A DNA stretch of 64,000 bases from Amycolatopsis nigrescens CSC17Ta-90. Its GTDB lineage: Bacteria > Actinomycetota > Actinomycetes > Mycobacteriales > Pseudonocardiaceae. This document shows, piece after piece, positions 1 through 64,000 of this stretch (positions are counted from its first letter, which is position 1; every line of letters begins with the position of its first letter). A model generated the notes under the pieces. It was not told where the DNA came from. It saw only the letters and a program-made list of their open reading frames with translations, and made no database searches. Where the stretch lies: the NCBI RefSeq assembly GCF_000384315.1, contig NZ_ARVW01000001.1, positions 8,353,001-8,417,000 of the forward strand. The letters run 5' to 3'. Both the position numbers and the translations under genes were made by a program.

Positions 1-851
1 CCGGGGGCGCCGAGTCGCAGCGCGGCGGCCAGTGCCCGGCCGGCGGTGAGATAGGAGGAGTGCAGCTCGGCCGCCGGGCACCACGGCCCGACGCCGAAGG
101 TGCCCAGCTCGGGATCCAGCTCGACCGGCGCGGTGCTCTCCACGCTCAGCAGGCCGAGCACCTCCTGGTGCACGTCCCGGTGGCCGACAGCGGCGAGCAG
201 CCCGCCTGCCGCCACCGTCTCGCGCAGCGCGGAGACACCGACGCCGGGATTCAGCCTGCCGTGCAGCGCGGCATACCGGCCCGCCGGGTCGAGGCCGAGC
301 TGGAACAGCGCCCGCGCGCTGGGCTCCTCCGCGCCGGGCTGGGTGAGCAGCGCCCGCAGCGCCTCGCCGATCCGCTGCTCGTCCTCGCGCGCGCTGCGCA
401 GTTCCACCTCGCGGTGCGCGGTGGCCGCGGCCACGGTGACCCGGTCCAGCCAGCGGTAGATCAGCTGCACGGTCTCCAGCAAGGTGCCGTCGTCCGCGCC
501 GCCGTCGCGCGCCATCTTGGCCAGTGCGTCCCAGAACTCCTGCGCACCGATCCGGTAGGCGGCGAGCACCGCGGCCAGGCTCATCCCGCGCCGCGCCCTG
601 TCCGCGCCGACCGCGGTGATGTCCCGCAGCTCCAGCCGGTCCGGCAGCCGCCCCGCCCGCAGCTGCCCGAGCGCGGCGAACACGATGCTGCGGTTGCCGG
701 CCCGCAGGTCCGACGGCGGCAGCGTGCGGTACTCCGGCACCTCGGCGCGGATCCGCCGGACCAGCCGATCCACCACCGCGTCCAGCCGGACCGGGTCGGC
801 GAGCAGTTCGTCCAATACCGGCCGGAGCGTCTCTTTCCCCGGAGACGTCAT
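1..851 (-). CDS. PucR-family transcriptional regulator, 3' end cut by the window edge
   Basis: The reverse strand stays open from an ATG at 851 to the window edge, about 283 codons. A GGAGGA ribosome site lies 7 bases before the ATG and fixes the start. The protein begins MTSPGKETLRPVLDELLADP. Residues about 5-150 resemble the alpha-helical N-terminal domain of PucR-type regulators (including RGMSLAAVLAAYRIGAQEF), and a GGDEF-like segment follows (LFQLGLDPAGRYAALHGRLN). The C-terminal PucR helix-turn-helix should lie outside the window. PucR proteins are cytoplasmic regulators of catabolic genes. This one is divergent from the acyl-CoA ligase operon across 131 bases, so it probably controls that operon (inference). 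Confidence 0.8.
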   Translation of the reverse strand, partial: MTSPGKETLRPVLDELLADPVRLDAVVDRLVRRIRAEVPEYRTLPPSDLRAGNRSIVFAALGQLRAGRLPDRLELRDITAVGADRARRGMSLAAVLAAYRIGAQEFWDALAKMARDGGADDGTLLETVQLIYRWLDRVTVAAATAHREVELRSAREDEQRIGEALRALLTQPGAEEPSARALFQLGLDPAGRYAALHGRLNPGVGVSALRETVAAGGLLAAVGHRDVHQEVLGLLSVESTAPVELDPELGTFGVGPWCPAAELHSSYLTAGRALAAALRLGAP

Positions 852-982
852 TGGGGATTCCTCCAATGAGAGCACCGCCGTACTAGTTGTCACTCCATCT
901 TGCCCGCGCCTTGATTGTGGCGTGGTCCGACAGCGCCGATCATGAGGGATCACGCCGAGGTGTCAGTACAGGAGGGTCATCC

Positions 983-2431
983 ATGCAGCCCACGCCCCTG
1001 GGGACGAAGCTCGCGCAACTCGCCGAGGCCGATCCGGACCGGGCGGCGGTGACCTGCGGTGCGGTGACGCTCAGCCGGCGCGAGCTGGACCTGCGCAGCA
1101 ACGCGCTCGCCCGCGAGTACGCGGCCCGCGGCGTCGGGCAGGACAGCCTGGTGACGATCGGGCTGCCGAACGGGGTGGAGTTCATCCTGGCCGCGCTGGC
1201 CGCCTGGAAGCTCGGCGCCACCCCGCAGCCGGTGTCCTTCCGGCTGCCGGAAGCGGAGCTGACCGCGGTGCTGGAGCTGGCCGACCCCGATCTCGTCGTC
1301 GGACTGGCCGCGGCCGACCGGGCCGCGGTGCCAGCCGAGTTCGAGCCCGGTGCCGCCACGGACCCGCTACCACCGGCCGTCGCCGGCGCGTGGAAGGCGC
1401 CGACCTCGGGTGGCAGCACCGGACGGCCCAAGGTCATCCTGGCCGGCCACCCGGCCTGCGCCGAGGTGCTCGAGCTCTACGCGAACCTGTTCGGCATGCC
1501 GGAGAACGGGGTGCACCTGGTGTCCGGGCCGCTGTACCACAACGCCCCGTTCATGATGTCCGCCGCGGCGCTGTTCGCCGGCAACCACGTGGTGGTGCTG
1601 CCCAAGTTCGATCCGGCCGAGCTGCTGCGGCTGATCGGCGAGCACGGGGTGGACTGGACCTTCCTGGTGCCGACCATGATGCACCGGATCTGGCGGCTGC
1701 CCGCGCCCGAACGCGAAGCGGCGGACGTGTCGAGCCTCCGGGTCGTGCTGCACGGTGCCGCGCCCTGTCCGCCGTGGCTCAAGCGCGCCTGGCTGGACTG
1801 GCTCGGCCCGGAGCGCGTCCACGAGCTGTACGCCAGCACCGAGGCACAGGCGGGCTGCCTGATCAGCGGGACCGAGTGGCTCGAGCATCCCGGCAGCGTC
1901 GGCCGGGTCCGCCAAGGCGAGATGCGCATCCTGGACGACGAGCACCAGGACGTGCCCACCGGCGAGGTGGGCGAGATCTGGATGCGGCCGGACCCTGGCG
2001 GCCCGCTCACCTACCGGTATCTCGGGGACACCGCGACCACCCTGCCCGGCGGCTGGGAGTCCCAGGGCGACCTCGGCCGGATGGACGCCGACGGCTACCT
2101 GTACCTGGCCGACCGCAAGCCGGACATGATCCTGGTCGGCGGGTCCAATGTGTTCCCGGCCGAGGTGGAGGCCGCGCTCGACGAGCATCCCGCGGTGCTC
2201 AGCAGCTGCGTGATCGGCCTGCCCGACGACGACTACGGCAACCTGGTGCACGCCGTCGTCCAGGTCAGCACGCCGGTCACCGAGGAGGAACTGCTGGCAC
2301 ATCTGCGCGAGCGGCTGGTCAGCTACAAGCTGCCGCGCCGCATCGAGTTCGTGGACCGGCCGCTGCGGGACGAGGCCGGCAAGATCCGACGCGCGCAGGT
2401 CCGGGCCGAACGCCTGGCCGGTGCCTCATGA
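983..2431 (+). CDS. AMP-dependent acyl-CoA synthetase/ligase (ANL superfamily)
   Basis: This 482-residue cytoplasmic enzyme should activate a carboxylic acid to its acyl-AMP and then its CoA thioester. The phosphate-binding motif is TSGGSTGRPK at 141-150, an atypical form of the usual TSGTTG-x-PK. YASTEA, the SQGDLGRMDADGYLYLADRK hinge region and the C-terminal lysine K467 (EAGKIRR) are all present, so it looks active. The ATG at 983 is preferred because GGAGGG sits 6 bases upstream. An upstream in-frame ATG at 887 lacks a ribosome site and would put the start in the promoter. Its stop overlaps the esterase start by 4 bases. The substrate is unknown; a cyclic or aromatic acid is possible. The hydratase at 4948 could act on its product. 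Confidence 0.85.
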   Translation: MQPTPLGTKLAQLAEADPDRAAVTCGAVTLSRRELDLRSNALAREYAARGVGQDSLVTIGLPNGVEFILAALAAWKLGATPQPVSFRLPEAELTAVLELADPDLVVGLAAADRAAVPAEFEPGAATDPLPPAVAGAWKAPTSGGSTGRPKVILAGHPACAEVLELYANLFGMPENGVHLVSGPLYHNAPFMMSAAALFAGNHVVVLPKFDPAELLRLIGEHGVDWTFLVPTMMHRIWRLPAPEREAADVSSLRVVLHGAAPCPPWLKRAWLDWLGPERVHELYASTEAQAGCLISGTEWLEHPGSVGRVRQGEMRILDDEHQDVPTGEVGEIWMRPDPGGPLTYRYLGDTATTLPGGWESQGDLGRMDADGYLYLADRKPDMILVGGSNVFPAEVEAALDEHPAVLSSCVIGLPDDDYGNLVHAVVQVSTPVTEEELLAHLRERLVSYKLPRRIEFVDRPLRDEAGKIRRAQVRAERLAGAS

Positions 2432-3663
2432 CCACCCTGTCCGGACCGGTTACCGGCACCGCCCCGGCGGTGGTCAGCCGGAAGCTGCTCGGGCCGCGGC
2501 TGGCCGAGTACCGGCTGCGCTCCCCCGTACTCGGCGCGCACACCCCGGTGCGCATCCTTTTCCCGCTGGAGTACGGAAAGGACACCGAGGCCCGGTTCCC
2601 GGTGCTGTACCTGCTGCACGGCGGGGACGACGACTACCGGTCCTGGACGGATAAGGGCGGGGCCACCGAGGCCACCGCCGAGCTGCCGCTGATCGTGGTC
2701 ATGCCGGAGGCGAGCAACGGGTTCTACTCGGACTGGGTGAAGCCTGGCCGACACGGCCGGACCCGCTGGGAGAGCTACCACATCGGTGAGCTGCTGCCGT
2801 GGATCGACCGGACCTTCCGCACCACCGGCTCCCGCGGCGGCCGCGCGCTGGCCGGGCTTTCCATGGGCGGTTTCGGCGCGATGTCCTATGCGGCAAGGCA
2901 TCCGGACCTGTTCTGCGCGGCGGCCAGTTTCTCCGGTGCGCTGGACACCAACCGGCACACCTGGGTGACCGGGGTCGCGGCCAGGCGCGACGGCGGGCAT
3001 TTCGACTCCATCTGGGGCAGCAGGCTGACCAACGAGACCCAGTGGCGGGCGCACAACCCGTGGGACCTCGCGGAGAACCTGCGCGGGATGTCGCTGGTCC
3101 TGCGCACCGGGAACGGTCTGCCGGGACCGCTGGACGAGCATCCGCTACCGAACCCGGTGGAGGCGATCGTCTACCACGAGTCGCTGCGCATGCACCGGCG
3201 ACTGGACGAGCTCGGCATCGAGCACGAGTGGCATCACGGGCCTGGCACGCACAACTGGCCGTACTGGCTGCGCGATCTGCGGAACACGCTGCCCGTGCTG
3301 ATGCGCGCGTTCGCCGACCCTCCCGCGCAGCCGAAGCCGTTCTCGCACACTTCGGCTGAGGACGAGTACACCGCCGGTGACTGGACCGTTCGGCTGAGCC
3401 GGTCCGAAGCCGCCTTCTGCACACTGTCCGAAGTGGACGAAACGGGGTTCGTGCTGACCGGCGGCGGTGACGCGGACGTGCGCACGGCGGCCTGGTTCAC
3501 CCCGGGCCGGAGCTACCGGGTGGCCCTGGACGGCGAGCACGACCGGCGGGTGCTGACCGCGGTCGCGGACCCCGACGGCAGGCTGGAGCTGAAGCTGCGG
3601 CTGGGCCCGGAAGCAGAAGGGCCGCATGCGGTCGCGGTGACCATCGGCGAAGAACACCCGTGA
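2428..3663 (+). CDS. alpha/beta-hydrolase esterase of the esterase D/antigen 85-like group
   Basis: This 411-residue protein has an alpha/beta-hydrolase core at residues about 35-310. LLHGGDDDYRSW is the oxyanion region and GLSMGG the nucleophile elbow (Ser145). A C-terminal histidine motif is seen in GTHNWPYW. Residues about 315-411 form an added beta-rich domain not needed for the fold. No signal peptide is evident, so it probably acts in the cytoplasm. It overlaps the ligase upstream and the transporter downstream by 4 bases each (ATGA, GTGA), so the three are one translationally coupled operon. The likely role is hydrolysis of an imported ester or thioester whose acid the ligase then activates (inference). 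Confidence 0.8.
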   Translation: MTTLSGPVTGTAPAVVSRKLLGPRLAEYRLRSPVLGAHTPVRILFPLEYGKDTEARFPVLYLLHGGDDDYRSWTDKGGATEATAELPLIVVMPEASNGFYSDWVKPGRHGRTRWESYHIGELLPWIDRTFRTTGSRGGRALAGLSMGGFGAMSYAARHPDLFCAAASFSGALDTNRHTWVTGVAARRDGGHFDSIWGSRLTNETQWRAHNPWDLAENLRGMSLVLRTGNGLPGPLDEHPLPNPVEAIVYHESLRMHRRLDELGIEHEWHHGPGTHNWPYWLRDLRNTLPVLMRAFADPPAQPKPFSHTSAEDEYTAGDWTVRLSRSEAAFCTLSEVDETGFVLTGGGDADVRTAAWFTPGRSYRVALDGEHDRRVLTAVADPDGRLELKLRLGPEAEGPHAVAVTIGEEHP

Positions 3664-4889
3664 CGGTAACCACGGACGAACCGCTCACCCCGGTCCGCGC
3701 GCGGTGGATCGGCGCGCTGTCCGCCGCCACCCTCGGCATGTCGATCGCGGTGCTGACCCCGATCCAGGTGCTGCTGCCGCTGCAGGTGGAGTCGATCGAC
3801 CCGGCGGCCAAGGTGGCCAACCTGGGCTGGATCACCACGGTGGCCGCCCTGGTGTCCATTGTGGTCTGTCCGGTGGCCGGCGCGCTTTCGGACCGGACCA
3901 GGTCCAGATTCGGCAGGCGGCGGCCGTGGATCCTCGGCAGCGGCCTGCTCTGCGCGGCGGGGCTGGCCGCGCTCGGCGGGCAGCAGACGATCATCGGGGT
4001 CGCGATCGCCTGGGTGGTGGTGCAGACCGGCACCAACGCGATGTACGCCGCGCTCAGCGCCTGCGTGCCGGACCGGGTGCCGGTGCGCCAGCGCGGGCTG
4101 GTCTCCGCGTTCATCGGGCTACCGTTGCCGCTTTCGCTGATCCTCGGCTCGTTCCTGGTGACCAAGGTGGTGCCGGGACAGGCCGCCGGTTACCTGCTGC
4201 TGGCCGGGATTCTGCTGGTGCTGATCCTGCCGCTGGTGCTGGACCGCTCGGACCGGCCGATCCCGGACGGCGAGCCGCTGCCCGCACTGGGCACCCAGCT
4301 GCGCGGCATGGTCACCGGTTTGCTCGGCAGCCCCGACCTGCTGTGGGCGTTCGGCTGCCGGTTCGGCATCCAGCTGGCGAACGCGGTCGGCACGCTCTAC
4401 CTGCTCTACTACCTGCGGGATGTGGTGCACGATCCGGATCCGGCTGGCGCGGTGTTCGTGCTGATCGTGCTCTACACCGCCGGCATCCTGCTGACCAGCG
4501 TGCCGGCCGGGCGGTGGTCGGACCGCAGCGGCAAGCGCAAGCCGTACGTGATCGTTTCGTCGGTGGCCGTCGCGGCCGCCATGGTGGTGCTCGGCGTCGG
4601 CGAGAGCTGGACCTCGGCGCTGGTCGCGGCCGGGCTGCTCGGCGCCGGCTACGGGGTGTACATCGCGGTGGACAACGCGCTGATCACCCAGGTGCTGCCC
4701 TCGGCCGGGGACCGCGCCCGCGACCTCGGCGTGGTCAACCTGGCGAACACCGCGCCGCAGGCCGTCGCCCCCGCCGTCGCGGCCGGGGTGATCAGTATCT
4801 CGGGCGGCTATCTCTGGCTGTATCTGCTGGCCGCGGCATCGGCCCTGCTCGGCGCGCTGCTGATCCGGCCGGTGCGGGCGGTGCGCTGA
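3660..4889 (+). CDS. MFS transporter, 12 predicted membrane segments
   Basis: The 409-residue protein is hydrophobic throughout. It carries the MFS loop 2-3 signature as GALSDRTRSRFGRRRPW, a form common in the sugar/cation symporter-like branch, and a second-half copy at GRWSDRSGKRKPY. The GTG start at 3660 overlaps the esterase stop in a GTGA, so the start is set by coupling. It is the third gene of the ligase-esterase-transporter operon and most likely imports the substrate (inference; export cannot be excluded). About 58 bases separate it from the hydratase gene. Confidence 0.8.
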   Translation: MTVTTDEPLTPVRARWIGALSAATLGMSIAVLTPIQVLLPLQVESIDPAAKVANLGWITTVAALVSIVVCPVAGALSDRTRSRFGRRRPWILGSGLLCAAGLAALGGQQTIIGVAIAWVVVQTGTNAMYAALSACVPDRVPVRQRGLVSAFIGLPLPLSLILGSFLVTKVVPGQAAGYLLLAGILLVLILPLVLDRSDRPIPDGEPLPALGTQLRGMVTGLLGSPDLLWAFGCRFGIQLANAVGTLYLLYYLRDVVHDPDPAGAVFVLIVLYTAGILLTSVPAGRWSDRSGKRKPYVIVSSVAVAAAMVVLGVGESWTSALVAAGLLGAGYGVYIAVDNALITQVLPSAGDRARDLGVVNLANTAPQAVAPAVAAGVISISGGYLWLYLLAAASALLGALLIRPVRAVR

Positions 4890-4947
4890 GCCGGGATGTG
4901 GGATTCTCCCGCTGTTCGATCAGTGCTCGGTTCGAGGAGGACTAGTC

Positions 4948-5739
4948 TTGACCGCAGAATCCCCGCTGGTGCGCATCGACCGCGAGCCCTCCGGGCTGGC
5001 GGTGCTGACCTTCGGCAACGGCCCGCTCAACCTCTACACCGCCGAGCTGCACGAACGGCTGGACGCGGCGATCGGTGAGCTGGCGGCCGAGCACACCAGG
5101 GCGCTGCTGATCCGGGCCGAAGGCAAGATCGTCAGCGGCGGGGTGGACGTATCGCTGTTCGACGCGCAGAACGGGCCGGATGAGGCCAAGGTGCTCTTCG
5201 ACCGGATGCTGGCGCTGCCGGAGCGGATCGCCACGCTGCCGTTCCCGACCGTGTTCGCCGCGCACGGGCTGTGCCTGACCTGGGCGTTCGAGGTGGCCGT
5301 GGCCTGCGACCTGATCCTGGCCGCGGAGCGGGCGAGCTTCGGGCTGGTGGAGAAGGTGGTCGGGCTGACCCCGACCATGGGCGGCACCCAGCGGCTGGCC
5401 GCGCGCGCCGGGGTGGGCAGGGCGAAGGAGTTCGTCATGACCGGCGACCGGTACCGGGCCGCGACCATGGAACGCTGGAACGTGGTCAACCGGGTGCTGC
5501 CGGACGAGGGCTTCGACGAGGCCGCGCGGGCGTTCGCCGCCGGGCTGGCGCAGGGCCCCACCCGGGCGCACGCGGCCACCAAGAAGGTGCTCGAACACTA
5601 CGAACACGGCGGCGTCGCCGAGGCCAACGCGCACATCACCACCATCGCCGCCGACCTCTACCGCACCCAGGACCTGCCCGCCGCCGTCAAGTCCTTCCTC
5701 ACCGACGGCCCCGGCAAAGCCACCTTCACCGGCCACTAA
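4948..5739 (+). CDS. enoyl-CoA hydratase/isomerase family protein
   Basis: This 263-residue crotonase-fold enzyme starts at TTG with a strong GAGGAGG 7 bases upstream. Both acids used by classical hydratases are kept: Glu115 (WAFEVAVACDLIL) and Glu135 (SFGLVEKVVGL), 20 residues apart as in rat crotonase (E144/E164). TPTMGGTQRL replaces the usual IPGAGGTQRL. Hydration of a 2-enoyl-CoA is therefore plausible. It lies just after the ligase operon on the same strand and may share its transcript. A perfect 27-bp hairpin follows the stop. Confidence 0.85.
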   Translation: MTAESPLVRIDREPSGLAVLTFGNGPLNLYTAELHERLDAAIGELAAEHTRALLIRAEGKIVSGGVDVSLFDAQNGPDEAKVLFDRMLALPERIATLPFPTVFAAHGLCLTWAFEVAVACDLILAAERASFGLVEKVVGLTPTMGGTQRLAARAGVGRAKEFVMTGDRYRAATMERWNVVNRVLPDEGFDEAARAFAAGLAQGPTRAHAATKKVLEHYEHGGVAEANAHITTIAADLYRTQDLPAAVKSFLTDGPGKATFTGH

Positions 5740-5744
5740 GCCCC

Positions 5745-5800
5745 CAGCGGTCGTGAGTGAAAAGTGTTGCCAGGGCAACACTTTTCACTCACGACCGCTG
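5745..5800. terminator. perfect 27-bp palindrome, bidirectional terminator and dispersed repeat
   Basis: The arms 5745-5771 and 5774-5800 are exact inverse complements around a 2-base centre. The core is CGTGAGTGAAAAGTGTTGCC. It sits 5 bases after the hydratase stop and 19 bases before the stop of the convergent enolase-family gene, so it can end transcription from both sides. A near-identical element lies at 58711-58752. Confidence 0.85.
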
Positions 5801-5818
5801 ACCTGCGGAAATGGCAGG

Positions 5819-6946
5819 CTAGCCGGTGAGGTCGCCGTCGCGTTGGTTGGCGGCGGCGTAGTGGGCGAGCTTGTCCTCGTCGACCCGCACGCCGAGGCCG
5901 GGGCCGGTGGGCACCCGCAGCTTGCCGTCCACAAGGGACAGCGGCTCGACGATGTCGTCCTCGTGCAGGTAGTACATGCTGTCGATGGCCCTGGACAGCA
6001 CCGGCGTGCTGGCCACCACGGCGAGATGGGCGGCAGTGGCGATGCCGAGCTCACCGCCGCTGTGCAGGTTCATGCCCAGCCCGAAGGTCTCGCAGTGCGC
6101 GGCCAGTGCCTTGGTCGCCGCGATCCCGCCCCACTTGTAGACGTCGCCGTGGATCACGTCCACCGCGCGCAGCCGCACGGCCGGCGCGAACTCCTCGAAC
6201 CGGACCACGCACATGTTGGTGCACAACGGAATTCGCACCTTCTCGCGGACCTGGCGCATGCCCTCGATGCCGACGCACGGGTCCTCCAGGTACTCCAGGT
6301 CCAGCTCCTCCAGCGCCAGCCCGGCCCGGATCGAGTCCGGCACCGACCAGGCCGCGTTCGGATCCACCCGCAGGTTGCTCTCCGGCAGCGCCCGCCGCAG
6401 CTCGCGCAGGATCGCCACGTCGCCCCGCACGTCGGTGGTGCCCTTCAGCTTGACGGCCTGAAAACCGCCCTCGGCCACCACGTGCGCGGCGTGCTCGGCG
6501 AGCGCGCGGGCCAGTGACTTGCCGCTGGCGCCCGGCGCATCCGCCCTGGTGATCAGCGCGGTGATCGGCACCTCGTCGCGGACCGCGCCGCCGAGCAGAT
6601 CGGTCAGCGACTGGCCGGTGAGCTTGCCGATCGCGTCCCAGCAGGCCACGTCCACCGCGGCGAGCGCGGCGTAACCGAGGTAGCCGTGGAAGAACGGCAC
6701 CATCTGGTGCCTGCGGTGAAACGCCTCCAGCGCGAACGGGCTGGCGCCGACCAGCTCACCGGCCAGCCGCCGGACCAGCGCCGCCACCGGCCGCCCCCAC
6801 ATGGTCTCGCCCCAGCCTTCCACCCCCGAGTCGGTGCGGATCCGCAGCACGGTCCTGGTCTCCCCGGTCTTCGTTTCGAACGAGCTGGTGAACGGGTTCG
6901 TCAACGGCAGGTTCACCACCCACACGTCCACCTCGGTGATCTTCAC
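5819..6946 (-). CDS. enolase-superfamily (MR/MLE) enzyme with a glucarate-dehydratase-like active site
   Basis: The 375-residue protein starts at GTG 6946 behind GGAGGGGAGGA and overlaps the creatininase stop by 4 bases. Capping and barrel domains are complete. Active-site positions seen are K166-x-K168 (AVKLKG), metal ligands D195 (RVDPNAAW) and E221 (EYLEDP), and a third-ligand region reading LCTNMC instead of the ADES of muconate cycloisomerases. Asp268 (HGD) and His295 (MNLHSGG) could form the Asp-His dyad. Asn as third ligand with KxK plus His-Asp is the pattern of glucarate dehydratase and related acid-sugar dehydratases. That suggests dehydration of an aldonic or aldaric acid or a similar substrate. 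The exact substrate is unknown. Confidence 0.8.
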   Translation of the reverse strand: MKITEVDVWVVNLPLTNPFTSSFETKTGETRTVLRIRTDSGVEGWGETMWGRPVAALVRRLAGELVGASPFALEAFHRRHQMVPFFHGYLGYAALAAVDVACWDAIGKLTGQSLTDLLGGAVRDEVPITALITRADAPGASGKSLARALAEHAAHVVAEGGFQAVKLKGTTDVRGDVAILRELRRALPESNLRVDPNAAWSVPDSIRAGLALEELDLEYLEDPCVGIEGMRQVREKVRIPLCTNMCVVRFEEFAPAVRLRAVDVIHGDVYKWGGIAATKALAAHCETFGLGMNLHSGGELGIATAAHLAVVASTPVLSRAIDSMYYLHEDDIVEPLSLVDGKLRVPTGPGLGVRVDEDKLAHYAAANQRDGDLTG

Positions 6947-7713
6947 GAGTCCTCCCCTCCGTGACTTTCCCTGGTAGCGGCGTCGAAGGCGCGGATCGCC
7001 TTGGCCAGTCCGGCCGCCCGGTGCGCGAGCAGCAGTTCGCCGTGTTCGGCGTCCGCTCCGGCCGCGTTGTCGGTGACGCCCCCGGCCGCCGCCCATTCGC
7101 CGTGCCGTTCAGCGCACAGCCCCGGATAGGGCGGCCGGTCGAACAGCGGCGGCTGCGGGCCCGGCCAGTCGGGCCTGGCGCGCACCAGCTCCGGATGCGC
7201 GGTGAGCATCAGCGAGGTCTCGAACCAGCCGGCGTGTCCCGGGGTCAGGTCCGGGCGCTCGCCCTCGGGTGACTCACAGCTGACCGACCAGTACGAGCAG
7301 GCGGCCGCCGCGACGTCGAACTCGAGGGCGAACTCCTTCACGGCCAGGCGCATCACCTCTTCGTTGCCACCGTGACCGTTCACCACCATCACCCGGCGGA
7401 AACCGCTGCGCACCAGCGAACCCAGCAGGTCACCGAGCACCGAGAGCAGGGTTCGCGCGGACAGCGAGGTGGCGGCCGCGAACAGGTGGTGCGGGCTGTG
7501 CCCGAACGGCAGGCTCGGCAGCCGGACGAGCTCCGGGCCGTCGTCACCGAGGCGTTCCGCGGCGGCGTCCAGCACGGCGTCCACCAGCAGGGTGTCGGTG
7601 CCCATCGGCAGGTGCGCGCCATGCTGCTCGTGCGCGCCGATCGGCAGCAGCGCGATTCCCCGTTGCCCGGCGTCGCGTACTTCGCGCCAGGTCAGTCCGG
7701 TCAGTTCGAACAA
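6943..7713 (-). CDS. creatininase-family amidohydrolase
   Basis: This 256-residue cytoplasmic metalloamidase has the family's metal ligands: Glu29, His31 and Asp40 in GAHEQHGAHLPMGTD, and His114 in VVNGHGGNEE. The family splits cyclic or linear amides (creatinine, formamides, mycofactocin precursor). No mycofactocin genes are nearby. It forms a two-gene operon with the enolase-family gene through a GTGA overlap, so the two probably act in one pathway. It is divergent from the ROK gene across only 41 bases, which must hold both start regions. Confidence 0.8.
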   Translation of the reverse strand: MFELTGLTWREVRDAGQRGIALLPIGAHEQHGAHLPMGTDTLLVDAVLDAAAERLGDDGPELVRLPSLPFGHSPHHLFAAATSLSARTLLSVLGDLLGSLVRSGFRRVMVVNGHGGNEEVMRLAVKEFALEFDVAAAACSYWSVSCESPEGERPDLTPGHAGWFETSLMLTAHPELVRARPDWPGPQPPLFDRPPYPGLCAERHGEWAAAGGVTDNAAGADAEHGELLLAHRAAGLAKAIRAFDAATRESHGGEDS

Positions 7714-7754
7714 GGTGACTCCCCTCCCGGAGTTCGGCGTGGCAAGGTGGGCGG

Positions 7755-8726
7755 ATGAAATCCGGCAGCGGAGACCGTCCGGCGCTGCGCCTGGTCAGCG
7801 AGCCGGCGCCGGTGCGCACGGCGAGCACGCTTGGCGCGGTCGAACTGCTGCCCGGCCGGATCAGGGCGGCGCTGCTGGACCGCGCCGGCACGGTGCTCCG
7901 GCGGGCCGAGTCCTCGTACTCCCCCACCGCGTCCGGCCCGGCGGAGATAGCCGCGGCGCTGGCCGAGGCCGTCACGGACTGTTTCGGCGACGAGCCGCCG
8001 TCCGGGGTCGGGGTGGCCGCGGCCGGGCTGGTGGACGCGGCCGCCGGGGTGATCATCGAGGTCAACGAGGTGCCCGCGCTGCACGGCTACCCGGTGGCCG
8101 ACGTGCTGGCCGAGCTGGTCGGCGTGCCGGTGCACGTGGAGCACCGGGCGCGGCTGCAGGTGCTCGGCGACCGCTGGTTCGGTGCCGGCCGCGGCCGCAG
8201 CACCTTCGCCTCGGTGTCCACCGGTGAGGTGCTCGGCGTTGGCATCCTTTACGAGGGGCAGGTGCTGGCCCCGCCCGGCGGTCGCAGCGGCGCGCACATG
8301 ACCGTCGCGGCGAGCGGGCGCCGGTGCGGCTGCGGCGCCCGCGGCTGCTGGAAGACCGTCGCGACCCCGGCCTGGCTGCGGTCCCAGGCCGAACAGCGCG
8401 GGCTGGACCCCGCGTCCACCGTGCGCACGCTCGCCGCGCAGGCCGCCACCGGCGACCCGGCCGCTAAGTCGCTTGTGGACGAATACGCGGAGAACCTGGC
8501 GCTGGGCCTGGTGAACGTGCAGCAGCTGTTCGCGCCGGGGCTGTTCGTGCTGCACGGTGAGGCCAAGGACGGCGGGGAGCCGTTCCGGGCGCGGATCGAA
8601 CGGCGACTGCGCCAGGACTCCTCGTGGGCGACCACCGCCGAACAGCCCACCGTGCTGGTCGCCGACGCCGAGATCGACGACATCGCCCTGCTCGGCGGCG
8701 CCGGCCTCGTCCTCTCCCACTCCTAA
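7755..8726 (+). CDS. ROK-family protein, probably not a kinase
   Basis: The 323-residue protein has the ROK fold and the zinc site His181 (GAHM) with Cys191, Cys193 and Cys198 (CGCGARGC). The ATP-binding DxGxT at the N-terminus is missing (GAVELLPGRIRAALLD), and the catalytic V-E-N-D-A motif reads V-E-H-R-A (128-132), so the catalytic Asp is Arg. No N-terminal winged helix is present, so it is neither a typical sugar kinase nor a typical ROK repressor. It may be a ligand sensor acting through another protein. It is divergent from creatininase/enolase and convergent with the ABC operon. Confidence 0.75.
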   Translation: MKSGSGDRPALRLVSEPAPVRTASTLGAVELLPGRIRAALLDRAGTVLRRAESSYSPTASGPAEIAAALAEAVTDCFGDEPPSGVGVAAAGLVDAAAGVIIEVNEVPALHGYPVADVLAELVGVPVHVEHRARLQVLGDRWFGAGRGRSTFASVSTGEVLGVGILYEGQVLAPPGGRSGAHMTVAASGRRCGCGARGCWKTVATPAWLRSQAEQRGLDPASTVRTLAAQAATGDPAAKSLVDEYAENLALGLVNVQQLFAPGLFVLHGEAKDGGEPFRARIERRLRQDSSWATTAEQPTVLVADAEIDDIALLGGAGLVLSHS

Positions 8727-8734
8727 CCCTCGGT

Positions 8735-8791
8735 ATGCAGCGAAGGCCACCTTCGCTGCGTTCAACGCAGGCAAGGTGGCCTTCACTGCAT
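8735..8791. terminator. long imperfect palindrome between convergent genes
   Basis: Arms 8735-8753 and 8773-8791 match at 18 of 19 positions (ATGCAGCGAAGGCCACCTT). An inner CTGCG/CGCAG stem follows, with a TTCAA loop. The stop codon of the ABC ATPase gene (8783-8785) lies inside the right arm. The position between two converging transcripts fits a bidirectional terminator. Confidence 0.75.
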
Positions 8792-9583
8792 GGTCCGGTG
8801 GCGGCGGGCGTGGCGGGGGTCGAGGGTGGGGACGGCATCGAGCAGGGTGCGGGTGTAGGGGTGCGAAGGGGTGTCGAAGACGGTGGCGGCTGGGCCCTGT
8901 TCGACGACCTTGCCCGCTTGCATGACGGCGACCCGGTCGGCGATCTGACGCACCACGGCCAGGTCGTGCGACACGAACACATAGGTCAGCCCCAGCCGGG
9001 ACTGCAGGTCCGCGAGCAGGTCCAGCACCTGCGCCTGCACCGACACGTCCAGCGCGCTGGTCGGCTCGTCCAGCACGACCAGCCGGGGCCGCAGGGCCAG
9101 CGCCCGCGCGATGGAGATCCGCTGCCGCTGCCCGCCGGAGAACTCGTGCGGATACCGGTCCTGGATCTCCGGGCCGAGGCCCACCGACTCCAGCAACTCG
9201 CCGACCCGGTCCCGCAGCCGCGCCCGGCCCGTCCTCGGTTCGTGCGTGTGCAACGGCTCCGCGACGATGTCGGTGACCCGCATCCGCGGGTTCATGCTGG
9301 AGTACGGGTCCTGCAGCACCACCTGCATCTCGCGGCGCACCCGCCGCATTTCCACTTTGGACAGTCCGGTCAGGTCGCGGCCGCCGAAGTGCACGCTGCC
9401 CCCGGTCGGCTCCAACAACCGCAGCAGCAGCCGGGTCAGCGTGGTCTTGCCGGAACCGGACTCGCCGACCACGGCCAGTGTCTCGCCCTCCGACACGGCC
9501 ATGCTCACACCGTCCACCGCGAACATGCCGTGCCGCCCGCCGAACCGCTTGCTCAGGTCTCGTGCCTCCAGCATCAGGGTCAT
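8783..9583 (-). CDS. oligopeptide/dipeptide ABC transporter ATPase (DppF/OppF type)
   Basis: This 266-residue ATPase has Walker [11 protein letters not shown]-loop [12 protein letters not shown], signature FSGGQRQR, Walker [13 protein letters not shown] and the H-loop histidine (VSHDL). The C-terminal HPYTRTLL segment is typical of the oligopeptide subfamily. It works with the DppD-like ATPase on the inner face of the membrane to energise uptake. The ATG overlaps the upstream gene's stop by 4 bases. It is the last gene of the five-gene operon. Confidence 0.9.
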
Positions 9584-10377
9584 AGCCGCTCCAGCCGTGG
9601 GGTCGCCCGCAGCAGCTGCCGCGTGTAGCCCGCCGACGGGTGGTCGAAGACGTCCTGCACGTCCCCGGTCTCCACCACCCGGCCGTGCCGCATCACCACC
9701 ACCCGGTCGGCAACCTCGGCCACGACCCCGAGATCGTGCGTGATCAGCACGACCGCCATCCCGTGCCGGCGTTGGACCTCCACCAGCAGGTCCAGGATCT
9801 GGGCCTGCACGGTGACGTCCAGCGCGGTGGTCGGCTCGTCCGCGATGAGCACCCGCGGCCTGCCGATCAGCGCCATCGCGATCATCACCCGCTGCCGCAG
9901 CCCGCCGGAGAGCTCGTGCGGGTACTGCCCGGCCCGCCGCTCCGGGTCCGGGATGCCGGCCTCGCGCAACGCGGGCAGCACCGCCCGCCGGGCCTCGCCG
10001 CGGGAGGCGCCCTGATGTTTCCGCAGCACCTCGCCGACCTGCACCCCGACGCGCTTGAGCGGGTTCAGGCTGGTCATCGGGTCCTGGAAGATCATCGCGA
10101 CCTCGTTGCCCCTGATCCGCCGCAGCTCCTTTTCCGTGCACGTCAGCACATTCCGGCCGTCGAGCAGGATTTCGCCGGCCGGGTACACGCAGGGCGGGAC
10201 CGGGTTCAGCCGGAGCACGGACAGCGCCGTCGCGGTCTTGCCGCTGCCCGACTCGCCGACCACCGCCAGGGTCTCCCCTTCCCGCACCGAAAAGTCGACG
10301 CCCTGGACCGCGGGCACGGTCCCGGTGCCGAGCCGGAACTCGACGTGCAGATCGCGAACTTCGAGCAGCGGGTTCAT
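9580..10377 (-). CDS. oligopeptide/dipeptide ABC transporter ATPase (DppD/OppD type)
   Basis: The 265-residue ATPase has Walker [12 protein letters not shown] at about 41-51, Q-loop [10 protein letters not shown], signature LSGGLRQR, Walker [14 protein letters not shown] and the H-loop ITHDLGVV. It pairs with the DppF-like subunit. ATGA overlaps on both sides (10374-10377 and 9580-9583) show tight coupling with the permease and the second ATPase. Confidence 0.9.
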
Positions 10378-11258
10378 CGGCGGTACGCCTTCGGGTCCGC
10401 GACGTCGCGCAGGACGTCGCCGGTGACATTGACGGCGAGCGCGGTGACCGTCAGCGCGAGGCCGGGGAACACCGCGATCCACCAGGAGGTGCCGAGGTAG
10501 AGCTGCCCGTCGCTGAGCATCGCGCCCCAGGTCACGATCGACTTCGGCACCCCGAGCCCGAGATAGCTCAGCGAAGCCTCGGCCACGATCGCCGACGCCA
10601 CGTGCAGGGTGCCGATGGTGGCCAGCGGCGCCAGCACGTTCGGCAGCAGGTGCCGGCGCATGATGGTCAGGTCGCCCACCCCGATCGCCCGCGCCTCGGT
10701 GACGAACTCCCTGGAACGCAAGGAAAGCACCTCGGAACGGACCACCCGCGCGTAGGACACCCAGCCGGTGAAGCCGAGCACGATGATCACGTACCACAAC
10801 CCGGAGCCGAGGAACCCGACCACGGCCAGCGCGAGCAGGATGGACGGGAAAGCGAGCTGGATGTCCGCCAGCCGCATCAGCGCACGGTCCACCCAGCCGC
10901 CGAGAAAGCCGGATACCAGGCCGACCGCGGCACCGATCACCCCGGCCAGCAGTGCCGCGCTCGCGCCGACCAGCAACGAGACCCTGGCGCCGTAGATCAT
11001 CCGGCTCAGCAGGTCGCGGCCGAGCTGATCGGTGCCGAGCAGGTGCTCGGCGCTGCCGCCGGACTGCCACGCTGGCGGCCGCAGCCGGACCAGCAGGTTC
11101 TGCACCTGCGGATCGTGCGGCGCGATCAGTGGCGCGAACAGGGCCGCGAGCAACATCAGCGCCAGCACCGCGATCGCCGCCACGGCGAGCTTGTTGCGCA
11201 GCACCGCACCGAATCTGGACGGCGCGGGGCGCACGGCAGACTGAGTCATCGGAGTCAT
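10374..11258 (-). CDS. ABC transporter permease (DppC/OppC type)
   Basis: The 294-residue inner-membrane protein has the short cytoplasmic N-terminus and first membrane helix of OppC proteins. The conserved [23 protein letters not shown] region follows, then about five more helices and the EAA loop ([20 protein letters not shown]). The ATG at 11258 overlaps the stop of the first permease gene. A second in-frame ATG three codons in is possible. It forms the transmembrane channel with the DppB-like protein. Confidence 0.9.
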
Positions 11259-12235
11259 CGGGTCACCCGCACCCTCGGGTCGAGCAGCGTGTAGGAAAGA
11301 TCCACCACCAGGTTCACCAGCACGAAAGTGGCCGCGAAGAACAGCACCGCGGCCTGCACCATGGGAAAGTCCCGGTTCGCGATCGCCTCCACGGTGAGCC
11401 TGCCGACACCGGGCCAGGAGAACACCTGCTCGGTCAGGATCGCGCCGCCGAGCATGCTGCCCACCTCCAGGCCGACCACGGTGATCACCGGCAGCGACGC
11501 GTTGCGCAGACCGTGGGAGAGCACCACGCTGCCGGTGCCGAGGCCCTTGGCCCGCGCGGTCCGGATGTAGTCCGAGCCGAGCACATCCACCAGCGAAGAA
11601 CGCAGCAGCCTGGCGATCATGGCCACCGAGTACACCGCGAGCGTGACGGCCGGCAGCACCAGATGCGCGAAGCTGCCGTAGCCGGAGGCGGGCAGCACCT
11701 TGAGCTGCACCGCGAACACCAGGATCAGCAGGATGCCCACCCAGAACGGCGGCGTGGACTGTCCGATCAGGACACCCGTCATCACCCCGGTGTCGGTGGC
11801 CCTGCCCCGGCGCAGCGCGGCCATGATCCCGGCCGGGATGGCCAGCACCAGCGCCACCACGATCGCCGCGGCGGCCAGTTCCAGGGTGGCCGGCAGCCTG
11901 GCGAACAGCACGTCCGCGACCGGCTGGTCGTAGAACAGCGACGTGCCGAAGTCCAGCCGGGGCAGCCCGGCGAGATAGTCGAGATACTGCGCCAGCAACG
12001 GCCGGTCCAGGCCGAGGCTCGCCCGCAGGGTGGCCTCCTGGTCCGCGGTGGCGTCCGGCGGCAGCAGCAGCTTCACCGGGTCACCGGAGAGCCGGACCAG
12101 GAAGAACGCCACGGTCGCGACCACCAGCAGCACGAGCAGCGCGGTCCCGACCCTGGTCAGCACCGTGCGCAGCACCCCGTTACCGGCCGGTGGCCGTCGC
12201 CCCGCCTGGCCTGCCTCCAGCACCGGCGTGGTCAC
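11255..12235 (-). CDS. ABC transporter permease (DppB/OppB type)
   Basis: The 326-residue membrane protein has six helices and the EAA loop TARAKGLGTGSVVLSHGLRN, followed by GAILTEQVFSWPGVGRLTVEAI, typical of DppB. GTG 12235 is chosen because it forms a GTGA overlap with the binding-protein stop. An in-frame upstream ATG at 12289 lies deep inside the preceding gene and is less likely. It is the second gene of the operon. Confidence 0.88.
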   Translation of the reverse strand: MTTPVLEAGQAGRRPPAGNGVLRTVLTRVGTALLVLLVVATVAFFLVRLSGDPVKLLLPPDATADQEATLRASLGLDRPLLAQYLDYLAGLPRLDFGTSLFYDQPVADVLFARLPATLELAAAAIVVALVLAIPAGIMAALRRGRATDTGVMTGVLIGQSTPPFWVGILLILVFAVQLKVLPASGYGSFAHLVLPAVTLAVYSVAMIARLLRSSLVDVLGSDYIRTARAKGLGTGSVVLSHGLRNASLPVITVVGLEVGSMLGGAILTEQVFSWPGVGRLTVEAIANRDFPMVQAAVLFFAATFVLVNLVVDLSYTLLDPRVRVTR

Positions 12236-13770
12236 CTCGTCACCGTCGCCGATGCCATGGCCAGCGAACCGACCACGCCGGGACGCCACCGCGGCCGGTC
12301 GCTGCGGGCGTAGATGTTGTCCAGCTGGTAGAGAAACACGAACGGCGCCTCCTCTTTCAACAGCCGCTGCAGGTCACCGAAGGCGCGCAGCCGGTCGGCG
12401 TCGGAGTTGGAAAGCTCTTCGCCGTCGATCAGCCGGTCGGCCTCGGCCGAGGTCCAGCGGCTCTGGCGGCGATCGCGGCGGACGTTGGACTGCACGTTGC
12501 TCTGCCCGTCCACCGTCCAGCCGGTGCTGGCGGTCAGGTACATCGGCCCGAGCGCGCGGCGGTTGTCCGAGGTCAGCCTGCTGTTGAAGGTGCCGGCGTC
12601 GAGCAGTTCCACTTGAGCGCGCACCCCGGCCCGCGCCAGCAGCCCGGAGATCGCCTCGGCCACGTTGGCGTCCACATTGGACGCTGTCAGCACGGTGTCG
12701 AACCCGCCCGGATGGCCGGCATCGGCGAGCAGCCGCCTTGCCAGATCGAGGTCGCGGGAGAACGGCGGCACGCCGGGGTCGAAACCGAACGACTCGCGCG
12801 GGATCATCGTCGGCACCTCGCGGGCCTTGCCGTCCAGCACCGCCTTGATCAGCAGCGGCACGTCCACCGCGTGGTTGAGCGCCTGCCGCACCCGGCGGTC
12901 GGCCAGCGGCCCGTCCGTGGTGTCCAGCGACAGGTAGGCGGTGCGGATCCCGGGGTAGCTGTCGATGGTCACCCCGGTGTAGCCGGCCAGCTGCAACGCG
13001 GCGTCCGGGGTGAGCTGGGTGACCAGGTCCACCTCATCGCTCTGCAGGGCAGCCAGCGAGGAGGCCGCGTTCGGCATCGGGGAGAAGACCAGTTCGTCCA
13101 CCCCCGGTGGGCCGGCCCAGTGCTCGGCGTTCGCCCGCATCCGCAGCTCGTGGTCGCGCTGCCAGCTCTCGAACCGGAACGGGCCGGTGCCGATCGGGTG
13201 CCGGGCGAACCCGCTGTCGCCGACCTCGGCCAGGTAACGCGGCGGCACCACCACCCCGCCGAACAGGGAAACCTTGGCGGGCAGGATCGGATCGTGCTGG
13301 CTGGTGTGCACGTCCACGGTCAGCTCGTCGGCCACGCTGGCGCCTTCGACGTAGCGCAGCTCGACGATCGGGGACTTGGTCTCCGGGGCGATCAGCCGGT
13401 CGAAGCTGAACTTGACCGCGGCCGCGTCGCAGGGCTCGCCGTTGTGGAACCGAACGCCGGGACGCAGCCGGAAACGCCAGGTCAGCGGGTCCGGCGCGGA
13501 CCATTCCAGTGCCAGCCGCGGCGCCAGCCGGTTGTTCGCGTCGCGGGTGGTCAGCGTGTCGAAGATGTTGATCAGCGCGTTCATCGAGGGCATGTCGCCC
13601 TGTTTGTGCGGGTCCATCGTCTTCGGGTCGCTCGGCTGGGACAGCCGCAGCACGTTGCCGGCGCCGCCGGTCTGCCCACCGCAGCCGGACAGCAGTGCGG
13701 CCGCGGGGAGCGCGAGACCACCGAGGCGAAGCGCCGCGCGCCGCGAGATCCGCGGGTTCGGACCGCTCAC
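12232..13770 (-). CDS. solute-binding lipoprotein of the oligopeptide type (SBP_bac_5)
   Basis: The 512-residue protein starts at GTG 13770 behind GAGAGGGG. The signal peptide has twin arginines (SRRAALRLGG) and a lipobox LLSGC with lipidated Cys30, so a Tat-exported lipoprotein is likely. The family hallmark IGTGPFRFESWQRDHELRM and RRVRQALNHAVD are present. It captures the substrate outside the membrane; peptides, but also opines and other compounds, are known ligands of the family. It is the first gene of the operon and divergent from the IclR gene, its probable regulator. Confidence 0.88.
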   Translation of the reverse strand: MSGPNPRISRRAALRLGGLALPAAALLSGCGGQTGGAGNVLRLSQPSDPKTMDPHKQGDMPSMNALINIFDTLTTRDANNRLAPRLALEWSAPDPLTWRFRLRPGVRFHNGEPCDAAAVKFSFDRLIAPETKSPIVELRYVEGASVADELTVDVHTSQHDPILPAKVSLFGGVVVPPRYLAEVGDSGFARHPIGTGPFRFESWQRDHELRMRANAEHWAGPPGVDELVFSPMPNAASSLAALQSDEVDLVTQLTPDAALQLAGYTGVTIDSYPGIRTAYLSLDTTDGPLADRRVRQALNHAVDVPLLIKAVLDGKAREVPTMIPRESFGFDPGVPPFSRDLDLARRLLADAGHPGGFDTVLTASNVDANVAEAISGLLARAGVRAQVELLDAGTFNSRLTSDNRRALGPMYLTASTGWTVDGQSNVQSNVRRDRRQSRWTSAEADRLIDGEELSNSDADRLRAFGDLQRLLKEEAPFVFLYQLDNIYARSDRPRWRPGVVGSLAMASATVTR

Positions 13771-13781
13771 CGGCCACCCCT

Positions 13782-13822
13782 CTCGTTCCGTTTAGCGACA
13801 CCTCGTTCCGTCAGATGGAACG
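13782..13822. promoter_or_regulatory. probable IclR operator in a divergent promoter
   Basis: The 74 bases between the binding-protein and IclR genes hold a 20-base-spaced direct repeat CTCGTTCCGT (13782-13791 and 13802-13811). They also hold an inverted repeat CGTTCC-n7-GGAACG (13804-13809/13817-13822). Placement between regulator and transporter fits an operator that controls both. Confidence 0.6.
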
Positions 13823-13844
13823 TTGGTGGGTTAAGCTAGGCGGC

Positions 13845-14684
13845 ATGCGAACGGCTGTCAATGACGGACCCCGGGACGAACCTCAGGACGAACCGGAGCG
13901 CTCGGGCCAGCCACGGGGCGCCGTGGACAAGGCGCTCGACGTGCTCAGCGCGCTGGTCCGTCCCGGCAGCCCGCATCGACTGGCGGATCTGGCGAAGGAG
14001 ACCGGCCTGGCCAAACCCACCGTGCACCGGATGCTGCAGACGCTGACCGGCTCCGGGTTCGCGGTCGGCGTGGCGGGCGGCTCGTACCAGGTCGGGCCCC
14101 GGCTGCTCGGCATGTCCGCGGCCGCGCTGGCGAGCAGCAAGGAGAGCAGGTTCGCCCGGCCGGTACTGGCGGAGCTGCAACGCCGGACCGGGCACACCGT
14201 GCACTACGCGGTACGGCACGGACTGGACGCGATCTACGTGGAGAAGGTCGAGCCGGCGCAGGCGTACCGGATGACCTCCCGAGTGGGCGGCGAGGTGCCG
14301 CTGTACTGCACCGCGGTCGGCAGGGCGATCCTGTCCCGGCTGCCCGAGGCCGAGGTCGCCGAGGTGCTCGGCACCGCACCGCTGCCGGCCAGGACCCCGC
14401 GCACGCTCACCGACCCGGCCGCGATCCGCCATGCACTGTCCGAAGTGGACGAACGCGGCTTCCTGGTGGAGGACGAGCAGAACGAACCGGACGTCCGCTG
14501 CGTAGCGGCGCCGGTGGTGGACGGGCTCGGCCAGGTGGCGGGCGCGATCAGCGTGTCCGGGCTGACCTTCACCCTGAGCCTGGACAGCGTCGAAGTGCTC
14601 GGTCCGCTGGTGCGCGACGCGGCCGCGCAGGTCTCCGCCGCACTCGGCAGCGGGATCGGCATCCGGCTGGTCGCGGATGAGTGA
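13845..14684 (+). CDS. IclR-family transcriptional regulator
   Basis: The 279-residue protein has an N-terminal winged helix-turn-helix at about 25-88 (KALDVLSALV, LAKPTVHRMLQTL). The C-terminal IclR effector domain contains YVEKVEPAQAYRMTSRVGGEVPLYCTAVGRAIL and DVRCVAAPVVDGLGQVAGAISVSG. ATG 13845 gives the usual family length and leaves the operator upstream free. It is divergent from the ABC operon and overlaps the serine hydrolase by 8 bases, so it probably governs both. Confidence 0.88.
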   Translation: MRTAVNDGPRDEPQDEPERSGQPRGAVDKALDVLSALVRPGSPHRLADLAKETGLAKPTVHRMLQTLTGSGFAVGVAGGSYQVGPRLLGMSAAALASSKESRFARPVLAELQRRTGHTVHYAVRHGLDAIYVEKVEPAQAYRMTSRVGGEVPLYCTAVGRAILSRLPEAEVAEVLGTAPLPARTPRTLTDPAAIRHALSEVDERGFLVEDEQNEPDVRCVAAPVVDGLGQVAGAISVSGLTFTLSLDSVEVLGPLVRDAAAQVSAALGSGIGIRLVADE

Positions 14685-15687
14685 GCTCGCCGCGCTGCTC
14701 GCCGAGGCCAGGGCACGACGGGTCTTCTCCGCGGCCGCCTGGTCCGTCGGAACCGCCGACGGCGTGCTGAGCAGGGGCGTGCTCGGCACCCGGAGCTGGG
14801 ACGGGGAGCCTGCCGCGGAGCACGACCTGTGGGACCTCGCATCGGTCACCAAGCCGATCGCCGGGATGGCCGTGCTGGCACTGGTCGAACGCGGCGTGCT
14901 CGGCCTGGAGGACCCGGTCGGCGCGCAGCTGCCCGAGTACACCGGCGGTGACAAGGCAGGCATCACCGTCCGGCAACTTCTGACGCACACCTCCGGGCTG
15001 CCGGGGGCAACCCCGCTGTGGCGCGAGTTCCCGACCAGGGCCGGCCTGCTCGACGCGCTGCGCACGCGGCCACTGCCGGTCGCGCCGGGCAGCAGGGTCG
15101 AGTACTCGTCGCAGGGGTTCATCCTGCTCGGCCGGATCGCCGAAGCCGCGTCCGGACGGCCGCTGGACAAGCTCGTCGACGAACTCGTGCTGGTTCCGGC
15201 CGGGCTGCGCGACACCCGGTACACCCCCGGCGCAGCGGATCGGCCGCGGGCGGTGGCCACCGAGCAGTGCGCCTGGCGTGGCCGGCTGGTGCGCGGCGAA
15301 GTGCACGACGAGAACTGCGTGGTGCTCGGCGGAGTCGCCGGCCACGCCGGGCTCTTCGGCACCCTCGGCGATCTGGAACGCCTCGGCCAAGAGCTGGCCG
15401 GCGGCGGAAGTTCCTTGCTGGGCAAGGAAATGTTCGCGGAGATGACGACGTGCCACACTGAGGGCCACCGGCTGCGGCGCGGACTCGGCTGGCAGCTGAC
15501 CGACGCCCCGGACTCCCCGCTCGGCCCGAATGCCTACGGCCACACCGGTTTCACCGGGACCAGCCTCTGGATAGACCCGGACTCCGCGCGTTTCTTCGTG
15601 CTGCTCACCAACCGCGTGCACCCTTCCCGTGACGGGAACGCCATCGTGCGGGTACGCCGCGACTTCCACCGCGCCGCCGCCCGCTGA
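14677..15687 (+). CDS. serine hydrolase of the beta-lactamase/penicillin-binding class C fold
   Basis: The 336-residue protein has S56-V-T-K59 (DLASVTKP), Y143-S-S145 (VEYSSQG) and a C-terminal GHTGF in place of KTG. These are the three motifs of class C-type esterases, D-peptidases and lactamases. No signal peptide or membrane helix is visible, so it probably acts in the cytoplasm. Coupling to IclR and the nearby peptide-type transporter suggests it cleaves an imported D-amino acid-containing amide or an ester (inference). Resistance to beta-lactams is unlikely without export. Confidence 0.8.
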   Translation: MSELAALLAEARARRVFSAAAWSVGTADGVLSRGVLGTRSWDGEPAAEHDLWDLASVTKPIAGMAVLALVERGVLGLEDPVGAQLPEYTGGDKAGITVRQLLTHTSGLPGATPLWREFPTRAGLLDALRTRPLPVAPGSRVEYSSQGFILLGRIAEAASGRPLDKLVDELVLVPAGLRDTRYTPGAADRPRAVATEQCAWRGRLVRGEVHDENCVVLGGVAGHAGLFGTLGDLERLGQELAGGGSSLLGKEMFAEMTTCHTEGHRLRRGLGWQLTDAPDSPLGPNAYGHTGFTGTSLWIDPDSARFFVLLTNRVHPSRDGNAIVRVRRDFHRAAAR

Positions 15688-15707
15688 AGTCCTGACTCCG
15701 GCCGTGT

Positions 15708-15761
15708 TTGACAAGTCCGGGCTCGCGTGCTGCCATGAGGTAACTATACCGGTATGTATAC
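15708..15761 (+). promoter_or_regulatory. promoter region with overlapping ATACC/GGTAT palindromes
   Basis: A TTGACA -35-like hexamer lies at 15708-15713, but the -10 is weak. Two overlapping palindromes follow at about 15745-15760: ATACCGGTAT, and GGTAT-GT-ATACC sharing its right half. They lie 17-32 bases before the oxidoreductase start, where a bound repressor would block transcription. Related sequences occur at 45462-45473 and 46541-46572. Confidence 0.55.
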
Positions 15762-15776
15762 CTTGAAAGGTGGATC

Positions 15777-16805
15777 ATGCGTGCGATGCTGCTCACCGGG
15801 TTCGGCGGGCCGGACAAACTCGAGTTCCGAGCGGACGTTCCGGACCCGCGGCCAGGCCCGTCCGAGGTCCGGGTGCGGGTCGGCGCCGCCGGGCTGAACA
15901 ACACCGACATCTGGACCCGCGAAGGCGCCTACGGCTCGTCCGACGATCCGGCCGCGGTCACCGGCTGGCGCCGTGAACCGCTGAGCTTCCCCCGGATCCA
16001 GGGCGCGGACGTGGCAGGCACCATCGACCAGGTCGGCGAAGGCGTCTCCGCCGACCGGATCGGCGAACGCGTGCTGGTCGACCCGATGATCTACACCGGC
16101 GGCGAGCGCGCCCTGGTCCGCACCGACTACCTCGGCAGCGAGCGCGACGGCGGTTTCGCCGAGCTGGTGACCGTGCCCGCCGGCAACGCGCACGCGGTGC
16201 ACAGCGCGCTCAGCGACGCCGAACTGGCCACCTTCCCGACCGCCTACACCACGGCGATGCGGATGCTGAACCGCGCGGCCGTGCGCGACGGGGAGACGGT
16301 GCTGGTCACCGGCGCGTCCGGCGGCGTCGGTTCGGCGCTCATCCAGCTCGCCACCAACCTCGGCGCCGACGTGGTGGCCGTGGTCGGAGCCGGGAAGCAG
16401 GAACAGGCGAGGAAACTGGGCGCGAGCGTGACCGTGGACCGGAACGAGCCGGACCTGGCCGGAGCACTGGACGGGCGCCAGGTGGACGTGGTGGCCGATG
16501 TCGTGGCCGGCCCCGCCTTCGCCGGCCTGCTCCGGCTGCTGCGCCCGCTCGGCCGGTACGTGGTGGCCGGCGCGATCGCCGGTCCGCTGGTGGAGACCGA
16601 TCTCCGCACGGTCTACCTCAACCAGCTCCAGCTGATCGGCTCCTCCTTCGGGTCCCACGAGGACTTCGCACAGGTGCTGGCGCAGATCGAGGGCGGCGGG
16701 CTGCGACCGTTGCTGGCCGGTACTTTCCCGCTGGCCGAGCTGGGCAGGGCGCAGGCCGAGTTCACCGGCAAGGGTTTCTTCGGCAAGCTCGTGGTGGAGC
16801 CGTGA
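15777..16805 (+). CDS. zinc-independent MDR-superfamily NAD(P)H oxidoreductase (quinone oxidoreductase-like)
   Basis: The 342-residue protein has a GroES-like N-terminal domain (GAAGLNNTDIWTREGAYG) and a Rossmann domain with TGASGGVGSALIQLATNLGADVVAVVGAGKQEQARKLGA. The cysteine cluster for structural zinc and the catalytic Cys/His zinc ligands are absent, as in quinone or enone reductases. AAAGG precedes the ATG. Its stop overlaps the HAD gene start (GTGA), so both form one operon under the palindromic operator upstream. Confidence 0.82.
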   Translation: MRAMLLTGFGGPDKLEFRADVPDPRPGPSEVRVRVGAAGLNNTDIWTREGAYGSSDDPAAVTGWRREPLSFPRIQGADVAGTIDQVGEGVSADRIGERVLVDPMIYTGGERALVRTDYLGSERDGGFAELVTVPAGNAHAVHSALSDAELATFPTAYTTAMRMLNRAAVRDGETVLVTGASGGVGSALIQLATNLGADVVAVVGAGKQEQARKLGASVTVDRNEPDLAGALDGRQVDVVADVVAGPAFAGLLRLLRPLGRYVVAGAIAGPLVETDLRTVYLNQLQLIGSSFGSHEDFAQVLAQIEGGGLRPLLAGTFPLAELGRAQAEFTGKGFFGKLVVEP

Positions 16806-17494
16806 ACGCCGTGAAGACCGCAGCTCTCCAGGACTTCCGGGTGCTGAGCATGGACGTGACCGGCACGCTGATCGACTTCGAGCGGGGCATCCTGGACTGC
16901 CTCACCAGGTTCACCGATTCCGGCGCGGCGGAGATACTGAGCGACTTCGCGCTGGCGGAAAAGCACGAGCAGGACCGGGCACCCCAGCTGCCGTTCACCG
17001 AGCTGCTCGGCCTGGTCTGCCGCCGGATGGGCCTGCCCGACGAGGCCGGCGCCGCGCTGCGGGCCTCGATCCCCCGCTGGCCGGCGTTTCCGGACGCGGT
17101 GGCGGCACTAGCCGTGCTCCGCCGCCGGTACCGGCTGGTCGCGCTGACCAATGTGGACCGCTGGGCGATGGCCGCGATGGCGGCCACGCTCGGCGAGCCG
17201 TTCCACGACGCGGTGACCGCCGAGGACGTCGGCGTGAACAAGCCCGATCCGCAGATGTTCGCCTACTGCCGTGGCCGGCAGAGCCACCACGGCCACACCA
17301 CGGCGGACTGGCTGCACGTGGCGCAGAGCCAGTACCACGACATCGGCATCGCGAAGCGGCTCGGCTTCACGACCTGCTGGATCGAGCGCCGCCACGGCCG
17401 GCCAGGGTTCGGCGCCACACCCGAGCCGGCCGAGGTCACCGCGCCCGATCTGCACTACCGCTCGCTGGCCGAACTCGCCGCCGCCATCGGCTGA
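16802..17494 (+). CDS. HAD-superfamily hydrolase, haloacid dehalogenase type II-like
   Basis: The 230-residue protein has HAD motif I as DVTGTLIDF (nucleophile Asp kept, second acid replaced by Thr), motif II LTNVDR, motif III NKPDPQMF and a motif IV-like HVAQSQYHDIGIAKRLG. Loss of the second Asp is more like dehalogenases than phosphatases. A paralogue with HVAQSYFHD lies at 45838. The GTG overlaps the oxidoreductase stop. Its last 40 bases overlap the convergent MFS gene. Substrate unknown. Confidence 0.8.
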   Translation: MNAVKTAALQDFRVLSMDVTGTLIDFERGILDCLTRFTDSGAAEILSDFALAEKHEQDRAPQLPFTELLGLVCRRMGLPDEAGAALRASIPRWPAFPDAVAALAVLRRRYRLVALTNVDRWAMAAMAATLGEPFHDAVTAEDVGVNKPDPQMFAYCRGRQSHHGHTTADWLHVAQSQYHDIGIAKRLGFTTCWIERRHGRPGFGATPEPAEVTAPDLHYRSLAELAAAIG

Positions 17495-18924
17495 TCTCCG
17501 GACGCCGTGGTTTCTCGCAGGGTCGTGGCCGCCACCGCGATGGCGGCCACGATGAAGGCCGCCGCGACCACGAACGCGAGCCGGTAGCCACCGGTCAGCG
17601 CCGCACCCGCGGCCGCACCGGATCCGGCGAGCCCGTTCGCCCGCCCGGCGGCGACGGTGGCCAGTACCGCCACCCCGATCGCGCCGCCGACCTGCAGGGT
17701 GGTGTTGAACAGCCCGGACGCCACCCCGGCGTCCGCCGGATTCGCGGCGGACATGGCCAGCACGGTCAGCGGCGGCATGGCGAGGCCGAACCCGATGCCC
17801 AGCAGCACCATGGCCGGCAACACGACGGCCAAGTACCCGTCCTGCGCGGGCAGCCCGGTGAGCAGCAGCTGGCCGGCCAGGATCAGCACCAGCCCGGTCA
17901 GCAGCACGGCCCGGTTGCCGAACCGGCCGCTCAGCCGCGCCGCGAAGCCGAGCGAGAACAGCGCGATCACCAGTGCGATCGGCAGCATGGCCAGTCCGGT
18001 CCGCACCGCGTCGTAGCCGAGCACCTCACCCAGGTACAACGCGATCAGGAACTGGAAGCTCAGCATGCCCGCGACCATCAGCAGCAAGGTCAGGTTGGCC
18101 CCGGAAAGCCGGCGGGAACGGAAGATCCGCAACGGCAGCAGCGGGTTCGCGGCCTTCGCCTGACGCAGCACGAACCCGGCGAGCAGCCCGGCGGACAGGG
18201 CACCGAAGCCGATCGTGTGCGCCGAACCCCAGCCGTACTTCTCGACCTCGACGATCGTGTAGACGCCGAGCATCAGCGCACTGGTGACCAGCAGCGCCCC
18301 CAGTGCGTCCATACCGGCACGCGGGCCGTGTCCGCGATCGGCGGCGAGCAGGCGCCGGGCGAAGACCGCGGCCACCACCCCGATCGGCAGGTTGATGAAG
18401 AAGACCCAGTGCCAGCTCAGCAGCTGGGTGAGCACGCCGCCGGCCAGCACGCCGAGGGAAGCCCCGCCGGCGCCGACGAAGCTGTAGACGCCGATCGCCT
18501 TCGCCCGCGCACCGCGCTCGGGGAACAGCGCGATGATCATGCCGAGCACCACCGCGGAGGTCAGCGCGCCGCCGGCCCCCTGCACGAACCGGGCGGCGAT
18601 CAGCAGCTCCGGCGTGCCGGCCACCCCGCACAGCAGGGAGGCCGTGGTGAACACGGCCAGGCCGAGCTGGAAGATCCGCCGGCGCCCTGCCAGGTCGCCG
18701 AACCGGCCTGCCAGCAGCAGCAGCCCGCCGAACGCGATCAGGTAGGCGTTGACCACCCAGGCCAGTCCGGCCGGGGTGAAGCCGAGATCGGCCTGGATGG
18801 TCGGCAGCGCCACCGTGACGATGGTGCCGTCGAGGATGATCATCAGCTGGCCCGCGCACAGCACGAGCAGAGCCGTCCAACGCGCTCTGAGCTCGGCGGC
18901 CGCGGTCGCGGCGGGTGCGGTCAT
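17455..18924 (-). CDS. DHA2-type MFS drug exporter, 14 predicted membrane segments
   Basis: The 489-residue protein carries the family motifs LDGTIVTVALPTIQADLG, GRFGDLAGRRRIF (motif A) and the motif C-like GVLAGGVLTQLLSWHWVFFINLPIG. Drug:H+ antiport is the family role. ATG 18924 is chosen because AGGAG lies 7 bases before it; a second ATG directly upstream (18927) is also possible. It overlaps the HAD gene tail by 40 bases in opposite orientation. It is divergent from another exporter at 19095. Confidence 0.85.
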   Translation of the reverse strand: MTAPAATAAAELRARWTALLVLCAGQLMIILDGTIVTVALPTIQADLGFTPAGLAWVVNAYLIAFGGLLLLAGRFGDLAGRRRIFQLGLAVFTTASLLCGVAGTPELLIAARFVQGAGGALTSAVVLGMIIALFPERGARAKAIGVYSFVGAGGASLGVLAGGVLTQLLSWHWVFFINLPIGVVAAVFARRLLAADRGHGPRAGMDALGALLVTSALMLGVYTIVEVEKYGWGSAHTIGFGALSAGLLAGFVLRQAKAANPLLPLRIFRSRRLSGANLTLLLMVAGMLSFQFLIALYLGEVLGYDAVRTGLAMLPIALVIALFSLGFAARLSGRFGNRAVLLTGLVLILAGQLLLTGLPAQDGYLAVVLPAMVLLGIGFGLAMPPLTVLAMSAANPADAGVASGLFNTTLQVGGAIGVAVLATVAAGRANGLAGSGAAAGAALTGGYRLAFVVAAAFIVAAIAVAATTLRETTASGDQPMAAASSASER

Positions 18925-19094
18925 CATTCGTCTCCTAGGTGCACGATTTGTAACTGCGATCATCATCTGTTCCTGAGGAGACCGGCGGAAGAAGGCACTT
19001 TTCTGTCCCAGGGGCACATCGGTGTACCCGAGGCGGGACAGCCAGGTCCGAAAGCCGCCAGCGATGGACGCCGGGCCGAACCAAGATCGGCTTC

Positions 19095-20504
19095 ATGACA
19101 TCCGCACCCGAGCCGGCGGGGCCGATCGGCCGGAGCCGCCGCCGGTTGCTGGTGGTACTGCTGGCCGCGCAGTTCGTGGCCAACATCGACACCGCGATCG
19201 TGAACATCGCCGCCCCGTCCATCCACAGCGGACTCGATGCCGACGGCGGCCAGGTGACGCTGGTGGTGTCCGGCTACATCGTCGCGTACGCGGTGCTGCT
19301 GGTCACCGGCGCGCGGCTGGGCTCGACGTTGGGGCACCGCCGGGTGTTCCTGGCCGGGCTGCTCGGTTTCACCGTCACCTCGCTGGTCTGCGGGCTGGCC
19401 CCGGACGTGCTCACCCTGATCGTGGCCAGGTTCGCCCAGGGCGTCGGCGCGGCGCTGATGGTGCCCCAGGTGCTCAGCGGGATCCAGCTGCACTTCGCCG
19501 GCCGTCAGCGGGTGCGCGCCCTCGGCTACTACGCGCTCGCGCTGGCCGGCGGCGCGGTGGCCGGGCAGGTGCTGGGCGGGCTGCTGATCTCGGCCGACCT
19601 GTTCGGCACCGGCTGGCGGCCGATCTTCCTGATCAACGTCCCGCTCGGCGCCGTCCTGCTGCCGGCGGCGCTGCGGTTCCTGCCCAGGGACGAGCCAGGC
19701 CGATCCCGCGAGATGGACCTGCGCGGGGTGGCCGCGCTCGTCGCCGCCGTGCTGCTGGTGGTGCTACCGCTGGTGCTCGGCCGCGAGCAGGGCTGGCCGT
19801 GGTGGGCCTGGCTGTGCCTCGGCGCCGCCGGTCCGGTGTTCGCCGTGTTCGTCCGCACCGAGCGCCGGGTCGCGGGCCGCGGCGGACGACCGCTGGTCGC
19901 GCCCGAGCTGATCCGGCTGCCCGCGGTGCGGTTCGGCCTGCTCGCGCACGGGCTGAGCACGATGACCTATTTCGCGCTGCTGTTCGTGCTCGCCCTGTAC
20001 CTGCAGCAGGAGCTGGGCAAGAGCCCGGCGTACTCCGGGCTGGCCATGGTCGTCTGGGTGGCGGCCTTCGGCGTCGGCGGGCCGCTGCTCCCCCGCGTTC
20101 CGGTGGCCTACAGTCGTTTCGTGCCACTGGCGGGTTGTCTCGTGCTCGCCGCCGGCTATGCCTCGGTCTGGGTCTACCTGCTCGCCGGTGGCGAGACCGG
20201 TCCGCTGCTGTTCGGGCTGCTGGGGGTGGGCGGCCTCGGTCTTGGGCTCAGCTCGGGCAGCCTGATCAGCACCATCACCTCGGCCGTACCGGGCCACTAC
20301 GCCGCCGACCTGTCCGGAGTGCTCAGCACCAACGCCCAGCTCAGCGGTGCGCTCGGGGTAGCCGTGGCCGGCGCGGTCTACCTCGGCAGCGGCTCGTTCG
20401 CGCTGGTGCTGGCCGGTTTCACGATGCTCGCACTGGCCGCCGGCGCGGCCGCGCACCGGTGCGCCCGGCCCGTCCCGCTGCCACTGGCCGCAACCACGGT
20501 ATGA
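19095..20504 (+). CDS. DHA2-type MFS exporter
   Basis: The 469-residue protein shows NIDTAIVNIAAPSIHSGLDADG near the first helix, motif A as GARLGSTLGHRRVF and about 14 hydrophobic segments. It lies 170 bases from the divergent exporter gene with no regulator between. The final ATGA couples it to the HAD gene or a short in-frame extension of it. Export of a small toxic or self-made compound is the likely role; specificity cannot be read. Confidence 0.82.
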   Translation: MTSAPEPAGPIGRSRRRLLVVLLAAQFVANIDTAIVNIAAPSIHSGLDADGGQVTLVVSGYIVAYAVLLVTGARLGSTLGHRRVFLAGLLGFTVTSLVCGLAPDVLTLIVARFAQGVGAALMVPQVLSGIQLHFAGRQRVRALGYYALALAGGAVAGQVLGGLLISADLFGTGWRPIFLINVPLGAVLLPAALRFLPRDEPGRSREMDLRGVAALVAAVLLVVLPLVLGREQGWPWWAWLCLGAAGPVFAVFVRTERRVAGRGGRPLVAPELIRLPAVRFGLLAHGLSTMTYFALLFVLALYLQQELGKSPAYSGLAMVVWVAAFGVGGPLLPRVPVAYSRFVPLAGCLVLAAGYASVWVYLLAGGETGPLLFGLLGVGGLGLGLSSGSLISTITSAVPGHYAADLSGVLSTNAQLSGALGVAVAGAVYLGSGSFALVLAGFTMLALAAGAAAHRCARPVPLPLAATTV

Positions 20505-20515
20505 ACGGAGAACAC

Positions 20516-21154
20516 ATGCACGACGCGGCACTGTTCGACCTCGACGGCACCCTGGTGAACACCGAACCACGCAGCCAGGCGGCCTGGAGCAGGCTGTTCA
20601 GCGCACACCAGGTGCCCTGCGACGACCGGCTGCTGAAGTCGTTCGCGGGCAGGCCGGGCAAGCAGGTACTCGCCGAGCAGCGGCACCTCTTCGGCGAAGT
20701 CCACACGATCGAGGAGTTGTTCGCGGAAGCCATGTCCTACGCGACGCTGCCGGCCGAGCCGGTGCCGGGGGCCGTGGAAATGCTGCGGCAGCTGCACGAA
20801 CGCGGTGTACCGGTGGGCGTCGTCACCTCCGGAACCAGGGACTACGCCGTGGGCGAACTAGACACGATCGGTGTACTGCCGCTGCTCTCCCTGCTGATCA
20901 CCGCGGAGGACGTCCGCAACGGCAAACCAGACCCCGAGGGGTACCTCGCCGGCTGCCGAACCCTTGGCAGCGCGCCGGAACGGACCGTGGTGTTCGAGGA
21001 CGCGCCGGCCGGGGTGAGCGCCGCGAAAGCCGCCGGGACCTTCTGCGTGGCCGTCACCACCACCCAGCCCGCCGCCGCGCTGGCGGCCGCCGATCTCGTC
21101 GTCGACGGCTTCGCTGCGGTGCGCTGGCCGATCTTCGCAGGTCGCCCCGAATAG
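20516..21154 (+). CDS. HAD-family phosphatase, beta-phosphoglucomutase-like
   Basis: The 212-residue protein has complete HAD motifs: FDLDGTLVNTEP (both Asp kept), VTSGTRDYAV, NGKPDPEGY and VFEDAPAGV. This points to a sugar-phosphate phosphatase or phosphomutase of the 2-deoxyglucose-6-phosphatase/beta-PGM branch. ATG 20516 has GGAG 5 bases upstream. An in-frame ATG at 20501 would overlap the exporter stop and is the alternative. It shares a transcript with the exporter. Confidence 0.82.
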   Translation: MHDAALFDLDGTLVNTEPRSQAAWSRLFSAHQVPCDDRLLKSFAGRPGKQVLAEQRHLFGEVHTIEELFAEAMSYATLPAEPVPGAVEMLRQLHERGVPVGVVTSGTRDYAVGELDTIGVLPLLSLLITAEDVRNGKPDPEGYLAGCRTLGSAPERTVVFEDAPAGVSAAKAAGTFCVAVTTTQPAAALAAADLVVDGFAAVRWPIFAGRPE

Positions 21155-21226
21155 TGGAGCGCGGTTGCGGCCTCCCTTGGCGCACCACATATCGTGGCTG
21201 CGCTTATGCAGGAGGTGGGCGGAGTC

Positions 21227-22336
21227 GTGCAAGAGCTCGACTACTACGAGCTACTCGGCGTGCACAGGGGCGCGTCGGCCAACGAGATCAAGTCCGCCTA
21301 CCGGGCGCTGGCCAAGTCCATGCACCCGGACACCGGTGGCACCGCGGGCACGTTCCGGCTGTTGCGCGTGGCCTACGAGACCCTCGGCGACCCGGTGCGG
21401 CGGGCCGAGTACGACCAGGAGACGCAGGTCCTGGACGCGGTCGAAGCACCCGTGACGCCGGCGCCGCGGACCAGGACGCACCGCGGCGCCAGGTCGAACC
21501 GGGTACGCACCTTCGGCGAGGATCCCGATTTCGTACCCGCGTTGCCGACGCTGGCGCCGGAGGGCATCCCCTGGTGGGACCTGATCAGCTCGCACACGGG
21601 CACCCGGCACGCTCCGCAGGACGCGCCGGGGCACGCCCCGCCGCTGCTGGTGCTGGCCGGTCTGCTGCTGTTGCTGCTGCCGATCCTGGCGCCTGCCGCC
21701 TGGTCCGCGGTCTGGGTCGGGCTGGCGGTGGTGGTCACCGGTACCGCGATCTGGCTGGTGCGCTGCCACATCGCGGCGGCCAGGACGGAGCGGGAGCTGA
21801 CTGCTGAGTTCGGCGGGACCGTGGTGTTCGGCAAGCCCGGCACCGATCGCGACCAGTTGGGCGAGCAGCTCACCGCCGAGTTGTTGACCCGGTACCTCAC
21901 CCGGCTGCCCGGCGCGCGGATCTTCCACAGCCTCGCCTGGCCCGGCTCGGTGTTCGCCGACGTGGACCACGCCGTGCTGTCCGGCAACCGGCTGGTGCTC
22001 GTCGAGTCGAAGATGTGGCCGCCGGGGCACTACGAGATGGACGAGACCGGCACGCTCTGGCGGGACGGCAGGCTGTTCCGCGGCGGCGCGACCAGGCTGC
22101 CGGACGCGATCACCGTGTACCGCGACCTGCTGCCCGGCGTCGAGGTCTGCGGCGCGATGGTGATCTACCCGAACCGCCCCGGCACCGTCACCACCGACGA
22201 GCCGGTCACCGTGCCGGCGCCGCCGATGACCCCGGAGGAGTTCGTCGTCGAGATGGGCGACTGGCTCGCCGCCCGCCCGTCGACCGTGGAGGAGAAGGTG
22301 TTCCGGGCGGTGCTCGCCCAGGTGGTCTCGCACTGA
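21227..22336 (+). CDS. J-domain protein with two membrane helices and a NERD nuclease-related domain
   Basis: The protein has about 369 residues. Residues 5-65 form a DnaJ J-domain (DYYELLGV, HPD at 33-35, AYETLGDPVRRAEYD). A polar linker follows, then two hydrophobic segments at about 139-158 and 160-180. Residues about 210-320 match the NERD domain (GEQLTAELL, ADVDHAVL, LVLVESKMWPPGHYE), whose Asp247 and Glu260-x-Lys262 resemble a PD-(D/E)xK nuclease core. It is probably a membrane protein that recruits DnaK through HPD. GTG 21227 is chosen because GGAGG lies upstream and the J-domain starts at once; ATG 21206 is an alternative. The combination is unusual. Confidence 0.75.
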   Translation: MQELDYYELLGVHRGASANEIKSAYRALAKSMHPDTGGTAGTFRLLRVAYETLGDPVRRAEYDQETQVLDAVEAPVTPAPRTRTHRGARSNRVRTFGEDPDFVPALPTLAPEGIPWWDLISSHTGTRHAPQDAPGHAPPLLVLAGLLLLLLPILAPAAWSAVWVGLAVVVTGTAIWLVRCHIAAARTERELTAEFGGTVVFGKPGTDRDQLGEQLTAELLTRYLTRLPGARIFHSLAWPGSVFADVDHAVLSGNRLVLVESKMWPPGHYEMDETGTLWRDGRLFRGGATRLPDAITVYRDLLPGVEVCGAMVIYPNRPGTVTTDEPVTVPAPPMTPEEFVVEMGDWLAARPSTVEEKVFRAVLAQVVSH

Positions 22337-22378
22337 CCGGGAGTTGACCCCGGCCTGGCCGTGGGCAAGGCTGGGCCG

Positions 22379-23326
22379 ATGAGCAGCGGCGAGGAGCGGG
22401 ACGGCGTTTCGTTGACCAACCTCGACCAGGCGTTGTTCGAGGGCGCGGAGGCGACCAAGCGCGACCTGGTCGACTACCTCGATACGGTCCGCGACCGCAT
22501 CATCCCGCGGCTGCGGGACCGGCCGCTGTCGGTGGTGCGGGTGCTGCGCGGGCAGAAGCCGTTCATGCAGAAGAACCTGCCCAAGTACACCCCGGACTGG
22601 GTGCAGCGGGTGCAGGTGTGGGCGGAGGCCTCGAAACGCGAGGTTTCGTACGGGTTGTGCAACGACCGCCGCACCCTGCTGTGGTTCGCCAACCAGCGCG
22701 CGGTGGAGTACCACGTGCCGCTGATGCCCTTCGACGACCTGATGCGTCCCCGCCACCTCGTGCTGGACATCGACCCGCCGTCCCCGGACGCCTTCGATGT
22801 GGCCGTCGGCGCCGCCGAACTGGTCCGCCAGGCGCTGGCCGACTCCGGCCTCACCGGCGCGGTCAAGACCAGTGGCGCGAAGGGCGTGCACATCTTCGTG
22901 CCGCTGGAGCCGCACACGATCGAGGACGTGGCCGCGGCGACCAGGGCACTCGCGGCCCGCGCCGAGCGGCTGGACCCCGAGCTGGCGACCACCGCCTACA
23001 TCCGGGAAGACCGCGGCGACAAGGTTTTCCTCGATTCGACCAGGGCAGGCGGGGCGACCGTGGTAGCGGCCTACAGCCCGCGCCTGCGGCCGGGCACCCC
23101 GGTGTCCTTCCCGGTCCCCTGGGACGAGCTCCGCCGGGTCACCCCGGCCGACTTCACCGTGCACACCGCGCCCGGCCTGATGGGTGGCGGCGACCCGTGG
23201 GCCGAGCTCCTGCCCGAGCCGCAGCGGCTCAGCGCCGACCTGATCGCGGAAGGCCACACCATCCCGGTCGCCAGGGTGGCGGCCATGCACGAGGGCAAGC
23301 GCCGCGCCCGCGCCCGTCGCGCCTGA
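22379..23326 (+). CDS. LigD-type polymerase domain (archaeo-eukaryotic primase fold), stand-alone
   Basis: The 315-residue protein matches the polymerase domain of LigD used in bacterial non-homologous end joining. It has the catalytic pair Asp130-x-Asp132 (LVLDIDPPSP), KTSGAKGVHIFVPL, and YIREDRGDKVFLDSTRAG with the third acid. Ligase and phosphoesterase domains are absent, and neither ku nor a ligase gene is in the window. Mycobacteria and relatives have such separate polymerase proteins. The ATG at 22379 has only a weak ribosome site; GTG 22361 is possible. Confidence 0.85.
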   Translation: MSSGEERDGVSLTNLDQALFEGAEATKRDLVDYLDTVRDRIIPRLRDRPLSVVRVLRGQKPFMQKNLPKYTPDWVQRVQVWAEASKREVSYGLCNDRRTLLWFANQRAVEYHVPLMPFDDLMRPRHLVLDIDPPSPDAFDVAVGAAELVRQALADSGLTGAVKTSGAKGVHIFVPLEPHTIEDVAAATRALAARAERLDPELATTAYIREDRGDKVFLDSTRAGGATVVAAYSPRLRPGTPVSFPVPWDELRRVTPADFTVHTAPGLMGGGDPWAELLPEPQRLSADLIAEGHTIPVARVAAMHEGKRRARARRA

Positions 23327-23511
23327 CCGCCGGTACGTTCCCGGCCTCGCAACTGCCTGGTGGCTGTGGCGGTTTGACCTGGCCCCGGTTTGGGCGGCTT
23401 GAGTTGGCTCCACCTGCTGGGTGATGCCGCGTGCACAGCACCATGGTCAGGGGTCATTCGTGGTCGATCCGAAATTTGGTGCTGTTCGAGATACTCCGCC
23501 GGAGTACCTGA

Positions 23512-23610
23512 CAGCGCGATGCGAGCAGAGAACTGGCCGAACGGTACGAAGTGCCCCGCCGCACGGTGCGCCTGGCCATCGATTCCGCGATGCCCGCCAT
23601 TGCGAGCGCC
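23512..23610 (+). pseudogene. possible relic of an IS21-type transposase N-terminus
   Basis: The frame from 23512 reads QRDASRELAERYEVPRRTVR and then LAIDSAMP before a TAG at 23608-23610; a TGA precedes it. The pattern RELA-x-R-Y-x-V-x-RRTVR followed by A-x-x-SA-x-P is that of the helix-turn-helix at the start of IstA-type transposases. No catalytic domain or partner ATPase remains. Identification rests on about 25 residues, so it is tentative. Confidence 0.4.
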
Positions 23611-23760
23611 TAGTGTCCGCCAACCGCAGGCCATGCCGACCACACACCGGCGGAACCACCACGACGGGAGTGGCTATCCAGGCTGGGCGCGGGCTGGCGG
23701 GGTGAGGGATGGATGTCGGGTGCGGCTGCCCACGGGACTTGTTCTTTCCGGTGCGGGGTG

Positions 23761-23808
23761 AAATTTCGCTGGTGACCAACGACGCAACGCTGTACCGGAG
23801 CGAAATTT
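23761..23808. repeat. AT-rich inverted repeat
   Basis: AAATTTCGCT (23761-23770) and AGCGAAATTT (23799-23808) are exact inverse complements, 28 bases apart. The repeat lies 49 bases beyond the HNH gene stop. It could be a weak terminator for that gene or an old element end. Confidence 0.55.
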
Positions 23809-23856
23809 TGCCTCGCGTCGCCTGCAAGGCGACCACCCACCCTCGAACCCGGATGG

Positions 23857-25104
23857 CTAGAAGGGTGGTGGCCCGTCGGCGATCTCCGGAGGTGACGGCG
23901 GATCGAGAAGCGGCTCCGGTCTGGTCGAGTAGCTGCGGCCGGTCGGAGTCGTGACCGTTAAATCAGCCGTCTCGGGATCGAACTCGAATTTCCAGCCTGG
24001 CTTGTCTTTCAAGCGGTGGTGGTGGCGGCACAGGCAGCACAGGTTGTGCTCGCAGGTGTCCCCATTGTCCGACCACGCCGTGCAATGGTCCGCGTCGCAG
24101 CGTTGTGCGGGCCGATTACAGCCGGGTGCCCGGCAGGTGCGGTCGCGGATGCGGACCAGTTCAGCGAGGTCGGCCGGTGGGCGGTATCTCTTGCGGCCGA
24201 TATCCCGGACGGTGCCCGACACCGGATCGGTCAACACCTTCCGCCACACCGATCCCGGTTGGTTCATGATCTGACGCCCGATCTCACCAGGGATCGGGCC
24301 ATGTCCGACTAACTCGCAGCCGTCGTCGCGGACGCCCAACGCGGTATCGAGCGGGATATGGATGAACACCTGAGCGGCCAAGCCCTCCCAGCCCTTGCCG
24401 AGCAGCAACTCCGCCAGCACATCGGCCCGAAGCTGGTCCATGGTGCGAGTTTCATCGCCACCCCGAAGCTTCCGAGCCAGCATGTCGATCCGGGCGTACA
24501 CGGCGGTCGCGATCTCGACCGGGAGGTAAGCCCAGAGTGAGGCCATCGCATCAGGCTCGTGGCACAACTCAACCCGCCGCTGCTTACGCCGAGCCTCCGC
24601 CCGCGCCTGCTGCCCTTCCGGATCGAGACTCGCCACCACCCGAGTCACCGTTTTCCGCCAGTTGCTGGGATTCTTCTCACCGATACGACCAGCCAGAATC
24701 TCATCCGCCTGACGGGCCAATTCATCGGACAACACCGCCACGCCATCAAAGGCTTGACGTGCCTTCTCGATATCCAACTCGCCCTCGGTCATCGCGGCCA
24801 AAAGAAATGGCATTCGCGTCACGAGCGCCTTCGCCAGGCCCACCCGGGTCGCGGTCGTTTCACGGGACAACCGCAACTCCGGCGCCAACTCATCCGCCAC
24901 CCACCGCGCACCACCACGAGCCCGACTGACCTGCGCGATCGCGCGGGCCTGCACCGCCTGCATACGACAGATCGCCCGCCGAGCCGAGATCACCACCCCC
25001 ACCGCCTGCGACACATCAAGCTGCTCAATCGACGCCGCATTCATCGAAGACAACCAATCCGGCGGTAACATACTGAAATCAACATACAACATGCGAACCC
25101 CCAT
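23857..25104 (-). CDS. DUF222/HNH endonuclease (13E12-repeat family)
   Basis: The protein has about 415 residues. The helical DUF222 region occupies about 25-260 and a C-terminal HNH site with zinc-type cysteines follows (CRAPGCNRPAQRCDADHCTAW and HNLCCLCRHHHRLK). This multicopy family is scattered through actinobacteria and related to the REP13E12 element of Mycobacterium tuberculosis; its function is unsettled. The 5' half has more A and T than its neighbours, and relic sequence flanks it, suggesting acquisition. ATG 25104 is 12 bases from GGAGGT. ATG 25092 behind GGGGG is the alternative. Confidence 0.8.
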   Translation of the reverse strand: MGVRMLYVDFSMLPPDWLSSMNAASIEQLDVSQAVGVVISARRAICRMQAVQARAIAQVSRARGGARWVADELAPELRLSRETTATRVGLAKALVTRMPFLLAAMTEGELDIEKARQAFDGVAVLSDELARQADEILAGRIGEKNPSNWRKTVTRVVASLDPEGQQARAEARRKQRRVELCHEPDAMASLWAYLPVEIATAVYARIDMLARKLRGGDETRTMDQLRADVLAELLLGKGWEGLAAQVFIHIPLDTALGVRDDGCELVGHGPIPGEIGRQIMNQPGSVWRKVLTDPVSGTVRDIGRKRYRPPADLAELVRIRDRTCRAPGCNRPAQRCDADHCTAWSDNGDTCEHNLCCLCRHHHRLKDKPGWKFEFDPETADLTVTTPTGRSYSTRPEPLLDPPSPPEIADGPPPF

Positions 25105-25211
25105 ACTTTCGAATGTACCTCCATAATACCGCCGAACCCCGACAGAAACCGGCCACACCCAAACACGAAAGAGGGAAGATCGCATGTCATACGGCCGACG
25201 AATCAACGAGC

Positions 25212-26294
25212 CTAAGCGGGAGCGAGCACGATCCATACCGGGCCGCGGGCGAAGGTCATCAGCTCACCGGACGGCCGCGAAAAGGCGGTCGCCGCGGATG
25301 GCGACGAACGGCTCCACTTCGCCTGGAACGCCTGGCCGTCGCGAAGCACCAGTGCCTCCCCCGCACCGACCGTGCCCGCGAACGGCGAGTTGTAGCCGAG
25401 CACGTCCGAATAAGGCGACGAACGGACCGGTACCCGCTGGATGATGACGGTCGCCGCACCGACCCGGCTCCGCGCGGTCGTGACCAGCGGTGCGCCGTCC
25501 ATCGACACCAGCCAGCGCGCCTCTTCCGGCGACCAGCGGGCCGCCACCTCGGCCCGCTCGTACCGCACCGACCGCCCTGGCGTCGGAACGCCGCCCTCAG
25601 GCGGGTCGCCGAAACGCCAGCCGAGATCCGGCACCGGACCGGCGCCGCTCGATGCCGTCAGTACCGCCGGGCGGGCGTAGAGGTTGTGCGGCATCTGGCG
25701 GTCGCTCGACCGGAAGTAGCCGGCGGCGGCCTGCGCCGGCGACAACCGCACCAACGGCGCCCGATCCACCAGCGGCAGCAGTTCCGGTGCCCCGCCGGAG
25801 AAGGCCAGCGCCGGGCGGCCGAACTGCGCCAGCAGCTCGAGGTCGGTCTCCCGGACGCTGCGGACCGGGCCCACCACTTCCGGCGCGCCCGAGCAGAACA
25901 CCGCGATCAACCGGGTGAGACCGGCCTCCACCGGCTCCACGTAGACGATGTCGGCGTGTTCGAGGCCGGTGTGCGGGCGGGCCTGCGCGACGTTGTCGAT
26001 CTTCACGGCCAGCACCGGCGCGCCGGTGCGCGCCGGCCGTCCGGTGCACGGCGACTCCGGGCCTGGCACCGCGGACTCGGTGGCAGGCGGGGCGGTTTCG
26101 CTCGGCAGCGGTGCGACCGGAAGGGGCGCGAGCGGTGGTATGACCGGCGCCGCGAGCGCAGGCTGGGCGACCTCGACTTCGGTGAGCGCGTCGAACACCA
26201 CCCAGCCGAGCAGCAGCACGACGATCAGCCCGGGGACGGCGCGCGACCACCGCCGCCATCGCGGCCGTTCAGAGGTAACCCGAACCGCCGGCAC
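25212..26294 (-). CDS. membrane-anchored DUF3048 protein
   Basis: The 360-residue protein has a basic N-terminus, a hydrophobic anchor at about 20-38 and a Pro/Ala-rich spacer, then a DUF3048 domain outside the membrane. Family features include VLAVKIDNVAQARPHTGLEHADIVYVEPVEAGLTRLIAVF, VGPVRSVRETDLELL and RSSPYSDVLGYNSP. DUF3048 proteins (YerB-like) are exported and of unknown function, possibly cell-wall related. It starts at GTG 26294. It is divergent from the membrane protein at 26453. Confidence 0.78.
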   Translation of the reverse strand: MPAVRVTSERPRWRRWSRAVPGLIVVLLLGWVVFDALTEVEVAQPALAAPVIPPLAPLPVAPLPSETAPPATESAVPGPESPCTGRPARTGAPVLAVKIDNVAQARPHTGLEHADIVYVEPVEAGLTRLIAVFCSGAPEVVGPVRSVRETDLELLAQFGRPALAFSGGAPELLPLVDRAPLVRLSPAQAAAGYFRSSDRQMPHNLYARPAVLTASSGAGPVPDLGWRFGDPPEGGVPTPGRSVRYERAEVAARWSPEEARWLVSMDGAPLVTTARSRVGAATVIIQRVPVRSSPYSDVLGYNSPFAGTVGAGEALVLRDGQAFQAKWSRSSPSAATAFSRPSGELMTFARGPVWIVLAPA

Positions 26295-26452
26295 GTGCGC
26301 CCCCAGCTTTCTCGGCCCGGGACCCCGGGCTCTTCAGTTCTCGGACTCCGTCAGACTTACCCCTCCCAGGTCACGAACACCACCGCCATCCGCGGACTCC
26401 GCCGGAAGGGTGACCGGCGTAGCCACCGCCGTGTCCGTGGCGACTTCATCCG

Positions 26453-27979
26453 GTGAGCAGTTCTACCTCCCCTACCGCCACGGCGGCGGACGCGCGGACG
26501 GAAACCACCCGGTATCTCTGCGCTTCGGTACATCTCGACGAACCGTTCTGCCGGACGGTGCTCAAGGAGCTGGTCGACCAGCCCTTCCAGTCGGTCGCGC
26601 CCTGCTACGGCCTCGATGTCGCCTCGGTGTCCCGGCATGCGGTCGCGGCCCGCCGTCGACGGCTGGCCCGCGATCTGGTGCTGCTGGCGGCCTTCCTCTG
26701 GAACGCGGTCGTTCTCTCGACCGCACTGTCCGGTGTGGACTGGACCGTGGACCCGGCTCTCGTCGACCAAGTCCTGCCTAGCTTTCTGGTGTCCCTGCTG
26801 ATCTCCTGGATCGTGGTGTCCGTCGAACAGGGCATCAAATTCGGTGTCCTGCTCGGCCGGCTTTCCCGGCAGAACTTCGACCCCGCTGCCGTCGGCGGAC
26901 CGTCCAGTGGCCGGGTGCACCGGCGGCTGACCTACCTCGACGCCCTGCAGCAGGGCAATGTCGTGGTGTTCGCCGGTTACCAACCGTTCGCTGGCAGCGG
27001 CCTGGAACTGGGCGCGTGGTCGCTCGCCATCGACATCTCGAAGGGCCTGCGCGATCCGGAAACCGGTGCGCGCAAAACGCCGAAACCGTTCCACGCGGTG
27101 GAACTGCACGACTACCTTCGCGACGCGCTGCGCCGGCTCGGGCTTTCTGGGCTGACAGCCACCGACCGGCTGTTCATCAGCGGCCGGGACGCCTGGCGGG
27201 ATCCCCGCGTGCTGCCCGACCGGTTCGCGCCGCCGATGACCTCGCTGCCGGACGACGAACTGCGCGACAGGTTGGCGAACCAGCACACCCGCTCCAGGAC
27301 CTACCTGTGCTGTGAGACCACCGGATGGCGTGGACAGCTCGTGGTGACCACGTTCCTGCGCGCGATGCGGCTGCGCGGGTCCCTGTTCCTCGAATCGCGT
27401 TCGTTCGCCCTGCTGCCGTTGAACAAGTGGTACCAGCGGGTGGACCTGCTGACCGGCAAGAGTGCGGCGGCGCGGGCGCTGAGGCCGGTCGGGTGCGGGC
27501 TCGCCGGGGCGCTTCCGCTGCTCATCGCGAGCCCGTGGCGGGTGCTCCGGACGCTCGCGGAGATCAGTGCGACCGGCCGGATCGAGGCGGAGCAACGCCG
27601 GGTCATCTCGCGGAAGGAGCCTTTCGACTACGGCGCCGCGGTCAGCATCCGGGAGCTCGCCACCGGGCAGCTGTTCCGGCGGTACTTCCAGCAGCTGGAC
27701 GTGATCATGTACGACACGGTGGTGCAGGAGGCGCTGCTGCGCGGGATCACCGAGTTCCTCACCGAACACGACGTCGACGCCGATCAGGTCACCAACCTCC
27801 AGACGACCATCAACAACGGCAACGTCTTCCACGGCGACGTCAGGATCAGCGGCGACAACAATCCGATCGTCGGCGGCAAGGACAACTCCGTCAACCAGGA
27901 CAAGGAAAAGACCCCCAAACCACCCCCGATGGACGCGCCACCGAAGCGACCGAACCTGAAGGATTGGCCCAAAGGATGA
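26453..27979 (+). CDS. uncharacterised membrane protein with a C-terminal GDN tag shared with the next gene
   Basis: The function is not known. The 508-residue protein has a cytoplasmic N-terminus (1-70), two membrane helices at about 73-93 and 108-128, and a large soluble part. The segment GNVVVFAGYQPFAGSGLELG (168-187) resembles a motif of uncharacterised actinobacterial membrane proteins. A hydrophobic stretch lies near 345-360. Residues 456-475 read GNVFHGDVRISGDNNPIVGG, and a Pro/Lys-rich tail ends the protein. The next protein starts with almost the same 20 residues, and the genes overlap in an ATGA. The GTG start at 26453 follows GGTGAGCAG weakly. The pair looks like one functional unit. 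Confidence 0.75.
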   Translation: MSSSTSPTATAADARTETTRYLCASVHLDEPFCRTVLKELVDQPFQSVAPCYGLDVASVSRHAVAARRRRLARDLVLLAAFLWNAVVLSTALSGVDWTVDPALVDQVLPSFLVSLLISWIVVSVEQGIKFGVLLGRLSRQNFDPAAVGGPSSGRVHRRLTYLDALQQGNVVVFAGYQPFAGSGLELGAWSLAIDISKGLRDPETGARKTPKPFHAVELHDYLRDALRRLGLSGLTATDRLFISGRDAWRDPRVLPDRFAPPMTSLPDDELRDRLANQHTRSRTYLCCETTGWRGQLVVTTFLRAMRLRGSLFLESRSFALLPLNKWYQRVDLLTGKSAAARALRPVGCGLAGALPLLIASPWRVLRTLAEISATGRIEAEQRRVISRKEPFDYGAAVSIRELATGQLFRRYFQQLDVIMYDTVVQEALLRGITEFLTEHDVDADQVTNLQTTINNGNVFHGDVRISGDNNPIVGGKDNSVNQDKEKTPKPPPMDAPPKRPNLKDWPKG

Positions 27980-28341
27980 ACGAGTACAACGGAAACACCT
28001 TCCACGGGGACGTCCGGATAACCGGCGACAACAGCCCCATCGTGGGCGGCAGCCACAACGCCGTCGGCGCCAACCCGGCCGTGCACCACGTCTCCCCCGA
28101 ACCGGCGGACGTGAGCCAGCAGCTCGCCGAGCTGCTGCGCCTGATCACCGAGCACGAGCAACGGCTCGACGACCCGGAGGCCGCGCGGTCCTGCGCGGCG
28201 GCCCTAAGCGAGGAGACCGCGAAGGTCAAGCCCGACCACGGGTTGCTCCGCACGCTGATGTTCGGCATGACCGCGGCGGCCGGCTCGGTCGGTGCCGTAG
28301 CCGAGTCGGTCGCCAAGCTCCGCCAGACATTCGGGTTCTAG
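27976..28341 (+). CDS. small helical protein carrying the GDN tag, partner of the upstream membrane protein
   Basis: The function is not known. In this 121-residue protein, residues 6-25 read GNTFHGDVRITGDNSPIVGG, matching 17 of 20 residues with the C-terminal tag of the preceding protein. A heptad-rich helical region follows (VSQQLAELLRLITEHEQRL), then a glycine/alanine-rich hydrophobic helix near the end (TLMFGMTAAAGSVGAVAESVAKL). The latter could be a membrane-binding or packing helix. The ATG lies inside the ATGA overlap, so it should be made in fixed ratio with the membrane protein. Confidence 0.75.
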   Translation: MNEYNGNTFHGDVRITGDNSPIVGGSHNAVGANPAVHHVSPEPADVSQQLAELLRLITEHEQRLDDPEAARSCAAALSEETAKVKPDHGLLRTLMFGMTAAAGSVGAVAESVAKLRQTFGF

Positions 28342-28342
28342 T

Positions 28343-28358
28343 CCGCCGGTTCCGGCGG
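28343..28358 (+). terminator. short GC hairpin after the two-gene unit
   Basis: CCGCCGG-TT-CCGGCGG begins 2 bases after the stop of the small tagged protein. There is no T-tract, so it is a weak terminator at best. It may partly separate the pair from the short ORF that follows. Confidence 0.4.
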
Positions 28359-28377
28359 TTGCGGTACGGTGGAGATC

Positions 28378-28413
28378 ATGACCAAGAAGATCGGCTTCAA
28401 CCCGACCCGGTGA
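28378..28413 (+). CDS. 11-codon upstream ORF coupled to the next gene
   Basis: ATG 28378, preceded by GGTGGAG, opens MTKKIGFNPTR and stops in a GTGA that contains the GTG start of the next gene. It may be a leader peptide that couples translation or a remnant of a longer N-terminus. No family is recognised. Confidence 0.3.
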   Translation: MTKKIGFNPTR

Positions 28414-28982
28414 CCCCCGCCTGCGAGCAGCCGCGGCTGACTGTGCCCGTGCTGCTGGACGACTGGCAGATAGGGTGCTGCGGAACTCCTCCCGCGGTCG
28501 GCGACACGGCATCCTGGCGATTGGTCTGGGCCCCTTGGTGCGCCTCGGTGATCCCCTCGACCATGGCGCTTCGAGCCCGGCTGGAACAACTCCCACCGGA
28601 CACCGATGACCGGTACCCCCGGGCAAACGCGGGCGAAGACACCGTTCCCGCCATCGCCAAGGCGCACGGGATCGACGTGTTCGTGCAGGCTCCGCTGCCA
28701 CTCCAAGAAGATCTCACCCTCACCGGCGTACTGCACGAAGACCACCACGTCGGCGTCCCACCGGGATTCCCGCGCACCACCGGGCGGATCACCGCGGTAT
28801 GGCTGATGTCGTGGAAATACCGGCGCGGGAACGGCAGGTGGCATTCCGTCGAAGGCACCGCCCGCTTCACCAGTGTCGAGCAGGCACCGAAACATCTGCG
28901 CATGGAACCACCGCCGGATCACGCGGAGTTCTGGTGGTTCAACAACTCGGTGCTGGCCAACCTCGAAATCACCCCCGACTGA
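28410..28982 (+). CDS. uncharacterised protein, DUF6578-like
   Basis: This 190-residue soluble protein is marked near its start by LTVPVLLDDWQIGCCGTPPAVGDTASWRL. The DWQ-x-x-CCG-x-P-x-x-VGD pattern recalls the actinobacterial DUF6578 group, whose function is unknown; the name is from memory and should be treated as tentative. No signal peptide, membrane helix or catalytic motif is visible. GTG 28410 overlaps the stop of the short ORF. The last 14 bases overlap the convergent AraC gene. Confidence 0.6.
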   Translation: MTPACEQPRLTVPVLLDDWQIGCCGTPPAVGDTASWRLVWAPWCASVIPSTMALRARLEQLPPDTDDRYPRANAGEDTVPAIAKAHGIDVFVQAPLPLQEDLTLTGVLHEDHHVGVPPGFPRTTGRITAVWLMSWKYRRGNGRWHSVEGTARFTSVEQAPKHLRMEPPPDHAEFWWFNNSVLANLEITPD

Positions 28983-29820
28983 CGGGTGCTTCGGTGAGAT
29001 ATTCGGTCGGGGTGCATCCGGTCAGTGCGCGGAAATCGCGGTTGAGATGCGGCTGGTCCGCGTAGCCGCACCGGTGCGCGACCTCCGACCACGACGGCGG
29101 CGACGGCCCGCTCAGCAGCGAAGCGGCATGGTGCAGCCGGGAAATGCGGGCGACGGTCTTCGGCGTGAGCCCGATCTGTTCCCGGAAACGGCTGTTCAGG
29201 TGCTGGCGGGTCCAGCCGATCTCGTCGGCGAGGGCGCTGACCCGCAGGCGGCCTGGCGAAGCCATCAGCCTTCGCCACGCCCCCTGCACCGGTCTCGCCA
29301 GTTCCGGACCGTCCCGCAGCCTCGCCTCCAGATAGTCGTCGAGCACCCGGAACCGCGCCGCCCAGCCGGGTGCCTCGGCGATCTGTTCGGTCAGCAGCCC
29401 GGCATCGTCGCCGATCAGGTCGGCGAGGGCGATGTTCGCATTGGCCAGGTCCCGCAGGGGCAGGCCGAACAGCGCATAGGCGCCCAACGGCGTCAGCGCG
29501 ACACCGATCCCGCGGGACGGGCCCGACTGTTCGAGCACCAGCGGCCTGTTCCGCAACCCCAGCACCGGTGACGCCGGCAAGGTCTGTCCCGCCAGCGGTT
29601 CCGGGGCGAGCAACCGCCGGTACGGGGCTTCGAGGTCGAGCACGACCGTGATCACCGCCAACGGCGCCATCCGCCACGGCATCAGGTCCATCTGCGGGAA
29701 GTCATGCGCCACGTAGCTCAGCACGTGACCGGCCAGTCGCGCCCGTGGCCTGCCGAAGACACGCTCGGCCGGTGCCCGCGCCACTTCCCGGCGCGACACC
29801 ACGAGCGTCCAGCCGGCCAT
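28969..29820 (-). CDS. AraC-family transcriptional regulator
   Basis: The 283-residue protein has a sensor domain at 1-190 and a C-terminal pair of helix-turn-helix motifs (RVSALADEIGWTRQHLNSRFREQIGLTPKTVARISRLHHA, then EVAHRCGYADQPHLNRDFRALTGCTPTEYL). ATG 29820 follows AAGGGGGGCG. It is divergent from the alpha/beta hydrolase at 29877 across 56 bases and probably controls it (inference). Confidence 0.85.
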   Translation of the reverse strand: MAGWTLVVSRREVARAPAERVFGRPRARLAGHVLSYVAHDFPQMDLMPWRMAPLAVITVVLDLEAPYRRLLAPEPLAGQTLPASPVLGLRNRPLVLEQSGPSRGIGVALTPLGAYALFGLPLRDLANANIALADLIGDDAGLLTEQIAEAPGWAARFRVLDDYLEARLRDGPELARPVQGAWRRLMASPGRLRVSALADEIGWTRQHLNSRFREQIGLTPKTVARISRLHHAASLLSGPSPPSWSEVAHRCGYADQPHLNRDFRALTGCTPTEYLTEAPVSRG

Positions 29821-29876
29821 CGCCCCCCTTACTTTCGTCCAAGACGCGAACACCGGCCGTCCGTAGCGTTTCGCCC

Positions 29877-30764
29877 ATGACAGGAATCAGCGACTTCAAA
29901 ACCCCGGCCGGTCGGACCCGGTATTTCGAAGCCTACGACAGGGCGATGCGCGACTGCCCGGAACCGGACGCGGCGCTCGACGTCGACAGCCGCCACGGCA
30001 CGACCAGGGTCTACCGCTACGGCCAAGGCGATGCGCCACCGATTGTGCTGCTCCCTGGCCTCATGAACACTTCTGCCTCCTTCGGTCCGCTCATTCCAGC
30101 GCTGGCCGCCCATCGCCAGGTTTATGCCGTCGACACCCTCGGCGAGGCGGGCCGGAGCGTGCAAACCGCGCCGTTCCAGGACATCCCGGACCGCGCGAGG
30201 TGCCTTGAGGACGTTCTCGCGCAACTGGAGCTTCGCGATGTTCACCTCCTCGGCGGCTCCACCGGCGGGTGGCACGCGTTCAACCAGGCCATTCACGCGC
30301 CGGACAGGATCGCGTCGATCAGCGCGCTGGACCCCACCACCGTGACGGCGAAGTTCTCCGGCTCCACGCAGTGGTACAGCGTGCTGACCATGGTGCTCAA
30401 CCAGGACTGGGTATGGCGCCGGTTCATGCGCTGGTCCGCCGGAGCGGACATCGCGGACCGGCCGGACGTGCGGCTGGTCCTCGCCGGAATACGCAACTAC
30501 CGGCCTCGGGTCCCCTTCCAGGTGTGTCCCAGCGACGACGAGATCCGGTCCATCCGGGTGCCGGTGCTGACGATGTTCGGCGCCCGCAGCGTCGTGCACG
30601 ACTCAGCCGTCGCGGCGAGCAGGCTGCGTGCGCTGCTGCCCCAGGCCGACGTGGAGGTCCTGCCCGAGGCCGGGCATTACCTGTTCCTCCGGCCGGACGA
30701 TCGCGCGCGGATCGTCGACCGGGTGCTCACGTTCGTCCAGCGCCAGGATCAGGCCGCGCGCTGA
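29877..30764 (+). CDS. alpha/beta-hydrolase
   Basis: The 295-residue protein has the oxyanion motif LLPGLMNTSASF, the nucleophile elbow GGSTGG with Ser128, and a C-terminal His in LPEAGHYLFLRPDD. An acidic residue before it (GARSVVHDSAVA) may complete the triad. It resembles the MhpC/YbfF-type carboxylesterases. It has no export signal. The ATG at 29877 is chosen from the start of homology and spacing. It overlaps the convergent AraC gene by 16 bases. Confidence 0.8.
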   Translation: MTGISDFKTPAGRTRYFEAYDRAMRDCPEPDAALDVDSRHGTTRVYRYGQGDAPPIVLLPGLMNTSASFGPLIPALAAHRQVYAVDTLGEAGRSVQTAPFQDIPDRARCLEDVLAQLELRDVHLLGGSTGGWHAFNQAIHAPDRIASISALDPTTVTAKFSGSTQWYSVLTMVLNQDWVWRRFMRWSAGADIADRPDVRLVLAGIRNYRPRVPFQVCPSDDEIRSIRVPVLTMFGARSVVHDSAVAASRLRALLPQADVEVLPEAGHYLFLRPDDRARIVDRVLTFVQRQDQAAR

Positions 30765-31594
30765 TAGGTACCCGGGGTGATCCCGTAGTGCCGGGTGAAC
30801 CAGCGGGTCAGGTGCGCCTGGTCGGCGAACCCCACGTCGGTGGCGACCGCGGCGGCCGGACGGCCCATGGCGAGCTGGCGCCGAGCCTCGCGCAACCGGA
30901 GCTGGCGCTGGTACTCGCTGGGTGACATCCCGAAAGCCGCCCGGAACGCCCGGTAGACCGCGAACCTGCTCGTACCCGCGACGCGGGCGAGATCGTCGGC
31001 GCCGACCTCCGCGGCCAGATCGGCGTGGAGCAGGTCCCGGACGGCGGCGACCTCGGACGGCAGAGCGTGTGCCCTGCCGTCCGGCCGGAAGGGACGCGTC
31101 GCGTGGCGGCCGGTCACGGCTACGAGCGCGGCCGCGATCCGCTCGTCGCGCTCCAGCGCGCTGTCGTTGCCGGTCAGCACGGTGTACAGGGTGCGCAGGA
31201 TTTCGGCGAGCTCGGGATCATGGGTGACCGGATCGGCGAACAGCGGCAGCGGGACGGGTCGGTCGTGCAAATCCGACAGCACGTCCCGTACGAGCTCCGG
31301 CCCGAGGTAGACGATGCGGTAGGTGAACCCGGCCGCGGCCGCGGCGCTTCCGTCGTGCGGCTCGTCCGGGTTGAGCGCCATCACCATGCCGGCCGCGCTG
31401 GTGTGCCGGGCGCCCCGGCAGGTGAAGGACTGCGCGCCGGCTTCGGTGACGCCGAAGGAATAGGTGTCGTGGCTGTGGCGCCGGTAGACGTGCCCCTGGA
31501 AGCTGGCGTGCATCGTCTCCACCGCGAGGTGCGGCGACCGCCAGTACCGCACCCAGCCACGCTCGCCGCCATCGGTCACTCGCCCGTCGTCCAC
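30749..31594 (-). CDS. AraC-family regulator with cupin sensor domain
   Basis: The protein has about 281 residues. The N-terminal cupin-like arm and effector domain contain VYRRHSHDTYSFGVTEAGAQSF. The C-terminal double helix-turn-helix contains DDLARVAGTSRFAVYRAFRAAFGMSPSEYQRQLRL and ATDVGFADQAHLTRWFTRHYGITPGTYQ. GTG 31594 has GGGGAG 9 bases upstream; a further GTG at 31639 is possible. It is divergent from the EamA transporter, a common pairing for LysE- or EamA-type exporter regulation. Confidence 0.83.
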   Translation of the reverse strand: MDDGRVTDGGERGWVRYWRSPHLAVETMHASFQGHVYRRHSHDTYSFGVTEAGAQSFTCRGARHTSAAGMVMALNPDEPHDGSAAAAAGFTYRIVYLGPELVRDVLSDLHDRPVPLPLFADPVTHDPELAEILRTLYTVLTGNDSALERDERIAAALVAVTGRHATRPFRPDGRAHALPSEVAAVRDLLHADLAAEVGADDLARVAGTSRFAVYRAFRAAFGMSPSEYQRQLRLREARRQLAMGRPAAAVATDVGFADQAHLTRWFTRHYGITPGTYQRAA

Positions 31595-31710
31595 CCGGTC
31601 ATTCTCCCCGTGCCGGCTTGAACGCTGGTGCGCCGCCACTGTGATCGTCCGGACAGCCCGCGCGCACCGGCGTTCAAGGAAACCCGGCGCTCGCGGCGAA
31701 GGGTGGCGGC

Positions 31711-32628
31711 ATGCGTGCTTCGCTCCCCGTCCTGATCGCCGTCCTACTCTGGGCGAGCGCCTTCGCCTGCTCGAAACTCGCCGTCGGCGAAGTGCCCCAC
31801 GAGGTCGCGGCCTTGCTCCGCTTCGGTGGCGGGGCGCTCGTGCTGTTGGTCGTCCTGCGACTGCTGGCGCCGCGCGAGGACCCGGTGCCGCGACGCCGCC
31901 TCGGCGCGATCGCCGTGCTCGGTGTGTTGGGCGTCTTCCTCTACAACCTGCTCCTCTTCGGCGGGCTCACCCTGGCGCCGTCGGTGGACGGCAGCGTGAT
32001 CGTGCCGGTGCTCAGCCCGGTGATCACGGCGGCCGCGACGGCGGTCCTGGAACGCCGGTGGCCGTCGAGGTCCCGGCTCGTCGGGCTGCTGCTGGCCGTG
32101 GCCGGGGCGGCGGTGTTCCTGGCTGGTGCCGCCGGCGGACCGGCCAGCGGTTCCCGGCTCCTGGGCGACCTGTCGTTCGTGCTCGCCGCGGGCGTCTGGG
32201 CCGCGTACACGATTCGCGGCAAGGCGGTGCTCGCACTGGTCTCGCCGCTGCGGGTGACCACCTACGCGACGGTTGCCGGTGCGCTGCTGCTCGGCCTGGT
32301 GGCCGTGCCCGCCCTGCTGCGGACCGACTGGACCGGGCTCGGCGCCGGATTCTGGTTGAACCAGGTCTATCTGGCCGTGCTGCCGACCGCGCTGGCCAAC
32401 CCGCTCTTCTACTACGGGGTGCGTCGGATCGGGCCGGTCAGGGCGACCACGTTGATGTTCGTCGTGCCGGGCGCCGGGCTGCTCTGGTCGGCTCTCCTGC
32501 TCGGCGAGTCGATCAACGCGCTCCAACTGGCCGGCACTCTGGTCATGCTCGCCGGCGCCTGGCTCGCACTGGGCCTCCGGCCGCTACCGCGCCGTTTCCT
32601 GCCACCGGTTCGGTCCGCATTGCGCTGA
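31711..32628 (+). CDS. EamA/DMT-superfamily transporter
   Basis: The 305-residue protein has ten predicted membrane helices in two EamA repeats (LPVLIAVLLWASAFACSKLAVGEVPHEVAALLRF; GDLSFVLAAGVWAAYTIRGKAVL). The family exports amino acids and small metabolites. It is divergent from the AraC gene at 31594 with a 116-base promoter region between. Confidence 0.85.
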   Translation: MRASLPVLIAVLLWASAFACSKLAVGEVPHEVAALLRFGGGALVLLVVLRLLAPREDPVPRRRLGAIAVLGVLGVFLYNLLLFGGLTLAPSVDGSVIVPVLSPVITAAATAVLERRWPSRSRLVGLLLAVAGAAVFLAGAAGGPASGSRLLGDLSFVLAAGVWAAYTIRGKAVLALVSPLRVTTYATVAGALLLGLVAVPALLRTDWTGLGAGFWLNQVYLAVLPTALANPLFYYGVRRIGPVRATTLMFVVPGAGLLWSALLLGESINALQLAGTLVMLAGAWLALGLRPLPRRFLPPVRSALR

Positions 32629-32703
32629 CAGTGAACCGGGCGCCGAAACCGCCGGTGCCTGGAGTAGAACAAAGGCACCATCGCCCGGAAGCCAGGAGCC
32701 CGC

Positions 32704-33447
32704 ATGCCACGAACGGCCGTCACCGTCCCGACCGAAGACGGCGCCTGCGCCGCGACCCTGCACACCCCGCCGGACGGGGAACGCCGACCGGCGGTGATCC
32801 TGTACCCGGACGCCGTCGGGGCCCGGGAGACCTTCGCCGCCATGGCGGACCGGCTCGCCGACCTGGGTTATGCCGTGCTCCTGCCCGACGTCTACTACCG
32901 GGCCGGCGGATACGCCCCCTTCGACGTCACCACGTTGTTCAGCGAGCCGGCCGAGCGCGAACGGCTCATGGCACTGGCCGCGAGCTTGACCACGGAGATG
33001 ATCGTTCGTGACGCGGGTGCGTTCCTGACGTTCCTCGCCGACCGCCCGGAGGTGTCCGGCGCCGGTGCGGGCACCACGGGATACTGCATGGGAGGCCGGA
33101 CTTCCCTGATCGTGGCCGGGCACTACCCGGACCGCGTCGTCGCCGCCGCGTCGTTCCACGGCGGCCAGCTCGGTGCCACCGACGACCCCGGCAGCCCGCA
33201 CCTGCTGGCCGACCGCACCACCGCGACCGTCTACGTAGCGGCGGCCGAGAACGACGACCATTGTCCCCCCGAGCAACACGAACGGCTGGACCAGGCCCTC
33301 ACCGCCGCCGGAGTGAAGCACACCATCGACACCTACCCCGCCGCACACGGATTCGCGGTGCCGGACAACCCGACCTACGACGCCACCGCCGCCGAACGCC
33401 ATTGGACCGCCCTGGCCGACCTCTACGCCGAAAACCTCCGCTCCTGA
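32704..33447 (+). CDS. dienelactone hydrolase family protein
   Basis: The 247-residue enzyme has the dienelactone hydrolase nucleophile Cys128 in GYCMGGR and an acid in AAENDDHCPPEQ. The histidine is in YPAAHGFAVP. The Cys nucleophile separates it from serine esterases. It probably opens a lactone or ester in the cytoplasm; ring-cleavage partners are not nearby. It stands alone on the plus strand, 75 bases after the transporter gene. Confidence 0.85.
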   Translation: MPRTAVTVPTEDGACAATLHTPPDGERRPAVILYPDAVGARETFAAMADRLADLGYAVLLPDVYYRAGGYAPFDVTTLFSEPAERERLMALAASLTTEMIVRDAGAFLTFLADRPEVSGAGAGTTGYCMGGRTSLIVAGHYPDRVVAAASFHGGQLGATDDPGSPHLLADRTTATVYVAAAENDDHCPPEQHERLDQALTAAGVKHTIDTYPAAHGFAVPDNPTYDATAAERHWTALADLYAENLRS

Positions 33448-33486
33448 GCCGAAATTGTGCTGTTCCCGATCGGCCATATCTCGGTT

Positions 33487-35055
33487 TCAGCGCCACGAGG
33501 GCAGCCATAGTTCCGTCTGCCAGTGGTCGTTGGTGATCGGATCGCCGTTGAGGATCGGCCACAGCCAGGCGAAGTTGGCCACGACCAGCCCGGTGTACAG
33601 GGCGACCACCGCCAGTCCGGTTCCGCGCCGTTCGAATCCGGCGCGGGCGCCGCCCAGGATCTGCCCGAGAATCAGGGTCAACCCGAGGACCAGGAACGGC
33701 GCCATCGGGGTGGCGTAGAAGAAGTACATCTGCCGGTCCAGATTGAGGAACCAGGGCAGCAACCCGGCCAGATAACCCACCACTACCGCGGCGTGGCGCC
33801 AGTCCATGCGGAAGATCCACCGCCAGATGCCCCAGCCGAGCACCGGCAACGAGAGCCACCACATCGCGGGCGTGCCGATCAGCATGGTCGCGCGCACGCA
33901 CTGCGACGCACCGCAGCCGGTGACCGCCGCGCCCGAGTCGTAGTGGTACAGCATCGGACGCAGGCCCATCGGCCATGTCCACGGTTTCGACTCCCAGGGG
34001 TGCGGGTCGCCCTTCGGCGTGAGCAGCTGTTCGTGGAAGCCGAGCACGTTCATCGAATAGTCGCCAAGGGAGCGCAACGCCGGCGGCACCCAGGCGAAGA
34101 ACCCGGGATCGAGGTTGTTGATCTCGACGTAGTGCCGATCGGTGGCCGTCTCGCTGGCGAACCAGGCCCACCAGGTGCCCAGGTACACCAGGAACACCAC
34201 GCCGAGGAGGGCCCACAACGCGGGTGCCACGTCGCGGATCAGCGTGCCGGCCCACGGCCGCGGCACGCCTGCCGCGCGACGAGCCGCGACGTCGAAGGCC
34301 ACGCAGAGCAAACCGAAGAAGGCGACGTAATACAGCCCGGACCACTTCACCGCGAACGCCAGGCCGAGCATCACCCCGGTGAGGAACCGCCACCAGCGAA
34401 AACCCAGCCGCGGCCCGTACGGCGACTCGTCGGCCCAGCCATCGGCCACCGTGACGGCCAGCCGCTGCCGCACCTGATCCCGGTCGCGCAGCAGGCAGCC
34501 GAACGCGGCCAGCACGAACAGCGCGATGAAGATGTCCAGCATCCCCATCCTGGACTGGATGTGCAGCACGCCGTCGCAGATGACCAGGATGCCCGCGATC
34601 CCGCCGAGCAGGGTGGACCTGGTCAGCCTGCGCGCGATCCGGACGGTCAGCAGAATGATCAGCGTGCCCGCGATCGCCGCGGTGAACCGCCAGCCCCAGC
34701 CGTTGTAGCCGAACAGCCATTCACCGATCGCGAGCAGCTGCTTGGCCAGCGGCGGATGGACGATCACCTCGAAGCCGTGGTTGTCCTCATAACCGCCGTT
34801 GCGCAGCATCTGCCACGCCTGCGCCGCGTAGTACTTCTCGTCGAAGACCGGGGTGCCCTTGTTCGTCGGCAGGCCGAGGTCCTGCAGGCGCACGACCCCG
34901 CCGACAACGGTGAGCACCAGCGCGACGATCCAGCCGCGCACGGCGTCGGTCGGCATCGGCCTGCCCAGCAGGGTGGCCTCCCGGTCCGATGGCGGCCGCG
35001 GCGCGCCGGCCGGGCGCGCACCATCGCCATCCGTACGGGGCAGCAGCGAGACCAC
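33487..35055 (-). CDS. dolichyl-phosphate-mannose-protein mannosyltransferase (PMT family)
   Basis: The 522-residue integral membrane glycosyltransferase has GTPVFDEKYYAAQAW in the first external loop (the catalytic Asp-Glu pair of PMT enzymes) and VIVHPPLAKQLLAIGE. About 11 hydrophobic segments and the MIR-less bacterial form are seen. It transfers mannose from polyprenyl-phosphate-mannose to Ser/Thr of secreted proteins during export. GTG 35055 has AGGA about 9 bases upstream. An in-frame upstream start at 35133 would run through the divergent promoter and is rejected. Confidence 0.87.
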   Translation of the reverse strand: MVSLLPRTDGDGARPAGAPRPPSDREATLLGRPMPTDAVRGWIVALVLTVVGGVVRLQDLGLPTNKGTPVFDEKYYAAQAWQMLRNGGYEDNHGFEVIVHPPLAKQLLAIGEWLFGYNGWGWRFTAAIAGTLIILLTVRIARRLTRSTLLGGIAGILVICDGVLHIQSRMGMLDIFIALFVLAAFGCLLRDRDQVRQRLAVTVADGWADESPYGPRLGFRWWRFLTGVMLGLAFAVKWSGLYYVAFFGLLCVAFDVAARRAAGVPRPWAGTLIRDVAPALWALLGVVFLVYLGTWWAWFASETATDRHYVEINNLDPGFFAWVPPALRSLGDYSMNVLGFHEQLLTPKGDPHPWESKPWTWPMGLRPMLYHYDSGAAVTGCGASQCVRATMLIGTPAMWWLSLPVLGWGIWRWIFRMDWRHAAVVVGYLAGLLPWFLNLDRQMYFFYATPMAPFLVLGLTLILGQILGGARAGFERRGTGLAVVALYTGLVVANFAWLWPILNGDPITNDHWQTELWLPSWR

Positions 35056-35174
35056 GGAGCATGATCCTAACGAGGGGCACCCGCGCTCCGGGACCGGTCC
35101 CGGAGCGCTCCGCGATGATCGGCCCGGTGGCACGGGTGCAGCCTGTGCACGGAAACGGACAGGAGCTGACTGAG

Positions 35175-35519
35175 TTGCGGGCGATGGCTGTGACTGCGGC
35201 GGTGCTGCTGTTCGCGTTGAGCGGTTGCCTGTCTCCGACCGACGACCTGATTAACCGGGTGCGCGCACTGCCTGCCCCGGAGTCGGTGGAAGAACGGGGG
35301 CGGGTGGACCAATGGGTGTCGCTGCTGGACAAGTACGCCTTTCAACTGGGCCTGCTGCGCGTCCAGATCCCGGAGAACACGTCCCACCTGAACCGCTCGT
35401 TGACCGCCCTGTCGGCTTCGCTGATGAACACGTACACCGATGACGCGAGTGTGCAGGCCGCGGCGATCGGCATGGACAGTTGCACCGACTCCAACAGCTG
35501 GGAACCGCAGCCGAACTGA
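35175..35519 (+). CDS. small secreted lipoprotein, uncharacterised
   Basis: The 114-residue protein starts at TTG with AGGAG 9 bases upstream. MRAMAVTAAVLLFALSGC is a lipoprotein signal with lipidated Cys18. The mature part is helical and ends with a Cys-containing, Asn-rich tail (MDSCTDSNSWEPQPN). It is divergent from the mannosyltransferase across 119 bases. Its Ser/Thr-rich segments make it a possible acceptor (inference). No family recognised. Confidence 0.6.
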   Translation: MRAMAVTAAVLLFALSGCLSPTDDLINRVRALPAPESVEERGRVDQWVSLLDKYAFQLGLLRVQIPENTSHLNRSLTALSASLMNTYTDDASVQAAAIGMDSCTDSNSWEPQPN

Positions 35520-35528
35520 ACGGGATCA

Positions 35529-35566
35529 CTGTGGGGCCGACGCCCGCACAGGCGTCGGCCCCACAG
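35529..35566. terminator. 16-bp perfect hairpin between convergent genes
   Basis: The arms 35529-35544 and 35551-35566 (CTGTGGGGCCGACGCC and its complement) flank a CGCACA loop. It lies 9 bases after the lipoprotein stop and 19 before the stop of the beta-propeller gene, so it serves both. Confidence 0.85.
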
Positions 35567-35585
35567 GATCTTGACCTTGCGTCGG

Positions 35586-37163
35586 TCAGCCTCGCGGTAG
35601 CCCGAAGGCAAGCATGACCGTGCCGTATTCGCTGGGGTAGAAGGGATAATAGCCGGCCTGGATATAGAGCATCCCGTTCGCCACCACCGCACCGCCGCCA
35701 CCAGACAGCGCTCCGCCGCGTCCGGTCAGCCCGTTGACGCCGGCGAAGTTGCGGACCGCGTCGTACTCCCAGAGCACCGCACCGGTCCGGGACGAGTACG
35801 CCCGCATCTTGCCGTCGGTGCCGCCCAAGTACACCACGCCACGGCTGGTGGTCACCGCCGACGCATGCGCCCGCACGCAGACCTGCGGGGATGCGGCGGC
35901 ACCGCCCCACGAACACCCGTTGGCCGGGCTGGGGGTCTCCCACTCGATGTCCCCGTTCGCCGGGTTCAGCGCGAACAGGGTGCCCGGGTCCGCATAGTAG
36001 GTCGCCACGTACAGCTTTTCACCGTCGTAGCTGGTGCCCCACTGGATACCACCCGTCCCCGCGGCGTGCTGCGTCTCGGACAATTGCCTACGCCAGGAGA
36101 CTTCGCCGGTCTTCCCGTCGAACACGTGGTACACGCCGCTCTTCTGGCCGACTCCCACCATCGTGCGGCCGTTGACCTGGAAGACGTTCGGCGACGAGCT
36201 GAAGTCGTAGTCCAGGTCTGTGCCGTCCTTCTGCCCGGGGCAGTAGCCCTCGTTATCCGGTTTGCCGCACACGACTCGCCAGGTGTCGGCGTGAGTCACC
36301 TGTTGCTTCCAGTGCACCGCACCGCTGCGCGCGTCCAGTGCGAGCAGCGAGTCGAAGTCGCCGCCCGAGCCCGAGTAGTTCTGCCCGGTACCGATGTACA
36401 GGGTCCCGGTCTTCTTGTCGAGCACCGGGCTGCCCCAAATTCCGCCGCCGGCCGGCCCGTACTTGGTGACGCCGCTCGGCCAGGTGCCGATCGCCTTGGT
36501 CGCGGGCATCGTGTCGTACCGCCACATCAACGCCCCGGTCTCCGCGTCGAGCGAGTCGAGATGGCCGCGGAAGGTGCAGCAGGGATAGCTGGGGTCGGCG
36601 TGGTCGGTCTCCCTGCTCGACGTGCCGATGTAGATCCGGCCGTCGTGGTAGAGCGGCGAACTGGTGTGCAGGGCGTCCGGATGCTCCTCGTACCTCTTGG
36701 CCCAGACCAACTTGCCGGTGCGTTGATCCAGGGCGTAGACATAGCCTTGGTTGTCGCCGAAATACACCTTGCCGCGCGCCACCGCCGGACCGTCCTGCAC
36801 GACGACGGGAGCCGGCGCGACCGAAGCCAGATCGAAGGTCCACCTGGTCGTTCCGGTCTTCGCGTCGGTCGCGTAGAACTTTCCGTCCGTACCGCCGAAA
36901 TACGCGTTGCCGTCGACCACGGCCGGCTGGCTTCGCGCCGTCTTGCCGGACTTCGGGTAGGCGAAAGCCCACTTCAGCTCGAGTCCGCCGACGGTGGCCG
37001 GGTTTATCCGGTACTCCGACGCGTTGTGGCGGGAGCCCGACACGTCCCCCTGCCAGCTCGGCCAGGCGCCGCCGCGGCCCCCGGCCAAAGCCGTCGAGCC
37101 GGTCAGCAGCAACGCCACCAATACCAGCCCTGCCAGCCGCAATTTCTTTCGACTTATTGTCAT
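35586..37163 (-). CDS. exported PQQ-binding-like beta-propeller protein (polyvinyl alcohol dehydrogenase-like)
   Basis: The protein has about 525 residues. A signal peptide covers 1-26 (KKLRLAGLVLVALLLTGSTALA). Eight propeller blades follow, with repeated AxxVxxGxVYFG and DAxTGxxxW patterns (GKVYFGDNQGYVYALDQRTGKLVW, RGVVYLGGTDGKMRAYSSRTGAVLWEY). No CxxCH haem motif is present, so an external electron acceptor would be needed. Secreted PQQ or PQQ-like alcohol dehydrogenase is the usual annotation; some relatives may be non-enzymatic. The ATG at 37163 lacks a clear ribosome site; GTG 37187 is possible. Confidence 0.78.
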   Translation of the reverse strand: MTISRKKLRLAGLVLVALLLTGSTALAGGRGGAWPSWQGDVSGSRHNASEYRINPATVGGLELKWAFAYPKSGKTARSQPAVVDGNAYFGGTDGKFYATDAKTGTTRWTFDLASVAPAPVVVQDGPAVARGKVYFGDNQGYVYALDQRTGKLVWAKRYEEHPDALHTSSPLYHDGRIYIGTSSRETDHADPSYPCCTFRGHLDSLDAETGALMWRYDTMPATKAIGTWPSGVTKYGPAGGGIWGSPVLDKKTGTLYIGTGQNYSGSGGDFDSLLALDARSGAVHWKQQVTHADTWRVVCGKPDNEGYCPGQKDGTDLDYDFSSSPNVFQVNGRTMVGVGQKSGVYHVFDGKTGEVSWRRQLSETQHAAGTGGIQWGTSYDGEKLYVATYYADPGTLFALNPANGDIEWETPSPANGCSWGGAAASPQVCVRAHASAVTTSRGVVYLGGTDGKMRAYSSRTGAVLWEYDAVRNFAGVNGLTGRGGALSGGGGAVVANGMLYIQAGYYPFYPSEYGTVMLAFGLPRG

Positions 37164-37498
37164 GATCGGGAGGGTTACATGCGTCACACAGCAATGTCCA
37201 CGACGAGATTCTTTTTCCCACAATGTTTGTGAATATCGCCCCACGACGGCCGGGAAACTTTCCCCGGTGCACTGTTACCGGGTTGGCCGAATCGGTACTC
37301 AACGTCCCGGCCAAGGCGGGACCGGAAACTCACGACCATGGGATGCGCCCACGCCACGCTTAACATCGGCGACCCGAAATGTTGAATGAGACACATTTTG
37401 GCTAAAGCACTGTGTCTTGTTGGAATGCCGACTATGCACGGCAGGCTCGGGCGGCCGCGTCCACCGGATCGTGAACGACCTCACAGGAAGGCAGCGCC
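37164..37498. other. 335-base divergent promoter region, AT-richer than its neighbours
   Basis: No gene is seen. It separates the propeller gene from the family-39 glycosyltransferase. Two small inverted repeats are visible: CACAA-TGT-TTGTG at 37219-37231 and AGACACA/TGTGTCT at 37389-37395 and 37411-37417. Both are candidate regulator sites. AGGAAGG near 37487-37493 is the ribosome site of the next gene. Confidence 0.5.
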
Positions 37499-39571
37499 AT
37501 GACCGACACCGTGCGCCCCGCCGTTTCGACGGATTCGCCGACCGGTTCGCCTGGCCGGCGCGCAGGGAGCCGGCATCGGTACGCACTGGGCGCGATCCTA
37601 CTGCTATCGGTGCTGATGTCCGTGTGGGCCATCGCCTCGACCGGCTGGAGCAATCCTTTCTACGCGGCCGCTGTCAAGTCGATGTCCGGAGACTTCACCA
37701 ATTTCATCTTCGGCGCCTTCGACCCGGCGGGTGTGATCACCGTGGACAAGCCGCCGCTGGGCCTGTGGCCCCAGGTGTTCTCGGTCTGGATCTTCGGTTT
37801 TCACGGCTGGGCACTACTTTTACCACAGGTGATCGAGGCGTGCGCGACGGTGTTCCTGTTGCACCGCACGGTACGCCGGTGGGCGGGCGAGAACGCCGCG
37901 CTGCTGGCCGCGCTGGCGCTGGCGGTCACCCCGGTGATGGTGGCGGTCAACCGGACCAACCTCCCGGACACCCTGCTGACCCTGTTGGGGGTGGCCGCGG
38001 CCTACGCGGTCACCAGGGCGGTGGAGAAGGGCATCTCCTCGGCCAGCGCCACGAAATGGCTGGCGCAGGCCGCGTTCTGGCTCGGCTGCGGGTTCCTCAC
38101 CAAGATGCTGGCCGCGTGGATGCTCGTGCCCGCCGTGGCGCTGGCCTACCTGTTCGGCCGCGACACCTCCTGGCGCCGCCGGCTGACCGACATCGCCATC
38201 GCCGGCGGGGTCCTGCTGGTCAGTTCGGGGTGGTGGGTTGCGCTCACCATGCTGTGGCCGGGCAGGAAACCGTTCATCGGCGGCAGCGAGGACGGTAGCG
38301 TCTGGGATCTGGTCATCGGTCAGAACGGCTTCGGCATCCTCTTCGGCATGAACAGCGGTAGCGGAGGTGGCGATGCGGTCGCCGGCGGCGAGGCGGGGCT
38401 GCTGCGCATGTTCGGCCCCGAGAACGGCGGGCAGATCAGCTGGCTGATCCCGCTGGCGCTGTGCACGCTGGTGGTGGCGGTGCTGGCCGGGGCACGCCGA
38501 CGTTGGACGTCACGACCGGCAGCGGACCTGCCCCTGCCGAGTGCGGACCGTTCCTACCGGGCCGGTTGGCTGCTGTGGGGCGGGTGGCTGCTGGTCGTCC
38601 TGGCCGTGTTCAGCAATCAGGAGATCGCCCTGCCCTACTACACCATCGAACTGGCACCGGGAATCGCCGCGCTGGCCGGGGCCGGGCTGGTGGCGATGTG
38701 GCGGGCCTATCAGAAACCGTCCGGCGCCGAGTGGCTTCTGCTGCCTGCCGGCATCGCGCTCACCGCGACCTGGGCCTGGGTGGTGATCTCGAGGGACACC
38801 TCCTGGCACGGCTGGCTTCGCTACTTGGTCGCGGCGATCGCCGCGGTCTCCGTGCTCGGCCTGCTCGCGGCCAGGCGAGGCCCCGGTTTCCCGCGGCGGA
38901 TGGCCGCAGCCGCAGGGGTGGTCGCGGTACTGCTGGCCCCGGCGGTGTGGTCGGGCATCACCGCGCTGACCACGGGCCGGGCCCTCGCCACCGCTGACAC
39001 CTTCACCGTTGGCCCGCAGCAGGCTGTCGTCAACATCGGCGGCGCACCAGGGATGGGGAGCGGCGCGCCGGGGATGGCGAGCACGGAGCAGATGATGACG
39101 ATCATCGAAACCGGCGAGCAGCCGAGCGGCCGCCGGGTCGGCAACTCCGACCTGTCCGCCGAGCAACTGCGCATGCTCGACTACGTCCAGCGCAACGCCG
39201 GCGACGCGAAGATCAAGCTCGCCTTCGAAGGTGGCTCCGTCGGAGCGTCCACCTACATCATCAACACCGACGCCACGGTAATCGGTATGGGTGGTTGGTC
39301 CGGCGGGGACCCCGTGCCCACGCCGGTCGAGCTGGACCAGTGGCAACGAGACGGCCAGCTGGGATTCGTCTTCAGCTACCGCGACATCAAGATGTCCATC
39401 GGCCCGTTCGGCCCCATCGCGACCGAACGGACGAAGTGGGTGCAACAGAACTGCGACGCCGTTCCCGCGAGCGCCTACGGCGGAAAGACCGATCCCGGCG
39501 CGTCCCCGCTCAGGATTCCCCACTTCCTCGGCGGCAGCGCCGACACGCTGTACGACTGCACTCGCAAGTAG
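37499..39571 (+). CDS. family-39-type membrane glycosyltransferase (ArnT/PMT-like)
   Basis: The 690-residue protein has a cytoplasmic N-terminus, a large external first loop with FGAFDPAGVITVDKPPLGLWPQ (catalytic acid and HPP/KPP-like motif) and about 12 helices. A C-terminal extracellular domain runs from about 490 (TGRALATADTFTVGPQQAVVN onward), with an added Gly/Met-rich stretch. Such proteins move a sugar from a polyprenyl phosphate donor to a cell-surface acceptor. ATG 37499 follows AGGAAGG. It is probably part of the same surface glycan programme as the enzymes at 33487 and 41489. Confidence 0.85.
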   Translation: MTDTVRPAVSTDSPTGSPGRRAGSRHRYALGAILLLSVLMSVWAIASTGWSNPFYAAAVKSMSGDFTNFIFGAFDPAGVITVDKPPLGLWPQVFSVWIFGFHGWALLLPQVIEACATVFLLHRTVRRWAGENAALLAALALAVTPVMVAVNRTNLPDTLLTLLGVAAAYAVTRAVEKGISSASATKWLAQAAFWLGCGFLTKMLAAWMLVPAVALAYLFGRDTSWRRRLTDIAIAGGVLLVSSGWWVALTMLWPGRKPFIGGSEDGSVWDLVIGQNGFGILFGMNSGSGGGDAVAGGEAGLLRMFGPENGGQISWLIPLALCTLVVAVLAGARRRWTSRPAADLPLPSADRSYRAGWLLWGGWLLVVLAVFSNQEIALPYYTIELAPGIAALAGAGLVAMWRAYQKPSGAEWLLLPAGIALTATWAWVVISRDTSWHGWLRYLVAAIAAVSVLGLLAARRGPGFPRRMAAAAGVVAVLLAPAVWSGITALTTGRALATADTFTVGPQQAVVNIGGAPGMGSGAPGMASTEQMMTIIETGEQPSGRRVGNSDLSAEQLRMLDYVQRNAGDAKIKLAFEGGSVGASTYIINTDATVIGMGGWSGGDPVPTPVELDQWQRDGQLGFVFSYRDIKMSIGPFGPIATERTKWVQQNCDAVPASAYGGKTDPGASPLRIPHFLGGSADTLYDCTRK

Positions 39572-39698
39572 CAAGGAGACCGGCTTGGTTCGAAGATCAG
39601 CGGGTTCGGGTGAACCACTCAGAATGGCCGGCGTCACGCCGGGCGGCGGGAGTACCTGTGGCTGCCTCAATGCCACACACGGAGGAGGGCGATCAACT

Positions 39699-39836
39699 GT
39701 GGACCTATTGACGACCGGGCGGCGCGTACGTGCCGGCTCGGTGACCGACAACGAGCTGCTCGTCAAACTGGCGTCACCAACGTCGCTCCGCGGCGCGGTC
39801 GCCATCGCGTCGATGATCGGAGTCAACGCCTCATGA
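39699..39836 (+). CDS. possible 45-residue small protein coupled to a methyltransferase
   Basis: GTG 39699 has GGAGGAGGG 9 bases upstream, the strongest ribosome site in this stretch. The frame ends in an ATGA that contains the methyltransferase start. The product contains LLTTGRRVRAGSVTDNELLV and ends SLRGAVAIASMIGVNAS. It could be a genuine small protein, a leader peptide for coupling, or a peptide modified by the neighbour. No homologue is recognised. Confidence 0.4.
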   Translation: MDLLTTGRRVRAGSVTDNELLVKLASPTSLRGAVAIASMIGVNAS

Positions 39837-40510
39837 AGCGCTTCTCTCTTCCTCGTTCGGCTCCCGAGGTCTACGCCCAGTTCCAGAATCTGCCCTTGCG
39901 CGAGCGCTTCCACGTGATCGCGCGCGCCTCGTCCGCTCCCCTTGATGCGGTCGCGGCACGCGTTCCCTCCGGCCGGATCGCCGAGGTCGGCTGTGGACAC
40001 GGCCTGCTGTCGGCGATGATCGCGCTGCGCGATCCGGACACCAAGGTGATCGGCTCGGATCCGGACGAGCGGAAGATGACCTGGGCGAACCAGGGTCCAG
40101 GTCGGCTGCCGAACGTGGAGTTCTATCCCGGCTCCGCCAAGGAACTGCTCGACCTGCACCGGGGCAGCTTCGACGCGGTGGTGGTGAGCGACGTGCTCTA
40201 CCTCTTTCCTTTCGACCGCTGGCCCGAGTTCCTCGAGGACCTCCGGCAGCTCCTCCGCCCTGGCGGCCTGTTGGTGCTCAAGGAGGTCGAAGGCGATCGC
40301 TCGTGGCGCCACCGCAAGGCGATCGTGCAGGAAATGGTGATGACCCGCGCACTCGGGCTCACCAAGCACACTGGTGTGGCGGTTCTCTTGCCGCGCAAGG
40401 AGTTCGGGCCGATCCTGGAGAAGGCGGGGTTCGACTCGATGGAGACGTATGATCTCGCCAGGGGCTACACCACCCCGCACATCCTCTACACCGCTCGCCG
40501 CGCCGCATAG
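39833..40510 (+). CDS. class I SAM-dependent methyltransferase
   Basis: The 225-residue protein has motif I IAEVGCGHGLLS (49-60), the acidic residue after strand 2 (IGSDPDERK), a motif IV VVVSDVLYLFP and LRPGGLLVLKE. An HRKAIVQEMVMTRALGLTKHTG helix follows. It should be a soluble methyltransferase of unknown substrate. It starts inside the ATGA shared with the small ORF. Two tandem hairpins follow its stop. Confidence 0.83.
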   Translation: MKRFSLPRSAPEVYAQFQNLPLRERFHVIARASSAPLDAVAARVPSGRIAEVGCGHGLLSAMIALRDPDTKVIGSDPDERKMTWANQGPGRLPNVEFYPGSAKELLDLHRGSFDAVVVSDVLYLFPFDRWPEFLEDLRQLLRPGGLLVLKEVEGDRSWRHRKAIVQEMVMTRALGLTKHTGVAVLLPRKEFGPILEKAGFDSMETYDLARGYTTPHILYTARRAA

Positions 40511-40520
40511 CGACCCGTTT

Positions 40521-40567
40521 CCGCCTGCGGCTGCCGGCCCCGCAAGGGAGCCGGCAGCCGCAGGCGG
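40521..40567 (+). terminator. 18-bp perfect hairpin after the methyltransferase gene
   Basis: CCGCCTGCGGCTGCCGGC (40521-40538) and its exact complement (40550-40567) flank an 11-base loop, with ATTTAT after it. It starts 11 bases past the stop and is a strong terminator. Confidence 0.85.
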
Positions 40568-40592
40568 ATTTATCTGCCCGTTTACAACAGTC

Positions 40593-40631
40593 AAAACCCT
40601 CGACTCCCGAACCATCGGAGTCGAGGGTTTT
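40593..40631. terminator. second hairpin with A- and T-tracts
   Basis: AAAACCCTCGACTCC (40593-40607) pairs exactly with 40617-40631, giving a hairpin flanked by AAAA and TTTT. This is a classic bidirectional intrinsic terminator. Confidence 0.85.
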
Positions 40632-40648
40632 CCCGTGAGGAGGCCGTC

Positions 40649-40714
40649 ATGCACAGCTTTGAGGGGCGAGAGCTGGAAGCGGAAACTACCGCGCCAGCTC
40701 TCGCCCCTCGGTGA
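40649..40714 (+). CDS. possible 21-residue micro-ORF
   Basis: ATG 40649 has GAGGAGG 5 bases upstream. The frame reads MHSFEGRELEAETTAPALAP plus a final R, then TGA. It encloses a 16-bp hairpin and lies between strong terminators, so it may be chance. The spacing and strength of the ribosome site argue for keeping it as a candidate. Confidence 0.25.
   Translation: MHSFEGRELEAETTAPALAPR
40661..40709 (-). terminator. 16-bp hairpin after the PIG-L deacetylase gene
   Basis: GAGGGGCGAGAGCTGG (40661-40676) pairs exactly with 40694-40709. It lies 9 bases beyond the stop of the reverse-strand deacetylase gene and is its likely terminator. Confidence 0.75.
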
Positions 40715-40717
40715 ACC

Positions 40718-41422
40718 TTATGACAATCCCGCCGCCGGGCCGTATTCCCCGCGACCCGGCCCCTGGAGGAAGGGGAAGGTCAGCAGTGCCTTGGCGACCA
40801 CGAACGCCTCGTAGAAGCGCGGGTTCTCGCCGTCGCCGTGCACCCCGGCCTGGTGCGCCCACCACTTGCCCCTGGTCGTGACCAGGTCCCTGCTCATGAA
40901 CCGCTTGTCCGCTTCCGACTTGTAACAGGCGAGGGCCTGCATCTTGAGATCCATGAAATCGGTGATATCGGTGTACAGCTGTGGCGTGAACGAGTCCGCA
41001 TGATACGGCGGTTCACCCTGGAGAACGAGTCCGATATCGCTCGATCGATTCGCCACCGCAGTGGTGATCTTACCCACCACCTGGTGGTCCTGATGTTCTC
41101 GATCTCCGGGATAATGCGTGAGCACGATCGAAGGCTGGATGCGCCGGATATGCGCCTCGATCCGGCCGAAGATCTCCCGGTTCGGAGCGAGGAAGCCGTC
41201 CTCGAAGCCCTCCACGATCAGCTCACTGCCCACGACCTCGGCGGCCATCTTGGCTTCCTTCGGCCGGAGATGAGACTGTTCGGCAATGCTATTGCGTCCG
41301 TCGGTGAGCGACAGCACGCACAACGCGTAGCCCTGCTGGTGAAGCGCGGCGAAAGTGCCGAAACAGGCGAGCTCAGCGTCGTCTGGATGGGCGAAGACCG
41401 CCAGCGCGACAGGTCTTCCCAT
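40718..41422 (-). CDS. PIG-L/LmbE-family deacetylase
   Basis: The 234-residue zinc enzyme has metal ligands His12 and Asp15 in AHPDDAE and His113 in REHQDHQ. It removes an N-acetyl group from a GlcNAc-type or similar amino sugar; family members include MshB and Mca of mycothiol metabolism, but this one cannot be assigned to them. ATG 41422 follows GGAGGACAA. It lies downstream of the GT2-GtrA gene on the same strand, consistent with a role in a surface glycan or glycolipid. Confidence 0.85.
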   Translation of the reverse strand: MGRPVALAVFAHPDDAELACFGTFAALHQQGYALCVLSLTDGRNSIAEQSHLRPKEAKMAAEVVGSELIVEGFEDGFLAPNREIFGRIEAHIRRIQPSIVLTHYPGDREHQDHQVVGKITTAVANRSSDIGLVLQGEPPYHADSFTPQLYTDITDFMDLKMQALACYKSEADKRFMSRDLVTTRGKWWAHQAGVHGDGENPRFYEAFVVAKALLTFPFLQGPGRGEYGPAAGLS

Positions 41423-41488
41423 TTGTCCTCCGCAACTAGAAAGGTGAACGTGGTGGTTTTTCGGCGAAGTTGGCCGCCGCGAGTCAGC

Positions 41489-42793
41489 TCACGGCTTCTC
41501 GTTCGGGGTGGGTTCTCCGGCCTTCCGCCCGAAGACCCAGTTGCGCAACAGCAGGAACCGGCCGGCCGCCGCGACGAGTGCCGAGCTGGCCAGCACGACG
41601 ACCTCCAGAACTCGGGAGGGGTCCGTGACGCCCATATACAGGAACAGCACCGCGCCCGAAGTGAAGCCGTAGGACAAGGCGAACACGATTAGTCCCAGCA
41701 GGTGCGTCCGCCCGGTGGGTTGGTGCCGTGCGGCGAAGGTGAAGCGCCGGTTCGCCTCGGTATTGAACATGGTGGCGACCACCAGCGCGCCGAAGTTCGA
41801 CGGCAGCACCGGGAGCCACTCCCGCAGCACCGCGTACAGGCCGAGGTAGACCGGCAGCGAAAGGGCGCCGACCACGGCGAACGAGAACAATTGCCAGAAC
41901 AGCGGGTTCTCGTCCCGACCGAGTACCGGATCCGGATGCTGAGGCTGCGGCTGGGGCCGCTGGGGCAGCCCCTTGATCCTGGCCTTGCCCGCGGCCTTGG
42001 TGCGGATCATCCTGAGCAGCCCGCGGATGTCGTGCCAGGCGGTGTTGGCCACCGCGACCCGGGTGTCGGTGTCCTCCAGCCAGTCGACAGGAACCTCCTG
42101 CACCCGAAGGCCGTTGTGCTCGGCCAGCAGCAGCAGCTCGGTGTCGAAGAACCAGCCGTCGTCCCGGATGTGCTGAAGCATCGGGCGGATGACGTCGCGG
42201 CGGGCCGCCTTGAACCCGCACTGCGCGTCCTTGAACCGGGCACGATGGGTGAGGCGGATCAACGCGTTGTAGGTACGCGACGTGAACTCTCGTTTGGCAC
42301 AGCGCACGATTTGCGCGCCCGGCGCGTGCCGGGAACCGATCGCGATATCGGAATGCCCGGTGGCGAGCGAAGTCACCAGCGGCACCAGGGCATCCAGTCC
42401 GGTGGACAGATCCGCGTCCATGTAGACCACGACGTCGGCCTCGCTGAGGCCCCACGCATAGCGCAGCGCCCGGCCGCGGCCTGGGGTGTCCAGATGCCGC
42501 ACCTGCACCCGCGGATCCTTCGCGGCCAGGCCGTTCGCCACGTCCATCGTGCCGTCGACGCTGCCGTTGTCCATGATCGTGATGGTCCAGTCATAAGGGA
42601 AGTGGTCGCGCAGATAGGCGCGCAGCACCTCGATGGTGCCGGCCAGCACCCGTTCCTCGTTGTAAACCGGTACCACGATGTCGACCGTCGTTGTCCACAG
42701 TGGATTTTTCGCTGGATCCCCCGCCCCGGGAGCGAAGGGATTGCCCTCCACGTTGTCGTCCGGAATCACCGTTTCGCCAACAGATCGTTGCAT
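41489..42793 (-). CDS. GT2 glycosyltransferase fused to a GtrA-like membrane domain
   Basis: In the 434-residue protein, residues about 35-270 form a GT2 domain (VDIVVPVYNEERVL, DNGSVDGT, catalytic YMDADLS at 125-131). Residues about 300-425 form four GtrA helices (FWQLFSFAVVGALSLPVYLGLYAVLREW onward). GT2 enzymes of this kind make polyprenyl-phosphate sugars, and GtrA domains may flip them. It is a plausible supplier of the lipid-linked sugar for the mannosyltransferase and family-39 enzyme nearby. ATG 42793 follows GGGAG. Confidence 0.87.
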   Translation of the reverse strand: MQRSVGETVIPDDNVEGNPFAPGAGDPAKNPLWTTTVDIVVPVYNEERVLAGTIEVLRAYLRDHFPYDWTITIMDNGSVDGTMDVANGLAAKDPRVQVRHLDTPGRGRALRYAWGLSEADVVVYMDADLSTGLDALVPLVTSLATGHSDIAIGSRHAPGAQIVRCAKREFTSRTYNALIRLTHRARFKDAQCGFKAARRDVIRPMLQHIRDDGWFFDTELLLLAEHNGLRVQEVPVDWLEDTDTRVAVANTAWHDIRGLLRMIRTKAAGKARIKGLPQRPQPQPQHPDPVLGRDENPLFWQLFSFAVVGALSLPVYLGLYAVLREWLPVLPSNFGALVVATMFNTEANRRFTFAARHQPTGRTHLLGLIVFALSYGFTSGAVLFLYMGVTDPSRVLEVVVLASSALVAAAGRFLLLRNWVFGRKAGEPTPNEKP

Positions 42794-43581
42794 TACCGCT
42801 CCCTACTAGTTGACTGAAGCACTCCCGAAACAGTCCCTGGTTGGCCATTCACCCCGACGAACTCGGGATCGCCGAGCCGGCACAGGGAACGGTGCCGCAA
42901 GCCCGCGACCCGCGGCAGATCGGTCCGATCCGATGCGGCGAAGATCCACGCCCCCTGACGCTCGCCAACGGGGCCGGATCGTGGCGGCGATGAGCGTTCG
43001 GTACATTGGTCACCTCGGTCATGGGTGGATGCGTGTGCCCAGAGAGATTGGTCACAACACTCCTAGGATCATCGGTCGCGGCCAATCCCACCGTCGTGGG
43101 TCGTGCGTCCTCAGGACAGCGGGATACTGCTTTCTGTCATGCAAGGCATGCGAAAGAATTGTGCGCGCGGGCCATAATCCGCGGCCGAATGGATCAACGA
43201 AAAGTGACTGATTCGGGCCGCGGCCATTCACGGCCGACCCATACTTTCGTAGGTATCGACCGGACCGGAGCTCTGCTGGTCAGCTGGTCTGGACCGCACT
43301 CCTGGCTGTGGCGATCCCACCAGACCTACGCCGCCCGGGACCCGCACGCCCGGCCGATCGCGGCCGACGGCAAGAAAACCCGGCGAAGTCGCCGCCCACC
43401 ACTTCATCCCCAAACCGGTCGAGGACGACGAATGCAACGGCGGTTCAGCGCCGATGATGGCGCAAGCAGCCCGGAACGAAATCGCCGATCACAATCCGAC
43501 CCCAGGAGTCCGCCTGACAACAGGAGTACAAACGTACTGAAAACGATCACGGATGCCGGTGCAGAAGCAGCTGCTGCCCCG
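42794..43581. other. decayed intergenic stretch of about 790 bases
   Basis: Open frames here lack codon bias, ribosome sites or recognisable motifs. A frame ending near 43537 contains GEVAAHHFIPKPVEDDE, which may be a gene relic, but I cannot place it. With the duplicated fragment next to it, the stretch looks like degraded DNA. Confidence 0.45.
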
Positions 43582-43669
43582 ACGTGGTCCCCAGCTCCAG
43601 CCGAGCAGATCATGAACAAGATCGTCGCCACAACGAACAAGTGCCACTTGAACTGGCCTTTTACCCACC
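43582..43669. repeat. diverged copy of the 5' end of the pentapeptide-family gene
   Basis: This 88-base stretch aligns without gaps to 44508-44595. Both start ACGTGGTCCCCAGCTCC and share AACGAACAAG. On the reverse strand both encode VK-x-Q-x-K-x-x-LFV-x-x-x-IL-x-MI near the N-terminus. It appears to be what remains of a tandem second gene copy. Confidence 0.65.
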
Positions 43670-43766
43670 ATCAGGACTGTTCGGCGGCTGCCGCATCTGT
43701 ACTGGCCGCCTCGCTCAAGCCTCCCGGGGCATGGGAGCGATGGTTTCCCGGACCAGTTCCCGCCAC

Positions 43767-44600
43767 TCACCTTCCGCGTCGGGCCATGGCTTGCCGGGAG
43801 TGTCCGGCGAAGGTTGCCGCGTTGAAGTGCCCAGCGTGAATGTGGCACCCATTGAAGGCGAAGTCGATGAGGGTCGCGCCGATGAGGTCGAGATCGATGT
43901 TGTGCCAGAACGTGTCGGCCGGGTGGTCCGGGTCTGGTCCGGGATGGAGGTGGGCAGCGAGGATGCGTTGCGCGGTCTGCCTCACCTGTCGTTCTTGAAC
44001 GTATTCGCGGATGTCTTCCGGGTGCGGCCGTGGCTCAACGGGGACGGCATCGACTGGGTCGCGGGGTGCTGGCGGTGTTGGGTCGTAGGGCATTCGCAGG
44101 TAGGCGCACAGCACGTTGACGATGGTCTGCCGCTGGGTTTCGGTGTTCTGGGCAAGACGTTCCAGCGCGTACAGCCCGCCGAGGCGGACCGGTGCCTTGT
44201 CCGAGCCGAGTCGTTCGACGGCGGCGGCGTACAGCTCGGTGATCCGCCGCTCAGTGGCATCGGCCTCGGTGTTCAAGGCGACCCGCAGCTGGTGTGCCTG
44301 GGTTCCGGTGGCGATCTGCTCGGCGTGTTCCTGCACGCGGCGTTGGTGTGCCAGGTCTTGTTCGGCGGTCTGCTGGCGGCGGGCGGCCAGCAGCAGCGCG
44401 ATCGCGCCGCCGGCGCCGAGCACGATCGTGCCGACCGTCCCGGACCGGCTGGCTGTCCACGAGGCTGGGGCCTTGCTCAGCGCCCACCTGGCGGCGCCTC
44501 GGTCCCCACGTGGTCCCCAGCTCCGCGCGGTGTAGATCATGGGCAAGATCATCACCATAACGAACAAGAGCCGCTTGACCTGGGCTTTCACCCATGTCAA
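43767..44600 (-). CDS. pentapeptide-repeat-family membrane protein, apparently frameshifted and truncated
   Basis: The protein has about 277 residues from TTG 44600; the true start is uncertain and may be ATG 44558. A hydrophobic segment (GTIVLGAGGAIALLLAAR) and a helical region precede the family block ITELYAAAVERLGSDKAPVRLGGLYALERLAQ. TFWHNIDLDLIGATLIDFAFNGCHIHAGHFNAATFAG begins the pentapeptide region, which then ends abruptly. A second frame continues from about 43806 as DTPGKPWPDAEGEWRELVRE and reaches a stop at 43715-43717. It looks like the original tail, so a frameshift is probable. It begins 19 bases after tRNA-Pro. Function unknown. Confidence 0.65.
   Translation of the reverse strand: MTWVKAQVKRLLFVMVMILPMIYTARSWGPRGDRGAARWALSKAPASWTASRSGTVGTIVLGAGGAIALLLAARRQQTAEQDLAHQRRVQEHAEQIATGTQAHQLRVALNTEADATERRITELYAAAVERLGSDKAPVRLGGLYALERLAQNTETQRQTIVNVLCAYLRMPYDPTPPAPRDPVDAVPVEPRPHPEDIREYVQERQVRQTAQRILAAHLHPGPDPDHPADTFWHNIDLDLIGATLIDFAFNGCHIHAGHFNAATFAGHSRQAMARRGR
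44508..44595. repeat. parent copy of the 88-base duplicated segment
   Basis: This is the partner of 43582-43669. It includes the first codons of the pentapeptide-family gene and ends 24 bases before tRNA-Pro. The duplication does not include tRNA sequence, so it is not an integration-site repeat. Confidence 0.65.
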
Positions 44601-44618
44601 GCGGCTCGTTCGTGCCGG

Positions 44619-44692
<74 letters not shown>

Positions 44693-44789
44693 GCCCGCCT
44701 TCCGGGGAAGGCGATGAGAAGTACCTTAGCGTGCCCGCTGAGAGCGGTTTGAGGGGGGCCACTACAGCGTGTCAGCGACCGGCTGACGG

Positions 44790-45425
44790 TCAGCTGAGCA
44801 GACCCTGCACGGCCCGCTCGAGATGGGTGCGCATGGTGGTGGTCGCACGGTCCAAGTCACCGGACCGGATCGCGCTCAGCAGCTCGCGGTGTTCCTCCGC
44901 CAGGTCCTGCGAGCCGGGATAGGAGGCGCGCAGCTGGGCGAGGCAGAGTTGCATCTCCTCCTGCAGGGCCGGGTAGATCCGGCTGAGCCGGGTGCTGCCC
45001 ACCGAGTCGACCAGCGCCACGTGGAAGGTGGTGTGCGCGTCCACGCGGTCGGCCCAGCTCGCATCACCGGGCAGGGACTCCAACGTGACCAGCGCCCGTT
45101 CCGCGGTGGTGGGCGAGATCCCGTCCTCGACGATCCGGCGGACGGCTTCCAGCTCCAGCGGTGTCCGCACGAAGAACAGGTCGCGCACGTCATCCTCGGT
45201 CAGCACCGGCACGATCAGCGACCGCCCGCCGGACTGCCGCACCAGGTGCCGGCCGACCAACACCTGCAGCGCCGAGCGAACGGTGGGCCTGGCCACCCCG
45301 AAGGTGGCGGCGAGGCCGTTCTCGGTGAGCGGCTCCCCCGGCGTCAGCTCGCCGCTGAGGATCTGCTTGCGCACCTCGGCCACCAGCGCGTCCCTGGTGC
45401 TCGTCGTCTGCAAGGCCACGCCCAC
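44790..45425 (-). CDS. GntR-family regulator, FadR/FCD subgroup
   Basis: The 211-residue protein has a winged helix at about 8-75 (VAEVRKQILSGELTPGEPLTENGLAATFGVARPTVRSALQVL). An all-helical FCD effector domain follows, with Asp/His metal-site candidates (DLFFVRTPLELEAVRRIVEDG, DAHTTFHVALVDSVGSTRL, EEHRELLSAIRSGDLDRATTTMRTHLE). GTG 45425 has GGAGGAG 5 bases upstream. The operator-like ATACCGTATACC lies in the divergent promoter shared with csaA. Members control catabolism of acids and aromatics. Confidence 0.87.
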   Translation of the reverse strand: MGVALQTTSTRDALVAEVRKQILSGELTPGEPLTENGLAATFGVARPTVRSALQVLVGRHLVRQSGGRSLIVPVLTEDDVRDLFFVRTPLELEAVRRIVEDGISPTTAERALVTLESLPGDASWADRVDAHTTFHVALVDSVGSTRLSRIYPALQEEMQLCLAQLRASYPGSQDLAEEHRELLSAIRSGDLDRATTTMRTHLERAVQGLLS

Positions 45426-45446
45426 AACGACTCCTCCGTTTATCGA

Positions 45447-45475
45447 TTGAGTCAGACTGTCATACCGTATACCCT
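45447..45475 (+). promoter_or_regulatory. csaA promoter with overlapping GntR-type operator
   Basis: TTGAGT (45447-45452) and TACCCT (45470-45475) are 17 bases apart and could be -35 and -10. ATACCGTAT (45462-45470) and GTATAC lie over the -10. The start codon follows 8 bases later, so the csaA transcript may be leaderless. Confidence 0.5.
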
Positions 45476-45483
45476 CGCTCGCC

Positions 45484-45819
45484 ATGGACAAGCCTCAGAC
45501 GACCGCCGACGCCTTCTTTTCAGTGGACCTGCGGGTGGGCCGGGTGACCGAGGTGCTCGAGTTCCCGGAAGCCCGCGACCCCGCCTGGAAGGTGACCGTC
45601 GACTTCGGGCCGCTGGGCACCAAGCAGACCAGCGCGCAGGTCACCAACTACCGCAAGGACGAACTGCTCGGCCGGCTCGTGATCGGCGCGGTCAACCTCG
45701 GCGCGAAACGAATCGCCGGGTTTCGCAGCGAGTTCCTTTTGCTCGGCGCGAAGGCGGCCGACAACGCGATCCATCTGCTGGCCCCGGACGGCGGCGAACC
45801 CGGCGACGAGGTCTGCTGA
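45484..45819 (+). CDS. csaA: CsaA-type tRNA-binding/chaperone protein
   Basis: The 111-residue OB-fold protein is of full family length. It contains FFSVDLRVGRVTEVLEFPEARDPAWKVTVDFGPLGTKQTSAQVTNYRKDELLGRLVIGAVNLGAKRIAGFRSEFLLLGA. CsaA dimers bind tRNA and show chaperone activity linked to protein export in Bacillus. ATG 45484 lacks a ribosome site, and the -10-like sequence is 8 bases upstream, suggesting a leaderless message. It is divergent from the GntR gene and convergent with the HAD gene. Confidence 0.88.
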   Translation: MDKPQTTADAFFSVDLRVGRVTEVLEFPEARDPAWKVTVDFGPLGTKQTSAQVTNYRKDELLGRLVIGAVNLGAKRIAGFRSEFLLLGAKAADNAIHLLAPDGGEPGDEVC

Positions 45820-45837
45820 GGACCGTCCACATCAGAC

Positions 45838-46515
45838 TTAACCGCGGCGGCCAAGATGTACCTGCGCCACGGTTTCAGCCAGTCCGTGCAGACCTGGCAG
45901 TACGGCGTCCGCAATGGACGGGTCGTCGGACTCGTGCAAACGGTTGATCCAGATCCGGGAGATGCCAAGCTCACGGGCCGGCACCATGTCGTGGAAATAG
46001 CTCTGCGCCACGTGCACCCAGCGGTCACGGGTCACCCCGAACGATTCTTCGAACCGGGTGAAGTGGTTGTGGTGCGGCTTGTAGGTGCCGACGTCCTCGG
46101 CCGTGACGATCGCGTCGATCGGTACCCCGAGGCGACGTTGGGACTCACCGATGAAGTCGCGGTCGCAGTTGGTCAGCAGCGCCAGCCGCCAGCCTGCCTC
46201 GCGCAGTTCCGCCAGCGCCGCGCGGGTGTCCGGAAAGATCGGCCAGTAGGGAATGCCGGCCGCCAGCACGGAAGCGTCGTCTTCGAGTAGTTCGAGCCCG
46301 GCCTCTTCGGCGGTGCGGCGCAGGGCTTCGGCCATCACGTGCCGGTAGCGCATGGCGGGGAACTCGCGCTGCACCTGCGGCTCGTGTCGGTTGTAGATCT
46401 CCAGGAGTTCGGCACCTCGGCCGGGAAACAGCAGTTCCGCCCCGGTGGCGATGCCGTGCCGCCAGTCGACCAGCGTGCCGAAACAGTCGAACGTGGCCCA
46501 GTGAACCTCGCTCAT
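45838..46515 (-). CDS. HAD-superfamily hydrolase, haloacid dehalogenase type II-like (second copy)
   Basis: The 225-residue protein has FDCFGTLVDW (nucleophile Asp, dehalogenase-like second position), LLTNCDRDF, the lysine motif GTYKPHHNHF and RWVHVAQSYFHDMVPARELG. It is a paralogue of the protein at 16802. ATG 46515 follows AGAGGAAGAGGA. An imperfect operator-like inverted repeat lies 26 bases upstream at 46541-46572. Substrate unknown. Confidence 0.82.
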   Translation of the reverse strand: MSEVHWATFDCFGTLVDWRHGIATGAELLFPGRGAELLEIYNRHEPQVQREFPAMRYRHVMAEALRRTAEEAGLELLEDDASVLAAGIPYWPIFPDTRAALAELREAGWRLALLTNCDRDFIGESQRRLGVPIDAIVTAEDVGTYKPHHNHFTRFEESFGVTRDRWVHVAQSYFHDMVPARELGISRIWINRLHESDDPSIADAVLPGLHGLAETVAQVHLGRRG

Positions 46516-46540
46516 TCCTCTTCCTCTCGTCGGCATCAAT

Positions 46541-46572
46541 GTATGACCGATAGTCTGCTATACGGTTATACC
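46541..46572. promoter_or_regulatory. operator-like inverted repeat before the HAD gene
   Basis: GTATGACCGATAG at 46541-46553 faces CTATACGGTTATAC at 46558-46571. The two half-sites are imperfect inverse complements around a 4-base spacer. Each half resembles the ATACCG/TAT sites at 15745 and 45462. Confidence 0.5.
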
Positions 46573-46612
46573 AAAGACAAGAGCTGTCGAGTTTCCGCAG
46601 GTCAGCGGCCGG

Positions 46613-48445
46613 TTAGCGAGCGGGGAGGATGACGTGGGGTGGGAGGACGTCGAGGTAGAGCTGCTCGACTTGGGCGGCCCGGCGGGCCAGCACCCGGCGC
46701 TGGTTCACGTAGCCCTTGTCGGTGATCTCCCCGGCATTCAGTTCGGGCGGCCGTCCGAGCAGGATCAGCCGTTCGATCCGGCCGGCGGACCCGGCGCCGC
46801 GGTTGAGCTCGCGCAGCCTGGCCCCCAGATAGACCGCGAGCTCCTCGTGCTCGACGACCTCGCCGGGCGTCAGCGGATCGGCACCGAACAGCGCCTCGGT
46901 CTCGGTGCGGTCGAGCCACGCCAGCGCGCAGACCCGGCACCGGTGCTCCCCCACGATGACCGCGTCGGAGAGCACCGGTGCCCCGGACAACAACGCGGTG
47001 CGCAGTGCAGCCACCCGGACGAACGTGCCGGTGGTCAGCTTGAAGTCCTCCGAGATCCGGCTGCGGAAGAGCAGCCCGGCGGCGGGATCGGCCGGATCGG
47101 CCAGGTCCACCGCGTCACCGCTGCGGTAGAAGCCCTCTTCGTCGAAGGCCGCCGCGGTGAGTTCCGGCGCGCGCAGGTAGCCGGGGGTGACCATCGGCCC
47201 GCGCACCCGGATCTCGTAGGCGTCCTCGTCGGGCACGAGCTTGACCTCGGCGCCGGGCAGGGGCACGCCGATGCAGCGGGCGTCGGTGAACTCGTAGTGC
47301 GCCATGGTGACCGCGGGCGCCGTTTCGGTGGCGCCCCAGGCGCCGGTGACCGGAATCCGCCGTCCGGTCGTTCGCCAGGCCAGTGCGTCCAGCCGGCGCC
47401 GCAGCTCGGCCGGCAGCGCGGCGGCCGCGTTCACCATCAGGTCCAGCCGCGAGAAGAAGCGCTCGGCGAACTCCTGGTCGCGTTCCAACTCGGGCACCAG
47501 TCGCGCCCAGCCGGCCGGGACGCTGAAGTACACCGTCGGCCGAACGTCCGCGACGTTCGCGATCGTCAGCGCGATCCCGTCCGGAGTGGGGCGCCCGCCG
47601 TCGATGTACAGGGTGCCGCCGTTGGCCAGCACCAGGTTCACGTTGTGGTTGCCGCCGAAGGTGTGGCTCCACGGCAGCCAGTCGGCCACCACCGGCCGCC
47701 GTTCGGCGAGGAACGGCCATGCCTGGCGGATCGAGCGCTGGTTGGAGCACAGCATGCGATGGGTGTTGAGTACCCCCTTGGGACTTCCGGTGGAGCCCGA
47801 GGTGAACAGGATCTTCGCCACCGAATCCGGGGTGATCCGCTGAAACGCCCGCTCCACGTCGGCGCGCACCGCGGTGGACGCCAGGTCGCCGAACAACGTG
47901 GCATGCAGCGCTGGCTCGGCGTTCACCGACACGATCGCCGGCACGTCCCGCAACGCGCGCAGCACCGCACCGAAGCGGGCGCCGTCGTCCGCGAACACCG
48001 CACCGGGCCGGACGAGCGCGGCGATCTCGGTGACGCGGGTGTGCTCGGTGAGCAGTGAGTAGGCCACGCTGACCGGGATCACCGGCACCCCGACGGTCAG
48101 TGCGCCCAGCGTGATCAGCAGGTGCTCGACCGAGTTGCCGGAGAGCACCAGCAGCGGCCGGTCGGGGCCGAGACCGCGGTCGAGCAGCGCCTGCCCGATC
48201 GCGTCCGCGGTGGCGACCGACTCGCCGTAGCCGTACCGCATCCATTGCCCGTCCGGCCCGCGCTGCGCGACCAGTGGATGCCCAGGATCGGCGGCGGCCC
48301 GTTCGCGCAGCATCGCGGCCACGCTCACCGGATGCGGCCCCAGCTCATCGCGCGAGCCGAGCAGCAGGGTGCCGTCACCGCGCCGGCGCAGCTCGACCCG
48401 CGGAGGCGCGAACAGCTCGGCGGGGATGGGCGGCATCGCGACCAC
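46613..48445 (-). CDS. feruloyl-CoA synthetase-like acyl-CoA ligase
   Basis: This 610-residue ANL enzyme has AMP motif ILFTSGSTGSPKGVL, the WLPWSHTFGGNHN region characteristic of feruloyl-CoA synthetases, GAWGATETAPAVTMAH, and FYRSGDAVDLADPADPAAGLLFRSRISEDFKL. Length and the W-x-PWSHTFG block fit the Fcs branch that activates hydroxycinnamates. No vanillin dehydrogenase or dedicated hydratase is adjacent, so the substrate is unproven. GTG 48445 is chosen for GGAGGG 7 bases upstream. It is divergent from the DUF899 gene. Confidence 0.8.
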   Translation of the reverse strand: MVAMPPIPAELFAPPRVELRRRGDGTLLLGSRDELGPHPVSVAAMLRERAAADPGHPLVAQRGPDGQWMRYGYGESVATADAIGQALLDRGLGPDRPLLVLSGNSVEHLLITLGALTVGVPVIPVSVAYSLLTEHTRVTEIAALVRPGAVFADDGARFGAVLRALRDVPAIVSVNAEPALHATLFGDLASTAVRADVERAFQRITPDSVAKILFTSGSTGSPKGVLNTHRMLCSNQRSIRQAWPFLAERRPVVADWLPWSHTFGGNHNVNLVLANGGTLYIDGGRPTPDGIALTIANVADVRPTVYFSVPAGWARLVPELERDQEFAERFFSRLDLMVNAAAALPAELRRRLDALAWRTTGRRIPVTGAWGATETAPAVTMAHYEFTDARCIGVPLPGAEVKLVPDEDAYEIRVRGPMVTPGYLRAPELTAAAFDEEGFYRSGDAVDLADPADPAAGLLFRSRISEDFKLTTGTFVRVAALRTALLSGAPVLSDAVIVGEHRCRVCALAWLDRTETEALFGADPLTPGEVVEHEELAVYLGARLRELNRGAGSAGRIERLILLGRPPELNAGEITDKGYVNQRRVLARRAAQVEQLYLDVLPPHVILPAR

Positions 48446-48564
48446 TGGGCGTCCCTCCGGGGTTGCCGGTCCACTCTTTCTCGCATCCAGCCGCCGGGCG
48501 GTCAATGTTTCGCCCGGCGCAACGGGTTTCGTGCACCGCAGTCCGTCAGGTGCGAAGACGGCTG

Positions 48565-48612
48565 TTGACAGCACGGCCGTGGCGGCTATATTCAACACAT
48601 CGGTTAATTAAC
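48565..48612 (+). promoter_or_regulatory. strong promoter plus GTTAATTAAC operator
   Basis: TTGACA (48565-48570), a 16-base spacer and TATATT (48587-48592) make a good housekeeping-type promoter. The perfect palindrome GTTAATTAAC (48603-48612) lies at the expected start site, where a repressor would act. It drives the DUF899 gene. Confidence 0.7.
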
Positions 48613-48638
48613 TAGCTGGTTCACTACAGGAGGCAGAG

Positions 48639-49289
48639 ATGGATCTTCCACGCGTCGTGTCGCAGGAGGAATGGCAGGCGGCCCGGGACGAGCTGCTGGT
48701 CAAGGAGAAAGCGCAGATGCGGGCCGGCGACGCGATCGCCGCGGAACGCCGCAGGCTGCCGATGGTCGCCTTCGACAAGGAGTACGTCTTCGAGGGCGCC
48801 GACGGCAAAGCGACCCTGCTCGACCTGTTCGACGGACGCCGCCAGCTGATCGTCTACCACTTCATGATGCAACCGGGTTCCACGCACCGTTGCCCCGGCT
48901 GTTCGATGGTGGTCGACAACATGGGCCACCCGGCACACGTGCACGCCCGCGACACCACGCTGGTGGTGACCGCGCCGGCGCCGCTGGCCGAGAGCGAGGC
49001 GTACCGGCAGCGGATGGGCTGGACGGTGCCCTGGTATTCCGCGTATGGCAACGACTTCACTGACGACTGCGGAGTCGGCGACGGCTTCGGCATCTCCGTC
49101 TTCATCCGTGACGGCGAGCGGATCTTCCGCAGCTATTTCACCTCCGGCCGGGGCGCCGAGCTGGTGGACACCAACCTGCACTACATCGACCTCACACCGC
49201 TGGGCCGGCAGGAGGCATGGGAGGAGTCCGGCCACGGCGACAGCACACCCGGCAGCTGGTGGCGGCTGCACGACGAATACGCGAGCTGA
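48639..49289 (+). CDS. DUF899 thioredoxin-like protein
   Basis: The 216-residue protein is of the DUF899 family with a thioredoxin-like fold. It has LIVYHFMMQPGSTHRCPGCSMVVDN (Cys85-x-x-Cys88), YGNDFTDDCGVGDGFGISVFIRDGERIFRSYFTSGRG and LDLTPLGRQE-like LTPLGRQEAWEESG. A redox or peroxidase-like role is inferred from the CxxC. ATG 48639 has AGGAGG upstream. Expression should be strong and regulated through the palindrome upstream. Confidence 0.82.
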   Translation: MDLPRVVSQEEWQAARDELLVKEKAQMRAGDAIAAERRRLPMVAFDKEYVFEGADGKATLLDLFDGRRQLIVYHFMMQPGSTHRCPGCSMVVDNMGHPAHVHARDTTLVVTAPAPLAESEAYRQRMGWTVPWYSAYGNDFTDDCGVGDGFGISVFIRDGERIFRSYFTSGRGAELVDTNLHYIDLTPLGRQEAWEESGHGDSTPGSWWRLHDEYAS

Positions 49290-49381
49290 ACACCACTGTC
49301 CCCTTGACCTCAAGTTCGGTTGAGGTCCGAGGATGGGGCCGTGCGTCCCGCCCGGGACGTGGCGAGGAGGCAGCGCAGATC

Positions 49382-50287
49382 ATGCAGATCGACGAACAGG
49401 TCGACCGGGTGCTGACCCGGTTCAAGATCCCGGAGTTCGTCACCGCGACCAGGGACGGCGGAGTGAACACCCGGCCCATGTCGGCGCTCTGGATGCCCGA
49501 GCACAACCACATCATGCTCACCACCCCGGCCGCCTTCCCGCAGAAGGCGTTCAACATCCGGCGTGACGGCCGGGCCGCGCTGCTCTACTCGGACTTCGCC
49601 GGCAGCGGCCTCGGCGACGGGCCCGCGGTTTTGGTGCAGGGACGGGCGACCGCGCCGGACGTGGTCGCGCTGCCGGAGGACATCCCGGAGTTCTGGCGCG
49701 GCGTGTTCGCCAAGAACCCGCGCGACCCCGCCGAGTACACCGCGGAGAACCAGGACGGGATGGACTGGTACTACTGGCGGCTGCCGCTCTACCTCACCCC
49801 GGAGCGGATCACCCTGCTCCCCCGCACGCCGGCCGGCGGCGCCACCGAGCCACCTGCTCCCGGGCCCGGGGTCGACCTGCACGAGCGGGTCGCGGACGCA
49901 CTGGTCCGCTACCCCACCGCGACCTTCGCCGGCCGCGACGAGGACGGCATGCCCTTCGCCGTGCGCGCGGAGGTCACGCACACCGAGCGCGGCGGCGAGC
50001 TCGATGTGCGGCCCACCGCACCGGGACCCAAGCTGACCGGGCCGACCAACCTGCTGTGGCACCGGCACGGCGGACAGGCCGACCGGATGAGCGTGCTGCT
50101 GGTGGCGGGCACCACCACCGGCAGCACGTTCGTGCCGGAACGCGTGCCCGGCGAAGGGACGGTCGACGGCCCGCTGGTCGACTGGCAGGTGGTGGCCAGG
50201 GAGAACTCGCTGCGCTACCTGGCCCGCCGCAACCTCGGCGCGCCCGAGATCGACTGGGCGGCGCTGGCCGGGTTCACCAAGGGCTGA
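49382..50287 (+). CDS. two-domain pyridoxamine 5'-phosphate oxidase-like FMN protein
   Basis: The 301-residue protein has a split-barrel domain at about 5-140 (LTRFKIPEFVTATRDGGVNTRPMSALWM, AFNIRRDGRAALLYSD). A second, more divergent copy lies at about 165-290 (DALVRYPTATFAGRDEDGMPFAVRAEV, RYLARRN). The family binds FMN or F420 and reduces small molecules. ATG 49382 follows GAGGAGG by 16 bases, rather far, so the start is uncertain by a few codons. Confidence 0.75.
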   Translation: MQIDEQVDRVLTRFKIPEFVTATRDGGVNTRPMSALWMPEHNHIMLTTPAAFPQKAFNIRRDGRAALLYSDFAGSGLGDGPAVLVQGRATAPDVVALPEDIPEFWRGVFAKNPRDPAEYTAENQDGMDWYYWRLPLYLTPERITLLPRTPAGGATEPPAPGPGVDLHERVADALVRYPTATFAGRDEDGMPFAVRAEVTHTERGGELDVRPTAPGPKLTGPTNLLWHRHGGQADRMSVLLVAGTTTGSTFVPERVPGEGTVDGPLVDWQVVARENSLRYLARRNLGAPEIDWAALAGFTKG

Positions 50288-50295
50288 CCCGGTGC

Positions 50296-51126
50296 TCAGC
50301 GCGCGGCGGCCAGCCGGGCGACCGCAGCGCCGATGGTGGTGGCCGGCCGGCCGAGCAGGGACTCCAGATCGGGCGCCGGGGTGGCCAGCGCGTCCGCGCG
50401 CACCATCGGGAACAGGGTGCCGAGCGGTCCCAGCTCCCGATCGCTGACCTCGCGGTAGCGCACGGTCTTCCCGGTGGCCGCGGTCAGCGCCGCGGCCAGC
50501 TCCGGGTATGTCCACAGTGGACCCCGCAGCTCGTAGACCCGGTTTTGCGCGGTAGCTGTGCTGTCCTCGGTCATCGCCGCGCTGGCCGCGAGCGCGAAGT
50601 CCCGGATGGTCGCGGTGTTCAGCGCGTGCTCGCCCGCCGCGGCGGTGATCTCACCGCCGCGGGCCTGCCGCAGGCCGAGACCGGCGAAGAAGTCGGTGTA
50701 GAAACTGTTGCGCAGAAAGGTGTAATCCAGCCCGGACGCCCGGATGGCGGCCTCGGTGTAGTGGTGGTCGGCGGCCAGCCCGTCACTCGCCGAAGCGTGG
50801 ATCGCGCTGGTGTAGACGATCCGCCGGACCCCGGCCGCCACCGCGGCGTCCACCACGGCCCGGTGCTGCACCGGGCGGACGCCGGGGTTCAGGTCCGACC
50901 CCGAGACGAACAGCAGCACCTCCGCCCCGGTGAACGCCGGTACCAGCGACTCCGGACGCCCGTAGTCGCCCCAGCGCACGTCGACCCCGCGCTCCGCCAG
51001 ACCCCGCGCCTTCGCGGGGTCGCGGGCCACCACCGAGAGCTGCGAAACCGGCACCCTCGCCAGCAGATCCTCGGCCGCGATCCGGCCCAGGTTTCCGGTA
51101 GCCCCGGTCAGCACATACTTCGTCAA
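50296..51126 (-). CDS. NmrA-like NAD(P)-binding atypical short-chain dehydrogenase
   Basis: The 276-residue Rossmann protein has GATGNLG at 8-14 and VVARDPAKARGLAERGV. YTSAIHAS and a distant SGLDYTFLRNSFYTDFF follow; the classical YxxxK is lost. This is the NmrA/QorB group that senses or uses NAD(P)H or quinones. It starts at TTG 51126 behind GAGGACG. It is convergent with the FMN-protein gene across 8 bases. A QorB-type quinone reductase role is possible. Confidence 0.82.
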   Translation of the reverse strand: MTKYVLTGATGNLGRIAAEDLLARVPVSQLSVVARDPAKARGLAERGVDVRWGDYGRPESLVPAFTGAEVLLFVSGSDLNPGVRPVQHRAVVDAAVAAGVRRIVYTSAIHASASDGLAADHHYTEAAIRASGLDYTFLRNSFYTDFFAGLGLRQARGGEITAAAGEHALNTATIRDFALAASAAMTEDSTATAQNRVYELRGPLWTYPELAAALTAATGKTVRYREVSDRELGPLGTLFPMVRADALATPAPDLESLLGRPATTIGAAVARLAAAR

Positions 51127-51230
51127 GACGTCCTCGCCTCAGGTATTCGCACTAGTGAGCGAACTAGACGCTAACCCGACGGACATTGGCGCGGCCACGC
51201 GTTTTCCGTGCGAGAGGGTGTCTTGACGGG

Positions 51231-52979
51231 CTATTTGCGGGTCTCGTTCAGGTAGTTGTAGATCGTGTAGCGGGTCACGTCGAGCTCGGTCGCGAGGTGG
51301 TCCACCGCGTCCTTGATCAGGAAGAAACCGGCCTCGTCCAGCTCGCGCACCACGGCCGCCTTGTGCGGTTTCTTCATCAGCTCCACCGGGATACCGGCCT
51401 TGCCGACCGCCCGCTCGATGAGGAACCGCTGCAGGCTGTCCACGTCCGGCGGGAAGGTCTCGCGCTGCCCACCGGCGGGCAGCGGGGACGCCGTCACCCC
51501 GCGCTCGCTGTTCACGCACAGGCAGCCCACCGCCACCCCCTGCTCGTCCCGCAGGAACAGGGTGGACGAGCGGATCGGCCTGCCGTCCGGGCCGTGCGTC
51601 TCGTAGTCGGTCAGGTCCTGGGTGGTGCCCCGGCGGACCAGGCCGAGCAGCAGGTCCGTCATCGGGCCGCCCGGGGTGCGGCTGGTCAGATCGCCGGCCA
51701 CGGCGATGATCGAGTCCGGCAGCCGGGACAGGTCGTGCAGCACCACCTCGTTGCCGGGGCCGAGCATGGTGGCCAGCCCGGACACCGCCGGAACCAGCGC
51801 GGTGAGCACGCTGTGCGAGGTCTCCGCCACGGCCCCGGCCGGCACGGCCGTACCTCCGCCGTTCGACGACGGCCTGGTCAGCCCGGCCAGCACGGCACGC
51901 ACCTGCTCGGCCACTGAGGCCGAGGTGGACGCGTGCGGCGAGAGCCGGACGTGCTCCGGCCGCACGGTGGCCGCGATCCCCTCCGCGGCCAGCGCCGCGC
52001 CGATCTGCTCGGCCGGCACGTCCGCCGCGGTGAACGCCAGGATGCCCGCCCGCCTCTCGGTCGCGGACACGATCTCCGCGCCTGCCGACCGCAGCGCCTC
52101 TTCCAGCTCACCGACCCGCTCGGCGATCCGCGCCTCGATCGACGGCACACCGGCCTCCTCCACCAGTTCCAGCGCGGCGGCGAACGCGCCGGAGGTGATC
52201 GGGCTGAGGTTGCTGATCGACCAGCCGGCCGCGGTGTCCGCACCAGGATGGATCTCGTCGTCGAACAGCCCGGGATCGCGGGCCCCTGTCCAGCCGGAGA
52301 TGACCGGGTTCATCCGCTCCAGCGCGCGGTCCGACAGCACGGCGAAACCCGTCCCCCAGCCGGCACGCAGCCATTTCTGCCCGCCGACCACCAGTACGTC
52401 GGCCACCTCCCACGGCGCGTCGACCACGCCGAACCCCTGGATCCCGTCCACCACCAGCAGCCGGTCGCCGATCACCTCCCGGATGGCCGCCAGATCGGCC
52501 CGGTACCCGGTGCGGAAGTCCACCGCGCTCACCGAGACGAGCGAGGTCTGCGCGGTCAGTTCGGCCGCGACGGCTTCCGCGGTGACGTACCCGCGTGGCG
52601 GACGCATCCGGCGCGTCCGCAGCCGCCCGGCTTGTTCCGCCCTCGCCCACGGGTAGGTGTTGGCCGGGAACTCCGCGGCCGAAACCAGCGCCTCGCCGCC
52701 GGGAGCGTTGAAGGCGGCCTGGAACAGCCCGAGGCTGGTGTTGGGCAGCAGTACGGTGTGGTCGGTGTCGCTGCCGCACAACCGCGCCGCGGCCGCCTTC
52801 GCCCGCACCTCCTGCCGCATCAACTCGTCCACTGTGGACGGCCCGGCCTTGGTGGCGTGCTCCAGCAGCGCGGCCGTGGTGTCCAGCACCGCGTGCGACG
52901 GCGGGCCGAACCGTGCGAAGTCCAGGTATCCGGCGGGCTCGTCGAACTGGAGCAGGTAACGCGCCGGGATCCGCCCCAC
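51231..52979 (-). CDS. class V aminotransferase fused to a YheO-like PAS and HTH_22 DNA-binding region
   Basis: In the 582-residue protein, residues 1-365 form a class V PLP fold with [23 protein letters not shown] (Asp178) and the Schiff-base lysine Lys202 in [12 protein letters not shown] Gly/Ser/Pro linker covers about 366-385. Residues 387-495 match YheO-like PAS domains ([61 protein letters not shown]). Residues 510-582 form the C-terminal helix-turn-helix ([25 protein letters not shown]). It is probably a PLP-dependent regulator. It is the last gene of the amino acid ABC operon, with a 1-base overlap. Confidence 0.85.
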
Positions 52980-53755
52980 TACAGGACCCTGGCCAGGAAC
53001 TGGCGGGTGCGCTCGTGCCGCGGCGAGCCGAGCACCTGCTCCGGCGGACCGGTCTCCACCACCGCCCCCTCGGCCATGAACACCACCTGGTCCGCGGCCT
53101 CCCTGGCGAAACCCATCTCGTGCGTCACGACCACCATTGTCATCCCCTCCGTGGCCAGCTTGCCCATCACCTCCAGCACCTCACCCACCAGTTCCGGGTC
53201 CAGTGCCGAGGTGGGCTCGTCGAACAGCATCAGCTTCGGTTTCATCGCCAGCGACCTGGCGATCGCCACCCGCTGCTGCTGCCCGCCGGAGAGCTGGCCG
53301 GGATAGTCGTCCGCGCGGTGCGCCAGGCCGACCCGGTCCAGCAGTTCCAGCGCGCTCTTCCTGGCCTCGGCCGCGGGCACGCCGCGCACCCTGGTCGGCC
53401 CCTCCACCACGTTCTCCAGCACGCTGCGGTGGGCGAACAGGTTGAACCGCTGGAACACCATGCCGATGTCCCGGCGCTGCCTCGCCACTTCGCGCTCTCG
53501 CAGCTCGTACAGCTTGCCGTGCCGGAGCCGGAAGCCGATCGGCTCGCCGTCCACCCAGACCTGGCCGCTGTCGATGGTCTCCAGATGGTTGATACAGCGC
53601 AGAAAAGTGCTCTTCCCGGCGCCGGACGGCCCGAGCAGGCAAACTACCTGTCCTTTGTGGACTGACAGGTCGATGCCGCGCAGCACCTCGGTGCCGCCGA
53701 AGCGCTTGCGCACCCCGACCGCCCGCAGCAGCGGTTCCTCCGGGTCAGAGGCCAT
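52979..53755 (-). CDS. polar amino acid ABC transporter ATPase
   Basis: The 258-residue ATPase has Walker [10 protein letters not shown], the family insert [33 protein letters not shown], signature LSGGQQQR, Walker [15 protein letters not shown] and H-loop THEMGFA. These features place it in the GlnQ/HisP branch. The ATG overlaps the permease gene by 11 bases. It is followed directly by the aminotransferase-regulator fusion. Confidence 0.92.
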
Positions 53756-54671
53756 CCCGACTCCTCACCAAGGGTGCGGTCCGCAACGCCCTGGCGGCCC
53801 GCGACCAGGGGCCTGCCGCCAGGCCGGCCCGGTCCGCCGCACCGAACGCGCGTTCCAGGTAGTGCTGGCCGACCCCGGCCACGGTGACCACGACCATGTA
53901 CCAGATCGCGGCCGCCAGCAGGGTTTCCATCACCAGCAGGTTGTGCGACGAGATGTTGTTCGCCGCGTGGATCAGCTCGGTGACGCCGATGACCGAGGCC
54001 ATCGAGGTGCCCTTGAGCATGTTGATGAAGTCGTTGCCGGTCGGCGGGATGATCACCCGCATCGCCTGCGGCAGCACCACCCGGCGCAGCGTGGTCGCCG
54101 GGGTCATCCCGATCGACTTCGCCGCCTCGGCCTGGCCACCGTCCACACTGTTCAGCCCGGCCCGCACGATCTCCGCCATGTAGGCGCTTTCGTTCAGCGC
54201 CAGCCCGAGCAGGGCTGCGACGAAAGCACTGATCAGCACGTTGGTCGGCTCGTGCACCAGATAGCCGTCGGTGAACGGCAGCGGGATCGAGATGAACTCG
54301 AAGACCAGCGCGAGGTTGTACCAGATCAGGATCTGCAACAGCACCGGCAGCCCGCGGAACAGCCAGATGTAGCCCGCGGCGAACCACCTGGCCACCGGGT
54401 TCGCCGAGCGTCGCATCAGCGCGACCACGACCCCGATCACGATCGCCGACGCCTGCGCGACCACCGCCAGCAGCACGGTGTTCAGCAGGCCGACGGCCAT
54501 CACCCGGTACCAGAGGAACTCCGGCACCGACTCGTAGTCGATCTGCGCCTGTGCCAGCGCCACCCCGAGCAGTCCGAGCAGCACCAGGATGACCACGGCG
54601 CTGACCCACCGCCCCCAGTGCCGCAGCCGGACGATGGGCAGCTCCGCCCCGGCGGGTTCAGCTTCCGCCAT
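53745..54671 (-). CDS. polar amino acid ABC transporter permease
   Basis: The 308-residue membrane protein has a TM domain of the HisMQ type: [47 protein letters not shown] and the EAA loop [55 protein letters not shown] single permease suggests a homodimer. Its start overlaps the binding-protein stop by 14 bases. A polar C-terminal tail of about 35 residues is added. Confidence 0.9.
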
Positions 54672-55638
54672 TGACGTTCACCTGCGCGACCGCACCCTGC
54701 TGCACACCCCAGGCCTCGAGGATCTTGCCGTAGGTGCCGTCCGCGATCAGTGCCTGCAGCGCGGCCCGCACGGACTCGGTCAGCTCCTTGCCCGTCTTGT
54801 GCACGCCGATGCCGTAGGGCCCGCCGTTGATCGGCTGGCCGGGCACCACCTCGAAGAACTTGCCCTCACCGGCGGTGCGCGAGATGTAGACCGCGCTGGG
54901 CAGGTCGTTCAGGATGGCCGCGACCCGGCCGGTGCGCAGCTGGTTCTGGTTCTGGGTGTCGCTGTCGGTCGCGGTGACAGTGATCGGGGGCTGGCCGGAC
55001 TGGCCGCACTTCGCGGACTGCTCGGTGGCGAACTTCTGGTGACTGGTGCCCTGCACCACGGCCACCGCCTTGCCGCACAGGGTGTCCGGGCCGGTGATCC
55101 CGTCCGGGTTGCCCTTGCGCACCATGATCGTGATGCCGGACTGGAAGTAGTCCACGAAGTCGATCTGCTGCTGGCGTTCGGCGGTGTCGTTCATCGCGGC
55201 CATGGTCAGATCGACCCGGCCGGACTGCAGGCTGGTGATCAGCGAGCCGAAGGCCATGTCCTGGTGGGCGACCCGCACCCCGAGCTTCGCCGCGATGGCC
55301 TTCGCCAGGTCTACCTCGTAGCCGATCGGCGTCTTGCCGTCGGCGGCGTAGAAGTTGTTCGGCGCGGACTGCAGGTTGGAGGCCAGCTGCAGGGTGCCTG
55401 CCTGCGCGACCTTCGGCGGCAGCGCGGCGGCGAGCTGCGCGTCCTTCTGCACCCCGGCGAGCAGCGCGGTGGTGTCCGGGATGGCGCTCGCACCGCCGGT
55501 CGGTTCGCTCGTGCCGCCGGCACCGTCCTCGCCACCGCCGCAAGCCGCGGTGGCGAGCGCCAGTACACCGCCGAGCACGGCGGCCTGCCAGGTGCGGGCC
55601 CGGGATCGGCCACGGAAGAAGGGCGGGGCATCGGGCAT
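54658..55638 (-). CDS. amino acid-binding lipoprotein (SBP_bac_3)
   Basis: The 326-residue protein has a signal peptide with lipobox ATAAC (Cys33). The ligand-binding domain includes TPIGYEVDLAKAIAAKLGVRV, FGSLITSLQSGRVDLTMAAMNDTAERQQQIDFVDYF, VVQGTSHQKF and DLPSAVYISRTAGEGKF. It captures a polar or cationic amino acid or derivative. ATG 55638 has GGAGG 6 bases upstream. It is the first gene of the four-gene operon, with a good promoter at 55691-55719. Confidence 0.9.
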   Translation of the reverse strand: MPDAPPFFRGRSRARTWQAAVLGGVLALATAACGGGEDGAGGTSEPTGGASAIPDTTALLAGVQKDAQLAAALPPKVAQAGTLQLASNLQSAPNNFYAADGKTPIGYEVDLAKAIAAKLGVRVAHQDMAFGSLITSLQSGRVDLTMAAMNDTAERQQQIDFVDYFQSGITIMVRKGNPDGITGPDTLCGKAVAVVQGTSHQKFATEQSAKCGQSGQPPITVTATDSDTQNQNQLRTGRVAAILNDLPSAVYISRTAGEGKFFEVVPGQPINGGPYGIGVHKTGKELTESVRAALQALIADGTYGKILEAWGVQQGAVAQVNVNGGS

Positions 55639-55690
55639 CGGGGACCTCCACGACCAGGGACGCAGTGCGGGGCTGGGTTGATGAGCGCAG

Positions 55691-55731
55691 ACGCTACAAC
55701 TGCTTGTTGAAGTCGTCAACGTGCTGTTGAA
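55691..55731 (-). promoter_or_regulatory. promoter of the amino acid ABC operon with a 20-bp-spaced repeat
   Basis: On the reverse strand TTGACG (55714-55719) and TAGCGT (55691-55696) are 17 bases apart. Two similar 15-mers, CAACTGCTTGTTGAA (55697-55711) and CAACGTGCTGTTGAA (55717-55731), lie over and upstream of it. The 20-base period puts both on nearly the same DNA face, as expected for an activator or repressor dimer pair. Confidence 0.6.
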
Positions 55732-55738
55732 ATTCAGC

Positions 55739-56048
55739 TCGGCGACTACTCGCTGCGACCGAGGTCACGTCGCGGCCTTCCGAACTGCGGGAACACCTCG
55801 ACCCTCCGGTCGGTTACACCTGATGCCGGCACGGTGCGTGTCCCCCGGGCCTCACCCCCAGCCGTCACGGAATACCGGTCAGGCCGGAGCCGTGATAGCG
55901 CCACTCGCCGAGAGGCGACCCACCGTGCCGGCCCATTACTCCACCCCCGTGGCGCCATTCCCGATCGCGCCCCGGGGGTGGTCCTCGTTCCGGCTCGCTG
56001 ACCGGATCGGTCCGCATCGAGGCCGGATGATGCCTTACCGCGGCACCA
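55739..56048. other. 310-base upstream region without a gene
   Basis: No coding potential is seen beyond short chance frames. It separates the divergent amino acid operon and the isochorismatase-fold gene. CGCCCCGGGGGTGG runs are GC-rich, and I see no clear operator. Confidence 0.4.
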
Positions 56049-56669
56049 ATGCCCGAGCAGACTGACCGGGTGAACAAAGCACTTCTCGTCATCGACGTCC
56101 AAGAATCCTTCCGGCAGCGGCCGAGCTGGCAGCTGGTGTCCAACCCCGGGATCGCCGAGCAGGTCGGCAAGCTGGTGACCGCCGCACGAGCGGGCGGCGA
56201 CCTGGTGATCTGGGTACTGCACACGGTGCCGGGCAGCGGCACCGTGTTCGATCCCGACTCCGGCCACGTCCGGCTGATCGACGGGCTCAGCGCCGCCGAT
56301 GGCGAGCCGGTACTCAGCAAGACCGCGCACAATGCCTTCACCACAACGAACCTTCAGCAGATCCTGACCAGCCACGGGATCGGCGAGGTAACCATCTGCG
56401 GCATCCGCACCGAGCAGTGCTGCGAGACCACCGCCCGGATCGCGTCCGATCTCGGCTACGCGGTCACCTTCGTCACCGACGCGACCGCGACCGAGCCGAT
56501 CCCGCACCGGGACGCGCCGGAGGACCGGACCCCGGCCGAGGTGCTGGCGGACCCGCGGACGCTCGGCGTGGCGGAGATCATCAGCCGGACCGAGTACGCG
56601 CTGGCCGGCCGGTTCGCCACCATCCGCACCGTCGCGGAGCTGACCGGGGCCGCGGCGGTCGCCGGGTAA
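56049..56669 (+). CDS. isochorismatase-fold cysteine hydrolase
   Basis: The 206-residue protein has the triad Asp16 (LLVIDVQESF), Lys91 (LSKTAHNAF) and Cys124 (GIRTEQCCETTARIASDLGYAVTFVTDATAT). It should hydrolyse an amide or isochorismate-like substrate (nicotinamidase/carbamoylase family). ATG 56049 lacks a ribosome site; GTG 56070 is the alternative and gives the usual N-terminus. The GlxA-type regulator follows 12 bases later, so the two are one transcript. Confidence 0.8.
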   Translation: MPEQTDRVNKALLVIDVQESFRQRPSWQLVSNPGIAEQVGKLVTAARAGGDLVIWVLHTVPGSGTVFDPDSGHVRLIDGLSAADGEPVLSKTAHNAFTTTNLQQILTSHGIGEVTICGIRTEQCCETTARIASDLGYAVTFVTDATATEPIPHRDAPEDRTPAEVLADPRTLGVAEIISRTEYALAGRFATIRTVAELTGAAAVAG

Positions 56670-56681
56670 GCTGACCAGATC

Positions 56682-57602
56682 GTGAGCCGCATCGTCTTCC
56701 TGCTGATCCCGGGGCTGCATCTGCTTGACCTCGCCGGGCCCGCCCAGGTGTTCTCCACCGCCGGGGACCTCGGCTACGGCTACACGCTGACGCATGTCGC
56801 GGAACAGGAAGAGGTGCCGACCGCACAGGGGCTCGGGGTCCGCGCGGAGACCGTGTGGCCGGAGCTGGACCCCGCGGACCTGATCGTGGTGCCCGGCTGG
56901 CGCGCCCCCGTGCTGGGCGGCACCGGCCCGCTCACCGAGGCCACCGCCGCCCGGCTCCGCGCGCACCACCTGGCCGGCGGCATGGTGGCCAGTGTGTGCG
57001 CGGGCGCCGACGCACTGGGCCGGGCCGGACTGCTCGACGGCCGCCGGTGCACCACGCATCACGAGCTCCAGGACGAACTTGCCCACCGCTATCCGAAGGC
57101 GACGGTGGTGCGGGACGTGCTGTACGTGGTCGACGACCGGGTGGTGACCTCGGCCGGGATCGCCAGCGGGATCGATCTCGCGCTGCATCTGGTCGCCACC
57201 CGGCACGGGCCGGGCATCGCGGCCAGGATCGCCAGGTCGATGGTCGTCTACGCCCGGCGGAACGGGGACGAGCGGCAGTCCAGCGCGATGCTGCGGCACC
57301 GCTCGCACCTGTCCGACGCGGTGCACCGGATCCAGGACGTGATCGACGCCCGGTTCGCCGAACGGCTGCCGCTGACCGAGCTGTCCCGCGCCGCGGAGTG
57401 CAGCGAACGGACCCTGACCCGGTTGTTCGCCCAGGCCACCGGCCTGACCCCGCTGCGGTACCAGCAGTTGCTCCGGCTGGAACGCGCCGAGCACCTGATC
57501 GGCCAGGGCACCGCCGTGGAGACGGCGGCCCGTGCGGTCGGGTTCGAAGACGCCAGGATGCTCCGGCGGCTGCGGGCCCGTCCCGGTGCGGCGGTCGCCT
57601 GA
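56682..57602 (+). CDS. GlxA-type AraC regulator with DJ-1/PfpI-like domain
   Basis: The 306-residue protein has a class I glutamine amidotransferase-like sensor (1-180) with nucleophile-elbow Cys106 in ASVCAGADALG and a C-terminal AraC DNA-binding region (LTELSRAAECSERTLTRLFAQATGLTPLRYQQLLRLERAEHLI, AARAVGFEDARMLRRLR). Such GlxA-like regulators often sit next to isochorismatase-fold genes. It probably regulates that gene. Confidence 0.85.
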   Translation: MSRIVFLLIPGLHLLDLAGPAQVFSTAGDLGYGYTLTHVAEQEEVPTAQGLGVRAETVWPELDPADLIVVPGWRAPVLGGTGPLTEATAARLRAHHLAGGMVASVCAGADALGRAGLLDGRRCTTHHELQDELAHRYPKATVVRDVLYVVDDRVVTSAGIASGIDLALHLVATRHGPGIAARIARSMVVYARRNGDERQSSAMLRHRSHLSDAVHRIQDVIDARFAERLPLTELSRAAECSERTLTRLFAQATGLTPLRYQQLLRLERAEHLIGQGTAVETAARAVGFEDARMLRRLRARPGAAVA

Positions 57603-57715
57603 CCGGTTTCTGACCCTAGGTGACCGTGCTTAACCCGATTGGCCGGTAACGATCAAGCCCGATTCCACGAGTTGTATGCCATAGGACGCATTATCAGCTC
57701 GAGGGGCATCCATCG

Positions 57716-58177
57716 ATGATCGACCAGTTTCCGCTGCCGCCCGACTCCGGGGAGCAGGCGCCCCCGCGGAGAACCTGGCCGTGGCCGGTCGGCATCGCCG
57801 CCGCGGTGCTGCTCGTGCTCGGGCTGGTGAACGCCGGCGATGACCGCCCGGAGACCGCGTCTCCGGTGTGGCCGACGCTGGCCACCCCGCCAAGGACGAT
57901 GCTGTCCACTTTGGGCACGTCGGACACTTCGGCGGCGGCCGTCGGGGTGATCACGGCCGCCAGGGTAGCCATGCCGAACGTGCTCGGGATGGACCAGCAG
58001 GCCGCAAAGGACGCCTTGCTGGCAGCGGGTTTCCAGTCGCTGCGCACCGAGGACACGACCGGCCGGGAACTCGAGCCACCGGCAGGCTGGGTGGTAGCTT
58101 CGCAGTCGGCCGAAGACGGCACCACCGTCGCCGTGGACACCACGGTCACGCTGCGTCTGCGGAAGGCGGGCACATGA
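57716..58177 (+). CDS. membrane-anchored single-PASTA protein
   Basis: The 153-residue protein has a short cytoplasmic N-terminus, one helix at about 23-40 (WPVGIAAAVLLVLGLVNAG), a spacer and one PASTA domain at 86-150 (MPNVLGMDQQAAKDALLAAGF; SQSAEDGTTVAVDTTVTLRL). PASTA domains bind peptidoglycan fragments or beta-lactams in kinases and PBPs. Here no kinase is fused, though a kinase gene lies at 61163. ATG 57716 follows GAGGGG. It is coupled to the next gene by ATGA. Confidence 0.75.
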   Translation: MIDQFPLPPDSGEQAPPRRTWPWPVGIAAAVLLVLGLVNAGDDRPETASPVWPTLATPPRTMLSTLGTSDTSAAAVGVITAARVAMPNVLGMDQQAAKDALLAAGFQSLRTEDTTGRELEPPAGWVVASQSAEDGTTVAVDTTVTLRLRKAGT

Positions 58178-58680
58178 GCCCGGCCGTCAGCACGCACACC
58201 GGCCTGCTGAACCAACTGCGGGAGCGGCTCGCGGAAACCGGCCTGACCGCGGTACCGGACGACGTGCTGCACCGGCTGGCGCTGCTGGTCGGCGAGGACG
58301 AGGTCCGGTTCGTCGACGGCGTCTTCCGCGGCGACGAGGGCGCCGTCCTGCTCGGCCACGCGATGGTGTTCACCAGCACCAGGGCGATCAGGGCGGTCTG
58401 GCAGTTCGGCCCGCGCCGCCGGGACAGCTCGTCGGCGGACGCGCAGTGCTGGGGACGGCACACCCTGCGCGAGATCAGGATTCCGCGCGGTTCCTCGGAG
58501 AGCGACGGCAACCTGGACCTCGGCTGGTCGGCGGACGACGGCGACGGCTGGCCACCCGACGGCAAGATCCGGCTCACCTACGACAGCAAGACCTTCGTGC
58601 TGCCGCTCGGCCCCGATCCCTCCCCCGCGCACGGCCGCCGGTTGCGTGCCTTCCTCAGCGAGCTGCTCGACGACCTCTGA
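58174..58680 (+). CDS. uncharacterised soluble protein coupled to the PASTA protein
   Basis: I do not recognise this 168-residue protein. After a helical start it has alternating beta-rich segments (EVRFVDGVFRGDEGAVLLGHAMVFTSTRAIRAVWQF; HTLREIRIPRGSS; KIRLTYDSKTFVLPLG) that resemble a bacterial PH-like fold. That is an impression only. It ends in a helix (RRLRAFLSELLDDL). The ATGA overlap implies joint function with the PASTA protein. Confidence 0.65.
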   Translation: MSPAVSTHTGLLNQLRERLAETGLTAVPDDVLHRLALLVGEDEVRFVDGVFRGDEGAVLLGHAMVFTSTRAIRAVWQFGPRRRDSSSADAQCWGRHTLREIRIPRGSSESDGNLDLGWSADDGDGWPPDGKIRLTYDSKTFVLPLGPDPSPAHGRRLRAFLSELLDDL

Positions 58681-58710
58681 GGCCGAGGGACCCATTGAGG
58701 CCCTGGCGGT

Positions 58711-58752
58711 CGTGAGTGGAAAGCGTTGCCCGAGCAACACTTTCCACTCACG
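58711..58752. terminator. GTGAGTG-type palindrome, second copy
   Basis: Arms CGTGAGTGGAAAGCGTTGC (58711-58729) and 58734-58752 match at 18 of 19 positions. The single difference is a G-U pair if transcribed leftward and an A-C mismatch rightward. The TetR stop codon (58748-58750) lies inside it. It is highly similar to the element at 5745-5800. Confidence 0.8.
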
Positions 58753-59419
58753 AGGTGTAGCGGCGCAGCAGGCCGTCCACCAGCGCGCTCACCCCGGCGC
58801 GGAAGTCGTAGCTCGCGGAGGACTCGGGCCACTGCCCGGACAGCCGCGCCAGGGTGGGGAACCGCTGCCCTGCCTCCCCGGTGAGCCGTTCGGAGAGCAC
58901 CTCCCGCATCGAGGTGCGCCCGGCCTGCACCGGGTCGTCGGTGGCGCAGGCCAGGTCACCGATGGTGAACCGCCAGATCGAGCGGTACGCCGCGACGGCG
59001 TCCACATCGGACATTCCGGCGCTGATCGCGGCGGCCAGTGTCTCGTCGGACATCCACAGCGCGTTCATGCCGAACGCGTCCCCGCGGGTGAGCACGTCGA
59101 CCACCCAGGGCATGTCGCCAAGCACGCCGCGCAGGATGCAGGCCACCTCGACCAGCCGCGCCGCCGGGTCGGCCGGCAGCTCCGGCCGCCGGAGGCCGGC
59201 GGTCTCCTCCTCCAGCACCGCGAACAGCAGCTCGTTCTTGTCGCGGACGTGGTGATAGAGCGCCATCGGGGTGGCGCCGAGGTCCTTGGCCAGCCGGCGC
59301 ATGGACAGCGCGTGCACGCCCTCTTCCCGCAGGATCCGCCTGGCCAGCGCCACGATCTCGGCGCGGGCGAGCCTGGCGGGGCGCCCGGGTTTCGCGGCGG
59401 GACTCGACGGTGCTGGCAT
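58748..59419 (-). CDS. TetR-family repressor
   Basis: The 223-residue protein has an N-terminal helix-turn-helix at about 18-62 (AEIVALARRILREEGVHALSMRRLAKDLGATPMALYHHVRDKNELL) and a TetR_C effector domain. The LGATPMALYHHVRDK pattern is that of TetR/AcrR regulators of drug exporters. It is divergent from the DHA2 exporter across 94 bases containing a perfect palindrome. Its 3' end runs into the terminator repeat. Confidence 0.9.
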   Translation of the reverse strand: MPAPSSPAAKPGRPARLARAEIVALARRILREEGVHALSMRRLAKDLGATPMALYHHVRDKNELLFAVLEEETAGLRRPELPADPAARLVEVACILRGVLGDMPWVVDVLTRGDAFGMNALWMSDETLAAAISAGMSDVDAVAAYRSIWRFTIGDLACATDDPVQAGRTSMREVLSERLTGEAGQRFPTLARLSGQWPESSASYDFRAGVSALVDGLLRRYTS

Positions 59420-59479
59420 CCCCGCATTCTGCCAACCGGGACGGCACTTTCCCCTCCGGCCCGCCCGGTGCTAGGTTTG

Positions 59480-59491
59480 TATACGCGTATA
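59480..59491. promoter_or_regulatory. TetR operator candidate TATACGCGTATA
   Basis: This perfect 12-bp palindrome lies between the divergent TetR and exporter genes, 22 bases before the exporter start. The position over the likely -10 region fits repression by the neighbouring TetR protein. Confidence 0.7.
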
Positions 59492-59513
59492 GAAACTATT
59501 CACGGGGGAACAT

Positions 59514-60941
59514 ATGTCCCAGCTGAACCGGCCGGCCGCGGTGCTGGCCTGTGTGGTGATCGTGCAGTTCATGGCTTCGTTGGACCTGTCGGTGGTGAAC
59601 GTCGCGCTACCGGCCATCCAGTCCGATCTCGGCTTCGACCAGACCGCGCTGCAGTGGGTGGTCAACGCCTACGCGCTGGTGTACGGCGGGTTCATGCTGC
59701 TCGGCGGCAGGCTCGGTGACGTGCTCGGCAGGCGGCGGGTGCTGTTCGGCGGGCTGGCCGTGTTCGCGCTGGCCAGCCTCCTGGGTGGCTTCGCGACCGC
59801 TCCGGGGCAGCTGATCGCGGTGCGGGCCGTGCAGGGCCTCGGCGCCGCGGTGCTCTCACCGGCCGCGCTCGCACTGGTCTCCGTCACCTTCGAAGCGGGC
59901 AAGGCACGTTCGCGCGCGCTCGGCCTGTGGGCCATCTCGACCGTCGTCGGCGGCGCGGTCGGGGTACTGGCGGGCGGGGTGCTCACCCAGTCCCTCGACT
60001 GGCGTTGGGTGCTGTGGATCAACCTGCCGATCGCCGCACTGGCGCTGGCCGCCGCGGCCACCGGGGTCCGGGAGAGCCGCCCGGAAAGCGCGCCCAAACT
60101 CGACTTCCTCGGCGCCGCACTGGTCACCGCCGGAATGGCACTGCTCATCCTGGGCGTCGCCCGCACCGACGAGTACCCGTGGACCTCGCCGATGACCATC
60201 GGCACCCTGGCCATCGCCCTGGTGCTGCTGGCCGCTTTCGTCGTGGTGGAACGGAAAATCACCGACCCGCTGCTCGACCTGCGGCTGTTCCGGCATCGCG
60301 CGCTGGCCGGGGCGAACCTGTTCGGTTTCCTGATCACCGCGGGCCAGCTGGCCGGGTTCTACTTCGTGTCGCTGCACATGCAGCAGGTCCTGCACTACTC
60401 CCCCGCCATGGCGGGCCTGGCGTTCCTGCCGTTCTGCGCGGGCGCGGTCGCCGGTATGCAGCTGGCCACCAGGATGATGCCGTCGCTCGGCGCCCGCGGG
60501 ACGCTGCTCGCCGGCGGGCTGCTCGGCGGTGCCGGCATCGCCTGGTTCGGCGCGGCCGGGCCCGGTGGCTCCTTCGTGGCCGATCTGCTCGGGCCGTCGC
60601 TGGTGGCCAGCGTCGGGATCGGTGCCGGTTTCGTGGCCATGGGCGCGGCGGCCACCGGTGGCGTGCCCGCCGCGGACGCCGGGATGGCGTCCGGGATCAT
60701 CAACAGCTCCCGGCAGCTTGGCGGATCCATCGGGCTGGCGGCGCTGACCACCATCGCGGCCGGGGTGACCACCCGGTCGTCCGCGACCGCAGACGACGCC
60801 CTCAGCGCCGGTTACTCGGTCGCGCTCTACGTCGGCGGCGCGCTGATCGTCGCGGGTGCGCTGGTGGCCTGGGCACTGGTACCGGCGAACGGCCGGCGGG
60901 ACGGGCGGCAGCGGGCGGCCGTCACGGCGGCCTCCGGCTAA
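59514..60941 (+). CDS. DHA2-type MFS drug exporter
   Basis: The 475-residue, 14-helix protein has SLDLSVVNVALPAIQSDLGFDQTALQWVVNAYALVYGGFMLLGGRLGDVLGRRRVLF (motifs D1 and A) and motif C-like GVLAGGVLTQSLDWRWVLWINLPIA. ATG 59514 follows GGGGGAA. The divergent TetR gene and palindrome suggest induction by the exported drug. Confidence 0.88.
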   Translation: MSQLNRPAAVLACVVIVQFMASLDLSVVNVALPAIQSDLGFDQTALQWVVNAYALVYGGFMLLGGRLGDVLGRRRVLFGGLAVFALASLLGGFATAPGQLIAVRAVQGLGAAVLSPAALALVSVTFEAGKARSRALGLWAISTVVGGAVGVLAGGVLTQSLDWRWVLWINLPIAALALAAAATGVRESRPESAPKLDFLGAALVTAGMALLILGVARTDEYPWTSPMTIGTLAIALVLLAAFVVVERKITDPLLDLRLFRHRALAGANLFGFLITAGQLAGFYFVSLHMQQVLHYSPAMAGLAFLPFCAGAVAGMQLATRMMPSLGARGTLLAGGLLGGAGIAWFGAAGPGGSFVADLLGPSLVASVGIGAGFVAMGAAATGGVPAADAGMASGIINSSRQLGGSIGLAALTTIAAGVTTRSSATADDALSAGYSVALYVGGALIVAGALVAWALVPANGRRDGRQRAAVTAASG

Positions 60942-61162
60942 GCGGCCTGCCCGTCCTCCATCGCTTCCCCGCCCGGTAGTCTTCGTTCGGATCAACCGTT
61001 CCGGCGCGCGTGGCACGCCCGCCGAACGGCCGCATCAGGCTGGTCCACACGGCCGCATCGGCGCGTGGCGCCCCGGTGCCCGGAAGTCCGTTCGCAGTAA
61101 CATCCGGACCCGGCGGGACATCGGGGCAGAGACATCCGGGGAAGCACGGCGGGGAGCAGCAG

Positions 61163-62536
61163 TTGACGGAGGAAAGCCGGTTGGTCGCCGGCCGTTACCG
61201 CTTGGTCGAGAAGGTGGGCGGCGGCGCGATGGGCGTGGTCTGGCGCGGCCGGGACGAATCGCTCGACCGCGTGATCGCGGTTAAGGAACTGTTGCTGCAC
61301 AACGGTTTTGACGAGGTCAAGACGGGCGAGGCGAAGCAGCGGGCGATGCGCGAGGCGCGGATCGCCGCCAGGTTGCAGCATCCGCACGCAATCACCGTGT
61401 TCGACGTGGTCGAGGAGTCGGACCGGCCGTGGCTGATCATGGAGTACCTGCCGTCGAAGAGTCTGGCCGAAGTGCTCTACGAAAGCGGTCCACTGCCGGT
61501 CGCCGACGTCGTGAAGATCGGCCGTCAGCTCGCCTCCGCGCTGCTCGCCGCGCACCAGGCCGGGATCGTGCACCGGGACGTGAAGCCGGGCAACGTACTG
61601 CTCGGCGAGGACGGCACGGTCAAGATCACCGATTTCGGCATCTCCCGCGCCGCCGGCGACGTGACCGTCACCGCCACCGGCGAGGTCGCCGGCACACCGG
61701 GCTTCTTCTCGCCCGAGGTGGCCAGGGGCAGTGACGCCAACGCGGCTTCGGACGTGTTCTCCCTCGGCGCGACGCTGTACACCGCGGTCGAGGGCACGCC
61801 GCCGTTCGGGCACAGCGAAAACGCGATCGCGCTGCTTTACCGGGTGGCACGCGGAGAGACCGTGCCGCCGCAGCAGGCCGGCGCGCTCACCCCGATCCTG
61901 ACCCGCTTGCTGGCCAACGACCCCGAAGAACGGCCGACCACCGCCGAAGCCTTCGAGTTGCTGAACGATCCGGCCTTGGAGCGGGGCACCGCCGCCGGTG
62001 GCGGTGGCTCCCGGCGGCGGGTGCTGATCGCCGCGCTCGCCGCGGTGGTACTGATCGCCGCCACCGTGCTGACCGTGCTGCTCACCAGGGACGGCGAAAA
62101 TCCGGGCAACACGGCCGCCCCGCCGACCACCCAGCAGCCGTCCACCTCGCCGCCGAACCCGGCGCCGCCGCCGGCCGAGCAGTCCACGTCGAACACACCG
62201 AGCCCGCCGAGCAGCCCGCCGTCGACCAGCCCCGCCGCCGTACCGCTGGAGCAGGCGATCCAGGACTACTACGCGCTCATTCCCGGCAACCTGCAGGCCG
62301 GCTACGCCCGGCTGACCGACCGGTTCAAGCAGTCCCGCGCGCAGACCTTCGCAAAGTACGAGGGATTCTGGCGCAGCATGCGGGCCGAGGTCTCAGGAGT
62401 CGCGGTCAGCGGTCAGAACACGGTGTCCGCCACCATCACCTTCATCGAAAACGGCCAGACCAAGTCCCGTGAGCACCACGTCTACACCCTGGTCCAGAGC
62501 AACGGCCAGTGGATGATCGACAGTCAGAGCAGCTGA
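61163..62536 (+). CDS. membrane Ser/Thr protein kinase (Pkn family)
   Basis: The 457-residue protein has a kinase domain at 12-270 with GGGAMGVVW, Lys41 (VIAVKEL), HRDVKPGN (Asp139), DFG (157-159) and a GTPGFFSPE activation-segment end. One helix lies at about 286-308. A Pro/Thr/Ser-rich external stalk and a small extracellular domain at 360-457 follow (EQAIQDYYALIPGNLQAGYARLTDRFKQ, HHVYTLVQSNGQWMIDS). The domain looks NTF2-like rather than PASTA. TTG 61163 is chosen for GGGGAG 6 bases before it. The 221 bases upstream hold no gene. Confidence 0.9.
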   Translation: MTEESRLVAGRYRLVEKVGGGAMGVVWRGRDESLDRVIAVKELLLHNGFDEVKTGEAKQRAMREARIAARLQHPHAITVFDVVEESDRPWLIMEYLPSKSLAEVLYESGPLPVADVVKIGRQLASALLAAHQAGIVHRDVKPGNVLLGEDGTVKITDFGISRAAGDVTVTATGEVAGTPGFFSPEVARGSDANAASDVFSLGATLYTAVEGTPPFGHSENAIALLYRVARGETVPPQQAGALTPILTRLLANDPEERPTTAEAFELLNDPALERGTAAGGGGSRRRVLIAALAAVVLIAATVLTVLLTRDGENPGNTAAPPTTQQPSTSPPNPAPPPAEQSTSNTPSPPSSPPSTSPAAVPLEQAIQDYYALIPGNLQAGYARLTDRFKQSRAQTFAKYEGFWRSMRAEVSGVAVSGQNTVSATITFIENGQTKSREHHVYTLVQSNGQWMIDSQSS

Positions 62537-62559
62537 CCCCGGATTCGCCAGAGCCGTGC

Positions 62560-62577
62560 CGTATAGGTCGTTATACG
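62560..62577. repeat. CGTATA-n6-TATACG inverted repeat between convergent genes
   Basis: CGTATA (62560-62565) and TATACG (62572-62577) are exact inverse complements, 23 bases after the kinase stop and 2 before the phospholipase stop. It is too short for a strong terminator and resembles a regulator site. Confidence 0.45.
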
Positions 62578-62578
62578 C

Positions 62579-64000
62579 CTAACCGGGCGGCCTGGACGGC
62601 TCCTGGACCGGCATGCTCTGGTTCCCGGACGGCACCTCGGGCGCCGGGTTGTCCCGCACCTGCGCCTGCGCGGCCAGCAGTTTCGCGACGGTGGCCGGGT
62701 AGCGCAGCCGCTCGTTGCCCGCGGGGAACGGCGCGGGTGGCCGGGTGAAGCGGAAGGCCGAGGTGAGATCGCCGACCGTGCGCCGCCGCCAGTCGCTGAG
62801 GTGCGGCTCCCGCACCCCGAACCGCCGCTCCAGGAACCGGACCAGCGAGGAATGGTCGAAGGTCTCCGAGCAGACGTAACCGCCGGCGGTCCACGGCGAC
62901 ACGATCACCGTGGGCACCCGGAAACCCAGCCCGATCGGCTTGCCGTCCACGAACTCGTCCGGGGTGCCCGGCGACGGGGTCGGCGGGAGCACGTGGTCGA
63001 AATAGCCGTCGTTCTCGTCGTAGGTGAGGATGAACGCCGTTTTCTTCCACACGTCCGGGTTGGCCGCGATCGCGTCTATTTTGGACGCGATGTACTGGGC
63101 GCCGGCGGCGGGCATCCAGAGCGGATGCTCGGTCTGCGCCGAGGGCGCCACCAGCCAGCTCACCGCCGGCAGCCGGTCGTTCTTCGCGTCGTGCTCGAAC
63201 CAGCCGGCCGACTTCCGCACCATCGCGTTGCGGTACAGGGGCGAACTACGCGGCGCCTCGGCGAACTGGCGGAACCAGGCCAGCGAGTTGTCGTCGTAGT
63301 TGTCCTCCTCCTGGTAGATCCGCCAGCTGACGCCGGCCTCGGTCAGCCGCTCCGGGTAGGTCTTCCAGGACAGCACCGGCTTGGCCGAGGACATGTAGTT
63401 GTAGTACGCCGGGCCGCCAGCCGTGCCGTGCGGGTCGATCCACCCGCTCCACATGTACAGCCGGTTCGGGTTGGTCGGCCCGATCACCGAGCAGTGGTAG
63501 CCGTCGCAGACGGTGAACGCCTCGGCCAGCGCGAAATGGAACGGGATGTCGTCACGGGTGTAGTAACCCATGCTCTTCGCGCCCTTGGCCTTGATCCAGT
63601 TGTCCATCGCGCCGGAGTTCCACGCGGAGTGCTGGTCGTCCCAGTCGTGCGGCAGCCCCGGCGTCTCCTGCGCGCTGGTGACCGCGGTGTCGTAGCGGAA
63701 CGGCAGCACGTAACCGTCCGCGTGCGCGGCGTCCGGCTGGTAGAAGGCGGGCCGTCCGTCCGGCAGCCGCAGCACGTTCGGGTCGGAGAACCCGCGCACC
63801 CCGGCCATGGTGCCGAAGTAGTGGTCGAAGCTGCGGTTCTCCTGCATCAGGATCACCACGTGCTCGATGTCCTCCAGCCGGGCCGCCGGCCGCGCCGGGG
63901 TCTCGGCCAGCGCCTTGCGCAGGTTCGACGGCAACAGCACCGAACCCAGCGCGGCGGCGCCCGCGGTGCCAAGCACCCGGCGGCGGGTGATCGCGTGCTC
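62579..64000 (-). CDS. Tat-exported phospholipase C/acid phosphatase-like protein, start beyond the window
   Basis: The reverse frame remains open to the window edge, where it reads EHAITRRRVLGTAGAAALGSV. The twin arginines and hydrophobic run are a Tat signal, so the true start lies outside; the apparent internal start at GTG 63976 would cut the signal. The mature enzyme has the alkaline phosphatase-like phosphoesterase motifs EHVVILMQENRSFDHYFGTMAGV (metal and nucleophile region), PHDWDDQHSAWNSGAMD, ILTYDENDGYFDHVLPP and FDHSSLVRFLERRFG. Family members are secreted phospholipases C. It lacks the extra C-terminal domains of larger relatives. Confidence 0.87.
   Translation of the reverse strand, partial: EHAITRRRVLGTAGAAALGSVLLPSNLRKALAETPARPAARLEDIEHVVILMQENRSFDHYFGTMAGVRGFSDPNVLRLPDGRPAFYQPDAAHADGYVLPFRYDTAVTSAQETPGLPHDWDDQHSAWNSGAMDNWIKAKGAKSMGYYTRDDIPFHFALAEAFTVCDGYHCSVIGPTNPNRLYMWSGWIDPHGTAGGPAYYNYMSSAKPVLSWKTYPERLTEAGVSWRIYQEEDNYDDNSLAWFRQFAEAPRSSPLYRNAMVRKSAGWFEHDAKNDRLPAVSWLVAPSAQTEHPLWMPAAGAQYIASKIDAIAANPDVWKKTAFILTYDENDGYFDHVLPPTPSPGTPDEFVDGKPIGLGFRVPTVIVSPWTAGGYVCSETFDHSSLVRFLERRFGVREPHLSDWRRRTVGDLTSAFRFTRPPAPFPAGNERLRYPATVAKLLAAQAQVRDNPAPEVPSGNQSMPVQEPSRPPG

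Follow-up and report, generated by a model that had tools for sequence, protein, structure and literature searches.

Regulators of the MocR family are described as joining a GntR-family DNA-binding domain to a class I aminotransferase-like domain (PMC5320631). The 64,000-nucleotide stretch of Amycolatopsis nigrescens CSC17Ta-90 analysed here (the window) encodes a protein in which a class V pyridoxal phosphate (PLP) fold is followed by a YheO-like PAS domain and a C-terminal helix-turn-helix (HTH). A preliminary description took this protein for a MocR analogue built from different parts, a PLP-dependent sensor of its own uptake system. The question raised by the locus is whether the class V part serves as the sensor of a MocR-like regulator or as a working enzyme to which a transcription switch has been joined.

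Results

The fused gene is a single open frame that starts with GTG (Table 1). Pfam matched Aminotran_5 at residues 56-338 (80.4 bits against a cut-off of 21.5), PAS_6 at residues 392-491 (90.2 bits against 27) and HTH_22 at residues 520-578 (72.0 bits against 29.6), three domains above cut-off in one protein and in the order first described. The AlphaFold model of the 582-aa protein had a mean pLDDT of 93.8 and a pTM of 0.77, and its sole run with pLDDT below 50 was residues 374-379, in the linker. This linker (residues 367-384) is real but fast-evolving, with a mean pairwise identity of 0.33 against 0.77-0.81 for the domains.

It had been feared that a frameshift at codons 366-385 joined two genes. 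Of 1457 homologues 120 were listed, among them the window's own protein, and a domain-architecture check found class V, PAS_6 and HTH_22 in one protein in every one of these; the linker, too, is genuine. Many actinobacteria share the design: the names of the listed homologues include the genera Amycolatopsis, Pseudonocardia, Nocardia, Herbihabitans and Mycolicibacterium, and named loci with the fusion add Saccharothrix, Lentzea, Kibdelosporangium, Umezawaea and Actinosynnema. A sequencing or assembly error is thus ruled out by an architecture shared among the listed homologues, several genera and the loci of named genomes; no point in its favour was found, and the chance that such an error fused two genes is negligible.

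Table 1. Positions in the window of the fused gene, its domains, its operon and the predicted control elements.
Feature	Position	Strand	Evidence
Fused gene: class V PLP enzyme, PAS_6, HTH_22; 582 aa	51231..52979	-	ORF, Pfam, homologues, model
HTH_22 region, residues 516-582 and stop	51231..51434	-	Pfam, alignment
YheO-like PAS_6 domain, residues 385-492; C486/C488 within 51516-51524	51504..51827	-	Pfam, alignment, fold
Variable linker, residues 367-384	51828..51881	-	pLDDT, pairwise identity
Class V (Aminotran_5) domain, residues 1-366	51882..52979	-	Pfam, alignment, fold search
Lys202 codon, expected PLP Schiff base	52374..52376	-	alignment, 246/246 rows
ABC transporter ATPase	52979..53755	-	ORF, Pfam, NCBIfam, locus comparison
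ABC transporter permease	53745..54671	-	ORF, Pfam, NCBIfam, locus comparison
Family 3 solute-binding lipoprotein (SBP)	54658..55638	-	presumed start ATG 55636-55638 with GGAGG upstream; listed ORF begins 55719
Likely -10, TAGCGT (TANNNT conserved)	55691..55696	-	inferred
Predicted operator: two CAAC-N5-GTTG dyads, centres 20 bases apart	55697..55731	-	footprint across loci, genome scans
Likely -35, TTGACG, inside operator	55714..55719	-	inferred

Membership of class V is indicated by a PF00266 score over the cut-off and by the presence of the PLP residues. Lys202, which had been put forward as the Schiff-base lysine, aligns with the lysine that plays this role in SufS, and is a lysine in all 246 rows of the alignment. 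D178 and Q181 are likewise invariant (246/246), and the PLP residues are alike in the fused and free class V forms across these rows. All of the 50 nearest solved folds shown for the class V part were class V enzymes, and its fold was that of a C-DES-type C-S lyase. No invariant cysteine was found in the class V part, which lacks the catalytic cysteine of SufS, CsdA and IscS; C68 was the sole class V column with cysteine in more than 20% of rows (133 of 193 fused proteins and 0 of 8 Modestobacter-like ones). The NCBIfam sufS model scored 48.6 bits, short of its cut-off of 475.1. The same class V domain occurs alone, with no fused regulator, in many genomes, and it is kept in loci that have neither PAS-HTH nor transporter. 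In genome G307 the family's class V domain is fused to a zinc alcohol dehydrogenase in a protein of 764 aa (L143:5337-7631).

The operon runs on the minus strand from the SBP through the permease and the ATPase to the fused gene, base 52979 being both the last of the ATPase gene and the first of the fusion; the preliminary description was right in making the fusion the last gene of an ABC operon, with a 1-base overlap. Ninety-eight loci were examined (L051-L148), of which 71 scored for class V plus the C-terminal part, a score that also takes in the PAS-less L128 and L145. The SBP, permease and ATPase genes lay upstream in 68 of these 71 loci as against 2 of the 27 others. The proportion 68/98 is not a frequency, since 80 loci are the best 80 of 94 obtained by searching with peptides taken from the two halves of the fused protein. 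L127 and L146 have identical class V proteins and are probably one place, and L130 ends at its contig end. One locus, L111, has the operator and the fusion with no ABC genes. The relatives of the SBP, AncQR and GlnH, suggest glutamine or arginine as substrate in preference to cystine. In NCBIfam the SBP (ORF 54658-55719) also matched the model of the kinase StpK7 (MSMEG_1200) over its C-terminal part, at 158.8 bits and below the cut-off.

The two non-fused loci with a transporter, L138 and L140, are both Modestobacter-type, the class V part of L138 being identical to that of a Modestobacter protein and that of L140 being 93% identical to another. Their operons are orthologous to the window's: the SBP, permease and ATPase share 56-72% identity with their counterparts there and stand in the same order, with a free class V enzyme as the last gene and a LacI-type gene, likely the regulator of this operon, preceding the SBP gene. 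Thus, the enzyme can accompany the transporter under another regulator. In a third Modestobacter-type genome (G675, locus L139) the class V gene is present and the SBP and permease genes are missing; the free enzyme is therefore not always with the transporter, and this was counted against the explanation favoured below.

Other neighbours of the operon were recorded. A thioredoxin gene on the opposite strand adjoins the operon in Saccharothrix, Umezawaea, Lentzea and Actinosynnema loci (L092-L100, L105-L108, L110, L126, L128 and L145) and stays after operon loss. A small-protein cluster lies within three genes either side of the operon, at varied positions, in 32 of the 68 fused loci; its members sent to Pfam were PNPOx_N (for example L051:5441-5842; also in L126, L145 and L207:6966-7358). 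Divergent from the operon, on the other strand of the window, an isochorismatase-family gene and a DJ-1/PfpI-AraC regulator occupy 56049-57602; in comparison, the other fused loci had neither of these genes next to the operon.

The site at 55691-55731, proposed earlier as the target of the HTH, proved to be a strong phylogenetic footprint made up of two dyads and the likely -10. The two-dyad motif, TTCAAC-N5-GTKGAC-N3-TTCAAC-N5-GTTGTA, lies over the operon promoter, upstream of the SBP gene. It was present in 68 of 68 fused operons at up to 3 mismatches, and in 67 at up to 2, while a shuffling control on 30 of the 68 fused loci gave 0 matches. Information content, taken from the 64 loci of the same spacing plus the window, was 1.4-2 bits at each dyad position, 0.84 at the T/G position and below 0.8 at most spacer positions; the four Mycolicibacterium loci L084-L087, with 2 extra bases between the dyads, fall outside this fixed spacing, and L090 matched out of register. 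The second dyad fills the spacer between the -35 and the -10. The -10 assignment is supported by the ATG 7-8 bases after TANNNT in L101-L104 and L106-L108, an ATG so close behind a -10 being as in leaderless transcripts. A strict sigma-70 scan found no promoter at the operon. These data point to 55697-55731 as a newly described, predicted operator.

The window's own 9.1-Mb genome, scanned on both strands, held 1 site at up to 3 mismatches. Among 40 genomes of the window's genus, the site was found in 37, the same 37 that matched the protein, and the other 3 had neither; the reversed pattern gave 0 matches in these 40. Across 397 genomes of the order, at up to 2 mismatches, the site occurred in 30, namely 29 with the full fusion and G405, which encodes a PAS-less class V-HTH protein, and the reversed pattern again gave 0 matches. 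At this threshold no site was found in the 14 other order genomes with a class V match, 9 of which were confirmed to have no C-terminal part (G326, G533, G573, G708 and G713 fall outside that check), or in four order genomes that matched the YheO part only. Collectively, these scans suggest that the operator follows the HTH.

Losses within the family form a natural series, from the full fusion through the PAS-less form and class V alone to a free enzyme beside a LacI regulator, in which the roles of the single parts can be told apart. Genus labels here come from matching named loci, and the Saccharothrix-type genus seems to include Actinosynnema. The 25 Saccharothrix-type genomes comprised 16 with the full fusion, 4 with a PAS-less class V-HTH form (G405, G479, G839 and G844), 3 with class V only (G490, G837 and G842), 1 with a class V fragment (G847) and 1 with nothing (G851). 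The operator was found, at up to 3 mismatches, in all 20 genomes with the HTH and in 1 of the 5 without it (G490); in the 4 PAS-less genomes it lay 18-102 bases ahead of the stretch matching class V. L128 and L145 have lost the PAS domain and all three ABC genes in place, and their class V part continues into an intact HTH_22. The PAS-less class V-HTH_22 proteins (L128, L145, P0176, P0186, P0211 and P0219) sit in two clades of the tree. When loss of the ABC genes was compared with loss of the PAS, typically 5 pairs agreed, 0 opposed and 1 was tied (median p 0.0625); across these few independent events the PAS appears to tend to follow the transporter.

One of the 37 genus genomes, G807 (L207), has an intact class V domain and a kept operator, the ABC genes and PAS-HTH being gone; an apparent remnant of the SBP signal peptide is still present, and this looks like a recent loss. 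In L114, from Mycobacterium yunnanensis, the regulator part is broken by stop codons and the PAS is partly gone, whereas class V is intact and a copy of the operator lies upstream. L148 likewise kept the operator, the HTH being broken or gone in these two loci. The four operators without an intact HTH (L114, L148, L207 and G490) are read as recent remnants.

Among YheO-like proteins, C488 was present in 193/193 fused and 59/59 aligned stand-alone members, and C486 in 192/193 and 31/59, respectively. Conservation of the PAS in normal fused members matches that of class V (mean pairwise identity 0.81 vs 0.77). A PLP-enzyme gene adjoins the YheO gene in 6 of the 8 stand-alone YheO loci examined, and is of fold type II (PALP) in L149, L152 and L156, class V in L150 and L151, and class I/II in L153; the neighbours tested in L154 and L155 were not PLP enzymes. 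L152 (5.08 Mb) and L153 (4.50 Mb) are the two stand-alone YheO paralogues of the window's own genome, and lie beside PALP and Aminotran_1_2 genes. Four of the 8 loci (L149, L150, L154 and L156) have a similar double-dyad motif, at up to 3 mismatches, shortly upstream of the YheO gene or its operon. A free class V protein, P0169, and the closest complete-looking free YheO protein, P0243, are each on one 12,224-base contig of the same source, and are perhaps a split enzyme-regulator pair. The simplest origin of the fusion is the joining of a regulator to the kind of enzyme that it often neighbours.

Discussion

Class V appears to be a working enzyme first of all, and not only a sensor: it has stand-alone forms, is a free enzyme in the Modestobacter-type operon, retains its PLP residues and persists where PAS-HTH and the transporter were lost. 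As sensor, the PAS domain is a likelier candidate than class V. In the reading that we favour and consider probable, the architecture, the operon, the operator, the operator-HTH association and the intact PLP site, each a result of computation, belong to an autoregulated enzyme-regulator fusion. The operon would import a polar amino acid or a sulphur-containing derivative, and the class V domain would be a working PLP enzyme, with the fold of cystine C-S lyases and cysteine desulfurases, that acts on the imported compound. PAS_6 would sense this compound or its product, and HTH_22 would bind the two dyads, which span the operon promoter from -35 to -10, most likely repressing the operon until the ligand arrives. 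Once the PAS senses ligand, the HTHs would leave both dyads and transporter and enzyme would be made, so that one autoregulated transcript would supply transporter, enzyme and switch. Counted against this explanation were the lack of a strict sigma-70 promoter, the operators without an intact HTH, L111 with no ABC genes, the small number of ABC and PAS loss events, the SBP relatives pointing to glutamine or arginine, and the L-PSP gene as the target of Cj1387c. As to the PLP-dependent sensor of its own uptake first proposed, the union of a PLP fold with an HTH is supported, as are its tie to an uptake operon and an operator that accompanies the protein genome by genome; class V as an amino-acid sensor in the MocR manner is not supported.

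A convergent MocR, in which an amino acid forms an external aldimine at Lys202 and thereby rearranges the HTHs and DNA binding while catalysis is weak or absent, appears doubtful. Many loci keep class V with no regulator fused to it, the Modestobacter-type operon has it as a free enzyme, fused and free forms share the same PLP residues, and in normal members the PAS is conserved to the same degree. The PAS-less proteins of two clades argue for such a sensor, class V being their sole recognised non-DNA domain, as does the operator kept before the PAS-less form in 4 of 25 Saccharothrix-type genomes; the idea of the PLP site as sensor therefore stays alive for that sub-branch. A second, independent PLP-dependent transcription factor can be put forward tentatively: occupancy or turnover of an active class V site would gate HTH_22 at its own promoter, first via the PAS and then, in Saccharothrix-group members that lost the PAS and three transporter genes in place, directly. 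If this is true, one catalytic site would be common to enzyme, sensor and repressor.

It is possible, though not what we expect, that operon neighbours were fused and work independently, with co-expression as the sole gain. The PLP-enzyme genes beside stand-alone YheO genes (6 of 8 loci, both own-genome paralogues included), the perhaps split pair P0169 and P0243 and the variable linker are consistent with such tethering; against it, the fusion is kept as one protein in several genera, and in the loci seen the PAS/HTH was lost, broken or trimmed after transporter loss and never split off intact. Activation of the operon by HTH_22, instead of repression, is unlikely. The Saccharothrix-type -35 (GTGGAC) is weak and the -10 of poor consensus, as at activated promoters, whereas the second dyad fills the -35/-10 spacer, where a bound protein usually blocks the polymerase. 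Moreover, Cj1387c, the one YheO-like protein with data considered, is a repressor (PMC4519771). The autoregulated fusion would offer a testable case, outside MocR, of an enzyme with its own transcription switch, having a 35-base operator with one site in its own genome, and a predicted binding site for YheO/PAS_6 regulators, a family with little-known signals.

The preliminary description knew of no family with this architecture. No paper on the fusion was found in a literature search of open-licence PMC papers, but proteins built in this way are common in sequence databases, and the automatic jgi name for them, 'selenocysteine lyase/cysteine desulfurase/predicted transcriptional regulator YheO', joins both functions; the architecture is catalogued and apparently not studied. 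PAS_6 is represented by five architectures in PMC4519771, and class V-PAS_6-HTH_22 may be among them. A PAS regulator of Streptomyces is described in PMC10717218.

Like the MocR proteins GabR, PdxR and EnuR, the window protein unites a PLP enzyme fold and an HTH in one polypeptide, probably controls adjoining genes, and keeps the PLP lysine. In contrast to them, it has class V first, PAS_6 next and HTH_22 at the C terminus, and its PLP part also occurs as a free enzyme. Pfam at E up to 0.1 recognised Aminotran_5, PAS_6 and HTH_22 only, with no GntR winged HTH and no class I aminotransferase domain (PF00155) in the window protein, the class V model alone matching. The comparison with MocR may thus hold for the mode of action but is wrong for membership.

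DauR is a YheO-like PAS_6-HTH_22 regulator. The fused protein resembles this type in having PAS_6 and then HTH_22, with 37-53% identity to complete-looking stand-alone proteins. These are proteins of about 210-310 aa without an enzyme, whereas the window protein and all 120 listed homologues have an N-terminal class V domain, and the PAS-HTH stretch of the fused form is shorter than in two stand-alone proteins aligned. Cj1387c, a YheO-like PAS_6-HTH protein, is reported to repress its neighbouring gene, which is an L-PSP gene and not one for a PLP enzyme (PMC4519771). The cystine C-S lyase C-DES and SufS-type desulfurases differ in having about 19% identity to the class V part, and SufS and CsdA also in the invariant cysteine. 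We know of no regulator fusion in the C-DES or cysteine desulfurase families. PutA-type trigger enzymes combine an enzyme and a DNA-binding repressor in one protein that controls its own transporter; the window protein would be like PutA in this union of enzyme and repressor, and differs in that the domains are unrelated.
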